Assembly: GCA_026986775.1 (NCBI GenBank)
Contig: JALSNX010000030.1
Coordinates: 143,483-207,482 of the forward strand
Direction: 5' to 3'
Length of the DNA: 64,000 nt
Source of the DNA: Caldifarciminota bacterium
GTDB taxonomy: Bacteria > Hydrothermota > Hydrothermia > UBA1063 > CAJXJZ01
The position numbers and the translations under genes were made by a program. Positions 1 to 64,000 of the stretch are shown in pieces. The notes beneath the pieces were generated by a model. It was given only the letters and a program-made list of their open reading frames with translations. It made no database searches and was not told the origin of the DNA. Position 1 is the stretch's first letter; every line of letters begins with the position of its first letter.

Positions 1-2
1 AA

Positions 3-116
3 GACCCGTCACAATTGCCAGAGGCCAGACAGCTTGCGGCTTTCAGAAAAGTAAGAGATGAAATTAAAAAGTGGATTTTAAACACATTTTTAAAGGAGGA
101 ATCAGATGGAGCATAA
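3..116 (+). CDS. C-terminal tail of a possible low-molecular-weight phosphatase-type arsenate reductase (partial)
   Basis: An open frame enters from the left edge and stops with TAA, giving about 37 residues. The tail contains AAFRKVRDEIKKWI, which resembles the last helix of low-molecular-weight protein tyrosine phosphatase/ArsC proteins (typically ...FRRVRDEI...). The active-site half lies outside the window, so the assignment is tentative. The stop overlaps the start of the downstream metal ATPase by 11 bases, so the two were probably one metal/metalloid-resistance operon. Confidence 0.45.
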   Translation, partial: DPSQLPEARQLAAFRKVRDEIKKWILNTFLKEESDGA

Positions 117-2142
117 TAATATGCAGCATGTTGGTCATACCCTACATAAAGAAGGAGGGCATAAAGAAGAGAAACATCATTCTCATGGTCATCATTCACA
201 TCATGAGCATATGATGGAGGATTTCTGAAAAAGATTCTGGTTTTCTTTTATCATTACAATACCTGTACTGATATTATCCCCGTTTTTACAGGGCATACTT
301 GGACTTAAGGAATCCTTGAGAATCAATGGTGATGTTTATATACTCTTTGCCCTTGCCACAACAATATACTTTTATGGAGGTTACTCCTTTTTAAAAGGTC
401 TTTTTGATGAATTGAAAAAGAAAACACCGGGCATGATGACCCTCATTGCCATTGCTATAACGACTGTATATATTTACAGTTCCTTTGTAGTATTTGGTCT
501 GAAGGGCAAAGTCTTTTTCTGGGAACTTGCCACATTGATAGATATTATGTTATTGGGGTACTGTATAGAGATGAAATCCGTTCTGGGTGCATCTCGTGCT
601 CTGGATGAATTGGTAAAACTAATGCCCAAGAATGCGCATCTGCTGAAAGAAAATGGCTAAATTGAAGACATACCTCTTACCAAGTTGAAGAAGGGTATGA
701 TGGTACTAATCCGTCCTGGTGAAAAGGTTCCAGCGGATGGCATAGTAATAGAGGGCAAAACCTATGTCAATGAGTCCCTGCTTACAGGTGAAAGTGTGCC
801 CGTTAAAAAGGAAAAAGGGGACGAGGTGATTGGTGGTTCAATTAATATAGATGGTTCTATTAAGGTGCGGGTTGAAAAGACAGGAGAAGAATCCTTTTTG
901 TCTCAGGTGGTTAAACTTGTAAGAGAGGCACAGGAGAGTAAATCCAGAACACAGGACCTTGCAAACAGAGCGGCGAAATATCTTACCATAATAGCACTCG
1001 GTGCGGGTGGTCTGACCTTTTTAGTCTGGGAAGTTTTTATGAGAATGGATGTCGCATTTTCTCTTGAGAGGACCGTTACTGTCATGGTAATTACATGTCC
1101 TCATGCCCTGGGCCTTGCAGTGCCACTTGTTGTTGCAGTTTCAACGGCACTTGCCGCACGGTTTGGTGTGCTTATAAGGGACAGAATGGCCTTTGAAAAT
1201 GCGAGGAAGATAGATGCCGTCATATTTGACAAGACAGGAACACTCACAGAGGATAAGTTTGGTGTGAGTGAAGTTCTGTCCTTTGATAAAAAAATGCCTT
1301 CCCATAAAATTATACAGTATGCTGCAGCACTGGAGGTTAATTCAGAGCATCCCATTGCGAGGGCAATAGTAAATAAAGCAGGAGATATTGAAGAAAAGGC
1401 ATCCATGTTCAGGGCCATTCATGGAAAGGGGGTTGAGGGTGTCATAGACGGTAAAAAGGTTATGATTACAAGCCCGAATTATTTGAAGGAGAAAGGTATC
1501 AATATACCACATAAAGAGAGCATAAACAGAATGATGGAGCGTGGCACTGTGGTTTTCCTCATTGTGGATGATGTTCTTAAAGGTGTAATTTCTCTCTCTG
1601 ATAGAATAAGGGATGAATCAAAGGAAGCGATCAAAAAGCTTAAAGAAATGGGGATAAAGTGTATTATGATAACCGGTGATAACAGGCATGTTGCCAGATG
1701 GGTGGCAGAGGAGCTTGGACTTGATGAGTATCATGCAGAGGTTCTGCCCGATAAGAAGGCTGAGAAGGTTCAGGAAATACAGAAAAGGGGACTGGTGTGC
1801 GCAATGGTTGGCGATGGAGTAAACGATGCTCCTGCTCTTGCGAGAGCGGATGTGGGCATTGCCATTGGAGCAGGTACTCAGGTGGCAATAGAATCTGCGG
1901 ACATAGTTCTTGTAAAAAATAATCCCCTTGACGTTGTCTCTATAATAAAACTTTCAAGAAAAACCTATACAAAAATGATTCAGAACCTTCTATGGGCAAC
2001 GGGATACAAAACCATAACCATACCACTTGCCGCTGGAGTTCTATATTCTTTTGGTGTTTTACTTTCACCTGCAGTTGGTGCAGTGTTAATGTCATTAAGT
2101 ACAGTTATAGTCGCCATAAATGCAAGATTGCTCAGGATTTAG
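106..2142 (+). pseudogene. copB: CopB-type (P1B-3) heavy-metal translocating P-type ATPase, interrupted by two in-frame stops
   Basis: Reading from the ATG at 106 (Shine-Dalgarno AAGGAGGA at 93-100) gives one continuous P-type ATPase frame of about 678 codons, broken by TGA at 226-228 and TAA at 658-660. The track shows only the fragments 316-660 and 685-2142. The N-terminus is His-rich (HSHGHHSHHEH). The body has the actuator TGES motif, the CPH membrane metal-binding motif of the CopB subclass, the DKTGTLTE phosphorylation site, SEHPIARAI, and the GDGVNDAPALARAD hinge. Family members usually read DF-R-KRFW at the first stop and NG-E-IED at the second, so both look like single-base nonsense changes (CGA/AGA to TGA, GAA to TAA) in an otherwise intact gene. 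The product would be an inner-membrane exporter of copper or similar ions. This is either recent inactivation or sequence error. TGA acts as a normal stop in neighbouring genes, which argues against recoding. Confidence 0.82.
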
Positions 2143-2170
2143 TATGGTCCTATAACTATCTCTCCTCAAA

Positions 2171-2199
2171 TTGATTGACTTTTAATAAAGTCTTATAAT
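2171..2199 (+). promoter_or_regulatory. Promoter of the dxs operon
   Basis: TTGATT at 2171-2176, a 17-bp spacer and a perfect TATAAT at 2194-2199 lie 35 bases before the dxs start. The spacer contains the inverted repeat GACTTT-TAAT-AAAGTC (2177-2192), which could be a repressor site. Recognised by eye. Confidence 0.65.
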
Positions 2200-2233
2200 T
2201 TACTGGATACGCTCTATATGGGAGGAGAATAAA

Positions 2234-4108
2234 ATGGCCATACTTGAAAATGTTGATAGTCCAAAAGATTTGAAAAAACTCAGTTTTGAGGAACTTGAAC
2301 AACTTGCCGAAGAGATTAGAAAGTATATGATTGATGTCCTATCAGAGATAGGCGGGCACATTGCACCGAATTTAGGTGCTGTGGAATTGACCCTTGCACT
2401 CCATTATGTATTTGACTCTCCGAAGGATAAAATCATATGGGATGTGGGACATCAGGCATATCCACATAAAATAATCACAGGTAGAAGGGACCTTTTGCCG
2501 ACAATCAGACAATACGGAGGCATCAGTGGTTTCACAAAGAGAGATGAAAGTCCTCACGATATTTTTGGTGCAGGGCATGCGTCCACTTCTTTATCAGCCG
2601 CTTTAGGGGTAGCCACTGCAAGAGACCTGTTAAAAGAGAAGTTCCATGTTATTGCTGTTATAGGTGATGGCGCTCTCACAGGTGGAATGGCACTTGAAGC
2701 GCTGAATAATATAGGACATCTGAAAAAGGACATGATAGTTATCCTCAATGACAACGAGATGTCCATTGCTGAAAATGTTGGTGCTGTCTCAAATCACCTC
2801 TCAAAATTGGTTTCTACTCCTGCTTATTATAAATTCAAGGAAGAACTATGGGAACTTTTAGGAAAACTTCCATCTGAAAAACTGTCAAAGAGGGCTCAAT
2901 TACTTGCAAGGAAACTAAAGGAAGGGCTCAAGAATCTTGCCATTCCAACAATTGTTTTTGAGGAGTTCGGTTTTGAATACATAGGACCTCTATACGGTCA
3001 CGACATAAAACTTCTGATAAATACTTTAAACAGGGTTAAGAAGGCTAAGGGCCCCATACTTATTCATGTGCTGACAAAGAAGGGTAAGGGATACAGGCCA
3101 GCAGAGGAGAAAACAGAACTCTTTCATGGCCTTGGACCTTTTGATAGAGAAACAGGGGAGCCTGTAAAAAAGCCGGGTCCTCCGAGATACACGCGCATTT
3201 TTGGTGATACTGTTGTTGAACTTGCTGAAAAAGATGATAAAATAGTTGCCATAACCGCTGCCATGCCGCTTGGTACGGGGCTTGACAGGTTCAGGGAAAA
3301 ATTCCCAAAGAGGTTTTTTGATGTTGGCATTGCCGAGCAGCATGCTGTTACTTTTGCTGGTGGGTTGTCTTTGCTTGGAATAAAACCGTTTGTGGCCATT
3401 TACTCCACATTTTTGCAGAGAGCCTATGACCAGATTATACATGACATTGCATTGCAGAAACTTCCGGTGAAGTTCTTCCTTGATAGAGGAGGCCTTGTTG
3501 GTGAGGATGGTCCAACACATCACGGTGCCTTTGACCTATCATATCTCAGGTTGATTCCTAACATGGTGATTATGGCACCGAAAGATGCTGATGAGTTCAG
3601 GAACATGATTTACACGGCTTACAGGTATGAGGAGGGTCCCATTGCAGTTCGCTATCCAAGAGATAGAGTGCCCCGTGAACCCGAAAAGGACGATTTTAGA
3701 GAAATACCTCTTGGTACATGGGAGGTATTAAGAGAAGGTAAGGATGCAGTGATACTTGCAGTCGGCACAATGGTATTACCATCATTGAAGGTGGCAGAAG
3801 ACTTAAGTGGTTCTGGTCTGGATATCGGTGTCGTCAATGCAAGGTTCATAAAACCGATGGATACAGAGATGTTGGAGGAAATAGCCCGAAGATACGAAAA
3901 CATTGTAACTGTTGAGGAAAATACGGTTATTGGAGGTTTTGGATCTGGCGTTCTTGAATTTCTGGCAACATTAAATTACAGTGGCAGGGTTAAAATCATT
4001 GGCATACCGGACAGATTCATAGAACATGGGAACAGGAAGAAGCTCCTTGAGGTTGTTGGTCTTGATGAGAGGGGGCTAAAGGAAAAGATTCTTGATTTTT
4101 TGAAGTAA
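2234..4108 (+). CDS. dxs: 1-deoxy-D-xylulose-5-phosphate synthase
   Basis: This enzyme condenses pyruvate and glyceraldehyde 3-phosphate to DXP, the first step of the MEP isoprenoid pathway; DXP also feeds thiamine and pyridoxal synthesis. At 624 residues it has the usual family length. Visible motifs are the N-terminal GGHIAPNLGAVELT, HDIFGAGHASTSLSAALG, the thiamine-diphosphate motif GDGALTGGMALEALN with its NDN, and the pyrimidine-domain segments DVGIAEQHAVTFAGG and DRGGLVGEDGPTHHGAFD. The start follows GGGAGGAG. It is the first gene of a tight operon with mcsA, mcsB and hutI (mcsA begins one base after its stop). Nothing looks degenerate. Confidence 0.97.
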   Translation: MAILENVDSPKDLKKLSFEELEQLAEEIRKYMIDVLSEIGGHIAPNLGAVELTLALHYVFDSPKDKIIWDVGHQAYPHKIITGRRDLLPTIRQYGGISGFTKRDESPHDIFGAGHASTSLSAALGVATARDLLKEKFHVIAVIGDGALTGGMALEALNNIGHLKKDMIVILNDNEMSIAENVGAVSNHLSKLVSTPAYYKFKEELWELLGKLPSEKLSKRAQLLARKLKEGLKNLAIPTIVFEEFGFEYIGPLYGHDIKLLINTLNRVKKAKGPILIHVLTKKGKGYRPAEEKTELFHGLGPFDRETGEPVKKPGPPRYTRIFGDTVVELAEKDDKIVAITAAMPLGTGLDRFREKFPKRFFDVGIAEQHAVTFAGGLSLLGIKPFVAIYSTFLQRAYDQIIHDIALQKLPVKFFLDRGGLVGEDGPTHHGAFDLSYLRLIPNMVIMAPKDADEFRNMIYTAYRYEEGPIAVRYPRDRVPREPEKDDFREIPLGTWEVLREGKDAVILAVGTMVLPSLKVAEDLSGSGLDIGVVNARFIKPMDTEMLEEIARRYENIVTVEENTVIGGFGSGVLEFLATLNYSGRVKIIGIPDRFIEHGNRKKLLEVVGLDERGLKEKILDFLK

Positions 4109-4109
4109 A

Positions 4110-4595
4110 ATGCACAAAAAATACTGCGAAATATGCGGAAAAAGACCTGCGGAGATAGAATTTATAGAGATAGTTAACGGCATAAAGCATAAAAGATTTT
4201 TGTGCAGGGTGTGTGCTGAGAATGAGGCAAATGGAATTAAGCTTGTATTGAGTGATGATATTAAAGTGGATAGTGGCCTTGTTTGTCCCGAATGTGGAAC
4301 ACCCCTTGCCTACGTTAAAACTTCTTTGAAGGTCGGCTGTCCGTCATGTTACAATGTTTTTGAAGGTGCCATAAAGGACCTCCTTAAAAAATTACAGGGT
4401 AGCACTTCTTTTGCAGGTATGGATGACCTGAAAAGTTCTGAAGAGAAAGACCTGATAATTATAAAGCACAGGTTGAAAAAGGAGCTTGAAAGGGCTGTTG
4501 AAAATGAGGATTTTGAAAAAGCCGCAAAACTCAGGGATGAAATTAATAGAATAAATCAGAAATTAAAATGGCTTGGTTTGAATCCTTCAGAGTAA
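4110..4595 (+). CDS. mcsA: McsA-like zinc-finger/UVR protein, activator of the McsB arginine kinase
   Basis: This 161-residue protein has two CxxC zinc-finger pairs (CEICGKRPA with CRVCAENEA; CPECGTPL with CPSCYNVF) and a C-terminal UVR motif (LKKELERAVENEDFEKAAKLRDEI). That is the standard McsA architecture. In Firmicutes McsA binds and activates McsB in the ClpC protein-arginine-phosphorylation quality-control system. The gene overlaps mcsB by 28 bases, indicating translational coupling. The only Clp ATPase in the window is the ClpB-like gene at 49396. Confidence 0.9.
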   Translation: MHKKYCEICGKRPAEIEFIEIVNGIKHKRFLCRVCAENEANGIKLVLSDDIKVDSGLVCPECGTPLAYVKTSLKVGCPSCYNVFEGAIKDLLKKLQGSTSFAGMDDLKSSEEKDLIIIKHRLKKELERAVENEDFEKAAKLRDEINRINQKLKWLGLNPSE

Positions 4596-5599
4596 CACCT
4601 CCCTGGTGGCAGGCGCAGGGGAAAATAGTGGCATCTTCCCGGGCAAGGTTTGTGCGTAATCTTGAAGGTAAAAAGTTTCCGGAACGTATGGAATCTGAAG
4701 AAAAAAAGGAGGTTTTCAGGGAAATTTTTGTTTCCTTGAAAGATACTGTTGCTGAATTTAAAGAGGTTGAAATAAACACTGTTCTCAAAAAGGATTTTTT
4801 CACAGAAAGACATATATTAAACAGTGAGAGTAATGTTGGTTCTGTTCTCTATACTGACCATGCAGAGGAAGAGACATATCTCATTAACGACAGGGACCAT
4901 CTGAGGTTTCAGGTGACTATGCCAGGAGATGCACTGAGGGAGGTTTTTTCCGTGGCAAGACAAAGAATCAGGACAATGGAGGGTGAGTATAATTTCAGTT
5001 ACAGTGATACGTTTGGATATCTTACCTCATCCCTTACAAATACAGGAACAGGATTCAGGTTATCTGTTTTGATGTTTATTCCCGGTATCTTTCTTGCGAG
5101 AGAAACGGAGAAGATACTCGCACTTCTGGTCAAGGCTCCGATTGTGCTGCGTGGATTTTTCGGCGGACGGAGTGAGATAAAGGGAAATTACATACAGATT
5201 TCAACCAAGTTTACACTGGGAGTTGGAATAGAAGATTCTCTTAGAATGCTGGATGAGGTGGTAAAGGCACTGGTGGAAACTGAAAAAAAATCAAGGGATA
5301 TTCTTATTGCCAGTGCAAGAGTGGAACTTGAAGACAGAGTGGCAAGGTCACTTGCAATACTGGAAAGTGCAAGGATTATGTCATATGATGAATCACTTGA
5401 ACATCTTTCCATCCTTAAATTTGCTGCTCAGTTAGGCTTTGAAGGTGTACCTGATGAGAAGGTTTTAAACAGGTTGATTTTCTGGTCCTCACCTGTACAC
5501 CTGTCCTCTCTTGAAAATTTTGAAGTAAAGGATAGTGAACTGGATTTTAAAAGAGCAGAGTTTTTGAGAAAATGGGTAAGGGGGGAAGATGGAAATTAA
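4568..5599 (+). CDS. mcsB: McsB-like protein arginine kinase (phosphagen-kinase fold) with altered catalytic motifs
   Basis: Members of this family transfer ATP phosphate to protein arginines, marking proteins for Clp proteases. The 343-residue frame keeps the family layout: PPWW, SSRARFVRNL (nucleotide-binding arginines, about residues 23-32), DHLRFQ (about 107), EGEYNFSYSDTFGYLTSS (about 140), TNTGTGFRLSV and the GNYIQIS segment near 200. Two signatures differ. The usual NEEDH is NDRDH, replacing the second catalytic Glu by Arg, and the usual TSCPTN is TSSLTN, losing the conserved Cys. The second catalytic region is GGRSEIKGN instead of GEGTEALGN, retaining one Glu. Activity is therefore uncertain, though coupling with mcsA argues the gene is functional in some form. 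The start is supported by the family-like N-terminus; the gene overlaps hutI by 11 bases. Confidence 0.87.
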   Translation: MAWFESFRVTPPWWQAQGKIVASSRARFVRNLEGKKFPERMESEEKKEVFREIFVSLKDTVAEFKEVEINTVLKKDFFTERHILNSESNVGSVLYTDHAEEETYLINDRDHLRFQVTMPGDALREVFSVARQRIRTMEGEYNFSYSDTFGYLTSSLTNTGTGFRLSVLMFIPGIFLARETEKILALLVKAPIVLRGFFGGRSEIKGNYIQISTKFTLGVGIEDSLRMLDEVVKALVETEKKSRDILIASARVELEDRVARSLAILESARIMSYDESLEHLSILKFAAQLGFEGVPDEKVLNRLIFWSSPVHLSSLENFEVKDSELDFKRAEFLRKWVRGEDGN

Positions 5600-6842
5600 G
5601 GTCCTTATTGATGAAATTGAAGAACTTGTGACACCAGAGGGTAAAGGTCCGCTATCTAAAGAAGATCAGGGTAGAGTAAAGATAATCAATAATGCCGCAA
5701 TACTGATAGATGAAAATGGAACAATTGTAGATTTTGGCAAAAGAGAGAGAATTCTCTCAAATTACCGTATTACTCCTTCTACTTACGTACTTTCTGCTAA
5801 AGGGAAAACAGCAATACCAGGGCTCGTTGACCCACATACCCATCTTGTTTACACAGGTTGCAGACACTGGGAACTCAAGGAGAGGCTTCAGGGAAAAGGT
5901 TATATAGAGATATTGAAGAGAGGAGGTGGTATTCTCAGCACAGTGGAGGAAACGAGAAAAAGTGACGAGGATGAACTTTTTGCTCTTGCGTCAAAGAGAC
6001 TTGATATAATGCTGTCTTATGGTACGACTTCTGTTGAAATTAAGTCGGGTTACGGTCTTTCTCTAAAACATGAGAGGAAAATTTTAAATGTTATAAACAG
6101 GTTAAAAAAAGAAAGAGGACAGATTATAAGTTCCACTTTTCTGGGTGCACATGCTGTTCCACCTGAATACAGGGAAAGTCCAGCAGATTATATTGATCTC
6201 ATAATTAACAGTATGCTTCCTGAATTTAAAGGCCTTGCAGATTTTGCCGATGTCTTTCTTGAAGAGGGTGCCTTCAGTTATTCTGAGGCAGAGCGTATCT
6301 TAAAGCGAGCCAGAGAACTGGGATACGGTATAAAGATTCATGCGGATGAGATAACAGACTCAAAAGGGGCGTGTCTTGCAGCTTCGCTTTCAGCACAGAG
6401 CGCTGATCATCTTCTCTATGCTTCAGATGATTGTTTAAAGCAGATGAAACAGGCGGGCACCATTGCAGTTCTTTTACCTTCTACTGCCTATTTCCTCAAA
6501 AAAACCTTTGCCAATGCAAGAAAAATGATTGATATGGGGATTCCCGTTGCCATTGCAACAGACCACAATCCCGGAACCTCACCGCTTTATTCTCAACTTC
6601 TCAATATGTCCTTTGCAGTGTTCTTTATGAATATGCAGCCAGAGGAGGCTCTAATTGCTGCCACATTGAATGCAGCCTGTGCCATGGGCAAAGGAGAAAT
6701 TACAGGTTCCATAGAAAAAGGCAAAAGAGCTGATATAGTGTTACTAAATGCTCACTCTTACATGCATATATTTTATGAGACGGGTCATAATATCGTTGAT
6801 ACCGTAATACTGGGAGGCAAGGTGGTTTTAAAGAAGGACTGA
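5589..6842 (+). CDS. hutI: Imidazolonepropionase
   Basis: HutI hydrolyses 4-imidazolone-5-propionate to N-formimino-L-glutamate in histidine degradation, using one metal ion in an amidohydrolase fold. The 417-residue length is typical. Diagnostic segments are GLVDPHTHLVYTGCR (metal HxH), EIKSGYGLS, FLGAHAVPPEY, KIHADEITDSKGA and ATDHNPGTSP. It begins inside the mcsB 3' end with AGGGGGG as ribosome-binding site and is the last gene of the dxs operon. No hutH or hutU is nearby, so the rest of the pathway must be encoded elsewhere or the enzyme works on another source of imidazolone. Confidence 0.95.
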   Translation: MEIKVLIDEIEELVTPEGKGPLSKEDQGRVKIINNAAILIDENGTIVDFGKRERILSNYRITPSTYVLSAKGKTAIPGLVDPHTHLVYTGCRHWELKERLQGKGYIEILKRGGGILSTVEETRKSDEDELFALASKRLDIMLSYGTTSVEIKSGYGLSLKHERKILNVINRLKKERGQIISSTFLGAHAVPPEYRESPADYIDLIINSMLPEFKGLADFADVFLEEGAFSYSEAERILKRARELGYGIKIHADEITDSKGACLAASLSAQSADHLLYASDDCLKQMKQAGTIAVLLPSTAYFLKKTFANARKMIDMGIPVAIATDHNPGTSPLYSQLLNMSFAVFFMNMQPEEALIAATLNAACAMGKGEITGSIEKGKRADIVLLNAHSYMHIFYETGHNIVDTVILGGKVVLKKD

Positions 6843-6866
6843 GCTTGTTAAAAAATAAACTTGCTC

Positions 6867-6895
6867 TTGATTGTCCGTCCTGTATTAATTATAAT
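6867..6895 (+). promoter_or_regulatory. Promoter of the Hdr operon
   Basis: TTGATT (6867-6872), a 17-bp spacer and TATAAT (6890-6895) lie about 39 bases before the corrected hdrC start. Transcription from here would begin near 6902, inside the track's TTG-initiated ORF at 6895. This supports the later start at 6934. Confidence 0.7.
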
Positions 6896-6933
6896 TGAGC
6901 AGATGCTTACTTTTAGAAATAAGGAGGCTAATT

Positions 6934-7338
6934 TTGGGAGTCCTTAAATTAACCCGTGAGAAAGTCCAGAATGTTGATCTTATAAACCGCATAAGCGGTC
7001 AGAACGTTTATGACTGCTATCAGTGCGGAAGGTGTACCTCAGGATGTCCCAGTGCGGATGAAATGGACATAGTACCTTCCCAGACCATGAAATTTTTGCA
7101 GATAGGGGAAGTTGACAGGGTGGTTGAATCCAATACACCGTGGGTATGTCTTGCCTGTCTTATTTGCTCTGTGCGGTGTCCAAAAGGAATTGACATAGCA
7201 GCTATTATGGAGGCACTGAGACTTGTAAAACTGAGAAACAATTATGATTTTGTTCATCCAAACAGAATACCACAGGAAGATCTGGAAGAACTACCACCAA
7301 TTGCACTGGTATCCGCATTCCGAAAAATGACTCCATAA
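6934..7338 (+). CDS. hdrC: Heterodisulfide reductase subunit C-like ferredoxin protein
   Basis: This small protein holds two [4Fe-4S] motifs, CYQCGRCTSGCP and CLACLICSVRCP, about 40 residues apart, exactly as in HdrC. HdrC passes electrons from HdrA to the catalytic HdrB. The track starts the frame at 6895, but AAGGAGG at 6921-6927 sits 6 bases before an in-frame TTG at 6934 and the promoter -10 box overlaps 6895, so 134 residues from TTG is preferred. hdrB follows after 15 bases, and the pair opens an eight-gene unit. No membrane segment is seen, so the protein is expected to be cytoplasmic. Confidence 0.93.
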   Translation: MGVLKLTREKVQNVDLINRISGQNVYDCYQCGRCTSGCPSADEMDIVPSQTMKFLQIGEVDRVVESNTPWVCLACLICSVRCPKGIDIAAIMEALRLVKLRNNYDFVHPNRIPQEDLEELPPIALVSAFRKMTP

Positions 7339-7353
7339 TTCAAGGAGGAATAA

Positions 7354-8238
7354 ATGACCGTTAAAATTCCCTACTATCCGGGATGTACATTAAAGGCAAC
7401 TGCTAAAAATTTTGAGGATACGGCGAGACTTGTTGCCGGTGTATTTGATTACGAACTGGACGACCTTTACAGATGGAACTGTTGTGGCGCTGTTTATGGG
7501 CTTTCTGAGGATAATGTGATGCACAAGGTTGCACCCGTGAGAAACCTTCTCAGAGTGAAGGAGGTTGGTGAGAAGAGAGTGCTTACTCTATGCTCCATGT
7601 GTTTTAACACTCTGAAAAGGGCCAACTACTATGTGAGAAAAAACAAAGACAAACTGGAAGTTATAAATGCCATCATGTATCTTGAGAACACCACATACGA
7701 TGGCAGCGTTGAGGTTATACATCTTCTTGAACTTTTGAGGGACGAAATAGGTTTTGATAAGGTAAAAAAGGCTGTTAAAAAACCTCTTTCAGGAATAACG
7801 GTGGCTTCATATTACGGCTGTCTTCTCTTAAGGCCGAATGAAATAGCCATAGATAATATGGAGCAGCCAACTGTAATGGAGGACCTTATGGAGGCACTTG
7901 GTGCCAGCGTGATAGACCTCAACGTGAAAACTGAATGCTGCGGTGCGTATCAGACTGTTCCGAGAAAAGACCTTGTGGCTGATAGAACCAACCTCATTGT
8001 TGAGGAAGCAAGGAAGGCTGGAGCCGACCTCATTATTACCTCGTGTCCGTTGTGTCACTTCAACCTTGACAGAAGGCAGAAAGAGGCAAAAGAACGGCAT
8101 CCCGATTTCCATCCAATGCCAATTTTGTATTTTACCCAGCTTATGGCACTTGCTTTTGGCTTTGAAGAGGAAAAATTAGGTTTTAAACCTCATTACGTTG
8201 ACCCAAGACCGCTTTTGAAAGAAAGGGGGCTATTGTAA
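7354..8238 (+). CDS. hdrB: Heterodisulfide reductase subunit B-like (CCG-domain) protein
   Basis: HdrB carries the non-cubane [4Fe-4S] clusters that reduce a disulfide, such as CoM-S-S-CoB in methanogens. The 294-residue protein has both cysteine-rich CCG units: WNCCGAVYG followed by CSMCFNTLKRAN, and TECCGAYQT followed by CPLCHFNLDRRQ. It starts after AAGGAGG and is followed without gap by hdrA. A bacterium is unlikely to use the methanogen heterodisulfide, so the true substrate is unknown. A thiol/disulfide pair coupled to the fumarate-reductase-like subunits downstream is one option. Confidence 0.94.
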   Translation: MTVKIPYYPGCTLKATAKNFEDTARLVAGVFDYELDDLYRWNCCGAVYGLSEDNVMHKVAPVRNLLRVKEVGEKRVLTLCSMCFNTLKRANYYVRKNKDKLEVINAIMYLENTTYDGSVEVIHLLELLRDEIGFDKVKKAVKKPLSGITVASYYGCLLLRPNEIAIDNMEQPTVMEDLMEALGASVIDLNVKTECCGAYQTVPRKDLVADRTNLIVEEARKAGADLIITSCPLCHFNLDRRQKEAKERHPDFHPMPILYFTQLMALAFGFEEEKLGFKPHYVDPRPLLKERGLL

Positions 8239-11200
8239 ATGTCTGAAAAACCAAGAATTGGGGTATTTGTATGTCACTGCGGTTTGAATATCGCAGGTGT
8301 TATTGATGTGAAGAAGGTGGCAGAGGAGGCCAGAAAGATACCGGGTGTAGTATTTTCCACAACTTATGTTTACATGTGTTCAGAACCAGGGCAGCAATTG
8401 GTAATTGAATCCATCAAAAAGTACAAATTAAACGGAGTAGTGGTTGCCAACTGTTCACCTTCACTGCATCAGAGGACCTTCAGAAATGCGGCAGCGAGGG
8501 CCGGCTTAAATCCATACAGAGTAGAAATAGCGAATATTCGTGAACAGGTATCATGGCCACATGAACACGAGCCAGAAATAGCCACCAGAAAAGCCATAAG
8601 AATAGTAAAAGCCACCGTTGAGCGTGTGAAAAACAATATGGCCTACATACCCTATGAGATTTCCATTAACAAGAAAGCACTTGTTATTGGCGGTGGAATT
8701 GCAGGCATTCAGGCATCTTTAGATATTGCTGAGGCAGGTTATGAAGTTTACCTTGTGGAAAAGACGCCATCCATTGGTGGTAAGATGATTTTGCTTTCCG
8801 AGACGTTTCCCACTCTGGACTGTCCGCAGTGTATAGAAACGCCAAAGATGACCGATGCTTCCCAGAATCCCAACATACACCTCTATACTTACTCTGAGGT
8901 AGAGAGTGTTGAGGGCTATGTCGGAAACTTCAAGGTGAAAATACGCAAGAGGTCTCCCTTTGTAGACTGGGACATCTGTAAGGGATGTGGAGACTGTACA
9001 GAGGCCTGTCCCGTTGACATGATAAATGAGGTTGATAGAGGTCTTTCTACAAGAAAGGCCATATACAGACCCTTTGATCAGGCAGTTCCCAGTGTATTTA
9101 CCATTGACAAAAGAGGTACTCCTGCCTGTACGGCCGCGTGTCCTATTCATTTAAATGCTCATGGCTATGTAATGGCTACAAAGGCCAGAAGATACGATAG
9201 AGCATGGGAAATTGTCAGAAAGGAGAGAGACTTTGTTTTTGCCGCATCTGCGGCGAGAATATGCACCCATCCATGTGAAGGCGCATGTAAAAGACAGCTG
9301 GTTGATGGCAAGGCAGTCGGTATAAGGGATGTAAAGAGATTTGTTACTGACTGGGAATTTGAGAAGTTTGGTGGTCCAAATATAGACCTTACTGTAGAGA
9401 AGGAAAGAAAGGAAAAAGTAGCCATAATTGGAGCGGGCCCCGCCGGGCTTCAGGCAGCTTTTGATTTAAGAAAGAAGGGGTATAAGGTTACAGTTTATGA
9501 GGCGCTTCCAAAGGGTGGCGGAATGCTCCTTGTGGGCATCCCGAAATACAGGTTACCCAAGGATGTATTGCAGAAAGAGGTGGAGCTTGTTGAGAAAATA
9601 GGCGCTGAAATTAAGTATAATACTAAAGTTGGCAAAGACATAGAGTTTAAGGAAATAGTGGACAATTACGATGCAGTATTTGTTGCGGCAGGTGCTCATA
9701 AGTCAAGGAGTATGGGAATACCGGGTGAGGACCTTGAAGGTATTTACCACGCAACCCATTTCTTGAAGAAAATTAACTTTGACGAGAATGTTGAGTTAGG
9801 CAAGAAGGTTCTGGTTGTTGGTGGTGGTAACAGTGCTATGGATGCTGCCCGTTCGGCTTTAAGACTTGGTGCAGATGTTACTGTGGTTTACAGAAGGTCG
9901 CAGAAGGAAATGCCTGCAATACCTGAAGAAGTCCACGATGCCATGGAGGAGGGAGTAAAGTTCATGTTCCTTGCGAATCCGGTGGAGTTTATCGGAAATG
10001 GCAAAGTTGAAAAAGTTAAACTCATCAGAATGGAACTTGGTGAACCGGATGCTTCAGGAAGACGCAGACCCGTTCCCATAGAGGGTTCTGAGTTTGAAAT
10101 GGAAGTGGACAACGTTATTCTTGCAATAGGTGAAAAGCCCGACCTTTCCTTCCTCGGAGAGAACAGTGGTATAGAACTTACACCGTGGGGCACCATTAAG
10201 GTTGACACAGTTACATTCCAGACCTCCAATCCAAAGGTATTTGCAGGTGGAGACGTTGTAACAGGACCCAATACCTTTATAGATGCTGTTGGACATGGTA
10301 AGCGTGCTGCTATTTCCATTGACAGAATGTTTAAAGGAGAGGACCTTTATAAAGGAAGAGAACATGAAGGTCCATTTAAGAGTAATCTTGTAGGTGACAT
10401 AAACAGGGCCGTTATACTTCCAAGAATGCCCGAAAATAAACTTCCAGTTGAGGAGAGAATAAAGGGCTTTAAGGAAGTTGTGATGACACCGAAAGAAGAC
10501 GAGATTGTGGCAGAATCCACAAGGTGTATAAACTGCTCTGGTTGTTCTGAATGTCGCCTGTGTGAGGAAAAATGTGAACCCAAGGCAATCAATCATTTCT
10601 TAAAAGATGAGATTATAGAGGTTGAGGTTGGAGCAATAATTGTTGCCACAGGTTTTGACCTTATGCCCATGGAGAAACTGCCGGAGTATGGTGGCGGTAA
10701 AATACCAGATGTAATTGATGCCCTTGCCTTTGAAAGGTTGCTTGCTGCATCAGGACCAACGGCTGGCGTTCCAAGAAGGCCGTCTGATGGCAAGATACCC
10801 AAAACAGTGGTATTCGTCTCATGTGCTGGTTCAAGAGACCCTGCACATGGTGTGCCGTACTGTTCCAGAATATGCTGTATGTATCTTGCAAAACAGGCTA
10901 TGCTTTACAAACACGTTGTACATGATGGTGTTGCCTATAACTTTTATATAGATATACGTTCCAATGGAAAGGGCTATGAAGAGTTTGTACAGAGGGTGAG
11001 AGAAGAAAGAGACCTCATTTACTTGAGAGGTAAGGTATCAAAGATATTCCAGCGTGGTGATAAGGTGGTTGTATGGGGTGCTGATACACTGACAGGCCAG
11101 AAGGTTGAGATAGAGGCAGACCTCGTTGTTCTTTCCAATGCAATGATACCTTCCGAGGGCACAAAAGAACTCGCCCAGAAACTGAGAATACCTCAGGATG

Positions 11201-11616
11201 AATACGGATGGTTCAATGGTGCGCATCTTAAACTCAGACCTCTTGAAACAGTCACAGCGGGTATCTTCATAGCAGGTGCAGCCCAATTCCCAAAGGATAT
11301 TACTGATACAGTTTCTCAGGCATCTGGTGCTGCTGCAAAGGTATTGTCAATGTTTGCCAAACCAAAACTCACAAAAGACCCCCTCGTTGCCAATGTTAAC
11401 ACAGAGGTATGCGCTGGTTGTGGAATATGTAAGGAACAATGTGCCTATGGTGCAATTACAATTGACCCCAAAAAGAAGGTTTCTGTTGTTAATGAGGCTC
11501 TGTGTGAAGGATGTGGAGCCTGTGCTGCTGTATGTCCTTCAGGTGCCATGCAACTCAGAAATCTCAATAAGAAACAGATAATAAGAATGGTTGAAGTTTT
11601 GACCGAGGATTATTAA
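8239..11616 (+). CDS. hdrA: HdrA flavoprotein with an NfnB/GltD-like oxidoreductase module inserted in its middle
   Basis: This 1125-residue protein is HdrA split by an inserted enzyme. Residues about 1-145 are the Cys-containing HdrA N-domain (VFVCHCG). The FAD motif VIGGGIAGIQASLDIAEAGY is near 147 and a [4Fe-4S] site CKGCGDCTEACP near 247. Residues about 290-705 form a complete GltD/NfnB-type unit: CTAACPIHLNAHGYV and CTHPCEGACKR Fe-S region, a first dinucleotide fold IIGAGPAGLQAAFDLRKKGY near 393, a second VVGGGNSAMDAARSALRLGA near 524, and VFAGGDVVTGP. HdrA then resumes with the cysteine cluster CINCSGCSECRLCEEKC near 760, CAGSRD near 862 and two C-terminal ferredoxin motifs. HdrA is the electron-bifurcating flavin subunit; the inserted module should bind a second FAD and NAD(P)H. 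It is co-transcribed with hdrB and hdrC and starts at the base after the hdrB stop. Confidence 0.95.
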   Translation: MSEKPRIGVFVCHCGLNIAGVIDVKKVAEEARKIPGVVFSTTYVYMCSEPGQQLVIESIKKYKLNGVVVANCSPSLHQRTFRNAAARAGLNPYRVEIANIREQVSWPHEHEPEIATRKAIRIVKATVERVKNNMAYIPYEISINKKALVIGGGIAGIQASLDIAEAGYEVYLVEKTPSIGGKMILLSETFPTLDCPQCIETPKMTDASQNPNIHLYTYSEVESVEGYVGNFKVKIRKRSPFVDWDICKGCGDCTEACPVDMINEVDRGLSTRKAIYRPFDQAVPSVFTIDKRGTPACTAACPIHLNAHGYVMATKARRYDRAWEIVRKERDFVFAASAARICTHPCEGACKRQLVDGKAVGIRDVKRFVTDWEFEKFGGPNIDLTVEKERKEKVAIIGAGPAGLQAAFDLRKKGYKVTVYEALPKGGGMLLVGIPKYRLPKDVLQKEVELVEKIGAEIKYNTKVGKDIEFKEIVDNYDAVFVAAGAHKSRSMGIPGEDLEGIYHATHFLKKINFDENVELGKKVLVVGGGNSAMDAARSALRLGADVTVVYRRSQKEMPAIPEEVHDAMEEGVKFMFLANPVEFIGNGKVEKVKLIRMELGEPDASGRRRPVPIEGSEFEMEVDNVILAIGEKPDLSFLGENSGIELTPWGTIKVDTVTFQTSNPKVFAGGDVVTGPNTFIDAVGHGKRAAISIDRMFKGEDLYKGREHEGPFKSNLVGDINRAVILPRMPENKLPVEERIKGFKEVVMTPKEDEIVAESTRCINCSGCSECRLCEEKCEPKAINHFLKDEIIEVEVGAIIVATGFDLMPMEKLPEYGGGKIPDVIDALAFERLLAASGPTAGVPRRPSDGKIPKTVVFVSCAGSRDPAHGVPYCSRICCMYLAKQAMLYKHVVHDGVAYNFYIDIRSNGKGYEEFVQRVREERDLIYLRGKVSKIFQRGDKVVVWGADTLTGQKVEIEADLVVLSNAMIPSEGTKELAQKLRIPQDEYGWFNGAHLKLRPLETVTAGIFIAGAAQFPKDITDTVSQASGAAAKVLSMFAKPKLTKDPLVANVNTEVCAGCGICKEQCAYGAITIDPKKKVSVVNEALCEGCGACAAVCPSGAMQLRNLNKKQIIRMVEVLTEDY

Positions 11617-11639
11617 TAACGAAATAGGGAGGCTTTTTA

Positions 11640-12368
11640 ATGGCAGAACAAGAAGTTTTAAATAAAGAAGAAGAGAGAAAGCCCCAGGCAAAGATGGTTC
11701 CAGTGTTTATAATGGGGCAGAAGTATGAGGTTCCCGAAGGGTCCACCATACTGAATGCCATTGAGTATGCCGGTTATCAGCTCAAAAAGGGTGTTGGATG
11801 TAGAGAGGGTTTCTGTGGCGCATGTGCTACTGTTTACAGACTTCCAGGTGATTACAAATTAAGGGGTGGACTTGCATGTCAGACAGTGGTGCAACCGGGT
11901 ATGTATCTTGCTCAGCTTCCATTTACACCAGCACAGAAGGCCATTTACGATATTGATGAGGTAAAACCCGATATAACAACCTTCCAGAAGTTTTATCCAG
12001 AGGCATTCAGATGTCTTGGATGTAACGCCTGTTCAAAGGTATGTCCGCAGGAATTGAAGGTTATGGACTACATACAGGCCATTATGAGGGGTGACCTTGA
12101 ACTTGCGGCAGACCTTTCTTTTGACTGTATCATGTGTGGACTCTGTACAATGAGGTGTCCTGCTGAAATGGCACAGTACAATATAGCCTTGCTTGCAAGA
12201 AGACTCTATGGAAAATATATGATGCCGAAGCCCGAATTCCTTTACAAGAGAATTGAAGATATAGAGCAGGGTAAATTTGACAAAGAGTTTGAAGAAATCA
12301 TGTCTCTTTCTCCTGATGAACTCAAAAAGAGATATGCTGAAAGAGACATTAACTTTAAGATAACATAG
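11640..12368 (+). CDS. Fumarate reductase/succinate dehydrogenase-type iron-sulfur subunit (soluble, Hdr-associated)
   Basis: The 242-residue protein has an N-terminal [2Fe-2S] domain (CREGFCGACATVYR followed by CQT, about residues 53-80) and two C-terminal four-cysteine motifs, CLGCNACSKVCP and CIMCGLCTMRCP. This is the layout of FrdB/SdhB and of the N-terminal part of methanogen thiol:fumarate reductase TfrB. The HdrB-like CCG half found in TfrB is missing here but is supplied by the separate hdrB upstream. It would pass electrons between the Hdr subunits and the following flavoprotein. It starts with ATG after GGGAGG. Confidence 0.85.
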   Translation: MAEQEVLNKEEERKPQAKMVPVFIMGQKYEVPEGSTILNAIEYAGYQLKKGVGCREGFCGACATVYRLPGDYKLRGGLACQTVVQPGMYLAQLPFTPAQKAIYDIDEVKPDITTFQKFYPEAFRCLGCNACSKVCPQELKVMDYIQAIMRGDLELAADLSFDCIMCGLCTMRCPAEMAQYNIALLARRLYGKYMMPKPEFLYKRIEDIEQGKFDKEFEEIMSLSPDELKKRYAERDINFKIT

Positions 12369-12378
12369 GGGGAAGAAA

Positions 12379-14085
12379 ATGAAGAGTTTTCCAGGCTATC
12401 CTGAGAGCATGTGGCCTTCTCTTGAAATGGTCGAAAAAACAAGACCAAAGAGGGTTGAGCGGGCAAAGCAGGGACTTAAAGTAATGGAGCCCATGACACT
12501 TGAGGAAAGGGATGAGGTCCTGTCCAAGTACCATCCAGATTATCAGCCAGATGCGAGAAAGGAGATAAGGGTAGGTCCCAATAAAGGTGAAAAACTCACA
12601 GCAAAGGTTGTTGACCTCCTTGAATCCCATGCAAGGGTAAAACCCAATGAGGTTGACCTTTCGGACCCTGACTTTGACGTTGATGTGCTTATTATAGGCG
12701 GTGGAGGAGCCGGTGCTCAGGCAGCCATCTGGGCAATGAAAGAGGGTGCAAAGAACGTGCTCCTTGCCACGAAGTTAAGGATAGGTGATGCCAATTCCAT
12801 GATGTCTCAGGGTGGAATGCAGGCTGCAGTTAATCCCCATGATTCCCCTGTTATACACTGGCTTGACATTATGGGAGGAGGGCACTTTGCAAATAAGCCC
12901 GAGCTCGTAAAAGTGTTAACTTCTGAGGCTCCCTTTATTACTAAATTCCTGATGGAACTTGGTGTGATGTGGGATAGAGACGAGACCGGACACCTTCAGA
13001 CAAAGCCCGGTGGTGGAACATCAAGGAGAAGAATGCTCTCAGCCCGTGACTATACCGGTGCAGAGATAATGAGGGTTTTAAGGGATGAGGTGAAGAATCA
13101 TCCTGATGTTATAACCGTACTTGAATATTCTCCTGCTGTAGAATTACTCACTGATGAGGAAGGTAGAGTTGCCGGTGCCCTTTTAATGCAGACAGAGACA
13201 GGTGAGTTTATTGTCGTAAGAGCAAAATCAACGGTCATCACAACCGGTGGTTTTGGAAGGTTGCATATTAAGGGCTTTCCCACCACCAATCACTATGGAG
13301 CCACGGCAGACGGTGTTGTTCTTGCCTACCGTGTGGGAGCAAAATTAAGGGACATGGATACTGTTCAGTTCCATCCCACCGGTGCAGTTTTCCCGGAACA
13401 AATATGGGGATTTTTAATAACAGAAAAAGTTAGAGGGCTTGGAGGACAGCCTGTGAATAAAAATGGCGAGCTCTTCGTGTTCCCACTTGAACCAAGGGAT
13501 GTTGAGGCCGCGTCCTTTATAAGAGAATGTGCAAGAGGACTTGGTGTTACCACACCAACAGGCAGGGTTGGTATCTGGCTTGATTCTCCTGTAATAGAGG
13601 AACTTTCTGGACCGGGTACAATTGAAAAACAGCTTCCTGCAATGCTGAGACAGTTTCACAGGTTTGGTATAGACATACGAAAAACGCCCATGCTGGTCTA
13701 TCCTACACTCCATTATCAGAATGGTGGTATAGAGATAAATGAAAGGACAGAGACAAATATTCCCAACCTCTTTGTGGCTGGTGAGGCCTCAGGTGGAGTT
13801 CACGGCAAAAATAGATTGATGGGCAACTCTGTGCTTGATTATAATGTATTTGGCAGAAGGGCTGGTATTTTTGCCGCACAGAATGCCGCTAAAAACAATA
13901 TTGGCAAGAAATTAACCTTAAAACACGTGGAAAAGTGGGAGAAAGAGCTTGAAGAAGCTGGAATAAAAACCAAAAGAATCAGCCCCATACTGTTCCCTGA
14001 TTACAGAAACTTTGAGATACTGAAAAAGCACAGAAAAGAATTTGACCCGTTCATAGGGTTTGCCTTAACGGGGTGGCAGGAATGA
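12379..14085 (+). CDS. Fumarate reductase/succinate dehydrogenase-type flavoprotein subunit
   Basis: The 568-residue protein has an about 90-residue N-terminal extension, then the FAD fold VLIIGGGGAGAQAAIWAMKEGA near residue 109. Active-site elements of the FrdA/SdhA family are retained: QFHPTG, VRGLGG, HYQNGGIEI and KNRLMGNSVLD supply the expected substrate-binding His and Arg residues. The His that usually binds FAD covalently (SHTVAAQGG in classic enzymes) aligns with Asn in ANSMMSQGG, so FAD is probably non-covalent. No FrdC/FrdD membrane anchors are encoded nearby, which points to a soluble enzyme. It would reduce fumarate or oxidise succinate, though a related substrate is possible. It shares an ATGA overlap with the next gene. 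Confidence 0.87.
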   Translation: MKSFPGYPESMWPSLEMVEKTRPKRVERAKQGLKVMEPMTLEERDEVLSKYHPDYQPDARKEIRVGPNKGEKLTAKVVDLLESHARVKPNEVDLSDPDFDVDVLIIGGGGAGAQAAIWAMKEGAKNVLLATKLRIGDANSMMSQGGMQAAVNPHDSPVIHWLDIMGGGHFANKPELVKVLTSEAPFITKFLMELGVMWDRDETGHLQTKPGGGTSRRRMLSARDYTGAEIMRVLRDEVKNHPDVITVLEYSPAVELLTDEEGRVAGALLMQTETGEFIVVRAKSTVITTGGFGRLHIKGFPTTNHYGATADGVVLAYRVGAKLRDMDTVQFHPTGAVFPEQIWGFLITEKVRGLGGQPVNKNGELFVFPLEPRDVEAASFIRECARGLGVTTPTGRVGIWLDSPVIEELSGPGTIEKQLPAMLRQFHRFGIDIRKTPMLVYPTLHYQNGGIEINERTETNIPNLFVAGEASGGVHGKNRLMGNSVLDYNVFGRRAGIFAAQNAAKNNIGKKLTLKHVEKWEKELEEAGIKTKRISPILFPDYRNFEILKKHRKEFDPFIGFALTGWQE

Positions 14086-16769
14086 AAAAACATGTTATAA
14101 TCTACGGCTCAAATGTTGCAGGGCAGAGAGCGGCAGCCAATTACGGTAAATCCGGTTATACAGTATTGCTACTTAACAAGGGCAGGTTTTTGGGGGATGT
14201 TCCCAACCTGTTTCTTTCAGAAAACCCAAGAAACATCTGTAATACCTGTTTGAGATTCTTTTTAAACAGGCTGCCCACTGTTGAAATATGGCACAACGTT
14301 AAACTTGAGGATATTGCTGTCTCTGATAGCGGAGTTAGGATAAAAGTTTCAAGAACCACCCCATTTGTTGACGAGTCAAAATGTATAGAGTGCCATAAGT
14401 GTGTGGGGAAAGGTGTAAAGTACATAAAAAGACCACTTGGTGGAATTTACATAAAAGATGAATCAGTTGAAATCAATCCATCTGAACTTGAAGCACTGTG
14501 TCCTGTTGGTGCAATAAATACAAAGGAAGAGACCTTAAAGGAAGAGTTTGATGGTGATATTTTCATTATCGCTTCTGAATTTGAACCAGCACAGAAAGAA
14601 CTTGAAAAATATGGATATGGTAAGATTGATAATGTAATTACCTTGAGTGAGGCAGAGCGACTCATCTATGGTGGGAAGACGGTGGAAGAGGCCTTCATGA
14701 GAGAAGATGGCACCATGCTAAAGAAGGTTGGTTTTGTTGTGCCGTTTACCCTGAAAAGTGAAAGTTATACAAGTTATTACCACTTTTATTCAGTTGTCAA
14801 AACCGCTATTGCCTATAAAGAATTATATCCTGAAATGGAGGTTTCCATTTATTACTCAATTCCCAATTTCTATGGAAAGGGCAATGTCAGGTTGTTACAT
14901 GAGGCAAAAGAACAGGGCATAAAGCTGATAAAGACTGATGAAATCAATGTCACTGATGGACCTTCAATAAGTAATGAAAAGTTTGAACTTGTTGTTTTAG
15001 GCCTTTCAGAAAAACCACCATCTGAACTTGCTGAGTTTGCCAGTAAACTGAATCTCAAGCAGAAAGAAAATGGATACCTTGCAACAAAAGAGCATTCACT
15101 TGAAACCACAAAAGACAGGGTGTTTGTAATTGGTGAAGCTCATGGTTCAAAGTCCACAGTGGACTCCCTTTACGATGCTGCAGCCGTTGTGGTGGAAAGT
15201 GCTCCATACCTGTCAGAGCCTGTGAAAATGCAGCCCCCTAAAATAGAGTTTCCCAATTATGATGAAGTTGATGATTTGAGAATAGGACTTGCCATCTGTA
15301 AGTGCGGCGCAGAATTTCAGGGCATTGATGTTAATGAACTTAAAAAGAGGGTTGAGAAAGATTATACGGATGTTATTGTAGTGGATTACATGTGCATCCC
15401 AGAGGGGCAGAATAAGGTTATCTCATTTATCAAAAACGGTAACTTCCACAGGTTTGTTGCAGGTGCATGTTCTCCATTTTTGAAACAGCCTGTGATAATG
15501 CAAACCGTGGCGAAGGCAGGCCTTGACCCTGTTTATGCAGATGTTGCACAGCTTAAGGAGTTTGGTAAATCACTTGAAGTTCAGGAGAGGCTTCTTGCAT
15601 TTTCCAGAAAGAAGGTTAAAGACAGAAAGCAGTGGCCCATGCCTATTGAAGACTATCACAATACCACTCTGATAATAGGGACATCAACCGCTGCCCTTTC
15701 TGCTGCCCTATCAATAAAAAGAACAGGATTACCGGTTGTGGTTGTATCAGAGGATGATATCATCCCCCATACTCCAATGCAGGAACGCCTTTTGAATAAA
15801 CTCAGGGATGCTGAAAATGTAAGACTTCTCGCAAATGTTAAAATTAAATCCCTTGAGGGTTATGCTGGTAATTTTGTACTCAACTTCACCCAGGGAGAAG
15901 ATGATGAGAAGGTGTATGCAGAAAAAGGTGGGGCAGTTCTTTTTGCCCCGGCAGTTAATGTAGAACTTAATGCAGCTGATTTCACTGATAAGAACCATGT
16001 GGGCATTGTTTGTGGTCTCGTCAAGAATAATACCACTTCAACATCAAGGGCTACATGTAATAAAGCGCTTACCCTTGCAGAAGAACTCCTTGAAAAAGGA
16101 AAGAAAGTGACCATAGGTATGCCTGTTTCATGTATATGTGGTGAGAATCAGGATAAGATCAAGGCTCTTATGCAAAAAGGGCTAAAAGTGGAATTCTTTG
16201 ACCCCATGGGGAATGTAGACATGGAAAAGACCCTTAAAGATATGGGAACAGATATTGTCATAAAGGTAGATGCTGACACCAAAAAACACGCAGAACTTGC
16301 GAAAAAACTTGGTTTTGAAGTGGATGATGATAATTTATTCAAATTCCTTGATGGTCCACACGATGAGCTCAACATAAAATTAAGGCCACATGACTTAGGT
16401 TCAAAGGGAATATTCGTTGCAGGTTACATGCACAAACCCATGACAGAGGAAGAAGAGATAAAGGATGGCGAAGCACAGGCATTCGGGATTCTTCAGCTTG
16501 TCCCAAAGGGCAAAATGATGCCGCATCCGGAAGCAGGCAGATTCGTGTCCTACACAAACTACAGAAAGTGTGCAGGATGTGCATTGTGTGTGAGTGCATG
16601 TGAATATGATGCAAGGTTCATAGATCCCGAAGAAAAGGTTGCGAAGGTAAGAGAGATTTTGTGTGATGGATGTGCCGCATGTGTAAATGCATGTCCCTCT
16701 GGTGCGGCAGAGGTAAGGTCACTTGAAGCAAAGACAATGCTTGAAATTATTAACGAATCTTTGAAATAA
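14082..16769 (+). CDS. Second HdrA-like protein: two HdrA-type halves with degenerate FAD motifs
   Basis: The preferred start is the ATG at 14082 (ATGA overlap with the preceding stop) rather than the track's GTG at 14073, giving 895 residues. The protein looks like two HdrA-type units in series. The first begins IIYGSNVAGQRAAANYGKSGYTV. After a linker, RIGLAICKCGAEFQGIDV near residue 406 restarts an HdrA N-domain, followed by LIIGTSTAALSAALSIKRTG near 530. Both flavin-binding glycine motifs (normally GGGxxG) are altered (GSNVAG, GTSTAA). One Fe-S site in the first unit is partial (CIECHKCVGKG). Two complete ferredoxin motifs end the protein (CAGCALCVSAC, CDGCAACVNAC). It may be a structural, electron-wiring partner rather than a second bifurcating centre, somewhat like paired QmoA/QmoB. 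Function is inferred. Confidence 0.82.
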   Translation: MKKHVIIYGSNVAGQRAAANYGKSGYTVLLLNKGRFLGDVPNLFLSENPRNICNTCLRFFLNRLPTVEIWHNVKLEDIAVSDSGVRIKVSRTTPFVDESKCIECHKCVGKGVKYIKRPLGGIYIKDESVEINPSELEALCPVGAINTKEETLKEEFDGDIFIIASEFEPAQKELEKYGYGKIDNVITLSEAERLIYGGKTVEEAFMREDGTMLKKVGFVVPFTLKSESYTSYYHFYSVVKTAIAYKELYPEMEVSIYYSIPNFYGKGNVRLLHEAKEQGIKLIKTDEINVTDGPSISNEKFELVVLGLSEKPPSELAEFASKLNLKQKENGYLATKEHSLETTKDRVFVIGEAHGSKSTVDSLYDAAAVVVESAPYLSEPVKMQPPKIEFPNYDEVDDLRIGLAICKCGAEFQGIDVNELKKRVEKDYTDVIVVDYMCIPEGQNKVISFIKNGNFHRFVAGACSPFLKQPVIMQTVAKAGLDPVYADVAQLKEFGKSLEVQERLLAFSRKKVKDRKQWPMPIEDYHNTTLIIGTSTAALSAALSIKRTGLPVVVVSEDDIIPHTPMQERLLNKLRDAENVRLLANVKIKSLEGYAGNFVLNFTQGEDDEKVYAEKGGAVLFAPAVNVELNAADFTDKNHVGIVCGLVKNNTTSTSRATCNKALTLAEELLEKGKKVTIGMPVSCICGENQDKIKALMQKGLKVEFFDPMGNVDMEKTLKDMGTDIVIKVDADTKKHAELAKKLGFEVDDDNLFKFLDGPHDELNIKLRPHDLGSKGIFVAGYMHKPMTEEEEIKDGEAQAFGILQLVPKGKMMPHPEAGRFVSYTNYRKCAGCALCVSACEYDARFIDPEEKVAKVREILCDGCAACVNACPSGAAEVRSLEAKTMLEIINESLK

Positions 16770-16780
16770 GGAGGTTTAAA

Positions 16781-17200
16781 GTGGGCGAATTTGAACCCAA
16801 AATAGTGGGATTTTTCTGTAACTGGTGTACCTCCAGTGCAGCGGACCTTGCAGGAACATCAAGGCTGCAGTATCCTGCAAATGTAAGACCCATAAGGGTT
16901 CCCTGTAGTGGAACCGTTGACCCTGTCTATCTTTTGAGGGCACTGAGAGAAGGTGCCGATGGAGTTATGATAGGTGGATGTCATCCCGGTGACTGTCACT
17001 ATATCACAGGTAACCTGAAGGCGAGAAGAAGGGTTAAAATTGTAAAGACCATACTTGAATCTTTGAGATTGCCCCATGAAAGAGTACTTCTTGCATGGAT
17101 AAGTGCATCCGAAGGAGCAAAGTTCCAGAGAGTCGTAACTGATTTCACCAAAAGACTCAAGGAAATGGGACCTTCAGATCTATCAAAGAAGTGGAAATAG
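16781..17200 (+). CDS. mvhD: MvhD-type [2Fe-2S] electron-transfer subunit
   Basis: This 139-residue protein matches the MvhD/hydrogenase delta-subunit family: IVGFFCNWCTSSAADLAG, VRPIRVPCSGTVDP, the GGCHPGDCHYITGN cysteine motif, and a C-terminal ISASEGAKFQRVV segment. In methanogens MvhD links a hydrogenase or formate dehydrogenase to HdrA. It starts at GTG 16781 behind GGAGG. No hydrogenase large or small subunit is encoded in the window, so its electron donor is probably the FrhB-like subunit that follows or another protein encoded elsewhere. Confidence 0.94.
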   Translation: MGEFEPKIVGFFCNWCTSSAADLAGTSRLQYPANVRPIRVPCSGTVDPVYLLRALREGADGVMIGGCHPGDCHYITGNLKARRRVKIVKTILESLRLPHERVLLAWISASEGAKFQRVVTDFTKRLKEMGPSDLSKKWK

Positions 17201-17211
17201 GAGGCTTTTAA

Positions 17212-18285
17212 ATGGCTAAAGGTGCATGGATTAAAAAAGGTGACCCAAATAAATCGGCAGGCTGGTTTCTTGCAGAACTCAGAAGAAAAGACCTTGTAAA
17301 AGGTGTTCTTGCCCAAAAAGAAATGTATCCCGGCCAGGGAGCCTGGCACTATCTCTTGAAAGAGCCTGAAGATATTGAGAACACAAAGGTTTTTATTCCA
17401 TTTATGGGCTCAAGTGGAGCCACGGCGGTATCCAAACTTACGAAGGATAAGCCCCTGCCTGAACCTGTTGCAGTTGTATTGAGGCCATGTGAGGTAAGGG
17501 GTGTTGTGGAGCTCACAAAATACAAGCAGATTCAACTTGATAACCTCATTATTATAAGTTTTGATTGTGTTGGTGCCTATCCACGCAGGGTGTATCTAAA
17601 TAATCCTGTGGATTTACCTGAAGATGAGGATAAACTGCGTGGGTCATGTAGAAGATGCAAGAGGTTCACACCTAATTTTGGTGATATAACTCTTACCTAT
17701 TTAGGTATTGATGAGGGAATAATGGCCATACCCATATCAGATAGAGGTGAGGAACTTCTCAAATCTCTTGGACTTGAACTTGTGGATGTTCCCGAAGAAA
17801 GAGACAAAAAACTTGCAGAGATGGAGGATAAGCGTCTTAAAGAGAGAGAAAAGGAGTTTAAGGCATTTGCTGATGAATACGGTGGAATGGACGGTCAGCT
17901 CAAGTTCTTCGGAAAGTGTATAAACTGTAAGAACTGCATGGAAAACTGCCCCATATGTTTCTGTAAAGAATGCTTCTTCAAGTCTCCTTCACTTACATGG
18001 GATGCAGAGGTTTATATGGATATGCTTGAAAGCAAAGGTGCTGTGAGAATGCCAGAGGACCCGATTTTCTTCCAGTGGGGAAGGCTTGCGCACATAACAC
18101 CTTCCTGTATAGGATGTGGGCTCTGTACAGAGGCATGCCCGGTTGACATAAAGGTAGGTCTCATATTCTCCTATGTGGCCGAAAATGTGCAGGGTGCATT
18201 TGACTATGAGGCGGGTCGTTCCCTTGACGAGGCTCCAATTCTCATGGAATTCAGGGAAAAAGAACTTGAAGACCTTGCAATGTGA
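17212..18285 (+). CDS. FrhB/FdhB-like flavo-iron-sulfur subunit of the Hdr complex
   Basis: The 357-residue protein resembles the beta subunit family of F420 hydrogenase and formate dehydrogenase (FrhB/FdhB). It has VVLRPCEVRGVVELTKYKQ followed by IIISFDCVGAYP, a CRRCKRF pair, then CINCKNCMENCPICFC and CIGCGLCTEACP. These would carry several Fe-S clusters and probably a flavin that takes electrons from a soluble donor. No FdhA-type molybdopterin subunit is adjacent. It is the last gene of the operon, 11 bases after mvhD with GGAGGC as ribosome-binding site, followed by a strong terminator. The donor (NADH, F420, formate, H2) cannot be decided from the sequence. Confidence 0.85.
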   Translation: MAKGAWIKKGDPNKSAGWFLAELRRKDLVKGVLAQKEMYPGQGAWHYLLKEPEDIENTKVFIPFMGSSGATAVSKLTKDKPLPEPVAVVLRPCEVRGVVELTKYKQIQLDNLIIISFDCVGAYPRRVYLNNPVDLPEDEDKLRGSCRRCKRFTPNFGDITLTYLGIDEGIMAIPISDRGEELLKSLGLELVDVPEERDKKLAEMEDKRLKEREKEFKAFADEYGGMDGQLKFFGKCINCKNCMENCPICFCKECFFKSPSLTWDAEVYMDMLESKGAVRMPEDPIFFQWGRLAHITPSCIGCGLCTEACPVDIKVGLIFSYVAENVQGAFDYEAGRSLDEAPILMEFREKELEDLAM

Positions 18286-18310
18286 AAAGGAACATTCATT
18301 ATGAACATGA

Positions 18311-18343
18311 AAAATGGGCGGGTTATCCCGCCCATTTTATTTT
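18311..18343 (+). terminator. Intrinsic terminator of the Hdr operon
   Basis: Stem GGGCGGG/CCCGCCC with loop TTAT, extended by five flanking A-T pairs to about 12 bp, followed by a T-rich run. It begins 25 bases after the last Hdr gene. Confidence 0.88.
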
Positions 18344-18346
18344 AAT

Positions 18347-19456
18347 ATGACCGAAAAAGTAGTTAAATTTGTAAGAAAAGAGGCGCTGTTTTTCCTGCTA
18401 TCTCTTTTATTACTGATATTGACGGTGCTGTACCCATATAAAATATCGGAATACCCTTCTTACATTGACATAAAGACCATTCTTACGCTTTTTGCTTTAA
18501 TGCTTATAACTACAGGATTTAAGCTCAGCGGATTTTTTGATAGCTTCGCATGGAGTGTATTAAAAAAACTTAGAGTGGAGCGGCAGGTGGCATTTTTCAT
18601 GGTTTTATTATCTATTCTTCTTTCTACATTCCTCACCAACGATATAACCCTGTTTATAGTGATTCCAGTAGCATTAAGCCTTCAAAACATGATGGAGAAT
18701 GATATGAGGAATTTGCTTGTGCTTCTGGCACTTGGCGTGAATGCCGGTTCTCTTCTTACACCAATTGGTAATCCGCAAAACATATTTTTGTGGCATAACT
18801 GGGGAATTTCCTTTATGGGCTTCATTGTCAGGATGTTCCCGCTTTTTGTCTTTATGTGTGTGGGGGTGTTACTCATAACAGCATTTACCTTTTACAGGGA
18901 TGATATTGTCTTAAGGGAAGACAAAAAGGTTTCAGAAAATTACAACCGAAAACTCTTTATTCTGTCTTTGTTTTTGATGATTTTATTTATCATAGCACTT
19001 TTGACAGAAAATATAAGGTACTTTGCACCGTTTGTATTTATAGTGTATTTGATATTCGCCTTTGAGGTAATAAAAGACACCGATTTTATGCTTATTTTAC
19101 TGTTTATTCTCATGTTTGTGCTGTTTTCGCTTATAGCAAATATACCCATTGTTATCAGAATTGCTGACCATTTAAACGTGCACACAAGGGAAGGTACATT
19201 CCTCTGGTCAGCAATTTTCTCTCAGGTTATGAGCAATGTCCCATCGGCCATTTTCACAAGCAAATTTTCACATGATTTTCTTGCCATAGCCTATGGAACG
19301 AACGTAGGAGGGACAGGTATAATAATCGGCTCTTTAGCCAACCTGATAGTCCTCAGGCTTTCGGATAAAGAGGGCTTTATTTCCCGTTTCCACCGGTATT
19401 CTGTGCCATTTTTCATTATAAGTTTACTCGTTATTTACATTTTACTGACTGTGTAA
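18347..19456 (+). CDS. ArsB/NhaD/SLC13-superfamily ion transporter
   Basis: The protein is about 369 residues with roughly ten hydrophobic segments. It has the two pseudo-repeat motifs of the ion-transporter superfamily, TNDITLFIVIP with NAGSLLTPIGNPQNI and SNVPSAIF with GTNVGGTGIIIGSLANLIV. It should export or exchange anions or Na+/H+ across the inner membrane. The substrate is unknown, and arsenite or carboxylate are alternatives. The track starts at 18314, but that ATG lies inside the preceding terminator stem, so the ATG at 18347 (MTEKVVKF) is preferred. It has no clear Shine-Dalgarno, so the start remains uncertain. Confidence 0.82.
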   Translation: MTEKVVKFVRKEALFFLLSLLLLILTVLYPYKISEYPSYIDIKTILTLFALMLITTGFKLSGFFDSFAWSVLKKLRVERQVAFFMVLLSILLSTFLTNDITLFIVIPVALSLQNMMENDMRNLLVLLALGVNAGSLLTPIGNPQNIFLWHNWGISFMGFIVRMFPLFVFMCVGVLLITAFTFYRDDIVLREDKKVSENYNRKLFILSLFLMILFIIALLTENIRYFAPFVFIVYLIFAFEVIKDTDFMLILLFILMFVLFSLIANIPIVIRIADHLNVHTREGTFLWSAIFSQVMSNVPSAIFTSKFSHDFLAIAYGTNVGGTGIIIGSLANLIVLRLSDKEGFISRFHRYSVPFFIISLLVIYILLTV

Positions 19457-19461
19457 TATAT

Positions 19462-19490
19462 TTGAACAAATTAAACCACTGCTTTATATT
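19462..19490 (+). promoter_or_regulatory. Candidate promoter with long leader before the DJ-1/PfpI gene
   Basis: TTGAAC (19462-19467), a 17-bp spacer and TATATT (19485-19490). A transcript would carry about 150 bases of untranslated leader before the ATG at 19651. Confidence 0.5.
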
Positions 19491-19534
19491 AAATGTGTTC
19501 TGGTAGCCTGATTCTTATATATTTCTGAATGTTT

Positions 19535-19554
19535 GATAATTGATACCAATTATC
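19535..19554. repeat. Inverted repeat in the leader of the DJ-1/PfpI gene
   Basis: GATAATTG and CAATTATC are perfect 8-bp arms around ATAC. It lacks a T-run, so it is not a standard terminator. It could be an operator or an RNA hairpin. Confidence 0.5.
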
Positions 19555-19650
19555 TGTTGGAAGGGGAAACGCTATCAGAGTTTTATTTATCATCCTTAAA
19601 AGAATTACACAGGGGGTGAGATTAAAATTTATTCAAGTAAGGAGGAGATT

Positions 19651-20406
19651 ATGAAAAGGATTTTGATGCCACTTGCCACTTACGGATTTGACCCCACGGA
19701 GAGTGCTATTCCATGGAAGCTTCTTACGGAAAGAGGCATAAAGGTTGTATTCGCCACACCATCTGGAGATGTTCCGAAAGCTGATGAAATTATGCTTAAT
19801 GGCAATGGGCTCGGTATTTTCAGGGCTCTGCTTGTGGCCAAAGATGATGCGATTATTGCCTATAAAAATATGGAACAAAGTAAGGAGTTTTTGAGTCCAA
19901 TAAGATATGAAGATATTAAAGTGGATGAGTATGATGGCATATTTTTACCCGGTGGACATCATAAAGGTGTTCGGGAATACCTTGAATCCAGTGTCTTACA
20001 GGAAAAAGTGGTGGAGTTTTTTAGAATGAGAAAAAAAGTTGCTGCCATATGCCATGGTCCTTTGTTACTTGCCCGAAGTATTGATGCAAGCACTGGAAAA
20101 TCAGTTATTTATGAGTATAAAACTACTTCTCTTCTGAAAAAACAGGAGCTTCTGGCTTATTACCTCACAAGACACAATCTTGGTGACTATTATTTGACCT
20201 ATCCCGGTCAGACTGTGGAAGATGAGGTAAAGAAAGTGCTTGCCAGTGAAAAACAATTTATACACGGACCTGTGCCTTTATTCAGAGATTCAGAGACCAA
20301 TCTAAGGTGGGGATTTAAGGTTGTTGATAGAAACTACACTTCGGCAAGATGGCCGGGAGATGTTTATAATCTTACTTTTGCCTTTATTGACATGTTATTA
20401 GAGTGA
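19651..20406 (+). CDS. DJ-1/PfpI family protein (Hsp31/glyoxalase III-like)
   Basis: The 251-residue protein has the class I glutamine-amidotransferase-like fold of DJ-1/PfpI, with IFLPGGHHKGVREY and the nucleophile elbow AAICHGPLLLARS carrying the reactive Cys. Its length and the ATPSGD segment fit the Hsp31/glyoxalase-like branch, which handles methylglyoxal damage or acts as a chaperone. AAGGAGGAG precedes the ATG. It is followed closely by the esterase gene, so the two may be co-transcribed. The exact activity cannot be assigned. Confidence 0.85.
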   Translation: MKRILMPLATYGFDPTESAIPWKLLTERGIKVVFATPSGDVPKADEIMLNGNGLGIFRALLVAKDDAIIAYKNMEQSKEFLSPIRYEDIKVDEYDGIFLPGGHHKGVREYLESSVLQEKVVEFFRMRKKVAAICHGPLLLARSIDASTGKSVIYEYKTTSLLKKQELLAYYLTRHNLGDYYLTYPGQTVEDEVKKVLASEKQFIHGPVPLFRDSETNLRWGFKVVDRNYTSARWPGDVYNLTFAFIDMLLE

Positions 20407-20424
20407 AAATCAGTGGAGGTTTTC

Positions 20425-21402
20425 ATGTTTAGATGGAGTGTGATTTTCTTTCTGGTTCTAATTGGATGTGCACATATCTGGCCTTCTGGACACCCAGACT
20501 CAGACCATATAGCAGTCACAAGTTACATTACAGTTGATGGAACAAAGAGGCGGTATGCCCTGTATGTGCCTAAAAATGCTGGCAATGTTCGGCTGCCTGT
20601 TGTTTTTGAGTTACACGGTGGAGGAATTTACATTGAAGATATGACCGGTGAAAGTAGGTATAAGACGCCGTATAAATTGTGGATGAAACTTGCTGATTCG
20701 GAGAAGTTCATCGTAGTTTACCCGGAGGGTCTGAATGGTGCTTACGGAAAGCCTACATGGAATGATTGCAGGGGTGATTGCACAGTAAATTCTGACGCGG
20801 ATGATGTGCACTTCATAGAGGTGCTAATTGATACCCTCTCAAAGTTGTACAATATTGATACTACCCGCATATATGTATCTGGCACTTCAAATGGTGGTTT
20901 TATGGCTTTAAGGCTTGCTGTGTGTATCCCCCATAAAATAGCGGCTGTGGCTTCAGTTGCTGCGTCTATGCCAGCTGTATCCGAGTGCCCTGACCCACAT
21001 GTTCCTGTGTCTGTGTTGTTTATGAATGGCACTGATGACAATCATATGCCGTATGAAGGTGGACTTCTGGGAAATCCACCAGATACTGTAAATGGGACGG
21101 CAATGCCAACAGATAGTGCTGTACTTCTCTGGATTAATATAGACCATACAGATACAGTTCCATCTGTTGATACCTTTCCTGACCTTGACCCTGATGATGG
21201 AGGGGTGGTGGAAAGGTTCGTATATTCAGGTGGCATAGACTCAACAGAAGTTGTATTATACAAAGTTCATGGTGGAGGGCATTCGGCACCAAGTATAAAA
21301 GAGCAATATTCGGCACTGTATGAGCATTACTTTAACAGACAGAATCATGATATAGAGATGGTAAATGAGGTGTGGGAGTTCTTTAAAAGTAAGAGACGGT
21401 GA
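20425..21402 (+). CDS. Lipoprotein esterase of the poly(3-hydroxybutyrate) depolymerase/LpqC family
   Basis: The preferred start is ATG 20425, because the track's GTG at 20413 includes the GGAGG ribosome-binding site; this gives 325 residues. A short hydrophobic signal ends in the lipobox LIGC, so the protein should be lipid-anchored outside the inner membrane. The alpha/beta-hydrolase core shows VVFELHGGG (oxyanion region), WNDCRGDC, the nucleophile GTSNGGFMA, NGTDDNHMPY (acid) and VHGGGHSAP (His). The family cleaves ester bonds in polyhydroxyalkanoates, feruloyl esters and similar substrates; the actual substrate is unknown. Confidence 0.85.
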   Translation: MFRWSVIFFLVLIGCAHIWPSGHPDSDHIAVTSYITVDGTKRRYALYVPKNAGNVRLPVVFELHGGGIYIEDMTGESRYKTPYKLWMKLADSEKFIVVYPEGLNGAYGKPTWNDCRGDCTVNSDADDVHFIEVLIDTLSKLYNIDTTRIYVSGTSNGGFMALRLAVCIPHKIAAVASVAASMPAVSECPDPHVPVSVLFMNGTDDNHMPYEGGLLGNPPDTVNGTAMPTDSAVLLWINIDHTDTVPSVDTFPDLDPDDGGVVERFVYSGGIDSTEVVLYKVHGGGHSAPSIKEQYSALYEHYFNRQNHDIEMVNEVWEFFKSKRR

Positions 21403-21479
21403 TGATTGCATTAAGCCAGAGTTTATAGATGGTTTTATTGGTATCCATCTGAACGATTTTCAATTAATTACTCTCCTTT

Positions 21480-21507
21480 CTGATTAACATCCAGTTCCCT
21501 TTATACT
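21480..21507 (+). promoter_or_regulatory. Leaderless promoter of the asparaginase gene
   Basis: CTGATT (21480-21485), a 16-bp spacer and TATACT (21502-21507). Only six bases separate the -10 box from the ATG at 21514, so the transcript should start at or next to the start codon. No Shine-Dalgarno is present. Confidence 0.6.
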
Positions 21508-21513
21508 AAAAGT

Positions 21514-22515
21514 ATGAACAAGCCCAGAATACTCCTTCTTTTTTGCGGAGGTACCATTATAATGAAGAAAGGTGCCCATGGTACACTTGTACCTCCCGAT
21601 GACGAAAGGGAGGCAATAGATATTCTCATGAGCATAGAGCCAAGAATAAAGGATATAGCCCACATAGACCTTGAGTATATAGCCAATATGGACAGCACCA
21701 ATATGACTCCTCATGAGTGGGACATTATAATAGATGCAATTGAAAGAAACTATGCGTATTATGATGGCTTTGTAATAACCCATGGCACTGACACGATGGC
21801 CTACACAGCCTCTGCTTTGTCCATAGCAATACAGAATCTTGGTAAACCCATAATTTTGACAGGCTCACAGATTCCAGCCTATGCCTTATACACAGATGCA
21901 AGGCGCAATCTCATAAATGCTATACGTGTAGCAACACTTGATATAAGTGGTGTTTATATTGTTTTTGATGAAAGGATTATTATGGGTGCAAGAGCCACCA
22001 AGGCATCAGAGTCAAAACTTGATGCATTTCAAACTGTTAACAACAGAGATGCAGGGGAAATTCGTATAGAGATAGAACTCTCATCGGATGTTCCCCGAAG
22101 GCACAGAGGAAAAATTAGAGTGATAAAGGGCTTTGAATCTGATGTTTTCGTTACATCTCTTATTCCAGGGCAGGATGTTACAGACCTTGAATTTTTGCTT
22201 GATAATGAGAGGATTAAAGGCATAATTATCAAGGCTTTTGGCACTGGAAATATTCCATACAATTTTGAATCATTCTTCAGAAAAGCACGTGAGAAAAGGG
22301 TTCCCATTGTAATTACTTCACAATGCCTGCATGGAGTCACGAGAATGCAGTGCTATGATGTGGGAAGAAGGGCACTTGAACTTGGCGCAATTGAAGGTTA
22401 TGACCAGAGCCTTGAAGTACTTGTAGTAAAACTCATGTGGGCATTGAGACACTATCCTTATGAAGAAATAAAGAAAGTAATTAACACCAATTTTGTTGGA
22501 GAGTTGAAGGTATGA
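21514..22515 (+). CDS. ansA: Type I L-asparaginase
   Basis: The 333-residue enzyme hydrolyses asparagine to aspartate and ammonia. It carries both catalytic threonine motifs: an N-terminal LLFCGGTIIM (usually GGTI) and ITHGTDTMAYTASAL, along with NMDSTNM and TGSQIPAY. There is no signal peptide, consistent with the cytoplasmic type I group. GatD-like amidotransferase subunits share the fold but normally have an extra N-terminal domain and a gatE neighbour, neither of which is seen. Transcription is predicted to be leaderless. The stop overlaps the next start by four bases. Confidence 0.92.
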   Translation: MNKPRILLLFCGGTIIMKKGAHGTLVPPDDEREAIDILMSIEPRIKDIAHIDLEYIANMDSTNMTPHEWDIIIDAIERNYAYYDGFVITHGTDTMAYTASALSIAIQNLGKPIILTGSQIPAYALYTDARRNLINAIRVATLDISGVYIVFDERIIMGARATKASESKLDAFQTVNNRDAGEIRIEIELSSDVPRRHRGKIRVIKGFESDVFVTSLIPGQDVTDLEFLLDNERIKGIIIKAFGTGNIPYNFESFFRKAREKRVPIVITSQCLHGVTRMQCYDVGRRALELGAIEGYDQSLEVLVVKLMWALRHYPYEEIKKVINTNFVGELKV

Positions 22516-24398
22516 TGAATTTAATGCTATTGATTTTAGGATTTTCAGGGCTTTTTAAAGGAACGATTAATTTTACAGTAAAGGAAGCTTATACGGGGAG
22601 GAGAACATCCTGTGAGGTTAGTGTATTTAAGGGGAAAAACACGATACTCAGAGAGCATGTTAACGGAGAATGGAAGGTTCTTCTGAAAGCAGGTGATTAC
22701 ATGTTTGTATTTACAAAGGATGGTTATTTCCCACTCTCAGCCAATTTCAAAGTTAAAAGAGACACGGTTCTTAATGTGACCGTTTATCTTTCACCAGAAC
22801 ATACAGAGGACATTTTCCCACCACAGGTGGAAGGTATATGGATTATAAGGGGGTATGTTACTGACCATGATGGTAAGCCCATAGAGGGTGTAAAGGTCAG
22901 TGTAAAAAGTAAAAATATAAGTACAATGACAGATAAAAATGGGGTATTTGAATTCTCATTGCCGAAAGAGCATGTGCAAATCACCCATGATTTTATTCCA
23001 GAGGATACGATTATACTTGCAAAAAACGGATATAAGACGTATTACAGGGAGATATACCGTCTTGAAGAAAATGTAGTGCTTCAAGTATCAATGGAAAAAG
23101 GCAGGGGAATTGTATTTAAAGAAGAGAAAAAAAGCCCTGGTACCGGCAATTCTCATACTCCAGAGGTAAAAAAAAACGCAATAAATTCTGAAAAGAGGGC
23201 TGTTTTAGACCCACCGTCTTCCATAAGGGTTGGAACCAACTGCACGGGTGCTGACTGTCAGGATGTGTCTGTTATGAGCTTTGAGTACTATGTTGCAAGT
23301 GGTCTTGATGATGAGTGGATTGCATCGTGGAATACGCATTCTTTGAGAGCGGGAGCCCTTGCTTACAGGTCTTATGCTGCGTGGTATGTCGCACATCCAC
23401 TCTCGGCAAACTATGACATTTGCAATACAACCTACTGTCAGGTGTGGGATGGAAGCGATGTATATCAGAGCGTTTATTATGCAGCAGAGATAACAGCAGG
23501 TATTATGCTTTCAAAGGATGGTGTAGTGGCAAGGAGCGAGTATTCAGCTGAAAACAATAATTGCGGTTGTGGTGATGGATATGCGGGAGATGGAACTTAC
23601 TGGCCCTGTGTTAGTGATACAATATGCAGAGGGCACAGTTGTTTTGGTCATGGAAGGGGAATGTGTCAGTGGGGAAGTTCAAGATGGGCGGATGCCGGAT
23701 ATTTATGGAAATGGATTGTGGAGCATTATTATAACCCGGGTGGTATATATATCGGGACACCGTTTGTCTTAACCTCAGTTTCATTGTCCGATACAGTGTT
23801 GAACAGGGGTGATACATTTACAATCTATTACCGTGTTTACTCCTATGCAGAAAATGCCCATTCAAACATACTCCTTGGAGCATCCATATATAGCGACAGT
23901 ACGGGATTTATAAGTGACCCTGAAAATGATGACAGTGCCCTGATTAAGCCTGATACTTCTTCTGTGGTTTTAAGAAAATTTGTAATACCTGATAGTGCGA
24001 AAGAGGGATGGTATGACCTTTATGTGGCACTGTGGCTTGATGTGGATGAGGATGGCAGAATAACTTCAAAAGACCTTGCTCTTTATCTTGAAGTAAAGCA
24101 GAATGCACTCTATATAGGCACAACTTCTATTCAGGAAAAAGAGATTGGTGAAGATTATAAGAACACTTTAATACTTGGCAAAGAAAGACATATAAGTTTT
24201 ACGACTTTGAGGAGAACGAGGGTAGAGGTTAATCTTTATGACGCAGATGGCAGACTTGTAAAAAAACTGCTGTCAGCATATTTGAAACGAGGAATTCATC
24301 ACATTAAAATATCACCGCTTGGCTTAAGATCAGGCATATATTTTCTTGTTATGAGAACGGATAGATGGAAGAAAACCGTAAAAATCGTGGTGCAGTAG
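22512..24398 (+). CDS. Exported SpoIID/LytB-domain protein with carboxypeptidase-regulatory-like repeats and a C-terminal sorting domain
   Basis: The 628-residue protein has a hydrophobic N-terminus (signal-like, MMNLMLLILGFSG). Two beta-sandwich units of the carboxypeptidase regulatory type follow (about residues 15-95 and 115-195, with GYVTDHDGKPIEGVKVSVK). Residues about 235-410 are SpoIID/LytB-like (VMSFEYYVASGLDDEWIASW, HSLRAGALAYRSYAAWYV, HGRGMCQWGSSRWA). A beta domain near 420-530 and an about 75-residue tail with VNLYDADGRLVKKL and GIYFLVM complete it; the tail is typical of Por/type IX-like sorting or FlgD-like domains. SpoIID cleaves glycan strands in sporulating Firmicutes, but homologues here would act on the cell wall or be surface proteins. 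ATGA coupling to the asparaginase is seen. Confidence 0.82.
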   Translation: MMNLMLLILGFSGLFKGTINFTVKEAYTGRRTSCEVSVFKGKNTILREHVNGEWKVLLKAGDYMFVFTKDGYFPLSANFKVKRDTVLNVTVYLSPEHTEDIFPPQVEGIWIIRGYVTDHDGKPIEGVKVSVKSKNISTMTDKNGVFEFSLPKEHVQITHDFIPEDTIILAKNGYKTYYREIYRLEENVVLQVSMEKGRGIVFKEEKKSPGTGNSHTPEVKKNAINSEKRAVLDPPSSIRVGTNCTGADCQDVSVMSFEYYVASGLDDEWIASWNTHSLRAGALAYRSYAAWYVAHPLSANYDICNTTYCQVWDGSDVYQSVYYAAEITAGIMLSKDGVVARSEYSAENNNCGCGDGYAGDGTYWPCVSDTICRGHSCFGHGRGMCQWGSSRWADAGYLWKWIVEHYYNPGGIYIGTPFVLTSVSLSDTVLNRGDTFTIYYRVYSYAENAHSNILLGASIYSDSTGFISDPENDDSALIKPDTSSVVLRKFVIPDSAKEGWYDLYVALWLDVDEDGRITSKDLALYLEVKQNALYIGTTSIQEKEIGEDYKNTLILGKERHISFTTLRRTRVEVNLYDADGRLVKKLLSAYLKRGIHHIKISPLGLRSGIYFLVMRTDRWKKTVKIVVQ

Positions 24399-24424
24399 AG
24401 TAATAATGTTTCTGCGATTTTTTA
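24380..24424 (+). terminator. Possible intrinsic terminator after the SpoIID-domain gene
   Basis: AAAAATCG...CAG can pair with CTG-CGATTTTTT with a five-base bulge, ending in a T-run just before the pyrB promoter. It overlaps the end of the upstream gene. Weaker than the other terminators in the window. Confidence 0.4.
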
Positions 24425-24427
24425 TGA

Positions 24428-24456
24428 TTGATTAAACACCTTGCTACATATATAAT
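24428..24456 (+). promoter_or_regulatory. Leaderless promoter of the pyrB operon
   Basis: TTGATT (24428-24433), a 17-bp spacer and perfect TATAAT (24451-24456), followed by seven bases and ATG at 24464. The predicted transcription start is the A of the start codon. The track's upstream start at 24428 falls inside the -35 box and is rejected. Confidence 0.75.
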
Positions 24457-24463
24457 TCAAGGG

Positions 24464-25414
24464 ATGCAGAAGGGATTAAGGCGCAAAGACCTTTTGGGGC
24501 TTAAAGACATTACAAAAGAGGAGATAGAACTTCTCCTTGAAACTGCCTTTTCAATGAAGGAGGTGCTGAAAAGGCCAATCAAGAAGATACCCACTCTCAG
24601 AGGAAAAACAATATGCTTTATGTTCTTTGAGCCTTCCACGAGGACAAGGAGTTCTTTTGAACTTGCAGCCAAGAGACTATCTGCTGACACGATTAATGTG
24701 TCCAGTTCGCAGAGTGCTCTCTTAAAAGGAGAAACTGTGCTTGATACATTGCTTAATGTGGATGCAATGGGTATTGATGCCTTTGTTATAAGACACGCCT
24801 CTTCAGGTCTCCCGCATTTTCTTTCACGTCATACTAATGCTTCTATTATCAATGCTGGAGATGGAATGCACGAGCATCCAACCCAGGCACTTCTGGATAT
24901 GATGACAATAAAAGAAAAGTTCGGGAAAATAGAGGGTCTTAATGTTTTAATTGCAGGTGATGTAAGACATTCTCGTGTAGCCCGTTCCAATATTTATGGT
25001 CTTTTGAAAATGGGAGCACATGTGAGGCTGTTCGGTCCGCCACCACTGGTCCCCCGTGAGTTTGAAAAGTTAGGGGCGCGTGTGTTTTACGATAAGAATA
25101 AGGCGCTTGATGGTGTGGATGTTGTTATGGGGCTCAGGATACAGAAGGAAAGACTGAAGGAGAGTTTTTTCCCATCCATAAGGGAGTACAGAAAGTTCTT
25201 TGCAATAACACCTGATGATATAGAAAAACTTTCGGACAATGTACTTTTGATGCATCCAGGTCCTGTGAACTGGGGGGTGGAAATGGATTACGATATAATG
25301 AAAGTTAAGAATAATGTAATCCTTGAGCAGGTTACAAATGGTGTTGCTGTTAGAATGTCTGTTCTGTATCATCTTATAAGTGGAGAGAGGGATAATGAAG
25401 AAGATATTAATTAA
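24464..25414 (+). CDS. pyrB: Aspartate carbamoyltransferase catalytic chain
   Basis: PyrB makes carbamoyl-aspartate in pyrimidine synthesis. The corrected start at 24464 gives 316 residues, the usual length. Carbamoyl-phosphate-binding motifs are clear: FEPSTRTRSSFELAAKRL, HEHPTQALLDM, and HPGPVNWGVEMD near the C-terminus. No pyrI regulatory chain is adjacent. The gene leads a long unit and overlaps pyrC by 20 bases. The predicted leaderless transcript leaves no room for a PyrR-type or translational attenuator in a 5' leader. Confidence 0.95.
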   Translation: MQKGLRRKDLLGLKDITKEEIELLLETAFSMKEVLKRPIKKIPTLRGKTICFMFFEPSTRTRSSFELAAKRLSADTINVSSSQSALLKGETVLDTLLNVDAMGIDAFVIRHASSGLPHFLSRHTNASIINAGDGMHEHPTQALLDMMTIKEKFGKIEGLNVLIAGDVRHSRVARSNIYGLLKMGAHVRLFGPPPLVPREFEKLGARVFYDKNKALDGVDVVMGLRIQKERLKESFFPSIREYRKFFAITPDDIEKLSDNVLLMHPGPVNWGVEMDYDIMKVKNNVILEQVTNGVAVRMSVLYHLISGERDNEEDIN

Positions 25415-26678
25415 GAATGCTAAGGTTCTTGATTTTGAAAAAGGTAAAGAGATTTTAAGGGATGTGCTTATTGAAGGGGATACAATTGTTGATGTTAAAG
25501 AGAGTGTTTTAGATGAGAATGCTGAAGTACTGGATATTGAGGGTAAATACCTGTTCCCTGGACTTATAGATGCACATGCTCATTTCAGGGAGCCCGGTGA
25601 GGAATATAAGGAGGATATAAAATCAGGGTCACGTGCCGCACTTCACGGTGGAGTTACAACTGTTTTGGCCATGCCCAATACAAAGCCTCCTTTAGACTCA
25701 AGGGCAATGATTGATTTCGTTATAGAAAGGGCAAAAGAGGCGGGTTATGCTGAAGTATTACCTGTGGGTACCATTACAAAGGGAAGAGAGGGGGAGGAAC
25801 TTGCGGAGATCGGGGATATGAAGGAAGGTGGGGCTGTTGCATTTTCAGATGATGGTTCATGGGTGCGTAATTCCAGTGTGATGAGGCGTGCTCTTGAGTA
25901 TTCTATTGCTTTTGATACTGTTATAATTTCTCATGCGGAGGATTCTTCTCTTTCTCATGGAATCGCACATGAGTCAGTGTTATCGTATGAGATGGGACTT
26001 GAGGGCTATCCTGCCCAACAGGAAGAGATAGCCGTTTTCAGGGATATAAAACTTGCAGAACTTACAGGTGGTAGGTTACATATAGCCCATGTTTCTTCTT
26101 CTGGTTCTCTGAAAATTATTAAGGATGCAAAGGAAAGAGGGGTTAATGTTACCTGTGAGGTTACACCCAATCATCTTTTACTTGCTCAGGAAGAGATTGA
26201 CCTGTTCAATCCTCTGTATAAGGTAAATCCTCCAGTAAGGAGTCGTAATGACAGGGCATCTCTTTTAAATGCTTTAAAAGATGGCACAATAGATATTATT
26301 GCCACAGACCACGCCCCACATAACTGGTATGAGAAGGAAACAGATTTTAATAGCGCACCTTTCGGTATGATTTCACTTGATTTCTACTTTTCATTGCTGT
26401 ATTCAGAACTTGTGAGTAATAATAAACTTTCGCTATTTGACCTTGTCGCTGCTGTAACATACAAACCAGCAGAAATTTTTAAACTAAAGGACAGGGGAAG
26501 AATAGCTAAGGGTTTTCTTGCAGACCTTGTGGTTTTTGACCCCAGAAAAGAGTTTGTCATCACTGAAGAGTTTATACGTTCAAAGTCAAAGAATACACCA
26601 TTTTTAGGAAAAAAGGTGAAGGGTTCTTTTGTGAAGGTTATCAAAAAAGGCAGGGTTTTAGATATAGAGGAGATTTAA
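25395..26678 (+). CDS. pyrC: Dihydroorotase
   Basis: This enzyme cyclises carbamoyl-aspartate to dihydroorotate. The preferred ATG at 25395 follows GGAGAGAGG and gives 427 residues, in the range of class I dihydroorotases. Metal-binding motifs of the amidohydrolase family are visible: LIDAHAHFREPG, ISHAEDSSL, HIAHVSSSGSL, ATDHAPHNW and the substrate loop NSAPFGMISLD. It overlaps pyrB and is followed two bases later by the TldE-like gene. Confidence 0.94.
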   Translation: MKKILIKNAKVLDFEKGKEILRDVLIEGDTIVDVKESVLDENAEVLDIEGKYLFPGLIDAHAHFREPGEEYKEDIKSGSRAALHGGVTTVLAMPNTKPPLDSRAMIDFVIERAKEAGYAEVLPVGTITKGREGEELAEIGDMKEGGAVAFSDDGSWVRNSSVMRRALEYSIAFDTVIISHAEDSSLSHGIAHESVLSYEMGLEGYPAQQEEIAVFRDIKLAELTGGRLHIAHVSSSGSLKIIKDAKERGVNVTCEVTPNHLLLAQEEIDLFNPLYKVNPPVRSRNDRASLLNALKDGTIDIIATDHAPHNWYEKETDFNSAPFGMISLDFYFSLLYSELVSNNKLSLFDLVAAVTYKPAEIFKLKDRGRIAKGFLADLVVFDPRKEFVITEEFIRSKSKNTPFLGKKVKGSFVKVIKKGRVLDIEEI

Positions 26679-26680
26679 TT

Positions 26681-28015
26681 ATGGACATAGAAAAAATAGG
26701 TGGGGAACTTAACAGAGTAAGAGAAAGTGATGGACTTGAGGTTGTGGCAGGCCGGACGAGATTGAGTTTGTTGAGATTTTCCAATTCCACGTTCCACCAG
26801 ACCACAGATACTGACCTTGACGGTGTGGCAATACGCTCAAGATTTGGGAAGAAAACCGGCATAGCGATGACTTTAAACCTTAACAGGGATAGTTTGTTGA
26901 GTGCACTCAGAAAAAGTGAAGGTATAGCAAAGGTTTCTCCTGAAGACCCATATCTTCCTCCTTTAATGGAAGATGGTTTAAGGGAATATGATGCAACTGT
27001 CCCGGAGCTTTCTGCTCTCACTCCTGTAAAAAGGGCTGAAATTTTGCGTGATATATTCAATACTTTTAAAAATTACAGGTTTTTCGGCGTGTTCTTTTAT
27101 TACGATGCCAGGCAGTTTATGTTTCAGTCAACAGGTTTTTCGCTCAGAACAGCGTTTAATGAGGCACAACTCAACCTTCTGGTGGTTGACGAGAAAACCG
27201 ATAATTCCCTCTGGATACAGAAGAGTTTAAGGAGTCCTGATGATATAGATACAGAAGAGATAAAAGAAACCATTGACTGGAAACTATCCTTTGTGGAAAA
27301 AGAGACCATACCACCGGGTAAATACACGGTTATTTTAGAACCTGTTGCTCTTTTTAATCTTCTCATGTACCTTCCTTATCTTGCTTTTTCCGGTGTAGCA
27401 CATACGGATGGCTATTCACCTCTGAAGGGTAAACTTGGGGAGAAAGTTTTTTCCTCCAATATTACCCTGATAGACGACCCGCTGGATGACACTCTGTTCC
27501 CCGTAAAATACGATGCTGAAGGTGTACCAAAGAGAAAGACTGTTTTTGTAGAAAATGGAATATTTAAGGCCATAGCCTATGACAGAAAGACTGCACTTAA
27601 AGCAAAGACAGAATCTACAGGACATGCAGGCTCACCTTTTGGTGGCATAATGATAACACATATAAAGATGGAAGAGGGGGAAAAATCTCTAAATGACCTT
27701 ATAGAAGAAACAGAACATGGGATACTTATAACCCGTTTTCATTACGTTAATATCGTTGATATGCAGAAATTAGTCTTCACTGGTATGACAAGGGACGGAA
27801 CATTCCTTATAGAAAACGGAAAGATTAAGAAATCTCTCTCCAACATGAGGTTCAATGTATCTCTATTTGACATTCTCTCAGATGAAAACCTCACAGTGGG
27901 TAAAGGTGCAGAGGACATTGGTATGGCTGAACTTTATGATTTCAGAGAACCTGCAAGGTATAGAATTCCACCTGTCAAGATTAAAAATTTTAATTTTATA
28001 CAGACTGGAAAATGA
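26681..28015 (+). CDS. TldE/PmbA-like protein of the TldD/PmbA modulator family
   Basis: The 444-residue protein matches the TldD/PmbA family: N-terminal FSNSTFHQTTDTDLDGVAIRSR, a mid-region TVILEPVALFNLLMYL, and the C-terminal VENGIFKAIAYDRKTA with HVGNSP-like and LVFTGMTRDGTFLIENG segments. The HExxxH zinc motif of catalytic TldD is absent, as in the TldE/PmbA subunit. TldD/TldE heterodimers cleave modified or unfolded peptides. No tldD partner lies in the window. It sits in the pyr-smpB operon. Confidence 0.78.
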   Translation: MDIEKIGGELNRVRESDGLEVVAGRTRLSLLRFSNSTFHQTTDTDLDGVAIRSRFGKKTGIAMTLNLNRDSLLSALRKSEGIAKVSPEDPYLPPLMEDGLREYDATVPELSALTPVKRAEILRDIFNTFKNYRFFGVFFYYDARQFMFQSTGFSLRTAFNEAQLNLLVVDEKTDNSLWIQKSLRSPDDIDTEEIKETIDWKLSFVEKETIPPGKYTVILEPVALFNLLMYLPYLAFSGVAHTDGYSPLKGKLGEKVFSSNITLIDDPLDDTLFPVKYDAEGVPKRKTVFVENGIFKAIAYDRKTALKAKTESTGHAGSPFGGIMITHIKMEEGEKSLNDLIEETEHGILITRFHYVNIVDMQKLVFTGMTRDGTFLIENGKIKKSLSNMRFNVSLFDILSDENLTVGKGAEDIGMAELYDFREPARYRIPPVKIKNFNFIQTGK

Positions 28016-28797
28016 ACCTGATAATCTCTATTCTTTTTTCCTTCGGGATGTATTTTGCATCTTTTTCCGGTAGTGTAAATGAACTTAATAGAAAGCCGTT
28101 TCCTGATGACTCTTTTAAGTACACTATACTCGGGGGATACACAAATTTTGGTATTCCCTATGCAAGATTTTCAATGACGCATGGTGAGTACAGGTTTCAC
28201 TTATTTATACTCTCAAGCGGAAAGATGGCAAAAACCGATGTGCAGGGTAACGTATTGGGAGACGTCTATTACAATGGCATTATTCTTTCAGCAGGCAAGG
28301 AAATATACAGAGATTCGTTGAATGTTTTGTATGTGGAACCAGGAATTTATCTTGAGACCTCTGATGGCTGGTATAACCCGGGTATTGGATTTAGTTTGAA
28401 GTATAGAAGGTGGATTTATGAAAGGTTGATGGGTATGGTTCATATCAGACACCTTGGCCTGTCTCTAAATCCAAGAACACCCCTTGATTTTGATGCTGTT
28501 TTTGCAATTACCTATTTAAAATACGGAATTGACCCGTTTTTTAGCATTAATGTAAGTCCTGAGAGGAAATTAAATTACTACGGAGGTATAACCATACCAT
28601 TGCATAGAGTATTTTCAGCCTCTTTTTTCTATACAGATGCATACAGGGAACTCAGATTTGGCTCAGGTTCAGATTTATTGAACGGAGTGAGTTTTGCTAT
28701 AAATGTCCAAACTCAATTAATGAAACTAACGTATGTTGCAGGCTTTCAGGGAGAGGCAGGGATAACACACACTGTTGAAGTCAGGTTTTTGAAATGA
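28012..28797 (+). CDS. Putative outer-membrane beta-barrel protein, possibly PorV/PorQ-like
   Basis: The 261-residue protein has an N-terminal hydrophobic signal (MNLIISILFSFGMYFASFSG) and then alternating polar/aromatic strands typical of a small outer-membrane barrel. A segment GKMAKTDVQGNVLGDVYYNG loosely resembles PorQ/PorV proteins of type IX secretion, which would fit the C-terminal sorting domains seen in other gene products here. The resemblance is weak; a lineage-specific barrel is equally possible. ATGA overlaps join it to the genes on both sides. Confidence 0.5.
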   Translation: MNLIISILFSFGMYFASFSGSVNELNRKPFPDDSFKYTILGGYTNFGIPYARFSMTHGEYRFHLFILSSGKMAKTDVQGNVLGDVYYNGIILSAGKEIYRDSLNVLYVEPGIYLETSDGWYNPGIGFSLKYRRWIYERLMGMVHIRHLGLSLNPRTPLDFDAVFAITYLKYGIDPFFSINVSPERKLNYYGGITIPLHRVFSASFFYTDAYRELRFGSGSDLLNGVSFAINVQTQLMKLTYVAGFQGEAGITHTVEVRFLK

Positions 28798-29249
28798 GTG
28801 GTATAAAAATCATTCAGGAAAACAGAAAAGCAAGACATGACTATGAAATCATTGAAACCTTTGAGGCTGGTATTGTGCTTTTGGGCCCTGAGGTTAAGTC
28901 CATAAAGGAAGGTAGAGTGAGTCTCAAGGACAGTTATGTTGAAATAAAGAATGGTGAAGCATGGATCAAAAAGTTGCATATTTCCCCTTATGAAAAAAAT
29001 ACGGTTTTGAAGATAGAACCCGAGAGAACAAGAAAACTCCTTTTGCATAAATACGAGATAAAAAGGCTGATAGGTAAGGTTAAGGAAAAGGGGCTTACCA
29101 TAGTTCCTTTGAAAATTTATTTAAAAAACAATCTTGTTAAAATAGAGATTGCTCTGGCAAAAGGTAAGAGAAAATATGAAAAGAGAGAGGAACTCCGAAA
29201 GAAGGCCATTGAGAGGGAGATAGAGAGGGCTCTTAAAAGGTATTCATGA
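28794..29249 (+). CDS. smpB: SsrA-binding protein SmpB
   Basis: SmpB binds tmRNA and allows it to rescue stalled ribosomes. The 151-residue protein shows IIQENRKARHDYEIIETFEAGIVLLG with EVKSIKEGRVSLKDSYVEI, and a basic C-terminal tail KREELRKKAIEREIERALKR that enters the decoding centre. Length and order are standard. Four-base overlaps link it to the barrel gene before it and the peptidase after it. The tmRNA gene itself was not seen in the window. Confidence 0.96.
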   Translation: MSGIKIIQENRKARHDYEIIETFEAGIVLLGPEVKSIKEGRVSLKDSYVEIKNGEAWIKKLHISPYEKNTVLKIEPERTRKLLLHKYEIKRLIGKVKEKGLTIVPLKIYLKNNLVKIEIALAKGKRKYEKREELRKKAIEREIERALKRYS

Positions 29250-30493
29250 AAATAGACAGGATTCCATTTGGTAAAATTGTACTTGATAACGGTTTTGTAA
29301 TATACTATCTTAAAAGGCCTGTGCCTGATGTGGTTTACATGAATATTTATTACAGGGCAGGTTCTGGCTATGAGAAAGAAGGTCTACGTGGCATTTCGCA
29401 TCTTCTTGAACATCTCATGTTTAAGGGCACAAGCAATTATCCCAAAAACTATTTAACCACGCTTCTTGCACCACTTGGCGGCGATTCAAATGCCTATACT
29501 TCGTGGGATTCTACAGTGTTTTACGCTCAGTTTCCCTCAAGTGTAGCAGAAAAAGTTTTCCTTTACGAAAAGGACAGAATGGAGAATTTGTCCTTTACGG
29601 ACTTTGAGAAAGAACTTAACATCGTAATTGATGAAAAAAAACTCACCCTTGAAAGCAATCCATTCGGACTTTTTTCAGAGAGGCTCTTTTACACCACATT
29701 TTTACTGCATCCCTACAGATACCCTGTAATTGGCACAGAATCTGACCTTAGGAACATGACAGAGGATAAGGTTTATAGATTTTACAGAGAATTTTATACC
29801 CCGGAAAACGCGTTTATGGTTCTTTCTGGAAATGTTACCTCAGATGTTCTGAAAAGTGCAGTGGATATATTTTCCACAGTAAAAAAGAGTGGTCCCATGC
29901 ACAGGGTACCATACTGTGAGAAAGAGCCCCTACAGAATGAGATGCGGATGTTTTTTATGAAAAAAACTGGTTTTAAAGCAAAGGTTCTGACTGTTCTATT
30001 TAAAACAGTGCCCTTCGGTCATGATGATATACCTTATCTTGATGTTATATCCACCATGCTCGGAGATGGGAAAAAATCATATCTTTATGAAAAACTCGTT
30101 TTAAAAGAGGGTGTATTCACCAGTATCGCAACAGAGGTATATGAGACCCAGGCCTGCACCATTCACTCAATTACCGGAACTATAGCAAATAAAAAGAGTC
30201 CGATAAAAGCCCTTGAAAAATTGATGAAGTATATAAAGTCACCTGCAGGGCTTTTTACCAGAAAGAGGTTTAAAAGGGCAATTTTCAGTATATACGCTGA
30301 TTTGGTGTATTCAAGGGAGAGTATAAGAAGTCTTGGTGATACGCTTGGAGAGTTTGCATTGTTATCCAGCGACAGTGATTTTAATGATTTTCCTCAAAAG
30401 GTTCTTTCAGTTGAGTTTGAACGTCTTGAGAAGATATACAGAAGATATTTCAATCCAGATAAGGCCACAGTGGGAATTTTAACGGAAGATTGA
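29246..30493 (+). CDS. M16-family zinc metallopeptidase, catalytic member
   Basis: The 415-residue protein carries the inverted zinc motif HLLEHLMFKG near residue 51, with a downstream Glu in LNIVIDEKKL acting as third ligand. This is the pattern of M16B (mitochondrial processing peptidase/PqqF-like) enzymes. The ATG overlaps the smpB stop. It pairs with the following paralogue, which lacks the motif, so the two probably form a heterodimer as in many bacterial M16 pairs. There is no clear signal peptide, so the location is uncertain. Confidence 0.9.
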   Translation: MKIDRIPFGKIVLDNGFVIYYLKRPVPDVVYMNIYYRAGSGYEKEGLRGISHLLEHLMFKGTSNYPKNYLTTLLAPLGGDSNAYTSWDSTVFYAQFPSSVAEKVFLYEKDRMENLSFTDFEKELNIVIDEKKLTLESNPFGLFSERLFYTTFLLHPYRYPVIGTESDLRNMTEDKVYRFYREFYTPENAFMVLSGNVTSDVLKSAVDIFSTVKKSGPMHRVPYCEKEPLQNEMRMFFMKKTGFKAKVLTVLFKTVPFGHDDIPYLDVISTMLGDGKKSYLYEKLVLKEGVFTSIATEVYETQACTIHSITGTIANKKSPIKALEKLMKYIKSPAGLFTRKRFKRAIFSIYADLVYSRESIRSLGDTLGEFALLSSDSDFNDFPQKVLSVEFERLEKIYRRYFNPDKATVGILTED

Positions 30494-30494
30494 T

Positions 30495-31739
30495 ATGCTG
30501 AAAAAAAGAATTAGTATTGAAATAAAGAAGGGTGTAAATCTTATTATTGCAGAGCCCCTCTGGTCTTATCCTGTTACTCGTGGTGCCATTATTCTTTCTA
30601 CTGGAGCTTACAAAGACCCTGTGGGAAAAAGAGGTCTTGCTTCTGTGTTTTCAGATGTATTAAATGAGAGAAGTAATCTTCTTGAAAAACTTGAGATATA
30701 TGGAGCGAAGATTAAATCCCATGCATCCCTTACCAGAAGTTTTGTGTCCTTCGCTTTTCTCAATATGAGACTTAAAAAATCATTTTCTCTACTTTCTGAC
30801 TTTATGAGTGATTTTACACCTGATATAGAGACTTTCAATATTGTTAAGGGAAAGAAAATTGACAGGCTATCCATTCTGGAGGAGGACCCTGAATATCTCA
30901 TTTCAAGGAAAATTCAGGAGATTATGTATCCTGATAGTAATTTGAGCAATCCAGTATCGGGTAAAAAAGAGGATATAGAGAATTTGACCCTTATGGACAT
31001 TGAGAACTATTACAAAAAGGAGTTTCTAAGGTCCCAGGTTGATATTGTTATTGTATCAACCCTCAACTGGAAAAGGATACAGGACCTCATTGTAAATGTT
31101 ATAGAAAAATTCAGACCTCAAGAAGTAGGACTGCCATCTTTTCCATCCTCTTATATTTCAAAGAAGATTGTACTGAGAAAGAATAAACTGGGCAATGTAT
31201 TTGTATCCTATTTCCTTCCCGTGCCAGGTGTTGGCACAGATGCGTATCTACCACTTAAACTCATAAGTTACGTCCTTGGTGAAGGCTCGTTTAATTCAAG
31301 GCTTATGAAGAGGTTAAGAGAGGACCTTGGCATTGCGTATTATGTCTCATCGGGAGTTTCAAGGGGCTATACAGTAAACGGTGAAAGGTTCCACGGGTAC
31401 TTTGAAATATCCGCTGAAACGGTCAAAGAGTCAAAGGATAGGTTAATAAAGGAAATAGAAAATTTAATTAAAGTTGTGCATGAAAATGGAATAATGGAGC
31501 AGGAACTACAACTTGCAAAGTCTTATTATATTGGAGTGGAGAGGAAGAGAGGGGAAACTTACAGGGATATACTGGATACAATTCTTTTAGAACGCATTTA
31601 CAATCTTGAGGAAAATTACTTTCTTAACATCAGAAACGAGATTGAAAATGTTACGATGAATGATGTACAGGAAGCCATGCAAACTCTTAAAAAACAGGAA
31701 TTTTCCAGAATAATACTTGAGGAGGAAAAAGGTGAATAA
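30495..31739 (+). CDS. M16-family peptidase homologue, non-catalytic partner
   Basis: The 414-residue protein has the same two-domain M16 fold as its neighbour, but the zinc-binding HxxEH is replaced (GLASVFSDVLNERS at the equivalent place). It keeps the later substrate-binding segment RLMKRLREDLGIAYYVSSGVSRGY, which contains the R/Y pair characteristic of inactive subunits. It begins one base after the upstream stop. The expected role is to complete the cavity of the active subunit and bind substrate. Confidence 0.86.
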   Translation: MLKKRISIEIKKGVNLIIAEPLWSYPVTRGAIILSTGAYKDPVGKRGLASVFSDVLNERSNLLEKLEIYGAKIKSHASLTRSFVSFAFLNMRLKKSFSLLSDFMSDFTPDIETFNIVKGKKIDRLSILEEDPEYLISRKIQEIMYPDSNLSNPVSGKKEDIENLTLMDIENYYKKEFLRSQVDIVIVSTLNWKRIQDLIVNVIEKFRPQEVGLPSFPSSYISKKIVLRKNKLGNVFVSYFLPVPGVGTDAYLPLKLISYVLGEGSFNSRLMKRLREDLGIAYYVSSGVSRGYTVNGERFHGYFEISAETVKESKDRLIKEIENLIKVVHENGIMEQELQLAKSYYIGVERKRGETYRDILDTILLERIYNLEENYFLNIRNEIENVTMNDVQEAMQTLKKQEFSRIILEEEKGE

Positions 31740-32433
31740 AAAGATTAAAAAAGAGATTGAAAGCTGGATATGGACCATTGTAGTGGTGATTTTCATAAGG
31801 GCGTTTTTGCTTCAGGCCTATGAGATTCCTACAGGAAGTATGGAGGATACGCTACTTCCGGGTGATTTTCTACTCGGTGCCAAGTTTGTCTATGGCCTTC
31901 AGATACCCTATACTACCAAAAAGATAGTGGGATTTTTAAAGCCAAAGAGGGGGCAGATAGTCATATTCAATTACCCTCTGAACACGAGGCAGGATTTTGT
32001 TAAAAGGTGTATAGGGCTTCCAGGGGATACCGTTATGATAATAAATAAGGTGGTTTACATTAATGGAAAACCTCTCAAGGAACCGTATAAAACCATCAAA
32101 GATTCTTTCCATATAATTCCCCCTCTTATGGAGGTTAATTCTGAAGTCGCCATGAAGCAGTATGAACAACTCTGGTTGAATGGAGCATTTAGAGATGAGA
32201 AAAGGGTAAGGGATAACTTTGGGCCTGTGGTGGTTCCCAGTGGCACTTATTTTGTCATGGGAGACAACAGGGATTATTCTTACGATTCAAGGTTCTGGGG
32301 ACCCGTCCCCTATGCCTATTTCAAAGGCGTTCCCCTTATCACCTATCTTTCAATCAATCCTGATGTTCCTTTTTACAAAATCTGGAAAAAAATAAGGTTC
32401 AAAAGGATGTTTCGCCTTGTGCTATTTTATTAG
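31732..32433 (+). CDS. lepB: Signal peptidase I
   Basis: Signal peptidase I cleaves signal peptides of exported proteins at the membrane. The track begins at TTG 31717, but GGAGG followed by GTG at 31732 gives a better start (MNKKIKKEIESW, 233 residues). One N-terminal membrane segment (IVVVIFIRAFLLQAY) precedes the catalytic Ser in PTGSMEDTL. The Lys base lies in FVKRCIGLPGD, and the C-terminal box MGDNRDYSYDSRFWGPV is intact. It overlaps the upstream peptidase by eight bases and the downstream trmB by 17, so it is fully embedded in the operon. Confidence 0.94.
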   Translation: MNKKIKKEIESWIWTIVVVIFIRAFLLQAYEIPTGSMEDTLLPGDFLLGAKFVYGLQIPYTTKKIVGFLKPKRGQIVIFNYPLNTRQDFVKRCIGLPGDTVMIINKVVYINGKPLKEPYKTIKDSFHIIPPLMEVNSEVAMKQYEQLWLNGAFRDEKRVRDNFGPVVVPSGTYFVMGDNRDYSYDSRFWGPVPYAYFKGVPLITYLSINPDVPFYKIWKKIRFKRMFRLVLFY

Positions 32434-33358
32434 TCCGTTTTATTTTAAAGTGCCGTTTCGTCTCAGAGAGTATTTTTATAAAAAACAGAAGTTTACCATT
32501 GAAATAGGTTTTGGAAACGGTGATTTTATGATACATCTTGCAGAAAAAGAGCCTGAATACGGTTATCTTGGGGTTGAGGTCTCCTCAAGGTCTGTGTTGA
32601 AACTCACGAAGAAATTATACTCACACGGAATAACCAATGTAAGAACCATAAAACTAAATGCCTATATGCTTTTTTCTATAATAGAACCTGCCTTCAGTGT
32701 AAGCAGAGTGATTTACAACTTTCCAGACCCATGGCCAGATGCACCATCCAGACGTGTGAGTTCCAAGAAACACCTTCTCCTTATCCACAGGATTTTGAGG
32801 AAAGATGGGAGTTTTTATCTTGCAACAGATTCAGATGTGCTTAAAGAAGATATGGAAAAGAACGCAGGTGAACTTTTCTACATAGAGAAGAGCAAAAGTC
32901 CCTATTTTGATTTCAGAACAAAGTATGAAAGAAGATGGTTGTCTGAGAGAAAAAATATAATATACTACAGATTAAGACCGGCAACGTATAATGGAGATTA
33001 TCCTGTTTTAAATTTTGAAGGAGGAATCAGCGTGGCACATGTAATTTTCCGTTTAAAAGATGAAAAAAAAGACCCACAACTGAATTTGCCTGTAAGATTG
33101 AGATTGGAAGATACGGTTATATTTATAGACAGGCCATATTCCAGAGAAAGGGAGCATCTTTATCCAGTTCTGGTTAAGGAAAAAGGATTCGTTCAGAAGA
33201 CCTTTTTCAAACTCTATTTTACTCACGATGAAGCGAGATTGGTACTTTTTGATACATCGTACCTTGTTACCACTAAAGGCATCAGAATGGCAATGGCATG
33301 TTTAAGGGATATGCTCCTGAAAACGGGAATTTTTGAAATAAAGAGAGATACCACTTAG
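32417..33358 (+). CDS. trmB: tRNA (guanine-N7)-methyltransferase with a long C-terminal extension
   Basis: TrmB methylates G46 of tRNAs using S-adenosylmethionine. The SAM-binding motif IEIGFGNGDFMIHLA, YLGVEVSSRS, and the catalytic NFPDPWPDAPSRRVSS are clear in the first about 190 residues. The remaining about 120 residues are an extra domain rich in beta strands, a form I recall from deep-branching thermophiles. GTG at 32417 is the start, coupled to lepB. Its 3' end overlaps the convergent tadA by four bases, so both stop codons share sequence. Confidence 0.9.
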   Translation: MCYFISPFYFKVPFRLREYFYKKQKFTIEIGFGNGDFMIHLAEKEPEYGYLGVEVSSRSVLKLTKKLYSHGITNVRTIKLNAYMLFSIIEPAFSVSRVIYNFPDPWPDAPSRRVSSKKHLLLIHRILRKDGSFYLATDSDVLKEDMEKNAGELFYIEKSKSPYFDFRTKYERRWLSERKNIIYYRLRPATYNGDYPVLNFEGGISVAHVIFRLKDEKKDPQLNLPVRLRLEDTVIFIDRPYSREREHLYPVLVKEKGFVQKTFFKLYFTHDEARLVLFDTSYLVTTKGIRMAMACLRDMLLKTGIFEIKRDTT

Positions 33359-33807
33359 GTTCTCTTTTTCCGAAAGAAATCCTTCAAAAGTATAGCCGCC
33401 TCATCTGAAAAGGGGCCTTTCCTGTATTTTACATGGTGATTCAGTCCTCTTATATCAAAGATATGTGCTTTTGAAACCACGCCTCCGAATTTTGGCTCCT
33501 CTGTTGCGTAGATAACCTCCTCTATACGGGATAGAACAATCGCTCCAGCGCACATAATACATGGTTCAACTGTAACATAGAGTTTTGCCCCTGAAAGTCT
33601 CCAGTTCTTAAGATAATTTGATGCAGCGCTTATAGCAATGATTTCTGCATGTGCTGTTGCATCATGGAGGGACTCTGTGCGATTATGGCCTCTTCCTATA
33701 ATTTTTCCGTTTAGAACCACTACGGCTCCAATGGGTACCTCTCCCTCATCATAGGCCTTCTGTGCCTCAAAGAGAGCCTGTTTCATGAAGATAAGGTCTT
33801 CGTTCAT
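33355..33807 (-). CDS. tadA: tRNA-specific adenosine deaminase
   Basis: TadA converts A34 of tRNA-Arg(ACG) to inosine, allowing one tRNA to read CGU, CGC and CGA. The 150-residue protein has the deaminase motifs HAEI (zinc His and catalytic Glu) and PCIMCAGAI (zinc cysteines), plus EVPIGAVVV. On this strand it lies directly behind the tRNA-Arg(ACG) gene: only CTTTTTCTT (9 bases) separates the tRNA discriminator base from the ATG, and there is no Shine-Dalgarno. The mRNA end is probably created by tRNA 3' processing. It converges on trmB with a four-base overlap. Confidence 0.96.
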   Translation of the reverse strand: MNEDLIFMKQALFEAQKAYDEGEVPIGAVVVLNGKIIGRGHNRTESLHDATAHAEIIAISAASNYLKNWRLSGAKLYVTVEPCIMCAGAIVLSRIEEVIYATEEPKFGGVVSKAHIFDIRGLNHHVKYRKGPFSDEAAILLKDFFRKKRT

Positions 33808-33816
33808 AAGAAAAAG

Positions 33817-33890
33817 CGCGCCCGGAGGGACTCGAACCCCCAGCCTACGGATTCGTAGTCCGTCGCTCTATCCAATTGAGCTACGGGCGC
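33817..33890 (-). tRNA. tRNA-Arg (anticodon ACG)
   Basis: On the minus strand the gene begins GCGCCCGTAGCTCAATTGG and ends with the complementary CGGGCGC plus discriminator G, 74 bases in all. The acceptor stem is GCGCCCG/CGGGCGC. The anticodon stem ACGGA/TCCGT encloses loop CTACGAA with anticodon ACG, and the T loop is TTCGAGT. CCA is not encoded and must be added. A34 is the classic TadA substrate, and tadA is the next gene. A -10-like TAAAAT/TATAAC region lies within about 20 bases upstream. Confidence 0.96.
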
Positions 33891-33942
33891 GTGTTATAAA
33901 TTTTAATGGAAACAGCATGTATTTAAAAGCAAAAAGCGTAAT

Positions 33943-34089
33943 TTAAGTATCTTTTTCGTCAGAATCCCTGTTTTTGTATTTTTTTCTGATGCGGTTCAAT
34001 CTTATAAAGTTAACGAGAATAAGAATTGCCACAATAGAAACCGGAACAAAGATAACAATGAAAACCATTGTGTTGTAAAGACTCTGCAT
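33943..34089 (-). CDS. Small single-span membrane protein (48 residues, not in the ORF track)
   Basis: The minus strand encodes a 48-residue frame beginning MQSLYNTMVFIVIFVP. It has one hydrophobic segment of about 20 residues, then a strongly basic stretch (RLNRIRKKYKNR) and an acidic end (DSDEKDT). This is the pattern of a real small inner-membrane protein with a positive-inside tail. A -10-like TAAAAT lies six bases before the ATG, reminiscent of the leaderless genes elsewhere in the window, although no good -35 box is seen. It lies between the mscL terminator and the tRNA, in a region otherwise without genes. Function unknown. Confidence 0.55.
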   Translation of the reverse strand: MQSLYNTMVFIVIFVPVSIVAILILVNFIRLNRIRKKYKNRDSDEKDT

Positions 34090-34120
34090 ATTGTTATTTT
34101 AATCTTATGAAGTCGTTTGA

Positions 34121-34145
34121 AAAAGCGGGGCGAATGCCCCGCAAA
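34121..34145 (-). terminator. Intrinsic terminator of mscL
   Basis: On the minus strand GCGGGGC-ATTC-GCCCCGC is followed by TTTTT, directly after the mscL stop. Confidence 0.88.
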
Positions 34146-34147
34146 TT

Positions 34148-34549
34148 TTAATTTTTATTCTTTAAAAGGTCTCTTATTTCCCTTAAAAGCACCACGTCTT
34201 CTGGTGGTGGAGGTGGTGTGGCAGGTTTTTCTTCCTGTGGTTTCTCCTTGAATCTGTTTACCTGTTTCACTATAAGAAATATAGCAAATGCAACTATAAG
34301 AAAGTTAATGATGGTATTTACAAAGACCCCGTATTTTATTGCCACAGCAGGAGAGGTGTCAGTTGCCTTTCTGAGAACTATCATGAGATTTGAAAAGTCC
34401 ACTCCACCCAGGAGTAAGCCTATAGGAGGCATTATGACGTCGTTTACAAGTGATTTTACTATCTGGCCAAAGGCGGCACCGATAATAATGCCAACGGCCA
34501 TATCTATTACGTTCCCCTTCATGGCGAACTTTTTGAACTCATTCCACAT
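34148..34549 (-). CDS. mscL: Large-conductance mechanosensitive channel
   Basis: MscL is the inner-membrane emergency valve opened by membrane tension on osmotic downshock. The 133-residue protein matches the family: [28 protein letters not shown] (N-terminal helix and pore-lining TM1), [20 protein letters not shown], a second membrane span [20 protein letters not shown], and a C-terminal helical bundle end [21 protein letters not shown] lies just upstream. It is monocistronic, with its own promoter and terminator. Confidence 0.96.
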
Positions 34550-34565
34550 AAGAACCTCCTTGTAA

Positions 34566-34595
34566 GTAATATGGTTTTAAAATTGTTTTTGTCAT
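34566..34595 (-). promoter_or_regulatory. Candidate mscL promoter
   Basis: On the minus strand ATGACA (34590-34595), an 18-bp spacer and TATTAC (34566-34571) lie just upstream of mscL. Confidence 0.4.
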
Positions 34596-34643
34596 GTAAT
34601 TTAAATATAAGGGCAAAATAAGGTGTATGCAAAAGGTGCTCTG

Positions 34644-34671
34644 TTTAAATTTTTAAATGTTGCTTTATAAT
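34644..34671 (+). promoter_or_regulatory. Candidate promoter of the transglutaminase-like gene
   Basis: TTTAAA, a 16-bp spacer and perfect TATAAT (34666-34671), divergent from mscL. Transcription would start near 34678, excluding the track's ATG at 34673. Confidence 0.5.
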
Positions 34672-34693
34672 AATGATAAGACGGAGGTGCATT

Positions 34694-37525
34694 ATGCTGT
34701 GGGTGGTTTTGTATTTTTTATCATTTTTTGAGGTAAGGATTGATTCTGCATTCATACCGGCTCTTCCACTTGAAAAATCTCACAAGGCTTTTAAAACACT
34801 GACTTTCATGCAAAAAGATAGAATAAAACTCCCCCTGTATGCCGACTGGATTAACACACTGGATGATTATATCCTTGTAATGAGAAACGACAGTTTGTTT
34901 TACTACTCTCCACGCACTCTGGATATTGATAGCATTGTTGCGACTGGTTTAAAAGGGATTGAAAGAATTTATACAGACTCAAAAGGAAAGATTATCGTTG
35001 TTAAGAATAAAAATGGTTTTTATCTCAATGGGAAAAAGAGAAAAATACGTATATACGGGGACACTGTGAATATAGTAAAGGGAAAAATCGTAGTATCAGA
35101 TTACCGTTCACCGCTATATTATGGCAAAATTCTTTATTATATAAATGAACATGGAAGGGTGGTTATGAAAGTTCCTGTTGATACTACAGGAACTGCTATT
35201 ATAAATGCCCGATATGAAGTTTTACCGTCTTTTCTGGGTTATGAAGGTGACAGTATGCTCGTTTACACATTCAATGGCAAATTGTTTCATGGTTTTAATC
35301 TTTTAAAGGACAATCTTCCTCATGGAATTGCCAGTATGAGAAATGATACGGTTTTTGTATATGATCTTAAAGATTCAGCCTATGCGCTTTCTTATCCCAA
35401 TATGAAATTAATAGGTAAAACAGACCTGAAAAACACGCCGTTTTCAGAAATAAGGAGCGATTTTGAAGGGAAGGTTTATCTTAATGGAAAGATAATCTAC
35501 AGGGATAAGTACCTTGTTTCAGCTAATCTGTATGACATTGATTTTGATGGTATAAAAGAGGTTGTTCTTGGGAGAATGGATGGTAGTTTTGCTGTGCTAA
35601 AGAGATTTAATGGTGCTTATCAGGAGTTTATGTCTTACTATCCAGATAAAAGTCTTTACAGAAGATATTTACCCGTATCTGGCATACCGCTTTTTTATTT
35701 CACGCCTTTAGAAAAAAGTCCTTTTGCTTTTGTTCTGGATACCCTTAATCCCATGTATCTTGATGAGTATCTATATGTGCTTACACATGCATCGCCAGAA
35801 TTTATTGACACTCTCATGAAAATAGGGGCAGATTATCTTTACAAGAACATTTTTGATATTTATCTTGCAGCCAGAAGATTGAAATATGTTAGCCTTTACG
35901 AATTGCCTGATGGTAGAACCACGCTGATTTTAAATAAAAAGGATACACTCCCTTCCGATATATATTATGAGTATGTGGTGTTTCCCCGTGTACTTTACGA
36001 ATTTCCGGAAAAACCCCTGTTCCGTGAGTTTTTTATTAATGATAGAAGTTTTGGTAAATCAGTTCTTGAAGTAGTGGAAAATGATACAACAGTTATTGAT
36101 GCAGTCCATTCCCTTTACAGATGGGCAAAGTCTTTTATGCATTTTGGTTATATGACCAATGACCTTCAGCCAGTTACTATATACAGAAAGGCCTATGGTT
36201 CATGCGGAGAACACTCAATACTCTCTGCTGCTCTTTTTAAGACCATTCTTATTCCATCATATGTTGCAGTTGATATGGGAGAGGACCATCAATGGAATGA
36301 GTTTTACGATGGGAGGCGGTGGGTGCATTTTGACCTTACACAGAATGAAGAAAAGGCTATTGATAATCCATTTGCATCTTCTGAGGGGCTGGGAAACAAG
36401 GAGGTATCCGCAGTCGTTGGTGTTTCACCGAGTGGAAAATATTTCCCCATAACTTCGCATGGTTATACAAAAACGGGAAGAATAGTTGTTTCGGTGGTTG
36501 ACAGTAAAGATAACCCGGTTCCATTTGCACTGGTGGTTCTCAGAAGTCACTGGAATGGCAGAAACAGTGTTTCATTTTTTAAATATACGGATAAAGATGG
36601 GCTTGTTTATTTTGATGCTGGAAGGGAAAAACTGGGATATGGAATTGATGTATTTTCTCCGTATGGTAAGGGAGGTATAGGTAATTTTTATATAGAGGAA
36701 GGGGATACTGTACATCTTCTTGTAAAATTGTGGGGTAAAATAGGAAAAACAGGTGGCAGAAAGAAAGAAGCCCGGATGCTGGTTTTTGGCAGGAATTTTA
36801 GAACAGGGGAGACGGAAGTATTTATAAAAAGTGGCTATCTTTACCAGTCTGATGATGGTAGTGTGTTCAACCCATACTTAAATACACTCGGTATTCTCAA
36901 GGTAAAGGACACGATGAAGGCAGAAAGCAAGCCTCCCTTCATAGAAGTAAACCTAAAAGACACAGTAATAGAAAATGGCCTTCCGCTTATTGTGAGCTTA
37001 GAAGTCAACGACAATCTGGGAGTAAGAAGTGTTCATGCGTTAATTTATGGTAAAAAAGTTAACAGGGAGTTCTGGTTACCAGTAAGAAACGGTTTTGATA
37101 CGGTTTTTGTGAATGAGGATACTGTTATACCAGAAGGTGTATATAAAATTACATTTATTGCAGAAGATTTCTCTGGTAACACTTCTCAGGTGGCAAAGAG
37201 TATAGTGGTCAGAAAAACCTCCTTTTTTAAAAAGCAGAGAATAAAACAGGACCCTGTCGGTACTGACAGAGGAAGCTGGAACTATATATTTGAAGTTAAT
37301 GATACCCTGCCGTTTCTTTACGTTCAAACTCGTGGTCATACACAAAGAATGGACATAGACCTGTTTCTCAAAAAAGATGGTAAGGTTGTAAAGAAATCCA
37401 CATCTCCCACATCCAGTGAATCCATGTATCTTCATCCACTGTTACCGGGTAAATACACTGTTACTGTTCAGGGCTGGCATGTACCTTCAAAAAAGGGGAT
37501 TTTTGATATAAAGGTAGTTTATTAA
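34694..37525 (+). CDS. Large exported protein with a transglutaminase-like core
   Basis: The preferred ATG at 34694 follows CGGAGGT (the track starts at 34673) and gives 943 residues beginning with a signal-like MLWVVLYFLSFFEV. Residues 30-330 are beta-rich and may form a propeller (they include LYDIDFDGIKEVVLG, an FG-GAP-like motif). Near 500-550 lies a transglutaminase-like triad: AYGSCGEHSILSAALF (Cys), GEDHQWNEFYDG (His) and RRWVHFDLTQ (Asp). Beta-sandwich domains follow (about 600-650 and 760-845) and a final beta domain resembling a bacterial pre-peptidase C-terminal domain. Such proteins are usually cysteine proteases or protein-modifying enzymes at the cell surface; the substrate is unknown. 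Confidence 0.75.
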   Translation: MLWVVLYFLSFFEVRIDSAFIPALPLEKSHKAFKTLTFMQKDRIKLPLYADWINTLDDYILVMRNDSLFYYSPRTLDIDSIVATGLKGIERIYTDSKGKIIVVKNKNGFYLNGKKRKIRIYGDTVNIVKGKIVVSDYRSPLYYGKILYYINEHGRVVMKVPVDTTGTAIINARYEVLPSFLGYEGDSMLVYTFNGKLFHGFNLLKDNLPHGIASMRNDTVFVYDLKDSAYALSYPNMKLIGKTDLKNTPFSEIRSDFEGKVYLNGKIIYRDKYLVSANLYDIDFDGIKEVVLGRMDGSFAVLKRFNGAYQEFMSYYPDKSLYRRYLPVSGIPLFYFTPLEKSPFAFVLDTLNPMYLDEYLYVLTHASPEFIDTLMKIGADYLYKNIFDIYLAARRLKYVSLYELPDGRTTLILNKKDTLPSDIYYEYVVFPRVLYEFPEKPLFREFFINDRSFGKSVLEVVENDTTVIDAVHSLYRWAKSFMHFGYMTNDLQPVTIYRKAYGSCGEHSILSAALFKTILIPSYVAVDMGEDHQWNEFYDGRRWVHFDLTQNEEKAIDNPFASSEGLGNKEVSAVVGVSPSGKYFPITSHGYTKTGRIVVSVVDSKDNPVPFALVVLRSHWNGRNSVSFFKYTDKDGLVYFDAGREKLGYGIDVFSPYGKGGIGNFYIEEGDTVHLLVKLWGKIGKTGGRKKEARMLVFGRNFRTGETEVFIKSGYLYQSDDGSVFNPYLNTLGILKVKDTMKAESKPPFIEVNLKDTVIENGLPLIVSLEVNDNLGVRSVHALIYGKKVNREFWLPVRNGFDTVFVNEDTVIPEGVYKITFIAEDFSGNTSQVAKSIVVRKTSFFKKQRIKQDPVGTDRGSWNYIFEVNDTLPFLYVQTRGHTQRMDIDLFLKKDGKVVKKSTSPTSSESMYLHPLLPGKYTVTVQGWHVPSKKGIFDIKVVY

Positions 37526-37532
37526 GAAGGAA

Positions 37533-37553
37533 GGGGCAGTTTTAAACTGCCCC
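37533..37553. terminator. Hairpin between convergent genes
   Basis: Ten-base arms GGGGCAGTTT/AAACTGCCCC around one base lie eight bases after the transglutaminase-like gene and just beyond the stop of the YfhO-like gene. The T-run is poor on both strands, so termination may be modest or Rho-assisted. Confidence 0.5.
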
Positions 37554-37561
37554 GCCATATT

Positions 37562-40039
37562 TCACTGCTTTTCAGTTTCTTTTCTTTCTTTTATCCCAAA
37601 AAATACAAGTGAAAATATTGAAAGGAGTACAGATAGTATCCCTAATTTATTGTAAAGTGAGGAATCGTAGACAAATTCAAGTGTGTGTTTGCCCGCATCA
37701 GTTACAATGGCCCGCATTATATAGTTCGCCCGATATACTTTTACAGGTTTTCCGTCTATAAAGGCTTTCCATCTTGGATAGTAGTTTTCAGAGTATACAA
37801 GAATGGCTTTCCTGTCCACCGTGTAGTTTACTACAATATGATTGGGCTCCTTTTTGACAAAGGTGAAATTTCCATGAGGTGGAGTTAAGATTGTGGTTGT
37901 GTCCTTGGAAGAATCAATATATGAGATTTCAAGGTTAATATGAGGGTCTTCTTCCAGCACTACCTCAGAATAGGGCTTAAATTCTTTTGAAAGCATGTAT
38001 TTGAGTACACTGTCTTTATGCTGGATTACAGTGTATTTATTCACGAAAAACACACGTGGAACAAAACGCCTGTTTTTAAATATCACATACTGAGTTCTGT
38101 AGTCCCTTGCTATATAAACAGGAACAAAGTGTGTTGTGTCATAAATAAGGTTGTTTATCTGTGAGAGCAGGGAATATACCATGGGGTTTTGCATATACTG
38201 GCTTAAATCCTTTGGGGTGGGTTGTGTTATGATATATTTTACATTGAGAAGGTCAGTAAGATATGGGTATTGCAAAAGGTATGGCACTTCTTGTGGTCTG
38301 AACATGAAGTGATGAGGATTGCCCACATATTCCTGATAGCGCTGAAACTGGTTGCCATGATGACCACCAATAGATTCTATATTGTATAACATCAGGTAAT
38401 TCTCGTCAGTCCTGTAAAATAAAGGAAAAACCCTGTATGTGTCTCTGTCTTTTTCAAGGAATTTGACAACATCGTCTTTAGCATAGACTTTGTCGGGTGA
38501 TGGTAGTGCTTTTATGAATTGATTATCAATCTGGAAAAGGTCAGCATAGGTTATTATACCAAGAACCAGCAGTGTATAAAGTGCATTTTTTGCGTCAAAG
38601 ACCCTGAATATAATATACGTGAATATGAGGATTATCGCACCTGTTCTTAAAAATGAAACAGGAATGTAATGATAGGCCAGAGTTAAAGCCTGATATTTCT
38701 GAGGACTTACATTGAAAAGACCTTTAATCAGTGATATACCCTGACCTTTAAATACACCAAACAGAAGCCATAGTGCTATGAGTCCTCCACCTGAATAAAT
38801 TAGTTTTCTGTAAACCCGAACATTCTCTTTAAGTGCATTTATGTTTTCCAGAGCGAGTGCTCCAAGAGCATAAATAGAAAGAACCACCAGATAAAAACTC
38901 ATAGAGGGCGCCCTGAATTTTTTTATACCGGGAAGTACAGCATAGTATATTTTGTAAATGGGTGTAAAGCCTCCCAGTGCCATGAATGAGAAAAGCAGGA
39001 AAGTGAAAGAAAAGAAAATGGCCTTTCTGTTTTTCCTGAATGCTCCTGATAATACGGATAGAAGAAGCAAAAACAGTGCTATACCACCGGAGTATTCGGA
39101 GTTTATCTTAAAAGGTGCTCTTCCCCAGTAAGAATCCATAAAACTTGAAAACCTTGCGAAGAATGCTGATATGTAGTCTTCCCATGGCATTGACCATGAT
39201 GTGGCGAAATCGTAGCCTCTATTGCCTGCTGCTCTCGGAGAAAATGTGGCTGTGTACTGATATCCGGGATAGAGCTGGATTGCGCCTATTCCAAAAGAAA
39301 CCACAAGTATGATTAAGTACTGTGCTATTAATACAAAAGCGCCTTTAGTGTCTCTGTTTACAAACCCGGCTACTATTTCTAAAAGGTAATAAAAACTCAC
39401 CATCATATAGAGGTAATACATCATCTGTACATGCGGTGCGAGTAACCCGAGGCCCATTACAAACCCCGCAAGGAAAGAATAGTGTATTCTTCTGGTTCTC
39501 GTCCCTTTGAGAACAGCCCACATTACTAAAGGAGCAAGTGCAAAAATGGCAACCTTTGAATCGTGGCCTGAGAACACAAGGGTTACACTGTATCCTGAGA
39601 ACATGTATCCTATGGAAAGAAGCATCCTGAGTTCTCTTTTTAAGTTGAATTCTCCAAGGAATATGTACATAAAAATCCCGGCAAGGAAAGTATGTATGAT
39701 AAACTGCCAGTTCATAACAACATTTGTCGGGAAAATCAGCCTCAAAAACGCCGTTACGTAGAAAATATCTCCATGAAATGCGTCTACAAATGGTATCCCG
39801 GAAAAAAGATAAGGGTCCCACAATGGAAAGTAATGTAATGTTCTGAGCACATGTGCCTCAAAGGCTCTAAAAGCGTATCCAGCTGTTATCTGGTCTGTTG
39901 CGTATACGAGAACGTTGAATGGTATTATTTTTCTAAAGAGTATCAATGTGAGTGCCAGTAACGTACCAGCAAACCACCAGTTTGAAATATTTTTCTGCAT
40001 GTTTACCTTTTTGTTTTCTTTTTTGTTTTTTTCAGCCAT
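37562..40039 (-). CDS. YfhO-like multi-span membrane protein (GT-C-type)
   Basis: The 825-residue protein has a charged Lys/Asn-rich N-terminus, then about a dozen membrane spans over the first 500 residues. The first large outer loop carries ATDQITAGYAFRAFEAHVL and FPLWDPYLFSGIPFVDAFHGD, the GT-C/YfhO hallmark with acidic residues. A soluble region of about 230 residues follows, with a final span at the C-terminus. Bacillus YfhO glycosylates lipoteichoic acid; homologues elsewhere probably modify lipid-linked glycans or surface proteins. Its ATG touches the tsaD stop, and it is last in a four-gene minus-strand operon. Confidence 0.78.
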   Translation of the reverse strand: MAEKNKKENKKVNMQKNISNWWFAGTLLALTLILFRKIIPFNVLVYATDQITAGYAFRAFEAHVLRTLHYFPLWDPYLFSGIPFVDAFHGDIFYVTAFLRLIFPTNVVMNWQFIIHTFLAGIFMYIFLGEFNLKRELRMLLSIGYMFSGYSVTLVFSGHDSKVAIFALAPLVMWAVLKGTRTRRIHYSFLAGFVMGLGLLAPHVQMMYYLYMMVSFYYLLEIVAGFVNRDTKGAFVLIAQYLIILVVSFGIGAIQLYPGYQYTATFSPRAAGNRGYDFATSWSMPWEDYISAFFARFSSFMDSYWGRAPFKINSEYSGGIALFLLLLSVLSGAFRKNRKAIFFSFTFLLFSFMALGGFTPIYKIYYAVLPGIKKFRAPSMSFYLVVLSIYALGALALENINALKENVRVYRKLIYSGGGLIALWLLFGVFKGQGISLIKGLFNVSPQKYQALTLAYHYIPVSFLRTGAIILIFTYIIFRVFDAKNALYTLLVLGIITYADLFQIDNQFIKALPSPDKVYAKDDVVKFLEKDRDTYRVFPLFYRTDENYLMLYNIESIGGHHGNQFQRYQEYVGNPHHFMFRPQEVPYLLQYPYLTDLLNVKYIITQPTPKDLSQYMQNPMVYSLLSQINNLIYDTTHFVPVYIARDYRTQYVIFKNRRFVPRVFFVNKYTVIQHKDSVLKYMLSKEFKPYSEVVLEEDPHINLEISYIDSSKDTTTILTPPHGNFTFVKKEPNHIVVNYTVDRKAILVYSENYYPRWKAFIDGKPVKVYRANYIMRAIVTDAGKHTLEFVYDSSLYNKLGILSVLLSIFSLVFFGIKERKETEKQ

Positions 40040-41035
40040 TTAAACCTCCTCAATGTAAAGGGAAGGGGTTGCATGGAGAGTAAGTTCAGACCTCTTTCCC
40101 CTTCTTAATCTCATTTCTCCTGCTGCCGCTATCATTGCAGCGTTATCTGTTGTGTATATACGTTCGGGAAAATAGACTTCTACGTTTTTAAGTTCTCGGG
40201 TGCATTTTTGTCGTAAATAAGAGTTGTTTGAAACTCCTCCCACTATGGCCACCCTTTTTGCTCCTGTGTATTCTATGGCACGCTTCATTCTGTCACAGAG
40301 TGCCGATATTGCAGCTTTCTGAAAAGATGCAATAATATCATTTCTGTGTCTGCTAATAAAATCCTCTGATTGTTTCCTGAGATAGTACAGTACTGCGGTT
40401 TTTAAGCCTGAAAAGCTGAAGTTGAACCTGTCATGTCTCGGTACAGGGAACTCCACGAAATTTTCGTTACCTTCTTTTGAGAGTTTGTCTATATGTGGAC
40501 CTCCAGGATAGGGAAGACCAAGCATCTTTGCCACTTTGTCAAAACATTCACCCACTGCATCATCAACAGTCTGGCCTATAACACTGTATTTCAAGAAGTC
40601 CTCCATGTATATTATTTCTGTATGTCCACCTGATACCAGAAGGTATAAAATTGGTGGTTTCAATTCTGGATATGTAAGAAAGATGGAGAAGATGTGTCCT
40701 TCTAAGTGGTTTATGCCCACGAAGGGAATATTTTTTGCCTGAGAGAGACCCTTTGCATACATAAGTCCCACTACAAGTGAACCTACAAGTCCGGGGCCAT
40801 AAGTTACAGCAATCCCCTCTATATCATCAAGAGTGACATTAGCATTAGAAAGGGCCTCATTGACCACTTTGTGGATATTTCTGGAGTGGAGTCTGGATGC
40901 TATCTCCGGTACAACTCCACCGTAAATGCTGTGTTCCATCTGAGAGAGTATTATCTGGGATTTCACCTCGAAATTTTCTCTGACCACAGCGGCAGATGTT
41001 TCATCACATGATGTTTCTATTCCAAGTACGAGCAT
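40040..41035 (-). CDS. tsaD: tRNA N6-adenosine threonylcarbamoyltransferase
   Basis: TsaD transfers the threonylcarbamoyl group to A37 of ANN-decoding tRNAs. The 331-residue protein has GIETSCDETSAAVV, the metal-binding GINHLEGHIFS, YLLVSGGHTEI, and the C-terminal GGVSNNSYLRQ and TDNAAMIAAAG. Length and motifs are standard. It lies between the second DUF3857 gene (one-base gap) and the YfhO-like gene, an unusual setting for a core tRNA-modification enzyme. Confidence 0.97.
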   Translation of the reverse strand: MLVLGIETSCDETSAAVVRENFEVKSQIILSQMEHSIYGGVVPEIASRLHSRNIHKVVNEALSNANVTLDDIEGIAVTYGPGLVGSLVVGLMYAKGLSQAKNIPFVGINHLEGHIFSIFLTYPELKPPILYLLVSGGHTEIIYMEDFLKYSVIGQTVDDAVGECFDKVAKMLGLPYPGGPHIDKLSKEGNENFVEFPVPRHDRFNFSFSGLKTAVLYYLRKQSEDFISRHRNDIIASFQKAAISALCDRMKRAIEYTGAKRVAIVGGVSNNSYLRQKCTRELKNVEVYFPERIYTTDNAAMIAAAGEMRLRRGKRSELTLHATPSLYIEEV

Positions 41036-41036
41036 A

Positions 41037-43097
41037 TTACTTCATTCGTTTTTTCAGTATAAACCATTTCCTTGAAAATTCTACAGGTGTGGCTATACAT
41101 TTTAAGTAGTCCATGGCAGCCTTCTCTGGAATCTCTGATATGCCTCTACGCATATATTCTTCAATTTTATAACCGTTTTTTCTGCGGTACACTGAGTACA
41201 TATAGTAATAGCCAGAGTCTTTAACCATTGTACCTTTAGGAGTATATAACGTCTTAAAGCCCCTTGCGAGTGTAATATATGTTGTTAGTTTGTAGTATGA
41301 AGGTTTGGCCATGTAAATTGGATATGTCCTGTTGGGAGAAAAGAGTGAATCTTCAGTGTAGAATGATGGAATCCTGAAAAGATTTAAGTTACCTTCTTTA
41401 AGTAGAAATCCTTTTACTCTGTAAGAGAGGGTTTCTTTCATGGGTAGAGTTATACTATCAAAGTCGGTATGTTCAAAGTCTAAAAGTTCTGCATTCTGCC
41501 ATATCCTTGCAAGTTCTATTTCCTTTTTCTGCCATACTTCATGAGGCTTTAATGTGGCAAGTTCTCTTTCTTTTATTTCCGCATATCCTTTCATTGTTCT
41601 CGTTTCAGTTACTAAAAGGTCATTTCCATCTATTCTGCATCTTCTTTCTACAATAAAACTTTCCCCTTCAGCGGGTATTTCGGGAAGTACATCCACTCTT
41701 TTTGTCGTGACATTTAAATAGAAAGCACCCTGATATTCGGGTGGTATGTAACCCGGTGGTGTATAGCGATTTCCGGGAAAGAGATATAAAGAGTCATCAA
41801 CAATCACAAATGCACCGTCAAATGCAGCATTACCGGGTTCTCCTGCCATTAGAAAGTAACCATCAAAAGTGCCGCCTATACCAGCAAGTTTTGGAAACTG
41901 TGGATTGTCTTTAGAAAGTATAATACCCAATTTAGCACTATGTCCCTGTTTCTTCAATGCACTGTATATAAGAATGGCTTTATCAAAGATATTTGCATAT
42001 CCATTTTTTAAGACCTCTTTTGGTCTTATAAACTGAAAGTTCTCGGAAAGTAGTGGAGCCTTTACATATTCAATATTGTGCTGTACATAGGCAAAAATCT
42101 TTATGGGGTCTTTTATGGATAGTAGTTCTTCCGGTATATTTGCAAAATTGATTGAAGCATTTAATCTTTCGGCAAGTTTTTCCCATGTACTGGTTATTGT
42201 GAATGCAACTGTTGGCAGGAGAGTTTTATAGGGAGGCATATATCTTTCTCTCTTTAATCCGGGATGATTTACTATTTTCCATGTTAATGTCTGGGTTGTT
42301 CCATCGTTGGAAAGATATGGGTCAGGCACATCTATTCCTCTAAAACTTATTTTGATACGAGAAGGGGCTTTCAGAGTTATGCGTGATTCTGCTGTTGGCT
42401 GAAATTCAGCAAGTGGCAAGACAAAATAAAAGGGATTGGTCTTGCTTATTTTTGGATAATCAATTTCAAAGGAAAAGTCAAGTACATTGCCGATTTTACT
42501 TTCTGGAATGGCAAGTTTCATCTCTTTTATGTGGCTGTAAGCTGGATAGGAAGAGTTTACACTGGCGTCCTCTATTGCATTATCCCTTATATGTGTAATT
42601 TTTCCATCAGGTGATATTGAACGTGCAAAGAGAAGTCGTGCTACAGCAAAATCAGGGTACCAGAATCTGACATTTCCGCCGCTGCTTTCCCCACTTTTTG
42701 TCAGGATTTTTCGTATAATCCGTACCTTTACAGAGTACGTTGAATCTTCATGGAGGTTAATCTTATAGTCAAGGAGAAGATTGACATAGTTTCCAACAAA
42801 ATCTGCTTTCTTTTTAAGAACATTTAAAAGCACCGGGTCTTCTATGTCATCTATGGTTTTCCATGTGTCTCCCTCTCTTATTTTTCCAATATCAATGCTC
42901 GCGACAGAATCAACGGGTAAAATAACGGGCTTTTTTACTCCTTCTTTCTCAAATTTTACCTTTCCTTTCTTTATTTCAAGCACGTGACAGGGTATCTCCT
43001 CCCCGCTTCTTAAATAAATTATGTCGTTGAATACAACTTTTTTGCCTGCATTTAAAACTCCAAAGAGCAATATAGTCATAAAAAGTATCCTTTTCAT
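41037..43097 (-). CDS. Exported DUF3857/transglutaminase-like protein, catalytic residues lost
   Basis: The 686-residue protein starts with a signal peptide (MKRILFMTILLFGVLNAG). A small beta unit follows, then a DUF3857-type domain (about residues 90-300) and a transglutaminase-like domain. In the upstream paralogue the latter reads NGYGDCTDKSILF; here it is NGYANIFDKAILI, so the nucleophilic Cys is gone, and the matching His region is also altered. It is therefore probably a binding or structural partner. The start codon overlaps the preceding stop by one base (TAATG) behind GGAGG, so the two paralogues are translated together in similar amounts. Confidence 0.75.
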   Translation of the reverse strand: MKRILFMTILLFGVLNAGKKVVFNDIIYLRSGEEIPCHVLEIKKGKVKFEKEGVKKPVILPVDSVASIDIGKIREGDTWKTIDDIEDPVLLNVLKKKADFVGNYVNLLLDYKINLHEDSTYSVKVRIIRKILTKSGESSGGNVRFWYPDFAVARLLFARSISPDGKITHIRDNAIEDASVNSSYPAYSHIKEMKLAIPESKIGNVLDFSFEIDYPKISKTNPFYFVLPLAEFQPTAESRITLKAPSRIKISFRGIDVPDPYLSNDGTTQTLTWKIVNHPGLKRERYMPPYKTLLPTVAFTITSTWEKLAERLNASINFANIPEELLSIKDPIKIFAYVQHNIEYVKAPLLSENFQFIRPKEVLKNGYANIFDKAILIYSALKKQGHSAKLGIILSKDNPQFPKLAGIGGTFDGYFLMAGEPGNAAFDGAFVIVDDSLYLFPGNRYTPPGYIPPEYQGAFYLNVTTKRVDVLPEIPAEGESFIVERRCRIDGNDLLVTETRTMKGYAEIKERELATLKPHEVWQKKEIELARIWQNAELLDFEHTDFDSITLPMKETLSYRVKGFLLKEGNLNLFRIPSFYTEDSLFSPNRTYPIYMAKPSYYKLTTYITLARGFKTLYTPKGTMVKDSGYYYMYSVYRRKNGYKIEEYMRRGISEIPEKAAMDYLKCIATPVEFSRKWFILKKRMK

Positions 43098-45169
43098 TAT
43101 TTACCTCCCTTCTTTTGAAGAACTATTGGAGTGGAAACAAAGTTTTTAAACCTTAAAAGGGCATCTCTGAACCTTTTGTAAGATTTGATAGGAATATATC
43201 TACCAAAGCGTTTGTACGTATCAGTATAAATAATTACATTCGGATTATTTTTATCCTTTTCGTATTTACCCCTTAGAATCCAGAGGTCTGTGGAATCATA
43301 AAACTCTTCCGGTAGTGAGATAATGTCAAAGTTTTGAGGAAGTTCTATTTTGTATGTGTCAACAATCATCTCTGATGTACTGAATCTCAAAGGATATATT
43401 CTTTTGGACAGGGAAACATAATCAAAGGAAAACCTCTCTTTTATTTCTGGTAGATTGAGAAGGAAGAATTTGCCCTCCTTTTCCAGATAAGATGGAATTG
43501 TGGCATAGTAGAGTATATGGAAAGGTTTTGAAATGTCACTTGTGTTTATGAGCCTGAAGGAGTCAAGTGTGGCTCTGGGATTTATTCTGGCAACCATGGA
43601 CATAATTCTCAGTTTTCGTTCATCTTCTCGCACGTAATTCCAGTAATACTTGAGGTTTGATTCATAATCTCCTGTGTAGGATGAATAGAATCTGAGCTTC
43701 ATGATATTATCAGGAGTGATTTTCAGTTTGTAGGAGTATATTCTTGCATAATCTTCTGGAGGTGGCACATCTATGAAATATATGGAATCTTTTTGTGCGC
43801 AAATCGCCCATACCCCATGGTCTGCGCTCCAGAAGTATGGGTACCTGCTCCATCTTCCAGTGGCATCCAGAAATCTGTAAGTACCATCAGGATAAAACAC
43901 CTGTGTAATAGCATGGTTCCCATAGTAAGATGGTATTTCTTTTACCAGCATTGGACCATCATTTGTTCTTATATAAACAGGATATGCTTCAATCCCCACA
44001 GCACCAAGCAGTGTGGAAAAGAGAATAGATTTATCCGTGCAATCTCCATAACCGTTTTTGAGGGTTTCTTCTGCTGGATGCCCGGAGACACCCGAAGCAG
44101 CAGCCCCTTTTATAGAAATATATCTTATATTCTGCTGAACCCAGTAATATATTTGAGCAATGGAATCATCTATGGATTTTGCTCCCTGCACTATGTTTTC
44201 AGCAAGCTTTTTTAGAGTATCTGTGACAACCATTCTTTTTTTCTGAAAATCAGTGTACCAGCTGAAGATATATGACCAGTCTTTCTGGTTTGATCCAACA
44301 AGTCTTGGCACAATATCCATCATGGCAGGCATTAAAGGTTCTCTGGAAAAAGCGGGTATCTTCCATGCTTCAGCATTTATAATCTTTCTGCTATTTTCAG
44401 TTGTTTCTTTAATCTTTATATTAAACGTGTCGGCATTCAGGAGGATTTTCTTGAAGTATGTGGTATCTGGCATAACTATTCTGTAATGAGAGTAATAAAC
44501 AGCATCTTCTCCTCCAAAGTTCCAGTTTATACTGAAAATCTTTTTGTTCCATGGACTGTAAATTTCGTACATTATAGCATATTCAACGATGTCACCAACC
44601 TCTGCCTGTGGTATGGTAAAACTTACTGTATATCCCTTGTCAAAGAACTCAAGGCCCTGTGTGGGTTTTGTTATTTTTACTTCATCTGGTGAAAGGTAGA
44701 TAACCTTTCCGTTTTTCTTGATAGTCCTACCAAGGAGTATTTTAAAGTGTTCGCTTTCAGGTGAATATCCTATTTGCATCTTTGCAAGGTCTTTTGCTTC
44801 AGGTTTCAATATAACTCCTGCAAAATGATATACAAACACTCTCGTTCCATCGTTTTTGAGTCTTATATATCCCTCATCAAGAAGGGTTATCATTTTTTCA
44901 TTTTTAAATGACTTAAGGGCGCTGTCCTTCAATGCAATAAGATGTTCAGGGGTAATTTCTCTGTATCCTTCCTCTTCCAGACGTTCTTTCTGCGTGAACA
45001 TTATTCTACGAATCTCGTCTCTTTTGAGTGTGGTTTTGTCTAATTTGAGTTTTCCCTTTTTATACTCTATTCTATCCGAGGATATTCTCTTTCCGTCTCT
45101 TGTTTCAATTTCCACTCCCTTCAGTGGAAAGGCAACAAGTATAGTCAAAATAAGGGTAAACAACCTCAT
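43097..45169 (-). CDS. Exported DUF3857/transglutaminase-like protein, catalytic member
   Basis: The 690-residue protein has a signal peptide (MRLFTLILTILVAFPLKG), an N-terminal beta unit similar to its neighbour (VEIETRDGKRISSDRIEYKKG), a DUF3857 domain, and a transglutaminase-like domain near residues 290-450. The Cys lies in NGYGDCTDKSILFSTLL, the His in YGNHAITQVFYPDG and the Asp in FLDATG. These exported proteins are common in Bacteroidetes-like groups; their substrate is not known. AAGGAGG lies before the ATG. It leads a minus-strand operon with its catalytically dead paralogue, tsaD and the YfhO-like gene. Confidence 0.8.
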   Translation of the reverse strand: MRLFTLILTILVAFPLKGVEIETRDGKRISSDRIEYKKGKLKLDKTTLKRDEIRRIMFTQKERLEEEGYREITPEHLIALKDSALKSFKNEKMITLLDEGYIRLKNDGTRVFVYHFAGVILKPEAKDLAKMQIGYSPESEHFKILLGRTIKKNGKVIYLSPDEVKITKPTQGLEFFDKGYTVSFTIPQAEVGDIVEYAIMYEIYSPWNKKIFSINWNFGGEDAVYYSHYRIVMPDTTYFKKILLNADTFNIKIKETTENSRKIINAEAWKIPAFSREPLMPAMMDIVPRLVGSNQKDWSYIFSWYTDFQKKRMVVTDTLKKLAENIVQGAKSIDDSIAQIYYWVQQNIRYISIKGAAASGVSGHPAEETLKNGYGDCTDKSILFSTLLGAVGIEAYPVYIRTNDGPMLVKEIPSYYGNHAITQVFYPDGTYRFLDATGRWSRYPYFWSADHGVWAICAQKDSIYFIDVPPPEDYARIYSYKLKITPDNIMKLRFYSSYTGDYESNLKYYWNYVREDERKLRIMSMVARINPRATLDSFRLINTSDISKPFHILYYATIPSYLEKEGKFFLLNLPEIKERFSFDYVSLSKRIYPLRFSTSEMIVDTYKIELPQNFDIISLPEEFYDSTDLWILRGKYEKDKNNPNVIIYTDTYKRFGRYIPIKSYKRFRDALLRFKNFVSTPIVLQKKGGK

Positions 45170-45200
45170 AAAATCTGCCTCCTTTGTTTTGTGTTTTAAT

Positions 45201-45229
45201 ATTTTAACTGCTCATACAGAGTTGTTCAA
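45201..45229 (-). promoter_or_regulatory. Promoter of the DUF3857-tsaD operon
   Basis: On the minus strand TTGAAC (45224-45229), a 17-bp spacer and TAAAAT (45201-45206). The -35 box lies within the inverted repeat GTTCA-AA-TGAAC (45224-45235), a possible operator. Confidence 0.6.
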
Positions 45230-45257
45230 ATGAACTTTTTGCTTTTTTGAGCCCCAC

Positions 45258-45286
45258 TTGAAGCGACATTTTCAAGGCTTTATAAC
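45258..45286 (+). promoter_or_regulatory. Leaderless promoter of the DUF948-ytxH-gap operon
   Basis: TTGAAG (45258-45263), a 17-bp spacer and TATAAC (45281-45286), followed by seven bases and the ATG at 45294. The track's start at 45258 is the TTG of the -35 box. Confidence 0.7.
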
Positions 45287-45293
45287 TATTATT

Positions 45294-45632
45294 ATGACAT
45301 ATCTGATTATTGCTATTTACGTGGTTTTGCTGATTGCACTGATATTTTTGACAGTGCTGCTCATTCGGCTACTGGCTTTCCTAAAAAAAGCCGAAAAGAC
45401 TCTTTCAGAACTTGATGAAGCCCTCGTTACTCTTAACAGTGACCTTCCTGTAATTATGGAGAATCTCAAGGAAGTGTCTCTGGATGCCAGGGAGACTTCA
45501 AAAATAACAAGAGTTGCCATAAAGAAGGCCAGGGATCAAATATTATGGATGAATATAGCAAAAGAAGCGATACAGATGTTATTATCTTTTAGAAAAAGTA
45601 AAACCAAGAAAGGAGGAAGTAAAGATGAGTGA
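45294..45632 (+). CDS. DUF948-like membrane-anchored coiled-coil protein
   Basis: The corrected start (predicted leaderless) gives 112 residues. An N-terminal membrane span (LIIAIYVVLLIALIFLTVLLIRLLAFL) is followed by a coiled coil (AEKTLSELDEALVTLNSDLPVIMENL) and a basic tail. This is the DUF948 pattern, often found beside YtxH proteins in stress-related loci, as here. It probably sits in the inner membrane with the coil in the cytoplasm. Molecular function unknown. It overlaps the next gene by eight bases. Confidence 0.75.
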   Translation: MTYLIIAIYVVLLIALIFLTVLLIRLLAFLKKAEKTLSELDEALVTLNSDLPVIMENLKEVSLDARETSKITRVAIKKARDQILWMNIAKEAIQMLLSFRKSKTKKGGSKDE

Positions 45633-45846
45633 TAGGGATGGAGGATGGACCCTGCTTACTTTTATGGCCGGTATTGTGGTGGGGGCAGCAATGGCACTTA
45701 TGCTTGCTCCTGCACCGGGCGAGGAAACAAGGAAAAAATTAAAAGAAGTAGCGGAAAAAGCAGGTGAATATGCTGCTAAAAAGGCAAAAGAAAAACTGGA
45801 AGAAAAAACAGTAGAGGTAGAGGAAGAACAGGAGGAAGAGGCATGA
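45625..45846 (+). CDS. YtxH-like small membrane protein
   Basis: The 73-residue protein has a glycine/alanine-rich membrane segment (LLTFMAGIVVGAAMALMLAPAPGEETRKKL) that matches the YtxH family signature APxxGxxTR, followed by a highly charged Lys/Glu helix ending in EEEQEEEA-type acidic repeats. AGGAGG lies upstream. YtxH genes are general-stress genes in Bacillus; the function is unclear. It overlaps the gap start by four bases. Confidence 0.8.
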   Translation: MSDRDGGWTLLTFMAGIVVGAAMALMLAPAPGEETRKKLKEVAEKAGEYAAKKAKEKLEEKTVEVEEEQEEEA

Positions 45847-46844
45847 AGGTTAAAGTGGCCATAAACGGTTTTGGCCGTATAGGCAGACAGATTTTCAAAA
45901 TAGGGTTTGACCACCCCAATCTGGAGTTTGTAGCTGTTAATGACCTGACTGATGCAGAATCTTTAGCCCTGTTATTACAGCGTGACTCTGTTTTCAGAAA
46001 ATATGAAAAAGATGTGAGTGTTGATGGAGATTATATTGTAGTTGATGGACAGAAGATAAAGGTTTTTGCAGAGAAAGACCCAGCAAAAATTCCCTGGGGA
46101 GAAGTGGGTGCACAAATAGTGGTGGAATCCACCGGGCTTTTCCGTTCAAGAGATAAGGCTGCTTTGCATCTTCGGGATACAGTGAAAAAGGTTGTTATAT
46201 CTGCACCTGCCAAGGGGGAGCCGGCCGATGTAACCATTGTTATGGGAGTAAACGACGAAAAATACGACCCTGAAAAGCATCATGTTATATCCAATGCCTC
46301 CTGTACTACCAATGCCTTCGCACATTTAGTTAAGGTGGCTCATGAGCATTTTAAAATAAAAAGAGGTATAATGACTACAATTCATTCATACACCAATGAC
46401 CAGAGGATACTGGACCAGCCTCACAGGGATATTAGAAGAGCGAGGGCAGCCGGTCTTTCCATGATTCCAACAAGTACGGGCGCTGCAAAGGCTATTTTCT
46501 CCATATTCCCTGACCTTAACGGTAAACTATCCGCAATATCCATGCGTGTTCCCACACCAGATGTTTCCATAGTGGATTTTGCAGTTGAAGTAGAAAAGGA
46601 AACCACAGTTGAAGAGGTTAATAAGGTTTACAGAGATTACGCCAATAAATATTTCGGTTATACAGAAGAAAAACTGGTATCAGTTGATTACATAGGTGAT
46701 TCTCATGCAGGTGTCTTTGATGCCACACTCACACAGGTTATTGATGGCACGTTTTTAAAACTCTTTGCATGGTATGATAATGAGTGGGGATATTCAACCA
46801 TGCTTGTTCATTTGCTTGATAAAATAGCATCAATGATGAAGTAA
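45843..46844 (+). CDS. gap: Glyceraldehyde-3-phosphate dehydrogenase, type I
   Basis: This glycolytic enzyme interconverts glyceraldehyde 3-phosphate and 1,3-bisphosphoglycerate with NAD. The 333-residue protein has the Rossmann start INGFGRIGRQIFK, catalytic ISNASCTTNAF (active-site Cys), TIHSYTNDQRILDQPHRDIRRARAA, STGAAKAI, and the C-terminal WYDNEWGYS. The start is coupled to the ytxH-like gene by an ATGA overlap, so expression follows the leaderless promoter of the membrane-protein pair. No other glycolytic gene is nearby. Confidence 0.97.
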   Translation: MKVKVAINGFGRIGRQIFKIGFDHPNLEFVAVNDLTDAESLALLLQRDSVFRKYEKDVSVDGDYIVVDGQKIKVFAEKDPAKIPWGEVGAQIVVESTGLFRSRDKAALHLRDTVKKVVISAPAKGEPADVTIVMGVNDEKYDPEKHHVISNASCTTNAFAHLVKVAHEHFKIKRGIMTTIHSYTNDQRILDQPHRDIRRARAAGLSMIPTSTGAAKAIFSIFPDLNGKLSAISMRVPTPDVSIVDFAVEVEKETTVEEVNKVYRDYANKYFGYTEEKLVSVDYIGDSHAGVFDATLTQVIDGTFLKLFAWYDNEWGYSTMLVHLLDKIASMMK

Positions 46845-46858
46845 AAAGGAGGTATAGT

Positions 46859-48679
46859 ATGAAGAGGCTGTATGTAATAGTGGCGCTCCTCGTAGCAACG
46901 GGGCTGAGTGCACAAACAGTGACTGATATATATACCATTCAGTCACAGATGGATACCACAGGTGCATCCCTGTGGCAGGATAGTGTAGTAACCGTGGAAG
47001 GTGTTGTATCAGCAGGATATGGTGTTACAGGTTCAAGGAACTTCTTCCTTGAGATGAGGCAGGGAGGACCATATTCAGGAGTAATGGTGTATGTTCCAGC
47101 TTCAGCGGGGGATTTTCCTGTTCAACTGGGAGAATCTCTAAGGGTAACAGGTACAGTGTCTGAATACTACGGAAATACAGAATTAAGTGTACAGGATACA
47201 AATAATATAACAAGGCTCGGCATAGTTGACCCGATTACACCTACAGAAATAACCTGTGATTATCTTGACACTGCTTCCACTACAACAGTACCATGGGACT
47301 CAGCAGAGGCATATGAGGGAGTGCTTATCAAGGTGAATAATGTGGTGGTCACAGAAGAAATGGATGCCAATGGTAACTGGCAGGTTTCTGATGGCACAGG
47401 ATATGTATATGTAAACAATAACTACTCCTATACACCCACGCTTTACGATAGGTTGAATGTTACAGGTATTGTTCAGACACATTATGGTCTGTATAAAATA
47501 AGACCTCGTGGTGATAATGATTTTGAGTTCTTAAATCCTGGTATTTCCCTGGCCTATGCATCTGATGCTCAGGTTATAGATGTGGTTTTCAAGACAAATA
47601 TGGATTCAAATGCCGAAGACCCGACAAAGTATGTTATTACACCCTCTATTACAATAGACCACGTTACTCTTGATAGTAACGACTCAACGCTTGTGCATAT
47701 CTACACTACTGATATGGTCGGTGGAACTGAGTATACACTCACAACGTCAAATCTTTCTGATGCTTATGGGCAGGCAATTAATGATACGGTTACATTTTAT
47801 GGTGGATTCACACCAATAGTTACCATTCAGACTGACACAGTGGCCGGTGATACATCAGGGACATACCCTACCAACTGGGTTGGAAGAACGGTTACTATAA
47901 CAGGAGTTGTCAGTGCTAATAAGGACCATTTTAATTATCCATTCTTCTTCGTCCAGCAGGGTGAAGTGGCATTCGGTGGCCTTCAGATATGGGACCCTGC
48001 AGGTGTATTTTCACCGCAGGATGGTGACTCGGTGATAATTGTTGGTCAACTTACTGAGTACAATGGTGCTACAGAGATGTTGAATTTGGTGTATGGTGTA
48101 ACAGTATCAACAGGACATACTGTTAATCCCATTAACGTAAATACAGGTGACCTTATACCAGGCGCTGGCTTTACAGCAGAGGGTTATGAGGGTGTTCTTG
48201 TCAAAGTGGATAGCGCTCAGGTAACAGACCCTGGAACAGGAGGAGACTTTGTTATAGACGATGGCACAGGAGGAGTTACTGTTACAAACACGGACCATAT
48301 AACATACACGCCCAATGCTGGTGATGTTCTCAATGTTACTGGAGTCCTGAGATATATTGGACAGCTTTATCCAAGAGGTGATAATGATATTGAGGTAGTA
48401 GGTATTGAGGAAAAGTACTTAAATCCTGTTAAGAACTTCAGAGTGAGAACTGTGGGAAGAAAATCCCTTTACTTTGATATTACTCTCAACACAGCACAGT
48501 CTGTAGAGATATCAGTGTTCAATATTGCGGGTGCCAGAGTTTACAACAGGAATTTTGGAAAACTTTCTGCAGGCACACATTCGTTTAACCTTACTTCTTC
48601 TCTTTCTCGTGGTGTTTACTTTGTGAATGTGAGAGCAGGAAATAGATATATGATTGGAAAGGCTGTACTTGTAAGGTAG
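46859..48679 (+). CDS. Exported OB-fold/nuclease-associated repeat protein with a C-terminal sorting domain
   Basis: The 606-residue protein has a clear signal peptide (MKRLYVIVALLVATGLSAQ). It contains two copies of an OB-like beta unit that occurs in bacterial extracellular nucleases. The copies share YEGVL(I/V)KV...DGTG and YPRGDND/RPRGDND motifs (about residues 30-225 and 315-510), and are separated by an Ig-like domain. No nuclease active site is visible. The last about 80 residues (VEISVFNIAGARVYNRNFG to GVYFVNVRAG) form a Por/type IX-like sorting domain. It follows gap after AAAGGAGG and is closed by the terminator at 48700. Probably a surface-bound nucleic-acid- or carbohydrate-binding protein. 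Confidence 0.78.
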   Translation: MKRLYVIVALLVATGLSAQTVTDIYTIQSQMDTTGASLWQDSVVTVEGVVSAGYGVTGSRNFFLEMRQGGPYSGVMVYVPASAGDFPVQLGESLRVTGTVSEYYGNTELSVQDTNNITRLGIVDPITPTEITCDYLDTASTTTVPWDSAEAYEGVLIKVNNVVVTEEMDANGNWQVSDGTGYVYVNNNYSYTPTLYDRLNVTGIVQTHYGLYKIRPRGDNDFEFLNPGISLAYASDAQVIDVVFKTNMDSNAEDPTKYVITPSITIDHVTLDSNDSTLVHIYTTDMVGGTEYTLTTSNLSDAYGQAINDTVTFYGGFTPIVTIQTDTVAGDTSGTYPTNWVGRTVTITGVVSANKDHFNYPFFFVQQGEVAFGGLQIWDPAGVFSPQDGDSVIIVGQLTEYNGATEMLNLVYGVTVSTGHTVNPINVNTGDLIPGAGFTAEGYEGVLVKVDSAQVTDPGTGGDFVIDDGTGGVTVTNTDHITYTPNAGDVLNVTGVLRYIGQLYPRGDNDIEVVGIEEKYLNPVKNFRVRTVGRKSLYFDITLNTAQSVEISVFNIAGARVYNRNFGKLSAGTHSFNLTSSLSRGVYFVNVRAGNRYMIGKAVLVR

Positions 48680-48681
48680 GA

Positions 48682-49359
48682 ATGTGGAAGTCTATTCTTA
48701 AAAAGGGGCACCTCTGGGTGCCCTTTTTTATTTTATTCTCTTCAGTGTCAGTTTTAAGAGCAGAATATACAAATTGTGTTGTTCCTCCGGCTCTATCTGT
48801 GCTGTCTTCTTTTAAAGGTGATGAGATAATTACCGAGGATTTATTTCATAATACTCCTTTTATCAAATCTTTTTCTAAAATAGGTAGGGGGGAAACTGCC
48901 GTATTACTCCTTTTTTCGCATACTTTGATGACTGTCCTCATGAAAAAGAAACTTAATTTTGAAAAAAAGGCGTTTTTAACCTTTATGTTGACAGGTTTTA
49001 CTGCCCTGACCATGAAGCATCTATTTCACAGAACGAGACCAAATACACAAAAAAATTTATTTTACGGTCCTGGTTTATCATGTAAAAACCTTTCTTTCCC
49101 TTCTGGCCATACTATGCTTGCCTTTGCCATGGCCGGATTAATGAGTGAACGATATGGATATTCAGGTATATTTTATACACTCGCTGGTTTTGTTGGAGTT
49201 GCGAGGATTGCCAAAGGAATGCATTATTTCAGTGATGTTGTATTGGGAGGTTTTACAGGGTATTTCCTAAGTAAACTGGTACTGCGTAAAAAGCCGTGTC
49301 CCAAAATTTATATTTATTCTCTTACAAAAGAAATCAGAATTTTATACCTGCTGAGATAA
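48682..49359 (+). CDS. PAP2-family phosphatase with signal or membrane segments
   Basis: The 225-residue protein has the three-part PAP2 signature: KHLFHRTRPNT, FPSGHTMLAFAMAG and ARIAKGMHYFSDVVLGG. This holds the His/Arg residues of lipid-phosphate phosphatases such as undecaprenyl-diphosphate or phosphatidylglycerophosphate phosphatase. Hydrophobic segments place it in the membrane. Residues 6-20 (LKKGHLWVPFFILF) are encoded by the intrinsic terminator of the upstream gene, so expression needs read-through or an internal promoter, or the start lies further down. A similar hairpin closes the gene. Confidence 0.83.
   Translation: MWKSILKKGHLWVPFFILFSSVSVLRAEYTNCVVPPALSVLSSFKGDEIITEDLFHNTPFIKSFSKIGRGETAVLLLFSHTLMTVLMKKKLNFEKKAFLTFMLTGFTALTMKHLFHRTRPNTQKNLFYGPGLSCKNLSFPSGHTMLAFAMAGLMSERYGYSGIFYTLAGFVGVARIAKGMHYFSDVVLGGFTGYFLSKLVLRKKPCPKIYIYSLTKEIRILYLLR
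48700..48735 (+). terminator. Intrinsic terminator embedded in the 5' coding part of the PAP2 gene
   Basis: A 13-bp stem AAAAAGGGGCACC/GGTGCCCTTTTTT (one G-T pair) with loop TCTG, then a T-rich run. It lies 20 bases after the OB-fold gene stop and inside codons 7-18 of the PAP2 frame. Confidence 0.85.
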
Positions 49360-49360
49360 T

Positions 49361-49390
49361 AAAAAAGGGCACCTTGCGGTGCCCTTTTTA
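49361..49390. terminator. Bidirectional terminator between the PAP2 gene and clpB
   Basis: AAAAAGGGCACC/GGTGCCCTTTTT around TTGC, A-rich before and T-rich after, so it can act on both strands between the convergent genes. It is nearly identical in stem sequence to the hairpin at 48700. Confidence 0.9.
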
Positions 49391-49395
49391 TGAAT

Positions 49396-52300
49396 TTATG
49401 ATTCTTTTTCTTTCTTAATTTCAAATTTTCCATCTTTCGCATCAACAATGATTGTATCTCCTTCTTTCACCTCACCCTTTAAGATAAGGCTGGAGAGTTC
49501 ATTTTCAATGGCCCTTTGTATGAGTCGCTTAAGGGGTCTTGCTCCCATAGTAGGGTCAAACCCTTCTCGTGCAAGAAGTTCTTTTGCCTGTGGCGTAAGT
49601 TTTATATCCAGTTTCTGGTCTTTTAGACGTAGGCGTAAGTGTTCAATCAATATGTCAACAATCTTTATTATATGATCCCATTTAAGTGGATGGAATACCA
49701 CAATTTCGTCTATTCTGTTGATAAATTCAGGCCTGAACGTGTGTTTTACCACATCAAGCACCTTTTCCCGTGCTCTTGTAAATTCTTCATCAAATTCCCT
49801 TTCTAACTTTTCCCTTTCCTTTATAAGATTGTCTTTTTCCTTGTTGTATACATCTTCAGATATTTCGCCTTTACGTTTTCTTTCATCCAGTTCTCTAAAC
49901 TTCTTGTTAAGTACTTCGTATCTGGGGTTGAATCTCTCCATAAGGTCTCTTAAGTATTCGCTTCCAAGGTTGCTTGTCATGATAATTACCGTATTTCTGA
50001 ACGAGACCGTTCTTCCCTGAGAGTCTGTAAGCCTGCCATCATCAAGCACCTGTAGAAACAGGTCAAATACTCTTGGATGTGCCTTTTCAACCTCATCAAG
50101 AAGTATGACAGAGTAAGGTTTTCTCCTCACCGCCTCAGTGAGTTTTCCGCCCTCCTCATATCCAACATAACCTGGAGGTGCTCCAATGAGCTTTGCCACA
50201 GAGTGTTGTTCTTTGAATTCAGACATGTCAAGTCTTATGAGCGCATCTTCATCACCAAAGAGAAACTTCGCAAGGGTTTTGGCAAGTTCTGTTTTTCCAA
50301 CCCCCGTGGGTCCCAAAAAGAGGAAAGAACCAAGCGGTCTTCTTGGGTCAGTGACTCCCGCACGTGCCCTTCTTATTGCCTCGGATACAGCCTTTATGGC
50401 GTCATCCTGTCCAACAACGCGTTTGTGAAGATGGTCTTCCATTTTCAAAAGCCTCTGTTTTTCTTCCTCAAGCATCTTGGATACGGGTATGCCGGTTGTA
50501 CGGGAAATAATTTCTGCTATATCTTCTCTTGTCACAACAGGCCGGTTTTTAGGTTCTTTCTTCCTGTTTTTTAGCATAAGAAGTTCCTTTTTGGATTTTT
50601 TGAGTTCTTCTTCTTTCTTTTCCCACTCCTCAATCTTTGCTTCTTCCTCAAGTTTCTTTACCTCTTCTTCAAGTGCCTTTATTTTATCTTCAAGTTCAGC
50701 AATCTTTGATGAGACATCTTCTTTGCCTTCACTCATAGACTTTATAGCCTTTCTTGCACAGGCCTGGTCAAGAACATCAATGGCCTTGTCCGGTAAATAT
50801 CGTCCCTGTATGTATTTATGTGACAGTTTCACCGCAGATTCAATTGCTTCGTCAGATATTTTTACGTTGTGATGCTCCTCATATTTAGGTCTTAACCCTT
50901 TAAGAATTTCAATGGTCATTTCTGGTGTGGGTTCTTCAACCCAGATAGGCTGAAATCTGCGTTCAAGTGCGGAATCTTTTTCTATATACTTTCTATATTC
51001 ATCTTCGGTGGTGGCACCTATTACCTGAAAATCGCCTCTTGCAAGAGCAGGTTTGAACATATTGGCTGCATCCATTGACCCTTCAGCCCTACCTGCACCC
51101 ACAACATTGTGCAATTCATCAATAAACAAAATGACGTCTTTTGCCTCTTTTACACCATCAAGAATACCCTTGAGACGCTCCTCAAAGTCACCTCTGTAAC
51201 GTGTGCCTGCAACAAGTGAACCCATATCCAGTTGCAGAATTCTTTTGTTTTTGAGTTTTTCAGGCACTTCACCTTTTACTATCTTCTGAGTAAGTCCCTC
51301 CACTATGGCAGTTTTTCCAACACCTGCCTTGCCCACTAAAACGGGATTATTTTTCTGCCTTCTTGAGAGAACCTCTATGGTCTGTTCTATTTCTTTTTCC
51401 CTTCCTATGACAGGGTCAAGTTTATTTTCCTTAGCAAGTTGTGTAAGGTCAATGGTAAACTTCTCCAGTGGAGATTTTTCTTCCTCTTTCAATTCTTCTT
51501 TTAAATTTCTCATATCGTTCCTCCCGTGTTTTTCTATACTCTTTAAAAGTTCGGATAAATAAAGACCACCAATGGCCTGGGGTACGCCGAGCATGGAGTC
51601 TATCAACCCCGTAAGCGTTACTTCTTTGTCCGCTTGTGATGCCTTATTAAGAATAAGTGTGGTGAAATAGGAGTACCTGTTTTCAGTGGGTTCACCAAGC
51701 AGTTTGTATCTCATTTTTGCCACAATTCTCCTCGGGTCAACGCCGTTATCACGAATATTCAAAAGAGTATTTCTGAGTCTTTCCTCAATATCAAGGACAC
51801 TGGAGAGAATCTTGTTCTCACTATCTCTGTCAAGCGAGGATGTAACCTTTTTAAGTTCATTAACAAATGTTCTTGGTACGCGGATTATCTGCTCTCTCAT
51901 GACCCATTGAGTGCGTGGTTCTTCAAAACTCCACATATCACCAAAAAATTCTCTGATAAAGTCCTCCATTGTTGTGCTTCTCTGTCGTGATGGCACCCAT
52001 CTCTTCACGTGAACCTCGGCAAAGTCCCTTATCCTTTTTCCCTCAAGATAGTCTCCGATATACGCATCAAGATGGTCAAGGAGTGCTCTTATAACTTCCC
52101 GTCTTTTGCTTTCACCAAACTCACCTGCGATTTCAAATGTTGCCTCCTTCAATGCACTGGTATAGGATTCTGTTAGTGTATCCAGTTGATTATCCAGATG
52201 GGAAAGAGCCTTTTCAATTTCTCTGTGTGCTGCCTCTGGATTTATACCCTTTTTTGCAAGCAATTTGTAAAATGCGTTGTCTTCTTTTACTAAAAACAAC

Positions 52301-52407
52301 GCGTTAAGAATGTGGTCTGTATCTATATAAAAATCCTTTTTTTCCTCTGCAAGACTCTTTGCAGTATCAAGGACTTTCTTTGCCTGTTTGTTCAATTTCA
52401 TACCCAC
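49396..52407 (-). CDS. clpB: ClpB-like AAA+ disaggregase with enlarged N-domain and an extra coiled coil in the second ATPase domain
   Basis: The 1003-residue protein has two AAA+ modules. The first (about residues 340-560) has Walker [15 protein letters not shown] and Walker [10 protein letters not shown]; the second (about 680-990) has [15 protein letters not shown] and [12 protein letters not shown]. The N-terminal region before the first module is about 330 residues, longer than usual. The middle coiled coil (about 575-635) is short, as in ClpC/ClpE. In the second module, between TSNLGSEYL and [10 protein letters not shown], there is an insert of about 55 residues forming a charged coiled coil. 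ClpC-type proteins have their ClpP-binding loop here; no IGF/LGF-like tripeptide is visible, so a ClpP-independent role is likely. The ATG follows GGAGGTGGGT. It is divergent from the KaiC-like operon. Confidence 0.9.
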
Positions 52408-52432
52408 CTCCTTTTATGGTTTGACAGGGGTA

Positions 52433-52461
52433 TATATAGCAATGTTTTTGCGAATTGTCAA
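52433..52461 (-). promoter_or_regulatory. clpB promoter
   Basis: On the minus strand a perfect TTGACA (52456-52461), a 17-bp spacer and TATATA (52433-52438). The start would be near 52426, about 19 bases before the clpB ATG. Confidence 0.75.
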
Positions 52462-52474
52462 GCCTTGACAATTC
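52452..52474. promoter_or_regulatory. Palindrome joining the two divergent -35 boxes (candidate operator)
   Basis: GAATTGTCAAG and CTTGACAATTC are perfect 11-base arms around a single C. Each arm contains the -35 TTGACA of one of the two divergent promoters. It is not CIRCE (TTAGCACTC) or HAIR (CTTGAGT), so a different regulator is implied, if there is one. Confidence 0.7.
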
Positions 52475-52493
52475 AAAGTAAAATGATTAAATA
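52465..52493 (+). promoter_or_regulatory. Promoter of the KaiC-like/DUF505 operon
   Basis: A perfect TTGACA (52465-52470), a 17-bp spacer and TAAATA (52488-52493). The start would be near 52500, just ahead of AGGAGG and the ATG at 52520. Confidence 0.65.
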
Positions 52494-52519
52494 TATTGCC
52501 GTAAACAGGAGGGGCATGA

Positions 52520-53371
52520 ATGGCAAAAGATGGTGTATTCCTTCTTGCTGATATAAAAGACAGGATAGTGGAACTTAAAGGTGTACCATCAGGTATTGAA
52601 GGACTTGATAATATATTTTTTACATTTAAAAAAGATGGCGATAAATTCAAAAAAGTAGGTCTTGGTGGAATACCGGAGTATGCAGTGATTAATCTGACCG
52701 GTGTGCCTGATACGGGTAAATCTCTTTTAGTGGAGCAGTTTGCAGTAAAGAGGGCTTCTCTGAATGAAAAAGTGGCTTTTATAACAGTTGAAACCCCGGC
52801 ACCGTTTTTAAGCACAGGGCTTTATATGAGGGCAAAAGCCATGGGCATTGATGAGAAAAAAATAGAAAACAACATAGTTATAATTGATGCTGCTTCCAAT
52901 AAAGACCTGAGGGAAGAACTTCCCACACTTTTAGATACACTTGCATATGTTATCAGAATCTATAAAACGAAATATACGGTTATAGATTCTGTCACAGGTA
53001 TTTACGAACATAAAGAGGTTATGGCAAGAATCTTTGTGAGGCAAATATATAATTTTCTTAAGAAATGGTATCAGACAGCCCTTTTAGTATCCCAGAAGCG
53101 TTCTTCACATGAGGAACTTTCTGCTGAGGCGGCGGGTGGTTATGCTGTTTCGCATATAGTGGATTGCACCATGGTGTTTTCCAAGAAAATGATACAGAGT
53201 ATCTATGATGAAAGGCTTTATAAAAAGCCCATAGGTGAACTTGTAAGACTTTTCAGAATTGATGGTTGCAGAATGTGCGGGCACGATACGGATACCCATA
53301 TCCTTACAATAGGTGAGGATGGTCTCGTCAGAATAGGTCCCTCCCTTAAATCGGTCTCAGAAAATAGATAA
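52520..53371 (+). CDS. Single-domain KaiC/RecA-like ATPase
   Basis: The 283-residue protein has a RecA/KaiC fold: the entry motif PSGIEGLDNIFF, Walker A LTGVPDTGKSLLVEQFA near residue 61, VAFITVETPA, Walker B YTVIDSVTGIYE near 155 and VSQKRSSHEE. A C-terminal appendix CRMCGHDTDTHILTIGEDG has two cysteines and a His. It has one KaiC unit rather than the two of the cyanobacterial clock protein, as in archaeal KaiC-like families. It is the first gene of a compact operon whose second product is the typical HTH partner of such ATPases. A sensory or regulatory ATPase role is inferred. Confidence 0.8.
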   Translation: MAKDGVFLLADIKDRIVELKGVPSGIEGLDNIFFTFKKDGDKFKKVGLGGIPEYAVINLTGVPDTGKSLLVEQFAVKRASLNEKVAFITVETPAPFLSTGLYMRAKAMGIDEKKIENNIVIIDAASNKDLREELPTLLDTLAYVIRIYKTKYTVIDSVTGIYEHKEVMARIFVRQIYNFLKKWYQTALLVSQKRSSHEELSAEAAGGYAVSHIVDCTMVFSKKMIQSIYDERLYKKPIGELVRLFRIDGCRMCGHDTDTHILTIGEDGLVRIGPSLKSVSENR

Positions 53372-53386
53372 AAAGGAGGTGCGAGC

Positions 53387-54010
53387 ATGGTGGTTATAGG
53401 TAAAGATGAAATCAAAAAATTTGACCTTGATGGACTTGCTATAAGGGTTTTCCTGAAGGCCCTTGAGATACTCGGTGGCCCGAGAAAACTCATTGAACTC
53501 AGGAATCTCACATGGATTACGAGTTTAATGGAGGCATCTTATGCTGTAGTGATGTGGGAAGAACTCAAGAAAACAGAGGACGAAATTGCCGGATTTTTAG
53601 GGCTTACCCGACAGACTGTCAGGAATATTTTAAGAGCAGACCCTGAACTTGTTATGCAGAAAATAGAGGGAGAGCTGAAGGATAAAAGCACAAAGGCCCA
53701 TACAGCAGGTGGTCTTGCAAAATATGCGCTTTCAGAGATAAGGGCGGGAAGAGATAATCTTTCTGTGTTTATGACAGCCTTTGAGCAGGCTTTCACTGAC
53801 CTGGGTGTGGAGTGGCCTGTTCATATTTTGAGAAGGTTAAAAGGCACAGATTTTCCTGTGTCAAAAGAGGATTTGTCTTTAAAACTGAATGGCCTTAAAA
53901 TACTTGGGACTGACATAGAAGAAATACTTTCAGGAATTGATGCAGGTATTTTTGAAAGTCCACGGGATGTTTTAAGAATGATCAGCAAAACCATAAAAAA
54001 GGAGGCTTGA
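53387..54010 (+). CDS. HTH-containing partner protein of the KaiC-like ATPase
   Basis: The 207-residue protein contains a helix-turn-helix segment, EDEIAGFLGLTRQTVRNILRADPE (about residues 64-87), preceded by a conserved-looking helical part and followed by helical regions. From memory it resembles the probable regulatory domain that occurs regularly beside KaiC-like proteins in archaea (the near_KaiC model). Gene adjacency (15 bases after the ATPase, AAGGAGG before the ATG) supports a paired function. It may bind DNA or act as a protein adaptor. Predicted to be cytoplasmic. Confidence 0.65.
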   Translation: MVVIGKDEIKKFDLDGLAIRVFLKALEILGGPRKLIELRNLTWITSLMEASYAVVMWEELKKTEDEIAGFLGLTRQTVRNILRADPELVMQKIEGELKDKSTKAHTAGGLAKYALSEIRAGRDNLSVFMTAFEQAFTDLGVEWPVHILRRLKGTDFPVSKEDLSLKLNGLKILGTDIEEILSGIDAGIFESPRDVLRMISKTIKKEA

Positions 54011-54013
54011 TAA

Positions 54014-55783
54014 ATGATTATAAAAAAACAACATGCAACGTTGCTTTTAAGATTGCAGGATAAATGGAAGGAGGGAGTTGGACTTGACAAGATTGTTGAT
54101 AAACTCTCAGATGAAGAACTTGAGTATCTTGAGCATCTGTTTCTATCTGGACTTATTGATGAGGACGAAGACGAGTTTATATTGACCTATTCAGGGGACC
54201 TTATTTTAGACGTTCTCAGCAAACTTGTTGACGAGGGAAAATTACCACATCCTGAAAAGTGGGATGATTCTTTCAGATGGATTGGCTCTGAAGTTATCGC
54301 CATGATTGAAGTTGGCTTAAGAAGTGGAGGCGAAATAGAGGATAACATTAAAAGTGCACTTCGGGAAAGAGGGCTTGTGTCGGATGACGGAGTTCTCTCT
54401 CCATATGCTTCATCTATATGGGAGGCCTATCAGGAGGCAGATGTTAAACCGAGGATTTCCAATAAACTCGGAGAGTTTATAAAGAATACGCCACCAGGTC
54501 CTGGTCTTGTTAAATATTTACCAAAAGGCGCCAATGAATTACTTAGACTTGAATCAATGAGACTTATTGCGTTTTCTGTGCCAAGGAGTGATGTTTACTC
54601 TCTTACGGGACTTGGTCAGCAGATAAGAGCAGCTTTAATAAATGGAACGCCTTTTGGAGATGTATATGTAAACGAAGAAATGCTTGATGCCATTATGGAA
54701 CTTGATAAAAAAACAGTAAGTCGAAATGATGCACTTTTAGAAAAAATGCAGTCACTGGGTTATATAGATGCATCGTTGAGTCTTTTGCCAGCGGGAAAGC
54801 ATCTTCTTTCTGCGGCGAGAATATACTTTGACGGTCCCATTACAACAAATCCATCAATACACCTTTCTTTTGAAGAGTTTTATACCATGATAACCATAGA
54901 AAAACTCAAAAGCGATGTTAATTTTCCTCCTGTTTTAGAAAACATAGAGACGAAAGTGAAAGAGGAGTACAAAAATTACGATATTTACGAAGGCATATAC
55001 ACGCTTCTTTCGTATAAGTTGATAAAGGTTGCCAGAGATGAAAAGGGTAATTTACTCTATCATCTTACATCAAAGGGCAGGGAACTTTTGAACATATCAG
55101 GCCAGAAGTCACAGGAAATAGATGCACTTGCCGTTAAAGCCATAACTCTTACGAGAATGGAATACAGTGCACCGGATTTAAGATGGCTTGAACTGGCAGA
55201 AAAGGAAGGTCTTGTGGGGAAGGGCTTTCCTACTAAAAAAGGCAGATTTTTCGCAGAACTTGCGTCAAGAACAATCAAGTATCCATACATAACAGGAAAA
55301 ATGAGGGACATTCTCCACCTTATTCCCTATGAAAAGGGAATAAGCCTTAAAAGATTAATAGAACTTTCCGGAAAGGACGAAAAAGAAGTCCTTTATCTCC
55401 TTGAACGGCTTGATTCTCAGGGCATAGTGGATGCACTTCCTGATAACATCTTCACTCTCACAGAAATAGGAAGATTTATTAAAAGAGCTGTGAGGGTTGT
55501 ACCTGATGGAACAAAACACGTGCTCACTCCGCATCTTGCAAAGATAATGCTTGCTCTGTGGGAATTATCCGATAATGAAAGATACATACCTGTGTCCGAG
55601 AATTTAAAGAAGGTGGAAAAGATGCTTGACCTTCCCCATGACATTATAGAAAAAGAAATACTGTTAGGTAAAAGAAACAGATTTCTGAATGACAGAAAGA
55701 TACTTGAGCCCGGTAAGGTTCTTCTTGATGCCCTGCAACTTTATGAAAACATCAGAGACATCTGGGAGGAGGTTCTGGTATAA
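54014..55783 (+). CDS. DUF505-like protein with repeated winged-helix-type units
   Basis: The 589-residue protein begins IIKKQHATLLLRLQDKW and resembles DUF505, a family I remember from archaea and thermophilic bacteria next to KaiC-like genes. It appears to be built of repeated units in which a helical part ends in a short hairpin resembling a winged helix. Several phrases recur: FILTYSGDLILDVL, LLYHLTSKGRELL, IFTLTEIGRFI. There are no membrane spans or catalytic motifs. Its start lies three bases after the HTH gene stop (GGAGG upstream), and its stop overlaps the protease start. Likely a multi-site DNA- or protein-binding scaffold; function unknown. Confidence 0.65.
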   Translation: MIIKKQHATLLLRLQDKWKEGVGLDKIVDKLSDEELEYLEHLFLSGLIDEDEDEFILTYSGDLILDVLSKLVDEGKLPHPEKWDDSFRWIGSEVIAMIEVGLRSGGEIEDNIKSALRERGLVSDDGVLSPYASSIWEAYQEADVKPRISNKLGEFIKNTPPGPGLVKYLPKGANELLRLESMRLIAFSVPRSDVYSLTGLGQQIRAALINGTPFGDVYVNEEMLDAIMELDKKTVSRNDALLEKMQSLGYIDASLSLLPAGKHLLSAARIYFDGPITTNPSIHLSFEEFYTMITIEKLKSDVNFPPVLENIETKVKEEYKNYDIYEGIYTLLSYKLIKVARDEKGNLLYHLTSKGRELLNISGQKSQEIDALAVKAITLTRMEYSAPDLRWLELAEKEGLVGKGFPTKKGRFFAELASRTIKYPYITGKMRDILHLIPYEKGISLKRLIELSGKDEKEVLYLLERLDSQGIVDALPDNIFTLTEIGRFIKRAVRVVPDGTKHVLTPHLAKIMLALWELSDNERYIPVSENLKKVEKMLDLPHDIIEKEILLGKRNRFLNDRKILEPGKVLLDALQLYENIRDIWEEVLV

Positions 55784-56634
55784 TGGCATTTGATCCTGTT
55801 TCGCTTGTTTTCTGGTTCTTTATTCTGTTTGCAATACTCTGGCCCCAGTTGCAGCATAAAATGCTTCTGGGGCAGAGACTTGCTACCATTAAAAAGATAG
55901 AGAAAAAGAGGGACTCACGCGTTATTACACTTATACACAGACAGGAAAAGATAGGGATGTTTGGAATTCCATTTTTCAGGTTCATTGATATTGAGGATTC
56001 TGAGGAGGTACTGAGAGCAATAAGGACAACACCCGACAATGTTCCAATAGATATTATTTTACATACTCCGGGGGGACTCGTGCTTGCATCGTATCAAATA
56101 GCTCTTGCGCTTAAGGAACATCCCGCTAAAACCACAGTTATTGTTCCCCATTATGCCATGAGCGGTGGAACGCTGATAGCCCTTGCAGCAGACGAAATCA
56201 TAATGGACAAACATGCCGTGCTCGGTCCGGTTGACCCTCAACTTGCAGAGGGACAGGGAAGCGCAGTGCCAGCAGCATCCATATTGAAGACGGTGGAGTT
56301 AAAGGGTGAAAAAGAAGTAGATGATGCTACTTTGATAAGGGCTGATATGGCAAGAAAGGCCATAGCGCAGGTTGAAGAAATGGTGTATAACCTTTTGAAA
56401 GGAAAGATGGAAGAGGAAAAGGCAAAGGAACTTGCAAAAACATTAAGTGAAGGTAGATGGACTCATGATTATCCAATAACTTATGAACATGCACTTAAAC
56501 TCGGGTTGAATGTTAAAACAGAAGTGCCACAGGAGGTCTATGAACTTATGTCCATGTACCCTCAGATGCAACAGTTAAGGCCCGGAGTGGAGTTTATTCC
56601 TTATCCTTCGGGACATTCCAATGGAAAAAAGTAA
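55783..56634 (+). CDS. Membrane-anchored ClpP/crotonase-fold serine protease (SDH proteinase family)
   Basis: The 283-residue protein starts with a membrane span (PVSLVFWFFILFAILWP). A protease domain follows with IDIILHTPGGLVLASYQIA (oxyanion region), the nucleophile Ser in PHYAMSGGTLIALAADEI, and VLGPVDPQL. This matches the serine dehydrogenase proteinase family (SppA/ClpP-like fold). The domain should face the cytoplasm or lie close to the membrane. It overlaps the DUF505 stop by one base and the next gene by 14, so it is part of the same unit and probably works with the KaiC-like module. Confidence 0.83.
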   Translation: MAFDPVSLVFWFFILFAILWPQLQHKMLLGQRLATIKKIEKKRDSRVITLIHRQEKIGMFGIPFFRFIDIEDSEEVLRAIRTTPDNVPIDIILHTPGGLVLASYQIALALKEHPAKTTVIVPHYAMSGGTLIALAADEIIMDKHAVLGPVDPQLAEGQGSAVPAASILKTVELKGEKEVDDATLIRADMARKAIAQVEEMVYNLLKGKMEEEKAKELAKTLSEGRWTHDYPITYEHALKLGLNVKTEVPQEVYELMSMYPQMQQLRPGVEFIPYPSGHSNGKK

Positions 56635-57517
56635 CAAAATCGGTATTGCACTGTTTTCCGGCGGACTTGATAGTATTCTTGCCATAAAACTTATCCAGAG
56701 AGCGGGATTTCACATAATCCCGCTCTTTGTTTATACCCCCTTTCATTCAAGGAAGTTTCCAGACGAAATAAGAACTGAAATTGCTTCTTTATATGGTAAA
56801 GATTTTGCAAACAGTGTAATAATACATGAGACAGGCAAAGAGTATCTTGAACTTGTGCGTTCTCCTGAATATGGTTATGGTAAAAACCTCAATCCCTGCA
56901 TTGACTGCAAGATATTCTTCCTCAAAATTGCAAAAAAGTACATGGAAGAATATGGAGCCTCTTTTGTGGTCACAGGAGAGGTGCTCGGCCAGAGAGGAAT
57001 GTCCCAGCGAAGGGATGCAATTTTAAAAATAGAAAGAAAAAGTGGACTTTCAGGTAAGATAGTAAGACCCCTATCCCTTGTTTTTTTCCCTGAAACTGAG
57101 CCTGAAAAAAACGGACTTTTAAAACGTTCAGATTTTCCGTCAATAAAAGGGAGAGAGAGAACGGTGCAGATAAAGATAGCCCGTGACCTTGGTATTACAT
57201 CTTACCCGCAGCCTGCAGGAGGATGTCTGCTGACAGACCCTGGTTTTTCAAAAAGGGTGAAGATTTTAATTGGCGAAGACCTCTTTGATACAGGATATAT
57301 TCACGCTATTAAATATGGCAGGTTGATTGCTGAAAACGGTGTATATGTGGTAGCGAGAAATAACAATGAAAATCGGAGATTAATAACTCTCTCAAGAATG
57401 TATGGAATTGATGTTTTTGTACCCGACTTCAAAGGTCCGGTGACAGCAATCTTAAAGGGCAGTATTGATGAGGCAAGGAAACTTTCATGCAGATATACAA
57501 GGCATTGTGAAGAATAG
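56621..57517 (+). CDS. PP-loop ATPase, MnmA/ThiI-like tRNA thiolation enzyme
   Basis: The 298-residue protein opens with the PP-loop IALFSGGLDSILAIKLI, which adenylates a substrate carbonyl. CIDCKIFFLKIA and FVVTGEVLGQRGMSQRRDA recall MnmA/ThiI-type sulfurtransferases, with Cys residues including one in PAGGCLLTDPGFSKR. A C-terminal domain (about residues 210-290) resembles the NFACT-R-like RNA-binding part found in uncharacterised thiouridylase-like proteins. Probable role: thio-modification of tRNA, position unknown. It is the last gene of the KaiC-like operon and may only be co-transcribed with it. Confidence 0.75.
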   Translation: MEKSNKIGIALFSGGLDSILAIKLIQRAGFHIIPLFVYTPFHSRKFPDEIRTEIASLYGKDFANSVIIHETGKEYLELVRSPEYGYGKNLNPCIDCKIFFLKIAKKYMEEYGASFVVTGEVLGQRGMSQRRDAILKIERKSGLSGKIVRPLSLVFFPETEPEKNGLLKRSDFPSIKGRERTVQIKIARDLGITSYPQPAGGCLLTDPGFSKRVKILIGEDLFDTGYIHAIKYGRLIAENGVYVVARNNNENRRLITLSRMYGIDVFVPDFKGPVTAILKGSIDEARKLSCRYTRHCEE

Positions 57518-57520
57518 CAT

Positions 57521-57549
57521 TTGACCATCTTTGTACCCGTCTTTAAAAT
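57521..57549 (+). promoter_or_regulatory. Leaderless promoter of the pyrG operon
   Basis: TTGACC (57521-57526), a 17-bp spacer and TAAAAT (57544-57549), then seven bases and the pyrG ATG at 57557. No Shine-Dalgarno. The -35 box lies three bases after the upstream stop. Confidence 0.72.
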
Positions 57550-57553
57550 TTAA

Positions 57554-61325
<3,772 letters not shown>

Positions 61326-64000
61326 ATGATTAAACTTTTGGCATTTTTAATAATATCAGGAACGGCTAAGATAGCGTTTTTGCACCACGGAAACCAGTCT
61401 TTGACAGACAACTCCTATTATACATTGAGACCGAATGATGAAGGGTATGTGGGTAACAGTTTTTACAGAACACTTGATACCCATGAATACTATCATGTTC
61501 CTCTGGATATACACATTTCAGGATGCCTGACTCAGTCATATTCATGGGGCAAGAATGACAGAGGGTTGCTTAAACGCTTGAGAGACATGCCTGAAGTCTG
61601 GCTTGTGGGTGGGAGTTATGCAGAGAACATTTTGCCTTATATGGATTCTGCTGGAAATAGATTTTCCATGTGGTATGTCCAACAGGTTTACGATTCTACC
61701 ATAAAGGGCATTTCGTATTATGATATCCCCAATGTTATCTGGATACCTGAGAGGGTTTATAAGAGTGAAAATCTCATGCCATATTCCCTTATCAAAATTC
61801 TCAATGAAGAGTATGGTAAATTTGACAGTCAGGGAAGATACCTTGCACCATGCATTGTTTTAGATGATAATGCCCTTTCATGGTACTGTTCTGATTGTAA
61901 TCCAAGAAAGGTTTACAGAATGTTTGACAACGAGGGAAATTACGTGTTTGTGGTTTTTATACAAAAAATAGCAAGAGATAACGTGGTATGGCAGAACATG
62001 TCAGACCCCAATAATTCTCTAAATCAGCTTCTGTGGAATCTGAGTCAGGATCCGGACCAGGAGCAGGTTGTGATATACGGTGATGATTGGGAAAAGGCCG
62101 CAGGTGTGGCAGGGTGGGATTTCGGAGAGGCAGGTGTTCCGGCCTCCTCCTATGATGCAAATATAGCATGGGTTGCTTCACAAAACTGGGTTCAGCCAGT
62201 TCACATTGGTGAGGTGGTAAAGTGGTGGGGAGTGGATAAGATTTACGATTCTGACCCGAACAATGACCCACCTGTAATAAATATTGATTATGCCACGTAT
62301 CAGGAATTAAATGACTGGACAGGTGGAACCTATGATAACTGGTATAATGATTTTAAAAACACCCAGGGGTATGGCACAGGAGAAGGGCCCGATTTAAATT
62401 CAAATGGAGTAAAGGGAGATTATGAGGATTTATGGAAGTTTGCAGAAAATGCCCTTTTAAGCGCTCCTGATAACAATGTGGCAAAACTCGGATGGGTTAC
62501 TCTTATGGGCAATCTCTATGAAACAGCCTGGCATACAGGTCCGGGGGGCGAAATCGTTTACTGGGGAAAAAATGTCTGGAACCATACAAGATACGGAGGG
62601 CTCTTTGCCCATGCCGCATTGTGGCTTGATAGTTTGAGATTACTTGACACAATGGTGCATATAGATTCCATTGACCTTGACGCAGATGGGATAAATGAGT
62701 ATGTGATTTATAATAGTGATGTTTTTGCAGTATTTGATAAGAGAGGCGGGCGGGGACTTGTGGTGGTTAATGACAGGGGTCAGGTTATTGTAGGTAACCT
62801 TATGACATATTTTGGGGGGGAAGGAGATTTTGATGACGGCGCCCATGCAGGACTGTTTGAGGATTCACAGGGGTTTAATTCGTGGTATGAGCCAGAGGTT
62901 TTATTTGAAGGTGATACTGGAATATTGAAGTTTTATGAGGCATACGATGCACAGGGTGATTCATCCTGGGATGTAATAAAGGAAATAAGGCTTGTTCCCA
63001 ATGTGCATTATTTTGAAGCAAGGTACCAGTCAGGATTTGAAAACTGGATAAAAAGTGCTGTAACACCGGATGTGTGGGAGAACCTTATGAGGGGTTACAC
63101 CCTTGAGTTTATAAGTGGTCTTTCATTAAACGGATGGATGTATGCAGGATATAGAAATACAGTAACGGATGCTAAAGGGTGTTATCTCTGGGCTTCTGGA
63201 GAGGGTTTTTCTTATCATAATATTGGTAAAGCCGGGCAACTTGCAGAACTTATTGAACTTGGGGGTAAAAGCGGTAATTTTACAGTGTATTTCTATGCAG
63301 GAAGTGAAAATCCTGATGTAAATGCACAGGGTCCTGGGGACAGAGAGGGACCCATGATAAGTGGCACTTCCTTTTATCCCTGGACAAGTGTTTTAAGTAG
63401 TGATTCTGTTCTTGTTACCACGCATGTTTCAGACCCAAGTGGTGTATCGGCCGTTTATATACACTATGGGGTTAATGGAAACTGGAATTACCCTGATATT
63501 CTAATGCATCAGGACGATGGTGGCAACTTTGATTTTAACGGAAATGGAGTACCTGATTCTGCCCTTTATGGTGCATATATTCCTCCAATGCCAGACCATG
63601 CTACTGTAGAATTTGTCATTCATGCTTACGATGCAAGCCCGTATAACTATGATTCCTGGGATAGCAATTACGGAAATAATTACTCTTACACCGTCGGTTA
63701 TATACACTTTATCATGGATGGGGCACTTGATAGAGTGGCTAAATTGTATGGTCAAAATGGTTATATGCATCTTTTTATGTATTACTATGCTGATTCTGGT
63801 CAATTGTATATATCTACAGAAGCGGCTGGTGGTTCTGAAGGCACAGGTATCTTTCAGAATGACCATTTTATACTTGTTGGAACAAACTTTGATTCCATTG
63901 TTTCAGCAATGTGGGCAAAAGAAGGAAAGGTTCCACTTTACGATTTTTATCTCGCAGATGAGAATGACAACGACTTTGTATCCTTCTTTGTAAGAAGCCT
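61326..64000 (+). CDS. Secreted GH57-family glycosidase (partial, runs off the window; missing from the ORF track)
   Basis: An open frame of over 890 codons begins at ATG 61326, directly after the preceding TAG, and is still open at the window end. It starts with a signal-like MIKLLAFLIISGTA. GH57 motifs follow: LHHGNQSLTD (motif 1), LDIHISGCLTQ, NVIWIPERVYKSENL with the expected nucleophile Glu in motif 3, VVIYGDDWEKAAG with the Asp acid/base of motif 4, and RYGGLFAHAALWLDSL. GH57 enzymes act on alpha-glucans (amylopullulanase, glucanotransferase, branching enzyme). The second half contains beta domains, including an Ig-like unit (ISGTSFYPWTSVLSSDSVLVTTHV). Substrate and full length are unknown. 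Antisense lines in this region are shadows. Confidence 0.85.
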   Translation, partial: MIKLLAFLIISGTAKIAFLHHGNQSLTDNSYYTLRPNDEGYVGNSFYRTLDTHEYYHVPLDIHISGCLTQSYSWGKNDRGLLKRLRDMPEVWLVGGSYAENILPYMDSAGNRFSMWYVQQVYDSTIKGISYYDIPNVIWIPERVYKSENLMPYSLIKILNEEYGKFDSQGRYLAPCIVLDDNALSWYCSDCNPRKVYRMFDNEGNYVFVVFIQKIARDNVVWQNMSDPNNSLNQLLWNLSQDPDQEQVVIYGDDWEKAAGVAGWDFGEAGVPASSYDANIAWVASQNWVQPVHIGEVVKWWGVDKIYDSDPNNDPPVINIDYATYQELNDWTGGTYDNWYNDFKNTQGYGTGEGPDLNSNGVKGDYEDLWKFAENALLSAPDNNVAKLGWVTLMGNLYETAWHTGPGGEIVYWGKNVWNHTRYGGLFAHAALWLDSLRLLDTMVHIDSIDLDADGINEYVIYNSDVFAVFDKRGGRGLVVVNDRGQVIVGNLMTYFGGEGDFDDGAHAGLFEDSQGFNSWYEPEVLFEGDTGILKFYEAYDAQGDSSWDVIKEIRLVPNVHYFEARYQSGFENWIKSAVTPDVWENLMRGYTLEFISGLSLNGWMYAGYRNTVTDAKGCYLWASGEGFSYHNIGKAGQLAELIELGGKSGNFTVYFYAGSENPDVNAQGPGDREGPMISGTSFYPWTSVLSSDSVLVTTHVSDPSGVSAVYIHYGVNGNWNYPDILMHQDDGGNFDFNGNGVPDSALYGAYIPPMPDHATVEFVIHAYDASPYNYDSWDSNYGNNYSYTVGYIHFIMDGALDRVAKLYGQNGYMHLFMYYYADSGQLYISTEAAGGSEGTGIFQNDHFILVGTNFDSIVSAMWAKEGKVPLYDFYLADENDNDFVSFFVRS

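Follow-up and report, generated by a model that had tools for sequence, protein, structure and literature searches.

The perfect palindrome that separates clpB from a KaiC-like operon in an uncultured bacterium is probably the junction of two divergent promoters that would belong to one putative heat-shock promoter class, (C)TTGACA-(A/G)TTC, 13 bp, TAWWTA. Each arm would be the -35 region of one promoter, and clpB and the KaiC-like operon would be regulated together through the class they share, with no need for a dimer on the palindrome. We studied the palindrome in a window of 64,000 nucleotides, the whole stretch of DNA analysed, together with the genome that contains it (G000) and its relatives.

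A palindrome between two divergent promoters

Direct reading of the window confirmed the positions and letters of an arrangement described in a first-pass annotation: two divergent TTGACA-N17 promoters whose -35 boxes both lie inside a perfect palindrome with 11-base arms and a one-base centre, GAATTGTCAAG-C-CTTGACAATTC. TTGACA-N17-TATATA faces clpB, which begins with an ATG at 52401 behind the ribosome-binding site AAGGAGG, and TTGACA-N17-TAAATA faces the KaiC-like operon (kai), with its ATG at 52520. Both -10 boxes end in A, whereas the usual -10 of this genome ends in T (TAWWAT). An Rfam search of the window returned tRNA only. The features are as follows.

49396–52401, minus strand: clpB-like Hsp100 of 1001 aa; NCBIfam ClpB at 954 bits, under the curated cut-off of 1232; single Clp_N repeat
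52433–52438, minus strand: predicted clpB promoter -10, TATATA; N17 spacing; TAWWTA class
52452–52474, no strand: palindrome, read as two extended -35 regions back to back (arm GAATTGTCAAG, 52452–52462; centre C, 52463; arm CTTGACAATTC, 52464–52474)
52456–52461, minus strand: predicted clpB promoter -35, TTGACA, with ATTC next; the same TTGACA-NTTC occurs in the grpE and hsp20 promoters
52465–52470, plus strand: predicted KaiC-like operon promoter -35, TTGACA, with ATTC next
52488–52493, plus strand: predicted KaiC-like operon promoter -10, TAAATA; N17 spacing; TAWWTA class
52520–53371, plus strand: KaiC-domain ATPase, TIGR03878 (425.7 bits, cut-off 232)
53387–54010, plus strand: near_KaiC 'probable regulatory domain' protein, matching TIGR03879
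54014–55783, plus strand: DUF505 protein, matching PF04458 and also a winged-helix model
55783–56634, plus strand: ClpP-like SDH-type serine proteinase, matching PF01972

Within the ClpB-like protein, about 200 aa before AAA1 have no Pfam match, and the second AAA domain carries an apparent charged insertion.

RNA polymerase covers a promoter from about -55 to +20. The predicted starts of the two promoters would lie ~73 bp apart and the predicted footprints overlap by ~37 bp over the palindrome, so that simultaneous occupancy is unlikely; the earlier suggestion that two polymerases could not easily bind together thus probably holds, as mutual exclusion. Warman, Grainger and colleagues described bidirectional promoters that this arrangement resembles in that sequence symmetry leads to divergent transcription and possibly to polymerase competition, which has been documented for highly active symmetric E. 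coli promoters with a shared -10 (PMC12825309). Those promoters use a common -10, and the distance between their starts is commonly 10, 18 or 23 bp (PMC12825309), whereas in G000 it is the -35 boxes that abut, the predicted -10 boxes stand 49 bp apart and face outward, and the starts are correspondingly distant.

A putative promoter class at chaperone genes

The form TTGACA-N17-TAWWTA occurs at 11 places in G000 (control pattern, 2), and the housekeeping form TTGACA-N17-TAWAAT at 54 perfect places. Among the 11 are the starts of groES-groEL, grpE-dnaK (dnaK follows grpE), hsp20, clpB and the KaiC-like operon; the remainder are four non-chaperone matches, at a lipoprotein, a peroxiredoxin, an rRNA-like leader and a short ORF, and two apparently coding sites. 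The longer pattern TTGACA-NTTC-N13-TAWWTA is fully matched at clpB, kai, grpE-dnaK and hsp20, while groES fits TTGACA-N17-TAWWTA with TTCC after TTGACA. That the same promoter form fronts groES-groEL, grpE-dnaK and hsp20 argues, at the level of sequence, for the heat-shock link that had been proposed for the palindrome. When chaperone operons are compared with other TTGACA-N17 promoters for TAWWTA against TAWAAT, a Fisher test gives p = 1e-4, or 1e-3 without clpB, in a post hoc comparison that is to be read descriptively.

The stricter pattern TTGACANWTC-N13-TAWWTA was found at 27 places across 41 genomes, as against 1 for the control; we judged 9 of the 27 to lie in coding frames (6 in dnaG) and 18 outside genes. 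Twelve of these 18 stand before grpE (five genomes: G000, G001, G002, G003 and G008), hsp20 (five genomes: G000, G001, G003, G008 and G037) or clpB (two), and 2 of the 18 before kai; the others precede the lipoprotein (two) and small unknown genes (two). The groES promoter of G000 and the clpB/kai pair of G008 were found without this pattern. Across 16 aligned class promoters, the -10 is TAWWTA in 15 and TAATAA in one. Because the promoter itself was the query, selection partly shapes the columns for the -35 and the -10 in this alignment. Spacer position 14, a column fixed by no search, is T in 14 of the 16 and G in ~60% of housekeeping promoters, and TTC follows the -35 almost without exception. 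G003 has a second hsp20 paralogue whose promoter falls outside the class (TTGCGA / TATTAT).

A perfect class match also lies inside dnaG, upstream of rpoD (G000:C11:12142, L219), and dnaG-internal matches are present in G001, G003, G004, G006 and G008 (L239, L247, L234, L235 and L233). They recall the internal heat-shock promoter reported in the dnaG-rpoD region of E. coli. We set all six aside, since they coincide with a conserved coding motif, LDSS..PKYI, and are likely a coincidence of codons.

Conservation of the divergent pair

The divergent clpB/kai pair is also found in G003 (WOR-3 bacterium, JALVYB01; same genus) and G008 (Candidatus Hydrothermota, QNDO01; same order, another family), the nearest named relatives. 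The first-pass annotation had expected the palindrome to accompany the gene pair in close relatives, and it is kept in both: the region reads GAATTGTCAA-GGG-TTGACAATTC in G003 and GAATTGTCAAG-CC-CTTGATAATTC in G008, where the centre measures 2 bp instead of one and a mismatch interrupts one arm. Promoters with 17-bp spacing are retained in all six cases (both directions in G000, G003 and G008), and the gap between the two -35 boxes is 3 bp, but 4 bp in G008. Toward clpB, the -10 is TATATA in G003 and TAATAA in G008; toward kai, the -35 TTGACA is conserved in G003 and reads TTGATA in G008, with -10 boxes of TAAATA and TATTTA, respectively.

In G005–G007, where clpB and kai are not neighbours, a single half of the palindrome is left, CTTTACAATTC, and clpB has TTTACAATTC with TATAAT at N16; the KaiC-like operon itself is found in many relatives without the palindrome. 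In the G013 genome (C130, L206:603-6101), a TIGR03879-like gene and clpB form one operon in which the former runs 4 bp into the start of clpB, and kai lies convergent nearby; a third family thus shows an independent association of these genes, in another arrangement.

Weighing the explanations

The symmetry of the arms is close to what two class members would produce on meeting at their -35 ends. Single class promoters mostly carry the same TTGACA(A/G)TTC, and on the basis of the single groES, grpE and hsp20 promoters two such -35 regions would agree at every one of the five flanking positions with a chance of 0.22, compared with 0.011 by the housekeeping logo and 0.0013 by background. None of these single promoters has the second arm or is palindromic. 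The arms would thus mirror each other because each is the -35 region of one chaperone-type promoter. The arms also contain some sequence that is common to promoters in general: of 24 G000 housekeeping promoters, 62% have C just before TTGACA and 67% have C as the fourth spacer base (93% in G003). These frequencies, with ATTC as the most frequent first four spacer bases in G000 and first spacer bases often conserved between G000 and G003, would also suit two ordinary sigma-A promoters whose arms reflect a general -35 consensus (C-TTGACA-NWWC) and have no heat-shock content. Housekeeping promoters, however, show a sharp peak of TAWWAT at 17 bp, and this account leaves unexplained the TAWWTA boxes, which are rare genome-wide and concentrated at chaperone genes, and allows the symmetry a chance of only ~1%; we rejected the consensus alone as an explanation and regard such a pair of ordinary promoters as improbable. 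We would give equally little credence to a regulator of single CTTGACARTTC sites that overlaps the -35 of every chaperone promoter and finds a double site in the divergent pair. The near invariance of TTC in the class is what such a protein would predict, but TTC comes together with the TAWWTA -10, the fixed 17-bp spacing and the T at position 14, a combination that points to sigma recognition, and no candidate protein was identified.

The first-pass annotation had read the palindrome as a possible new heat-shock operator for a dimeric regulator that would control both promoters at once. On such a reading the dimer would repress clpB and the KaiC-like operon together, and the TIGR03879 or the DUF505 protein of the operon could be a candidate for it. 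Arms that are identical over 11 bases, their conservation with the gene pair across two families, and the presence in the operon of a 'probable regulatory domain' protein and of a protein with a winged-helix match all speak for such an operator. Further copies, however, did not come to light: with up to three mismatches, there is one match in the window (shuffles: mean 0.00) and one in the whole 2.18 Mb genome, the exact-arm pattern occurs in G000 and G003 only across 60 relatives, and the palindrome was found before no other chaperone gene in the genome, the relatives or genome_contigs. The 11 stretches retrieved from genome_contigs include the relatives G003 and G008, the others being chance-like and several of them in coding frames, and elsewhere among 84,980 species genomes copies are chance-like only. 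We therefore rejected a chaperone-wide palindromic operator. At other chaperone promoters TTGACA(A/G)TTC is present in one copy, with a TAWWTA -10 at a distance of 17 bp, so that the arm behaves as promoter sequence, and the altered centre and arm of G008, which keeps both N17 promoters all the same, the single half in G005–G007 and the many KaiC-like operons that lack the palindrome also count against a dimer. A dimeric operator is unlikely, and the operator claim is left unsupported. On an Anaeroplasmataceae contig (L065:3042-3063), one near copy, GAATTGTCAATATTGACAATTC, lies a short distance upstream of a gene that encodes a MarR-like protein.

A candidate sigma factor and known heat-shock systems

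If the palindrome is the junction of two promoters of one chaperone class, the clpB and kai promoters would be active and heat-induced, and an alternative sigma factor may read the -10 variant. Besides RpoD, G000 has genes for a second sigma factor and for a short protein of the sigma-70 family. The second sigma (G000:C18:61243; 280 aa) matches the RpoS, RpoD and RpoH models, all under their cut-offs. In region 2.4 of E. coli sigma-70, T440 and R441 are close to the -10 contact; the second sigma carries L and N at these two positions, whereas the RpoD of G000 keeps T and R. We therefore infer that the second sigma is a candidate reader of TAWWTA.

The element described here differs from several known heat-shock systems. 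HrcA (PF01628) has no match in G000, which is 98.4% complete, while 7 of 14 control genomes matched, and CIRCE (TTAGCACTC-N9-GAGTGCTAA), sought at chaperone genes, matched once, with 3 mismatches, which is as often as the control did. As with HrcA/CIRCE, chaperone promoters would be controlled together and an inverted repeat lies near a promoter, but the shared element in G000 is a non-palindromic promoter sequence. HAIR, the HspR operator, is CTTGAGT-N7-ACTCAAG. It too is a palindrome built from CTTGA/TCAAG-type words, but on direct reading the halves in G000 point the opposite way around a 1-bp centre, and both orientation and spacing depart from HAIR. The motif is thus distinct from both CIRCE and HAIR, as had been noted earlier. 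The CtsR operator is a direct heptad repeat, whereas the element in G000 is an inverted repeat. As with RpoH/sigma-32, a chaperone regulon (groE, dnaK, clpB, small Hsp) would be defined by its own promoter class, but the -10 of E. coli sigma-32 is CCCCATNT, which TAWWTA does not resemble, and the second sigma of G000 scores under both the RpoH and the RpoS cut-offs.

Other promoters and repeats in the genome

A separate promoter family in G000 has a run of 8–12 C between -35 and -10 (TTGACAAAACAT-Cn-TATAAT), followed in several cases by a CACC..GGTG dyad. Its members lie outside the window, at G000:C1:40949, 48307 and 201270, at C4:103899, 168243, 174711, 187811 and 191969, and at C10:14772 (stretches L175, L176, L184, L200, L203 and L204), with another at G003:C4:11881. 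Because the length of the C run varies between copies, they look like phase-variable promoters. Genes nearby include a radical SAM/SPASM peptide-maturase-like protein, ABC exporters and a C25 peptidase. In addition, a cassette of ~7.8 kb occurs twice in direct orientation, ~17.3 kb apart (G000:C4:172348-180119 and 189606-197377; L203 and L204); it encodes a radical SAM/SPASM protein, a 678-aa protein, an ABC transporter and others, with equal ORF lengths and starts.

Implications

More broadly, and only tentatively, we can imagine that WOR-3/Candidatus Hydrothermota bacteria without detectable HrcA/CIRCE run their heat shock response through a dedicated alternative sigma factor with a specificity not described before, TTGACARTTC-N13-TAWWTA. 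Such a regulon might include the KaiC-like ATPase operon with its ClpP-like protease; the promoters of this operon and of clpB would be fused back to back, and polymerase would be allocated to one or the other exclusively.

For the analysis of regulatory DNA, the case carries a lesson of method: what looks like an operator, a perfect palindrome, can instead consist of two promoter elements. For this uncultured lineage, with neither HrcA nor CIRCE found in genome G000, the promoter class offers a testable heat-shock signature. It would also place the operon of KaiC-like, near_KaiC, DUF505 and ClpP-like protease genes in the chaperone regulon, which gives a concrete lead to its function.
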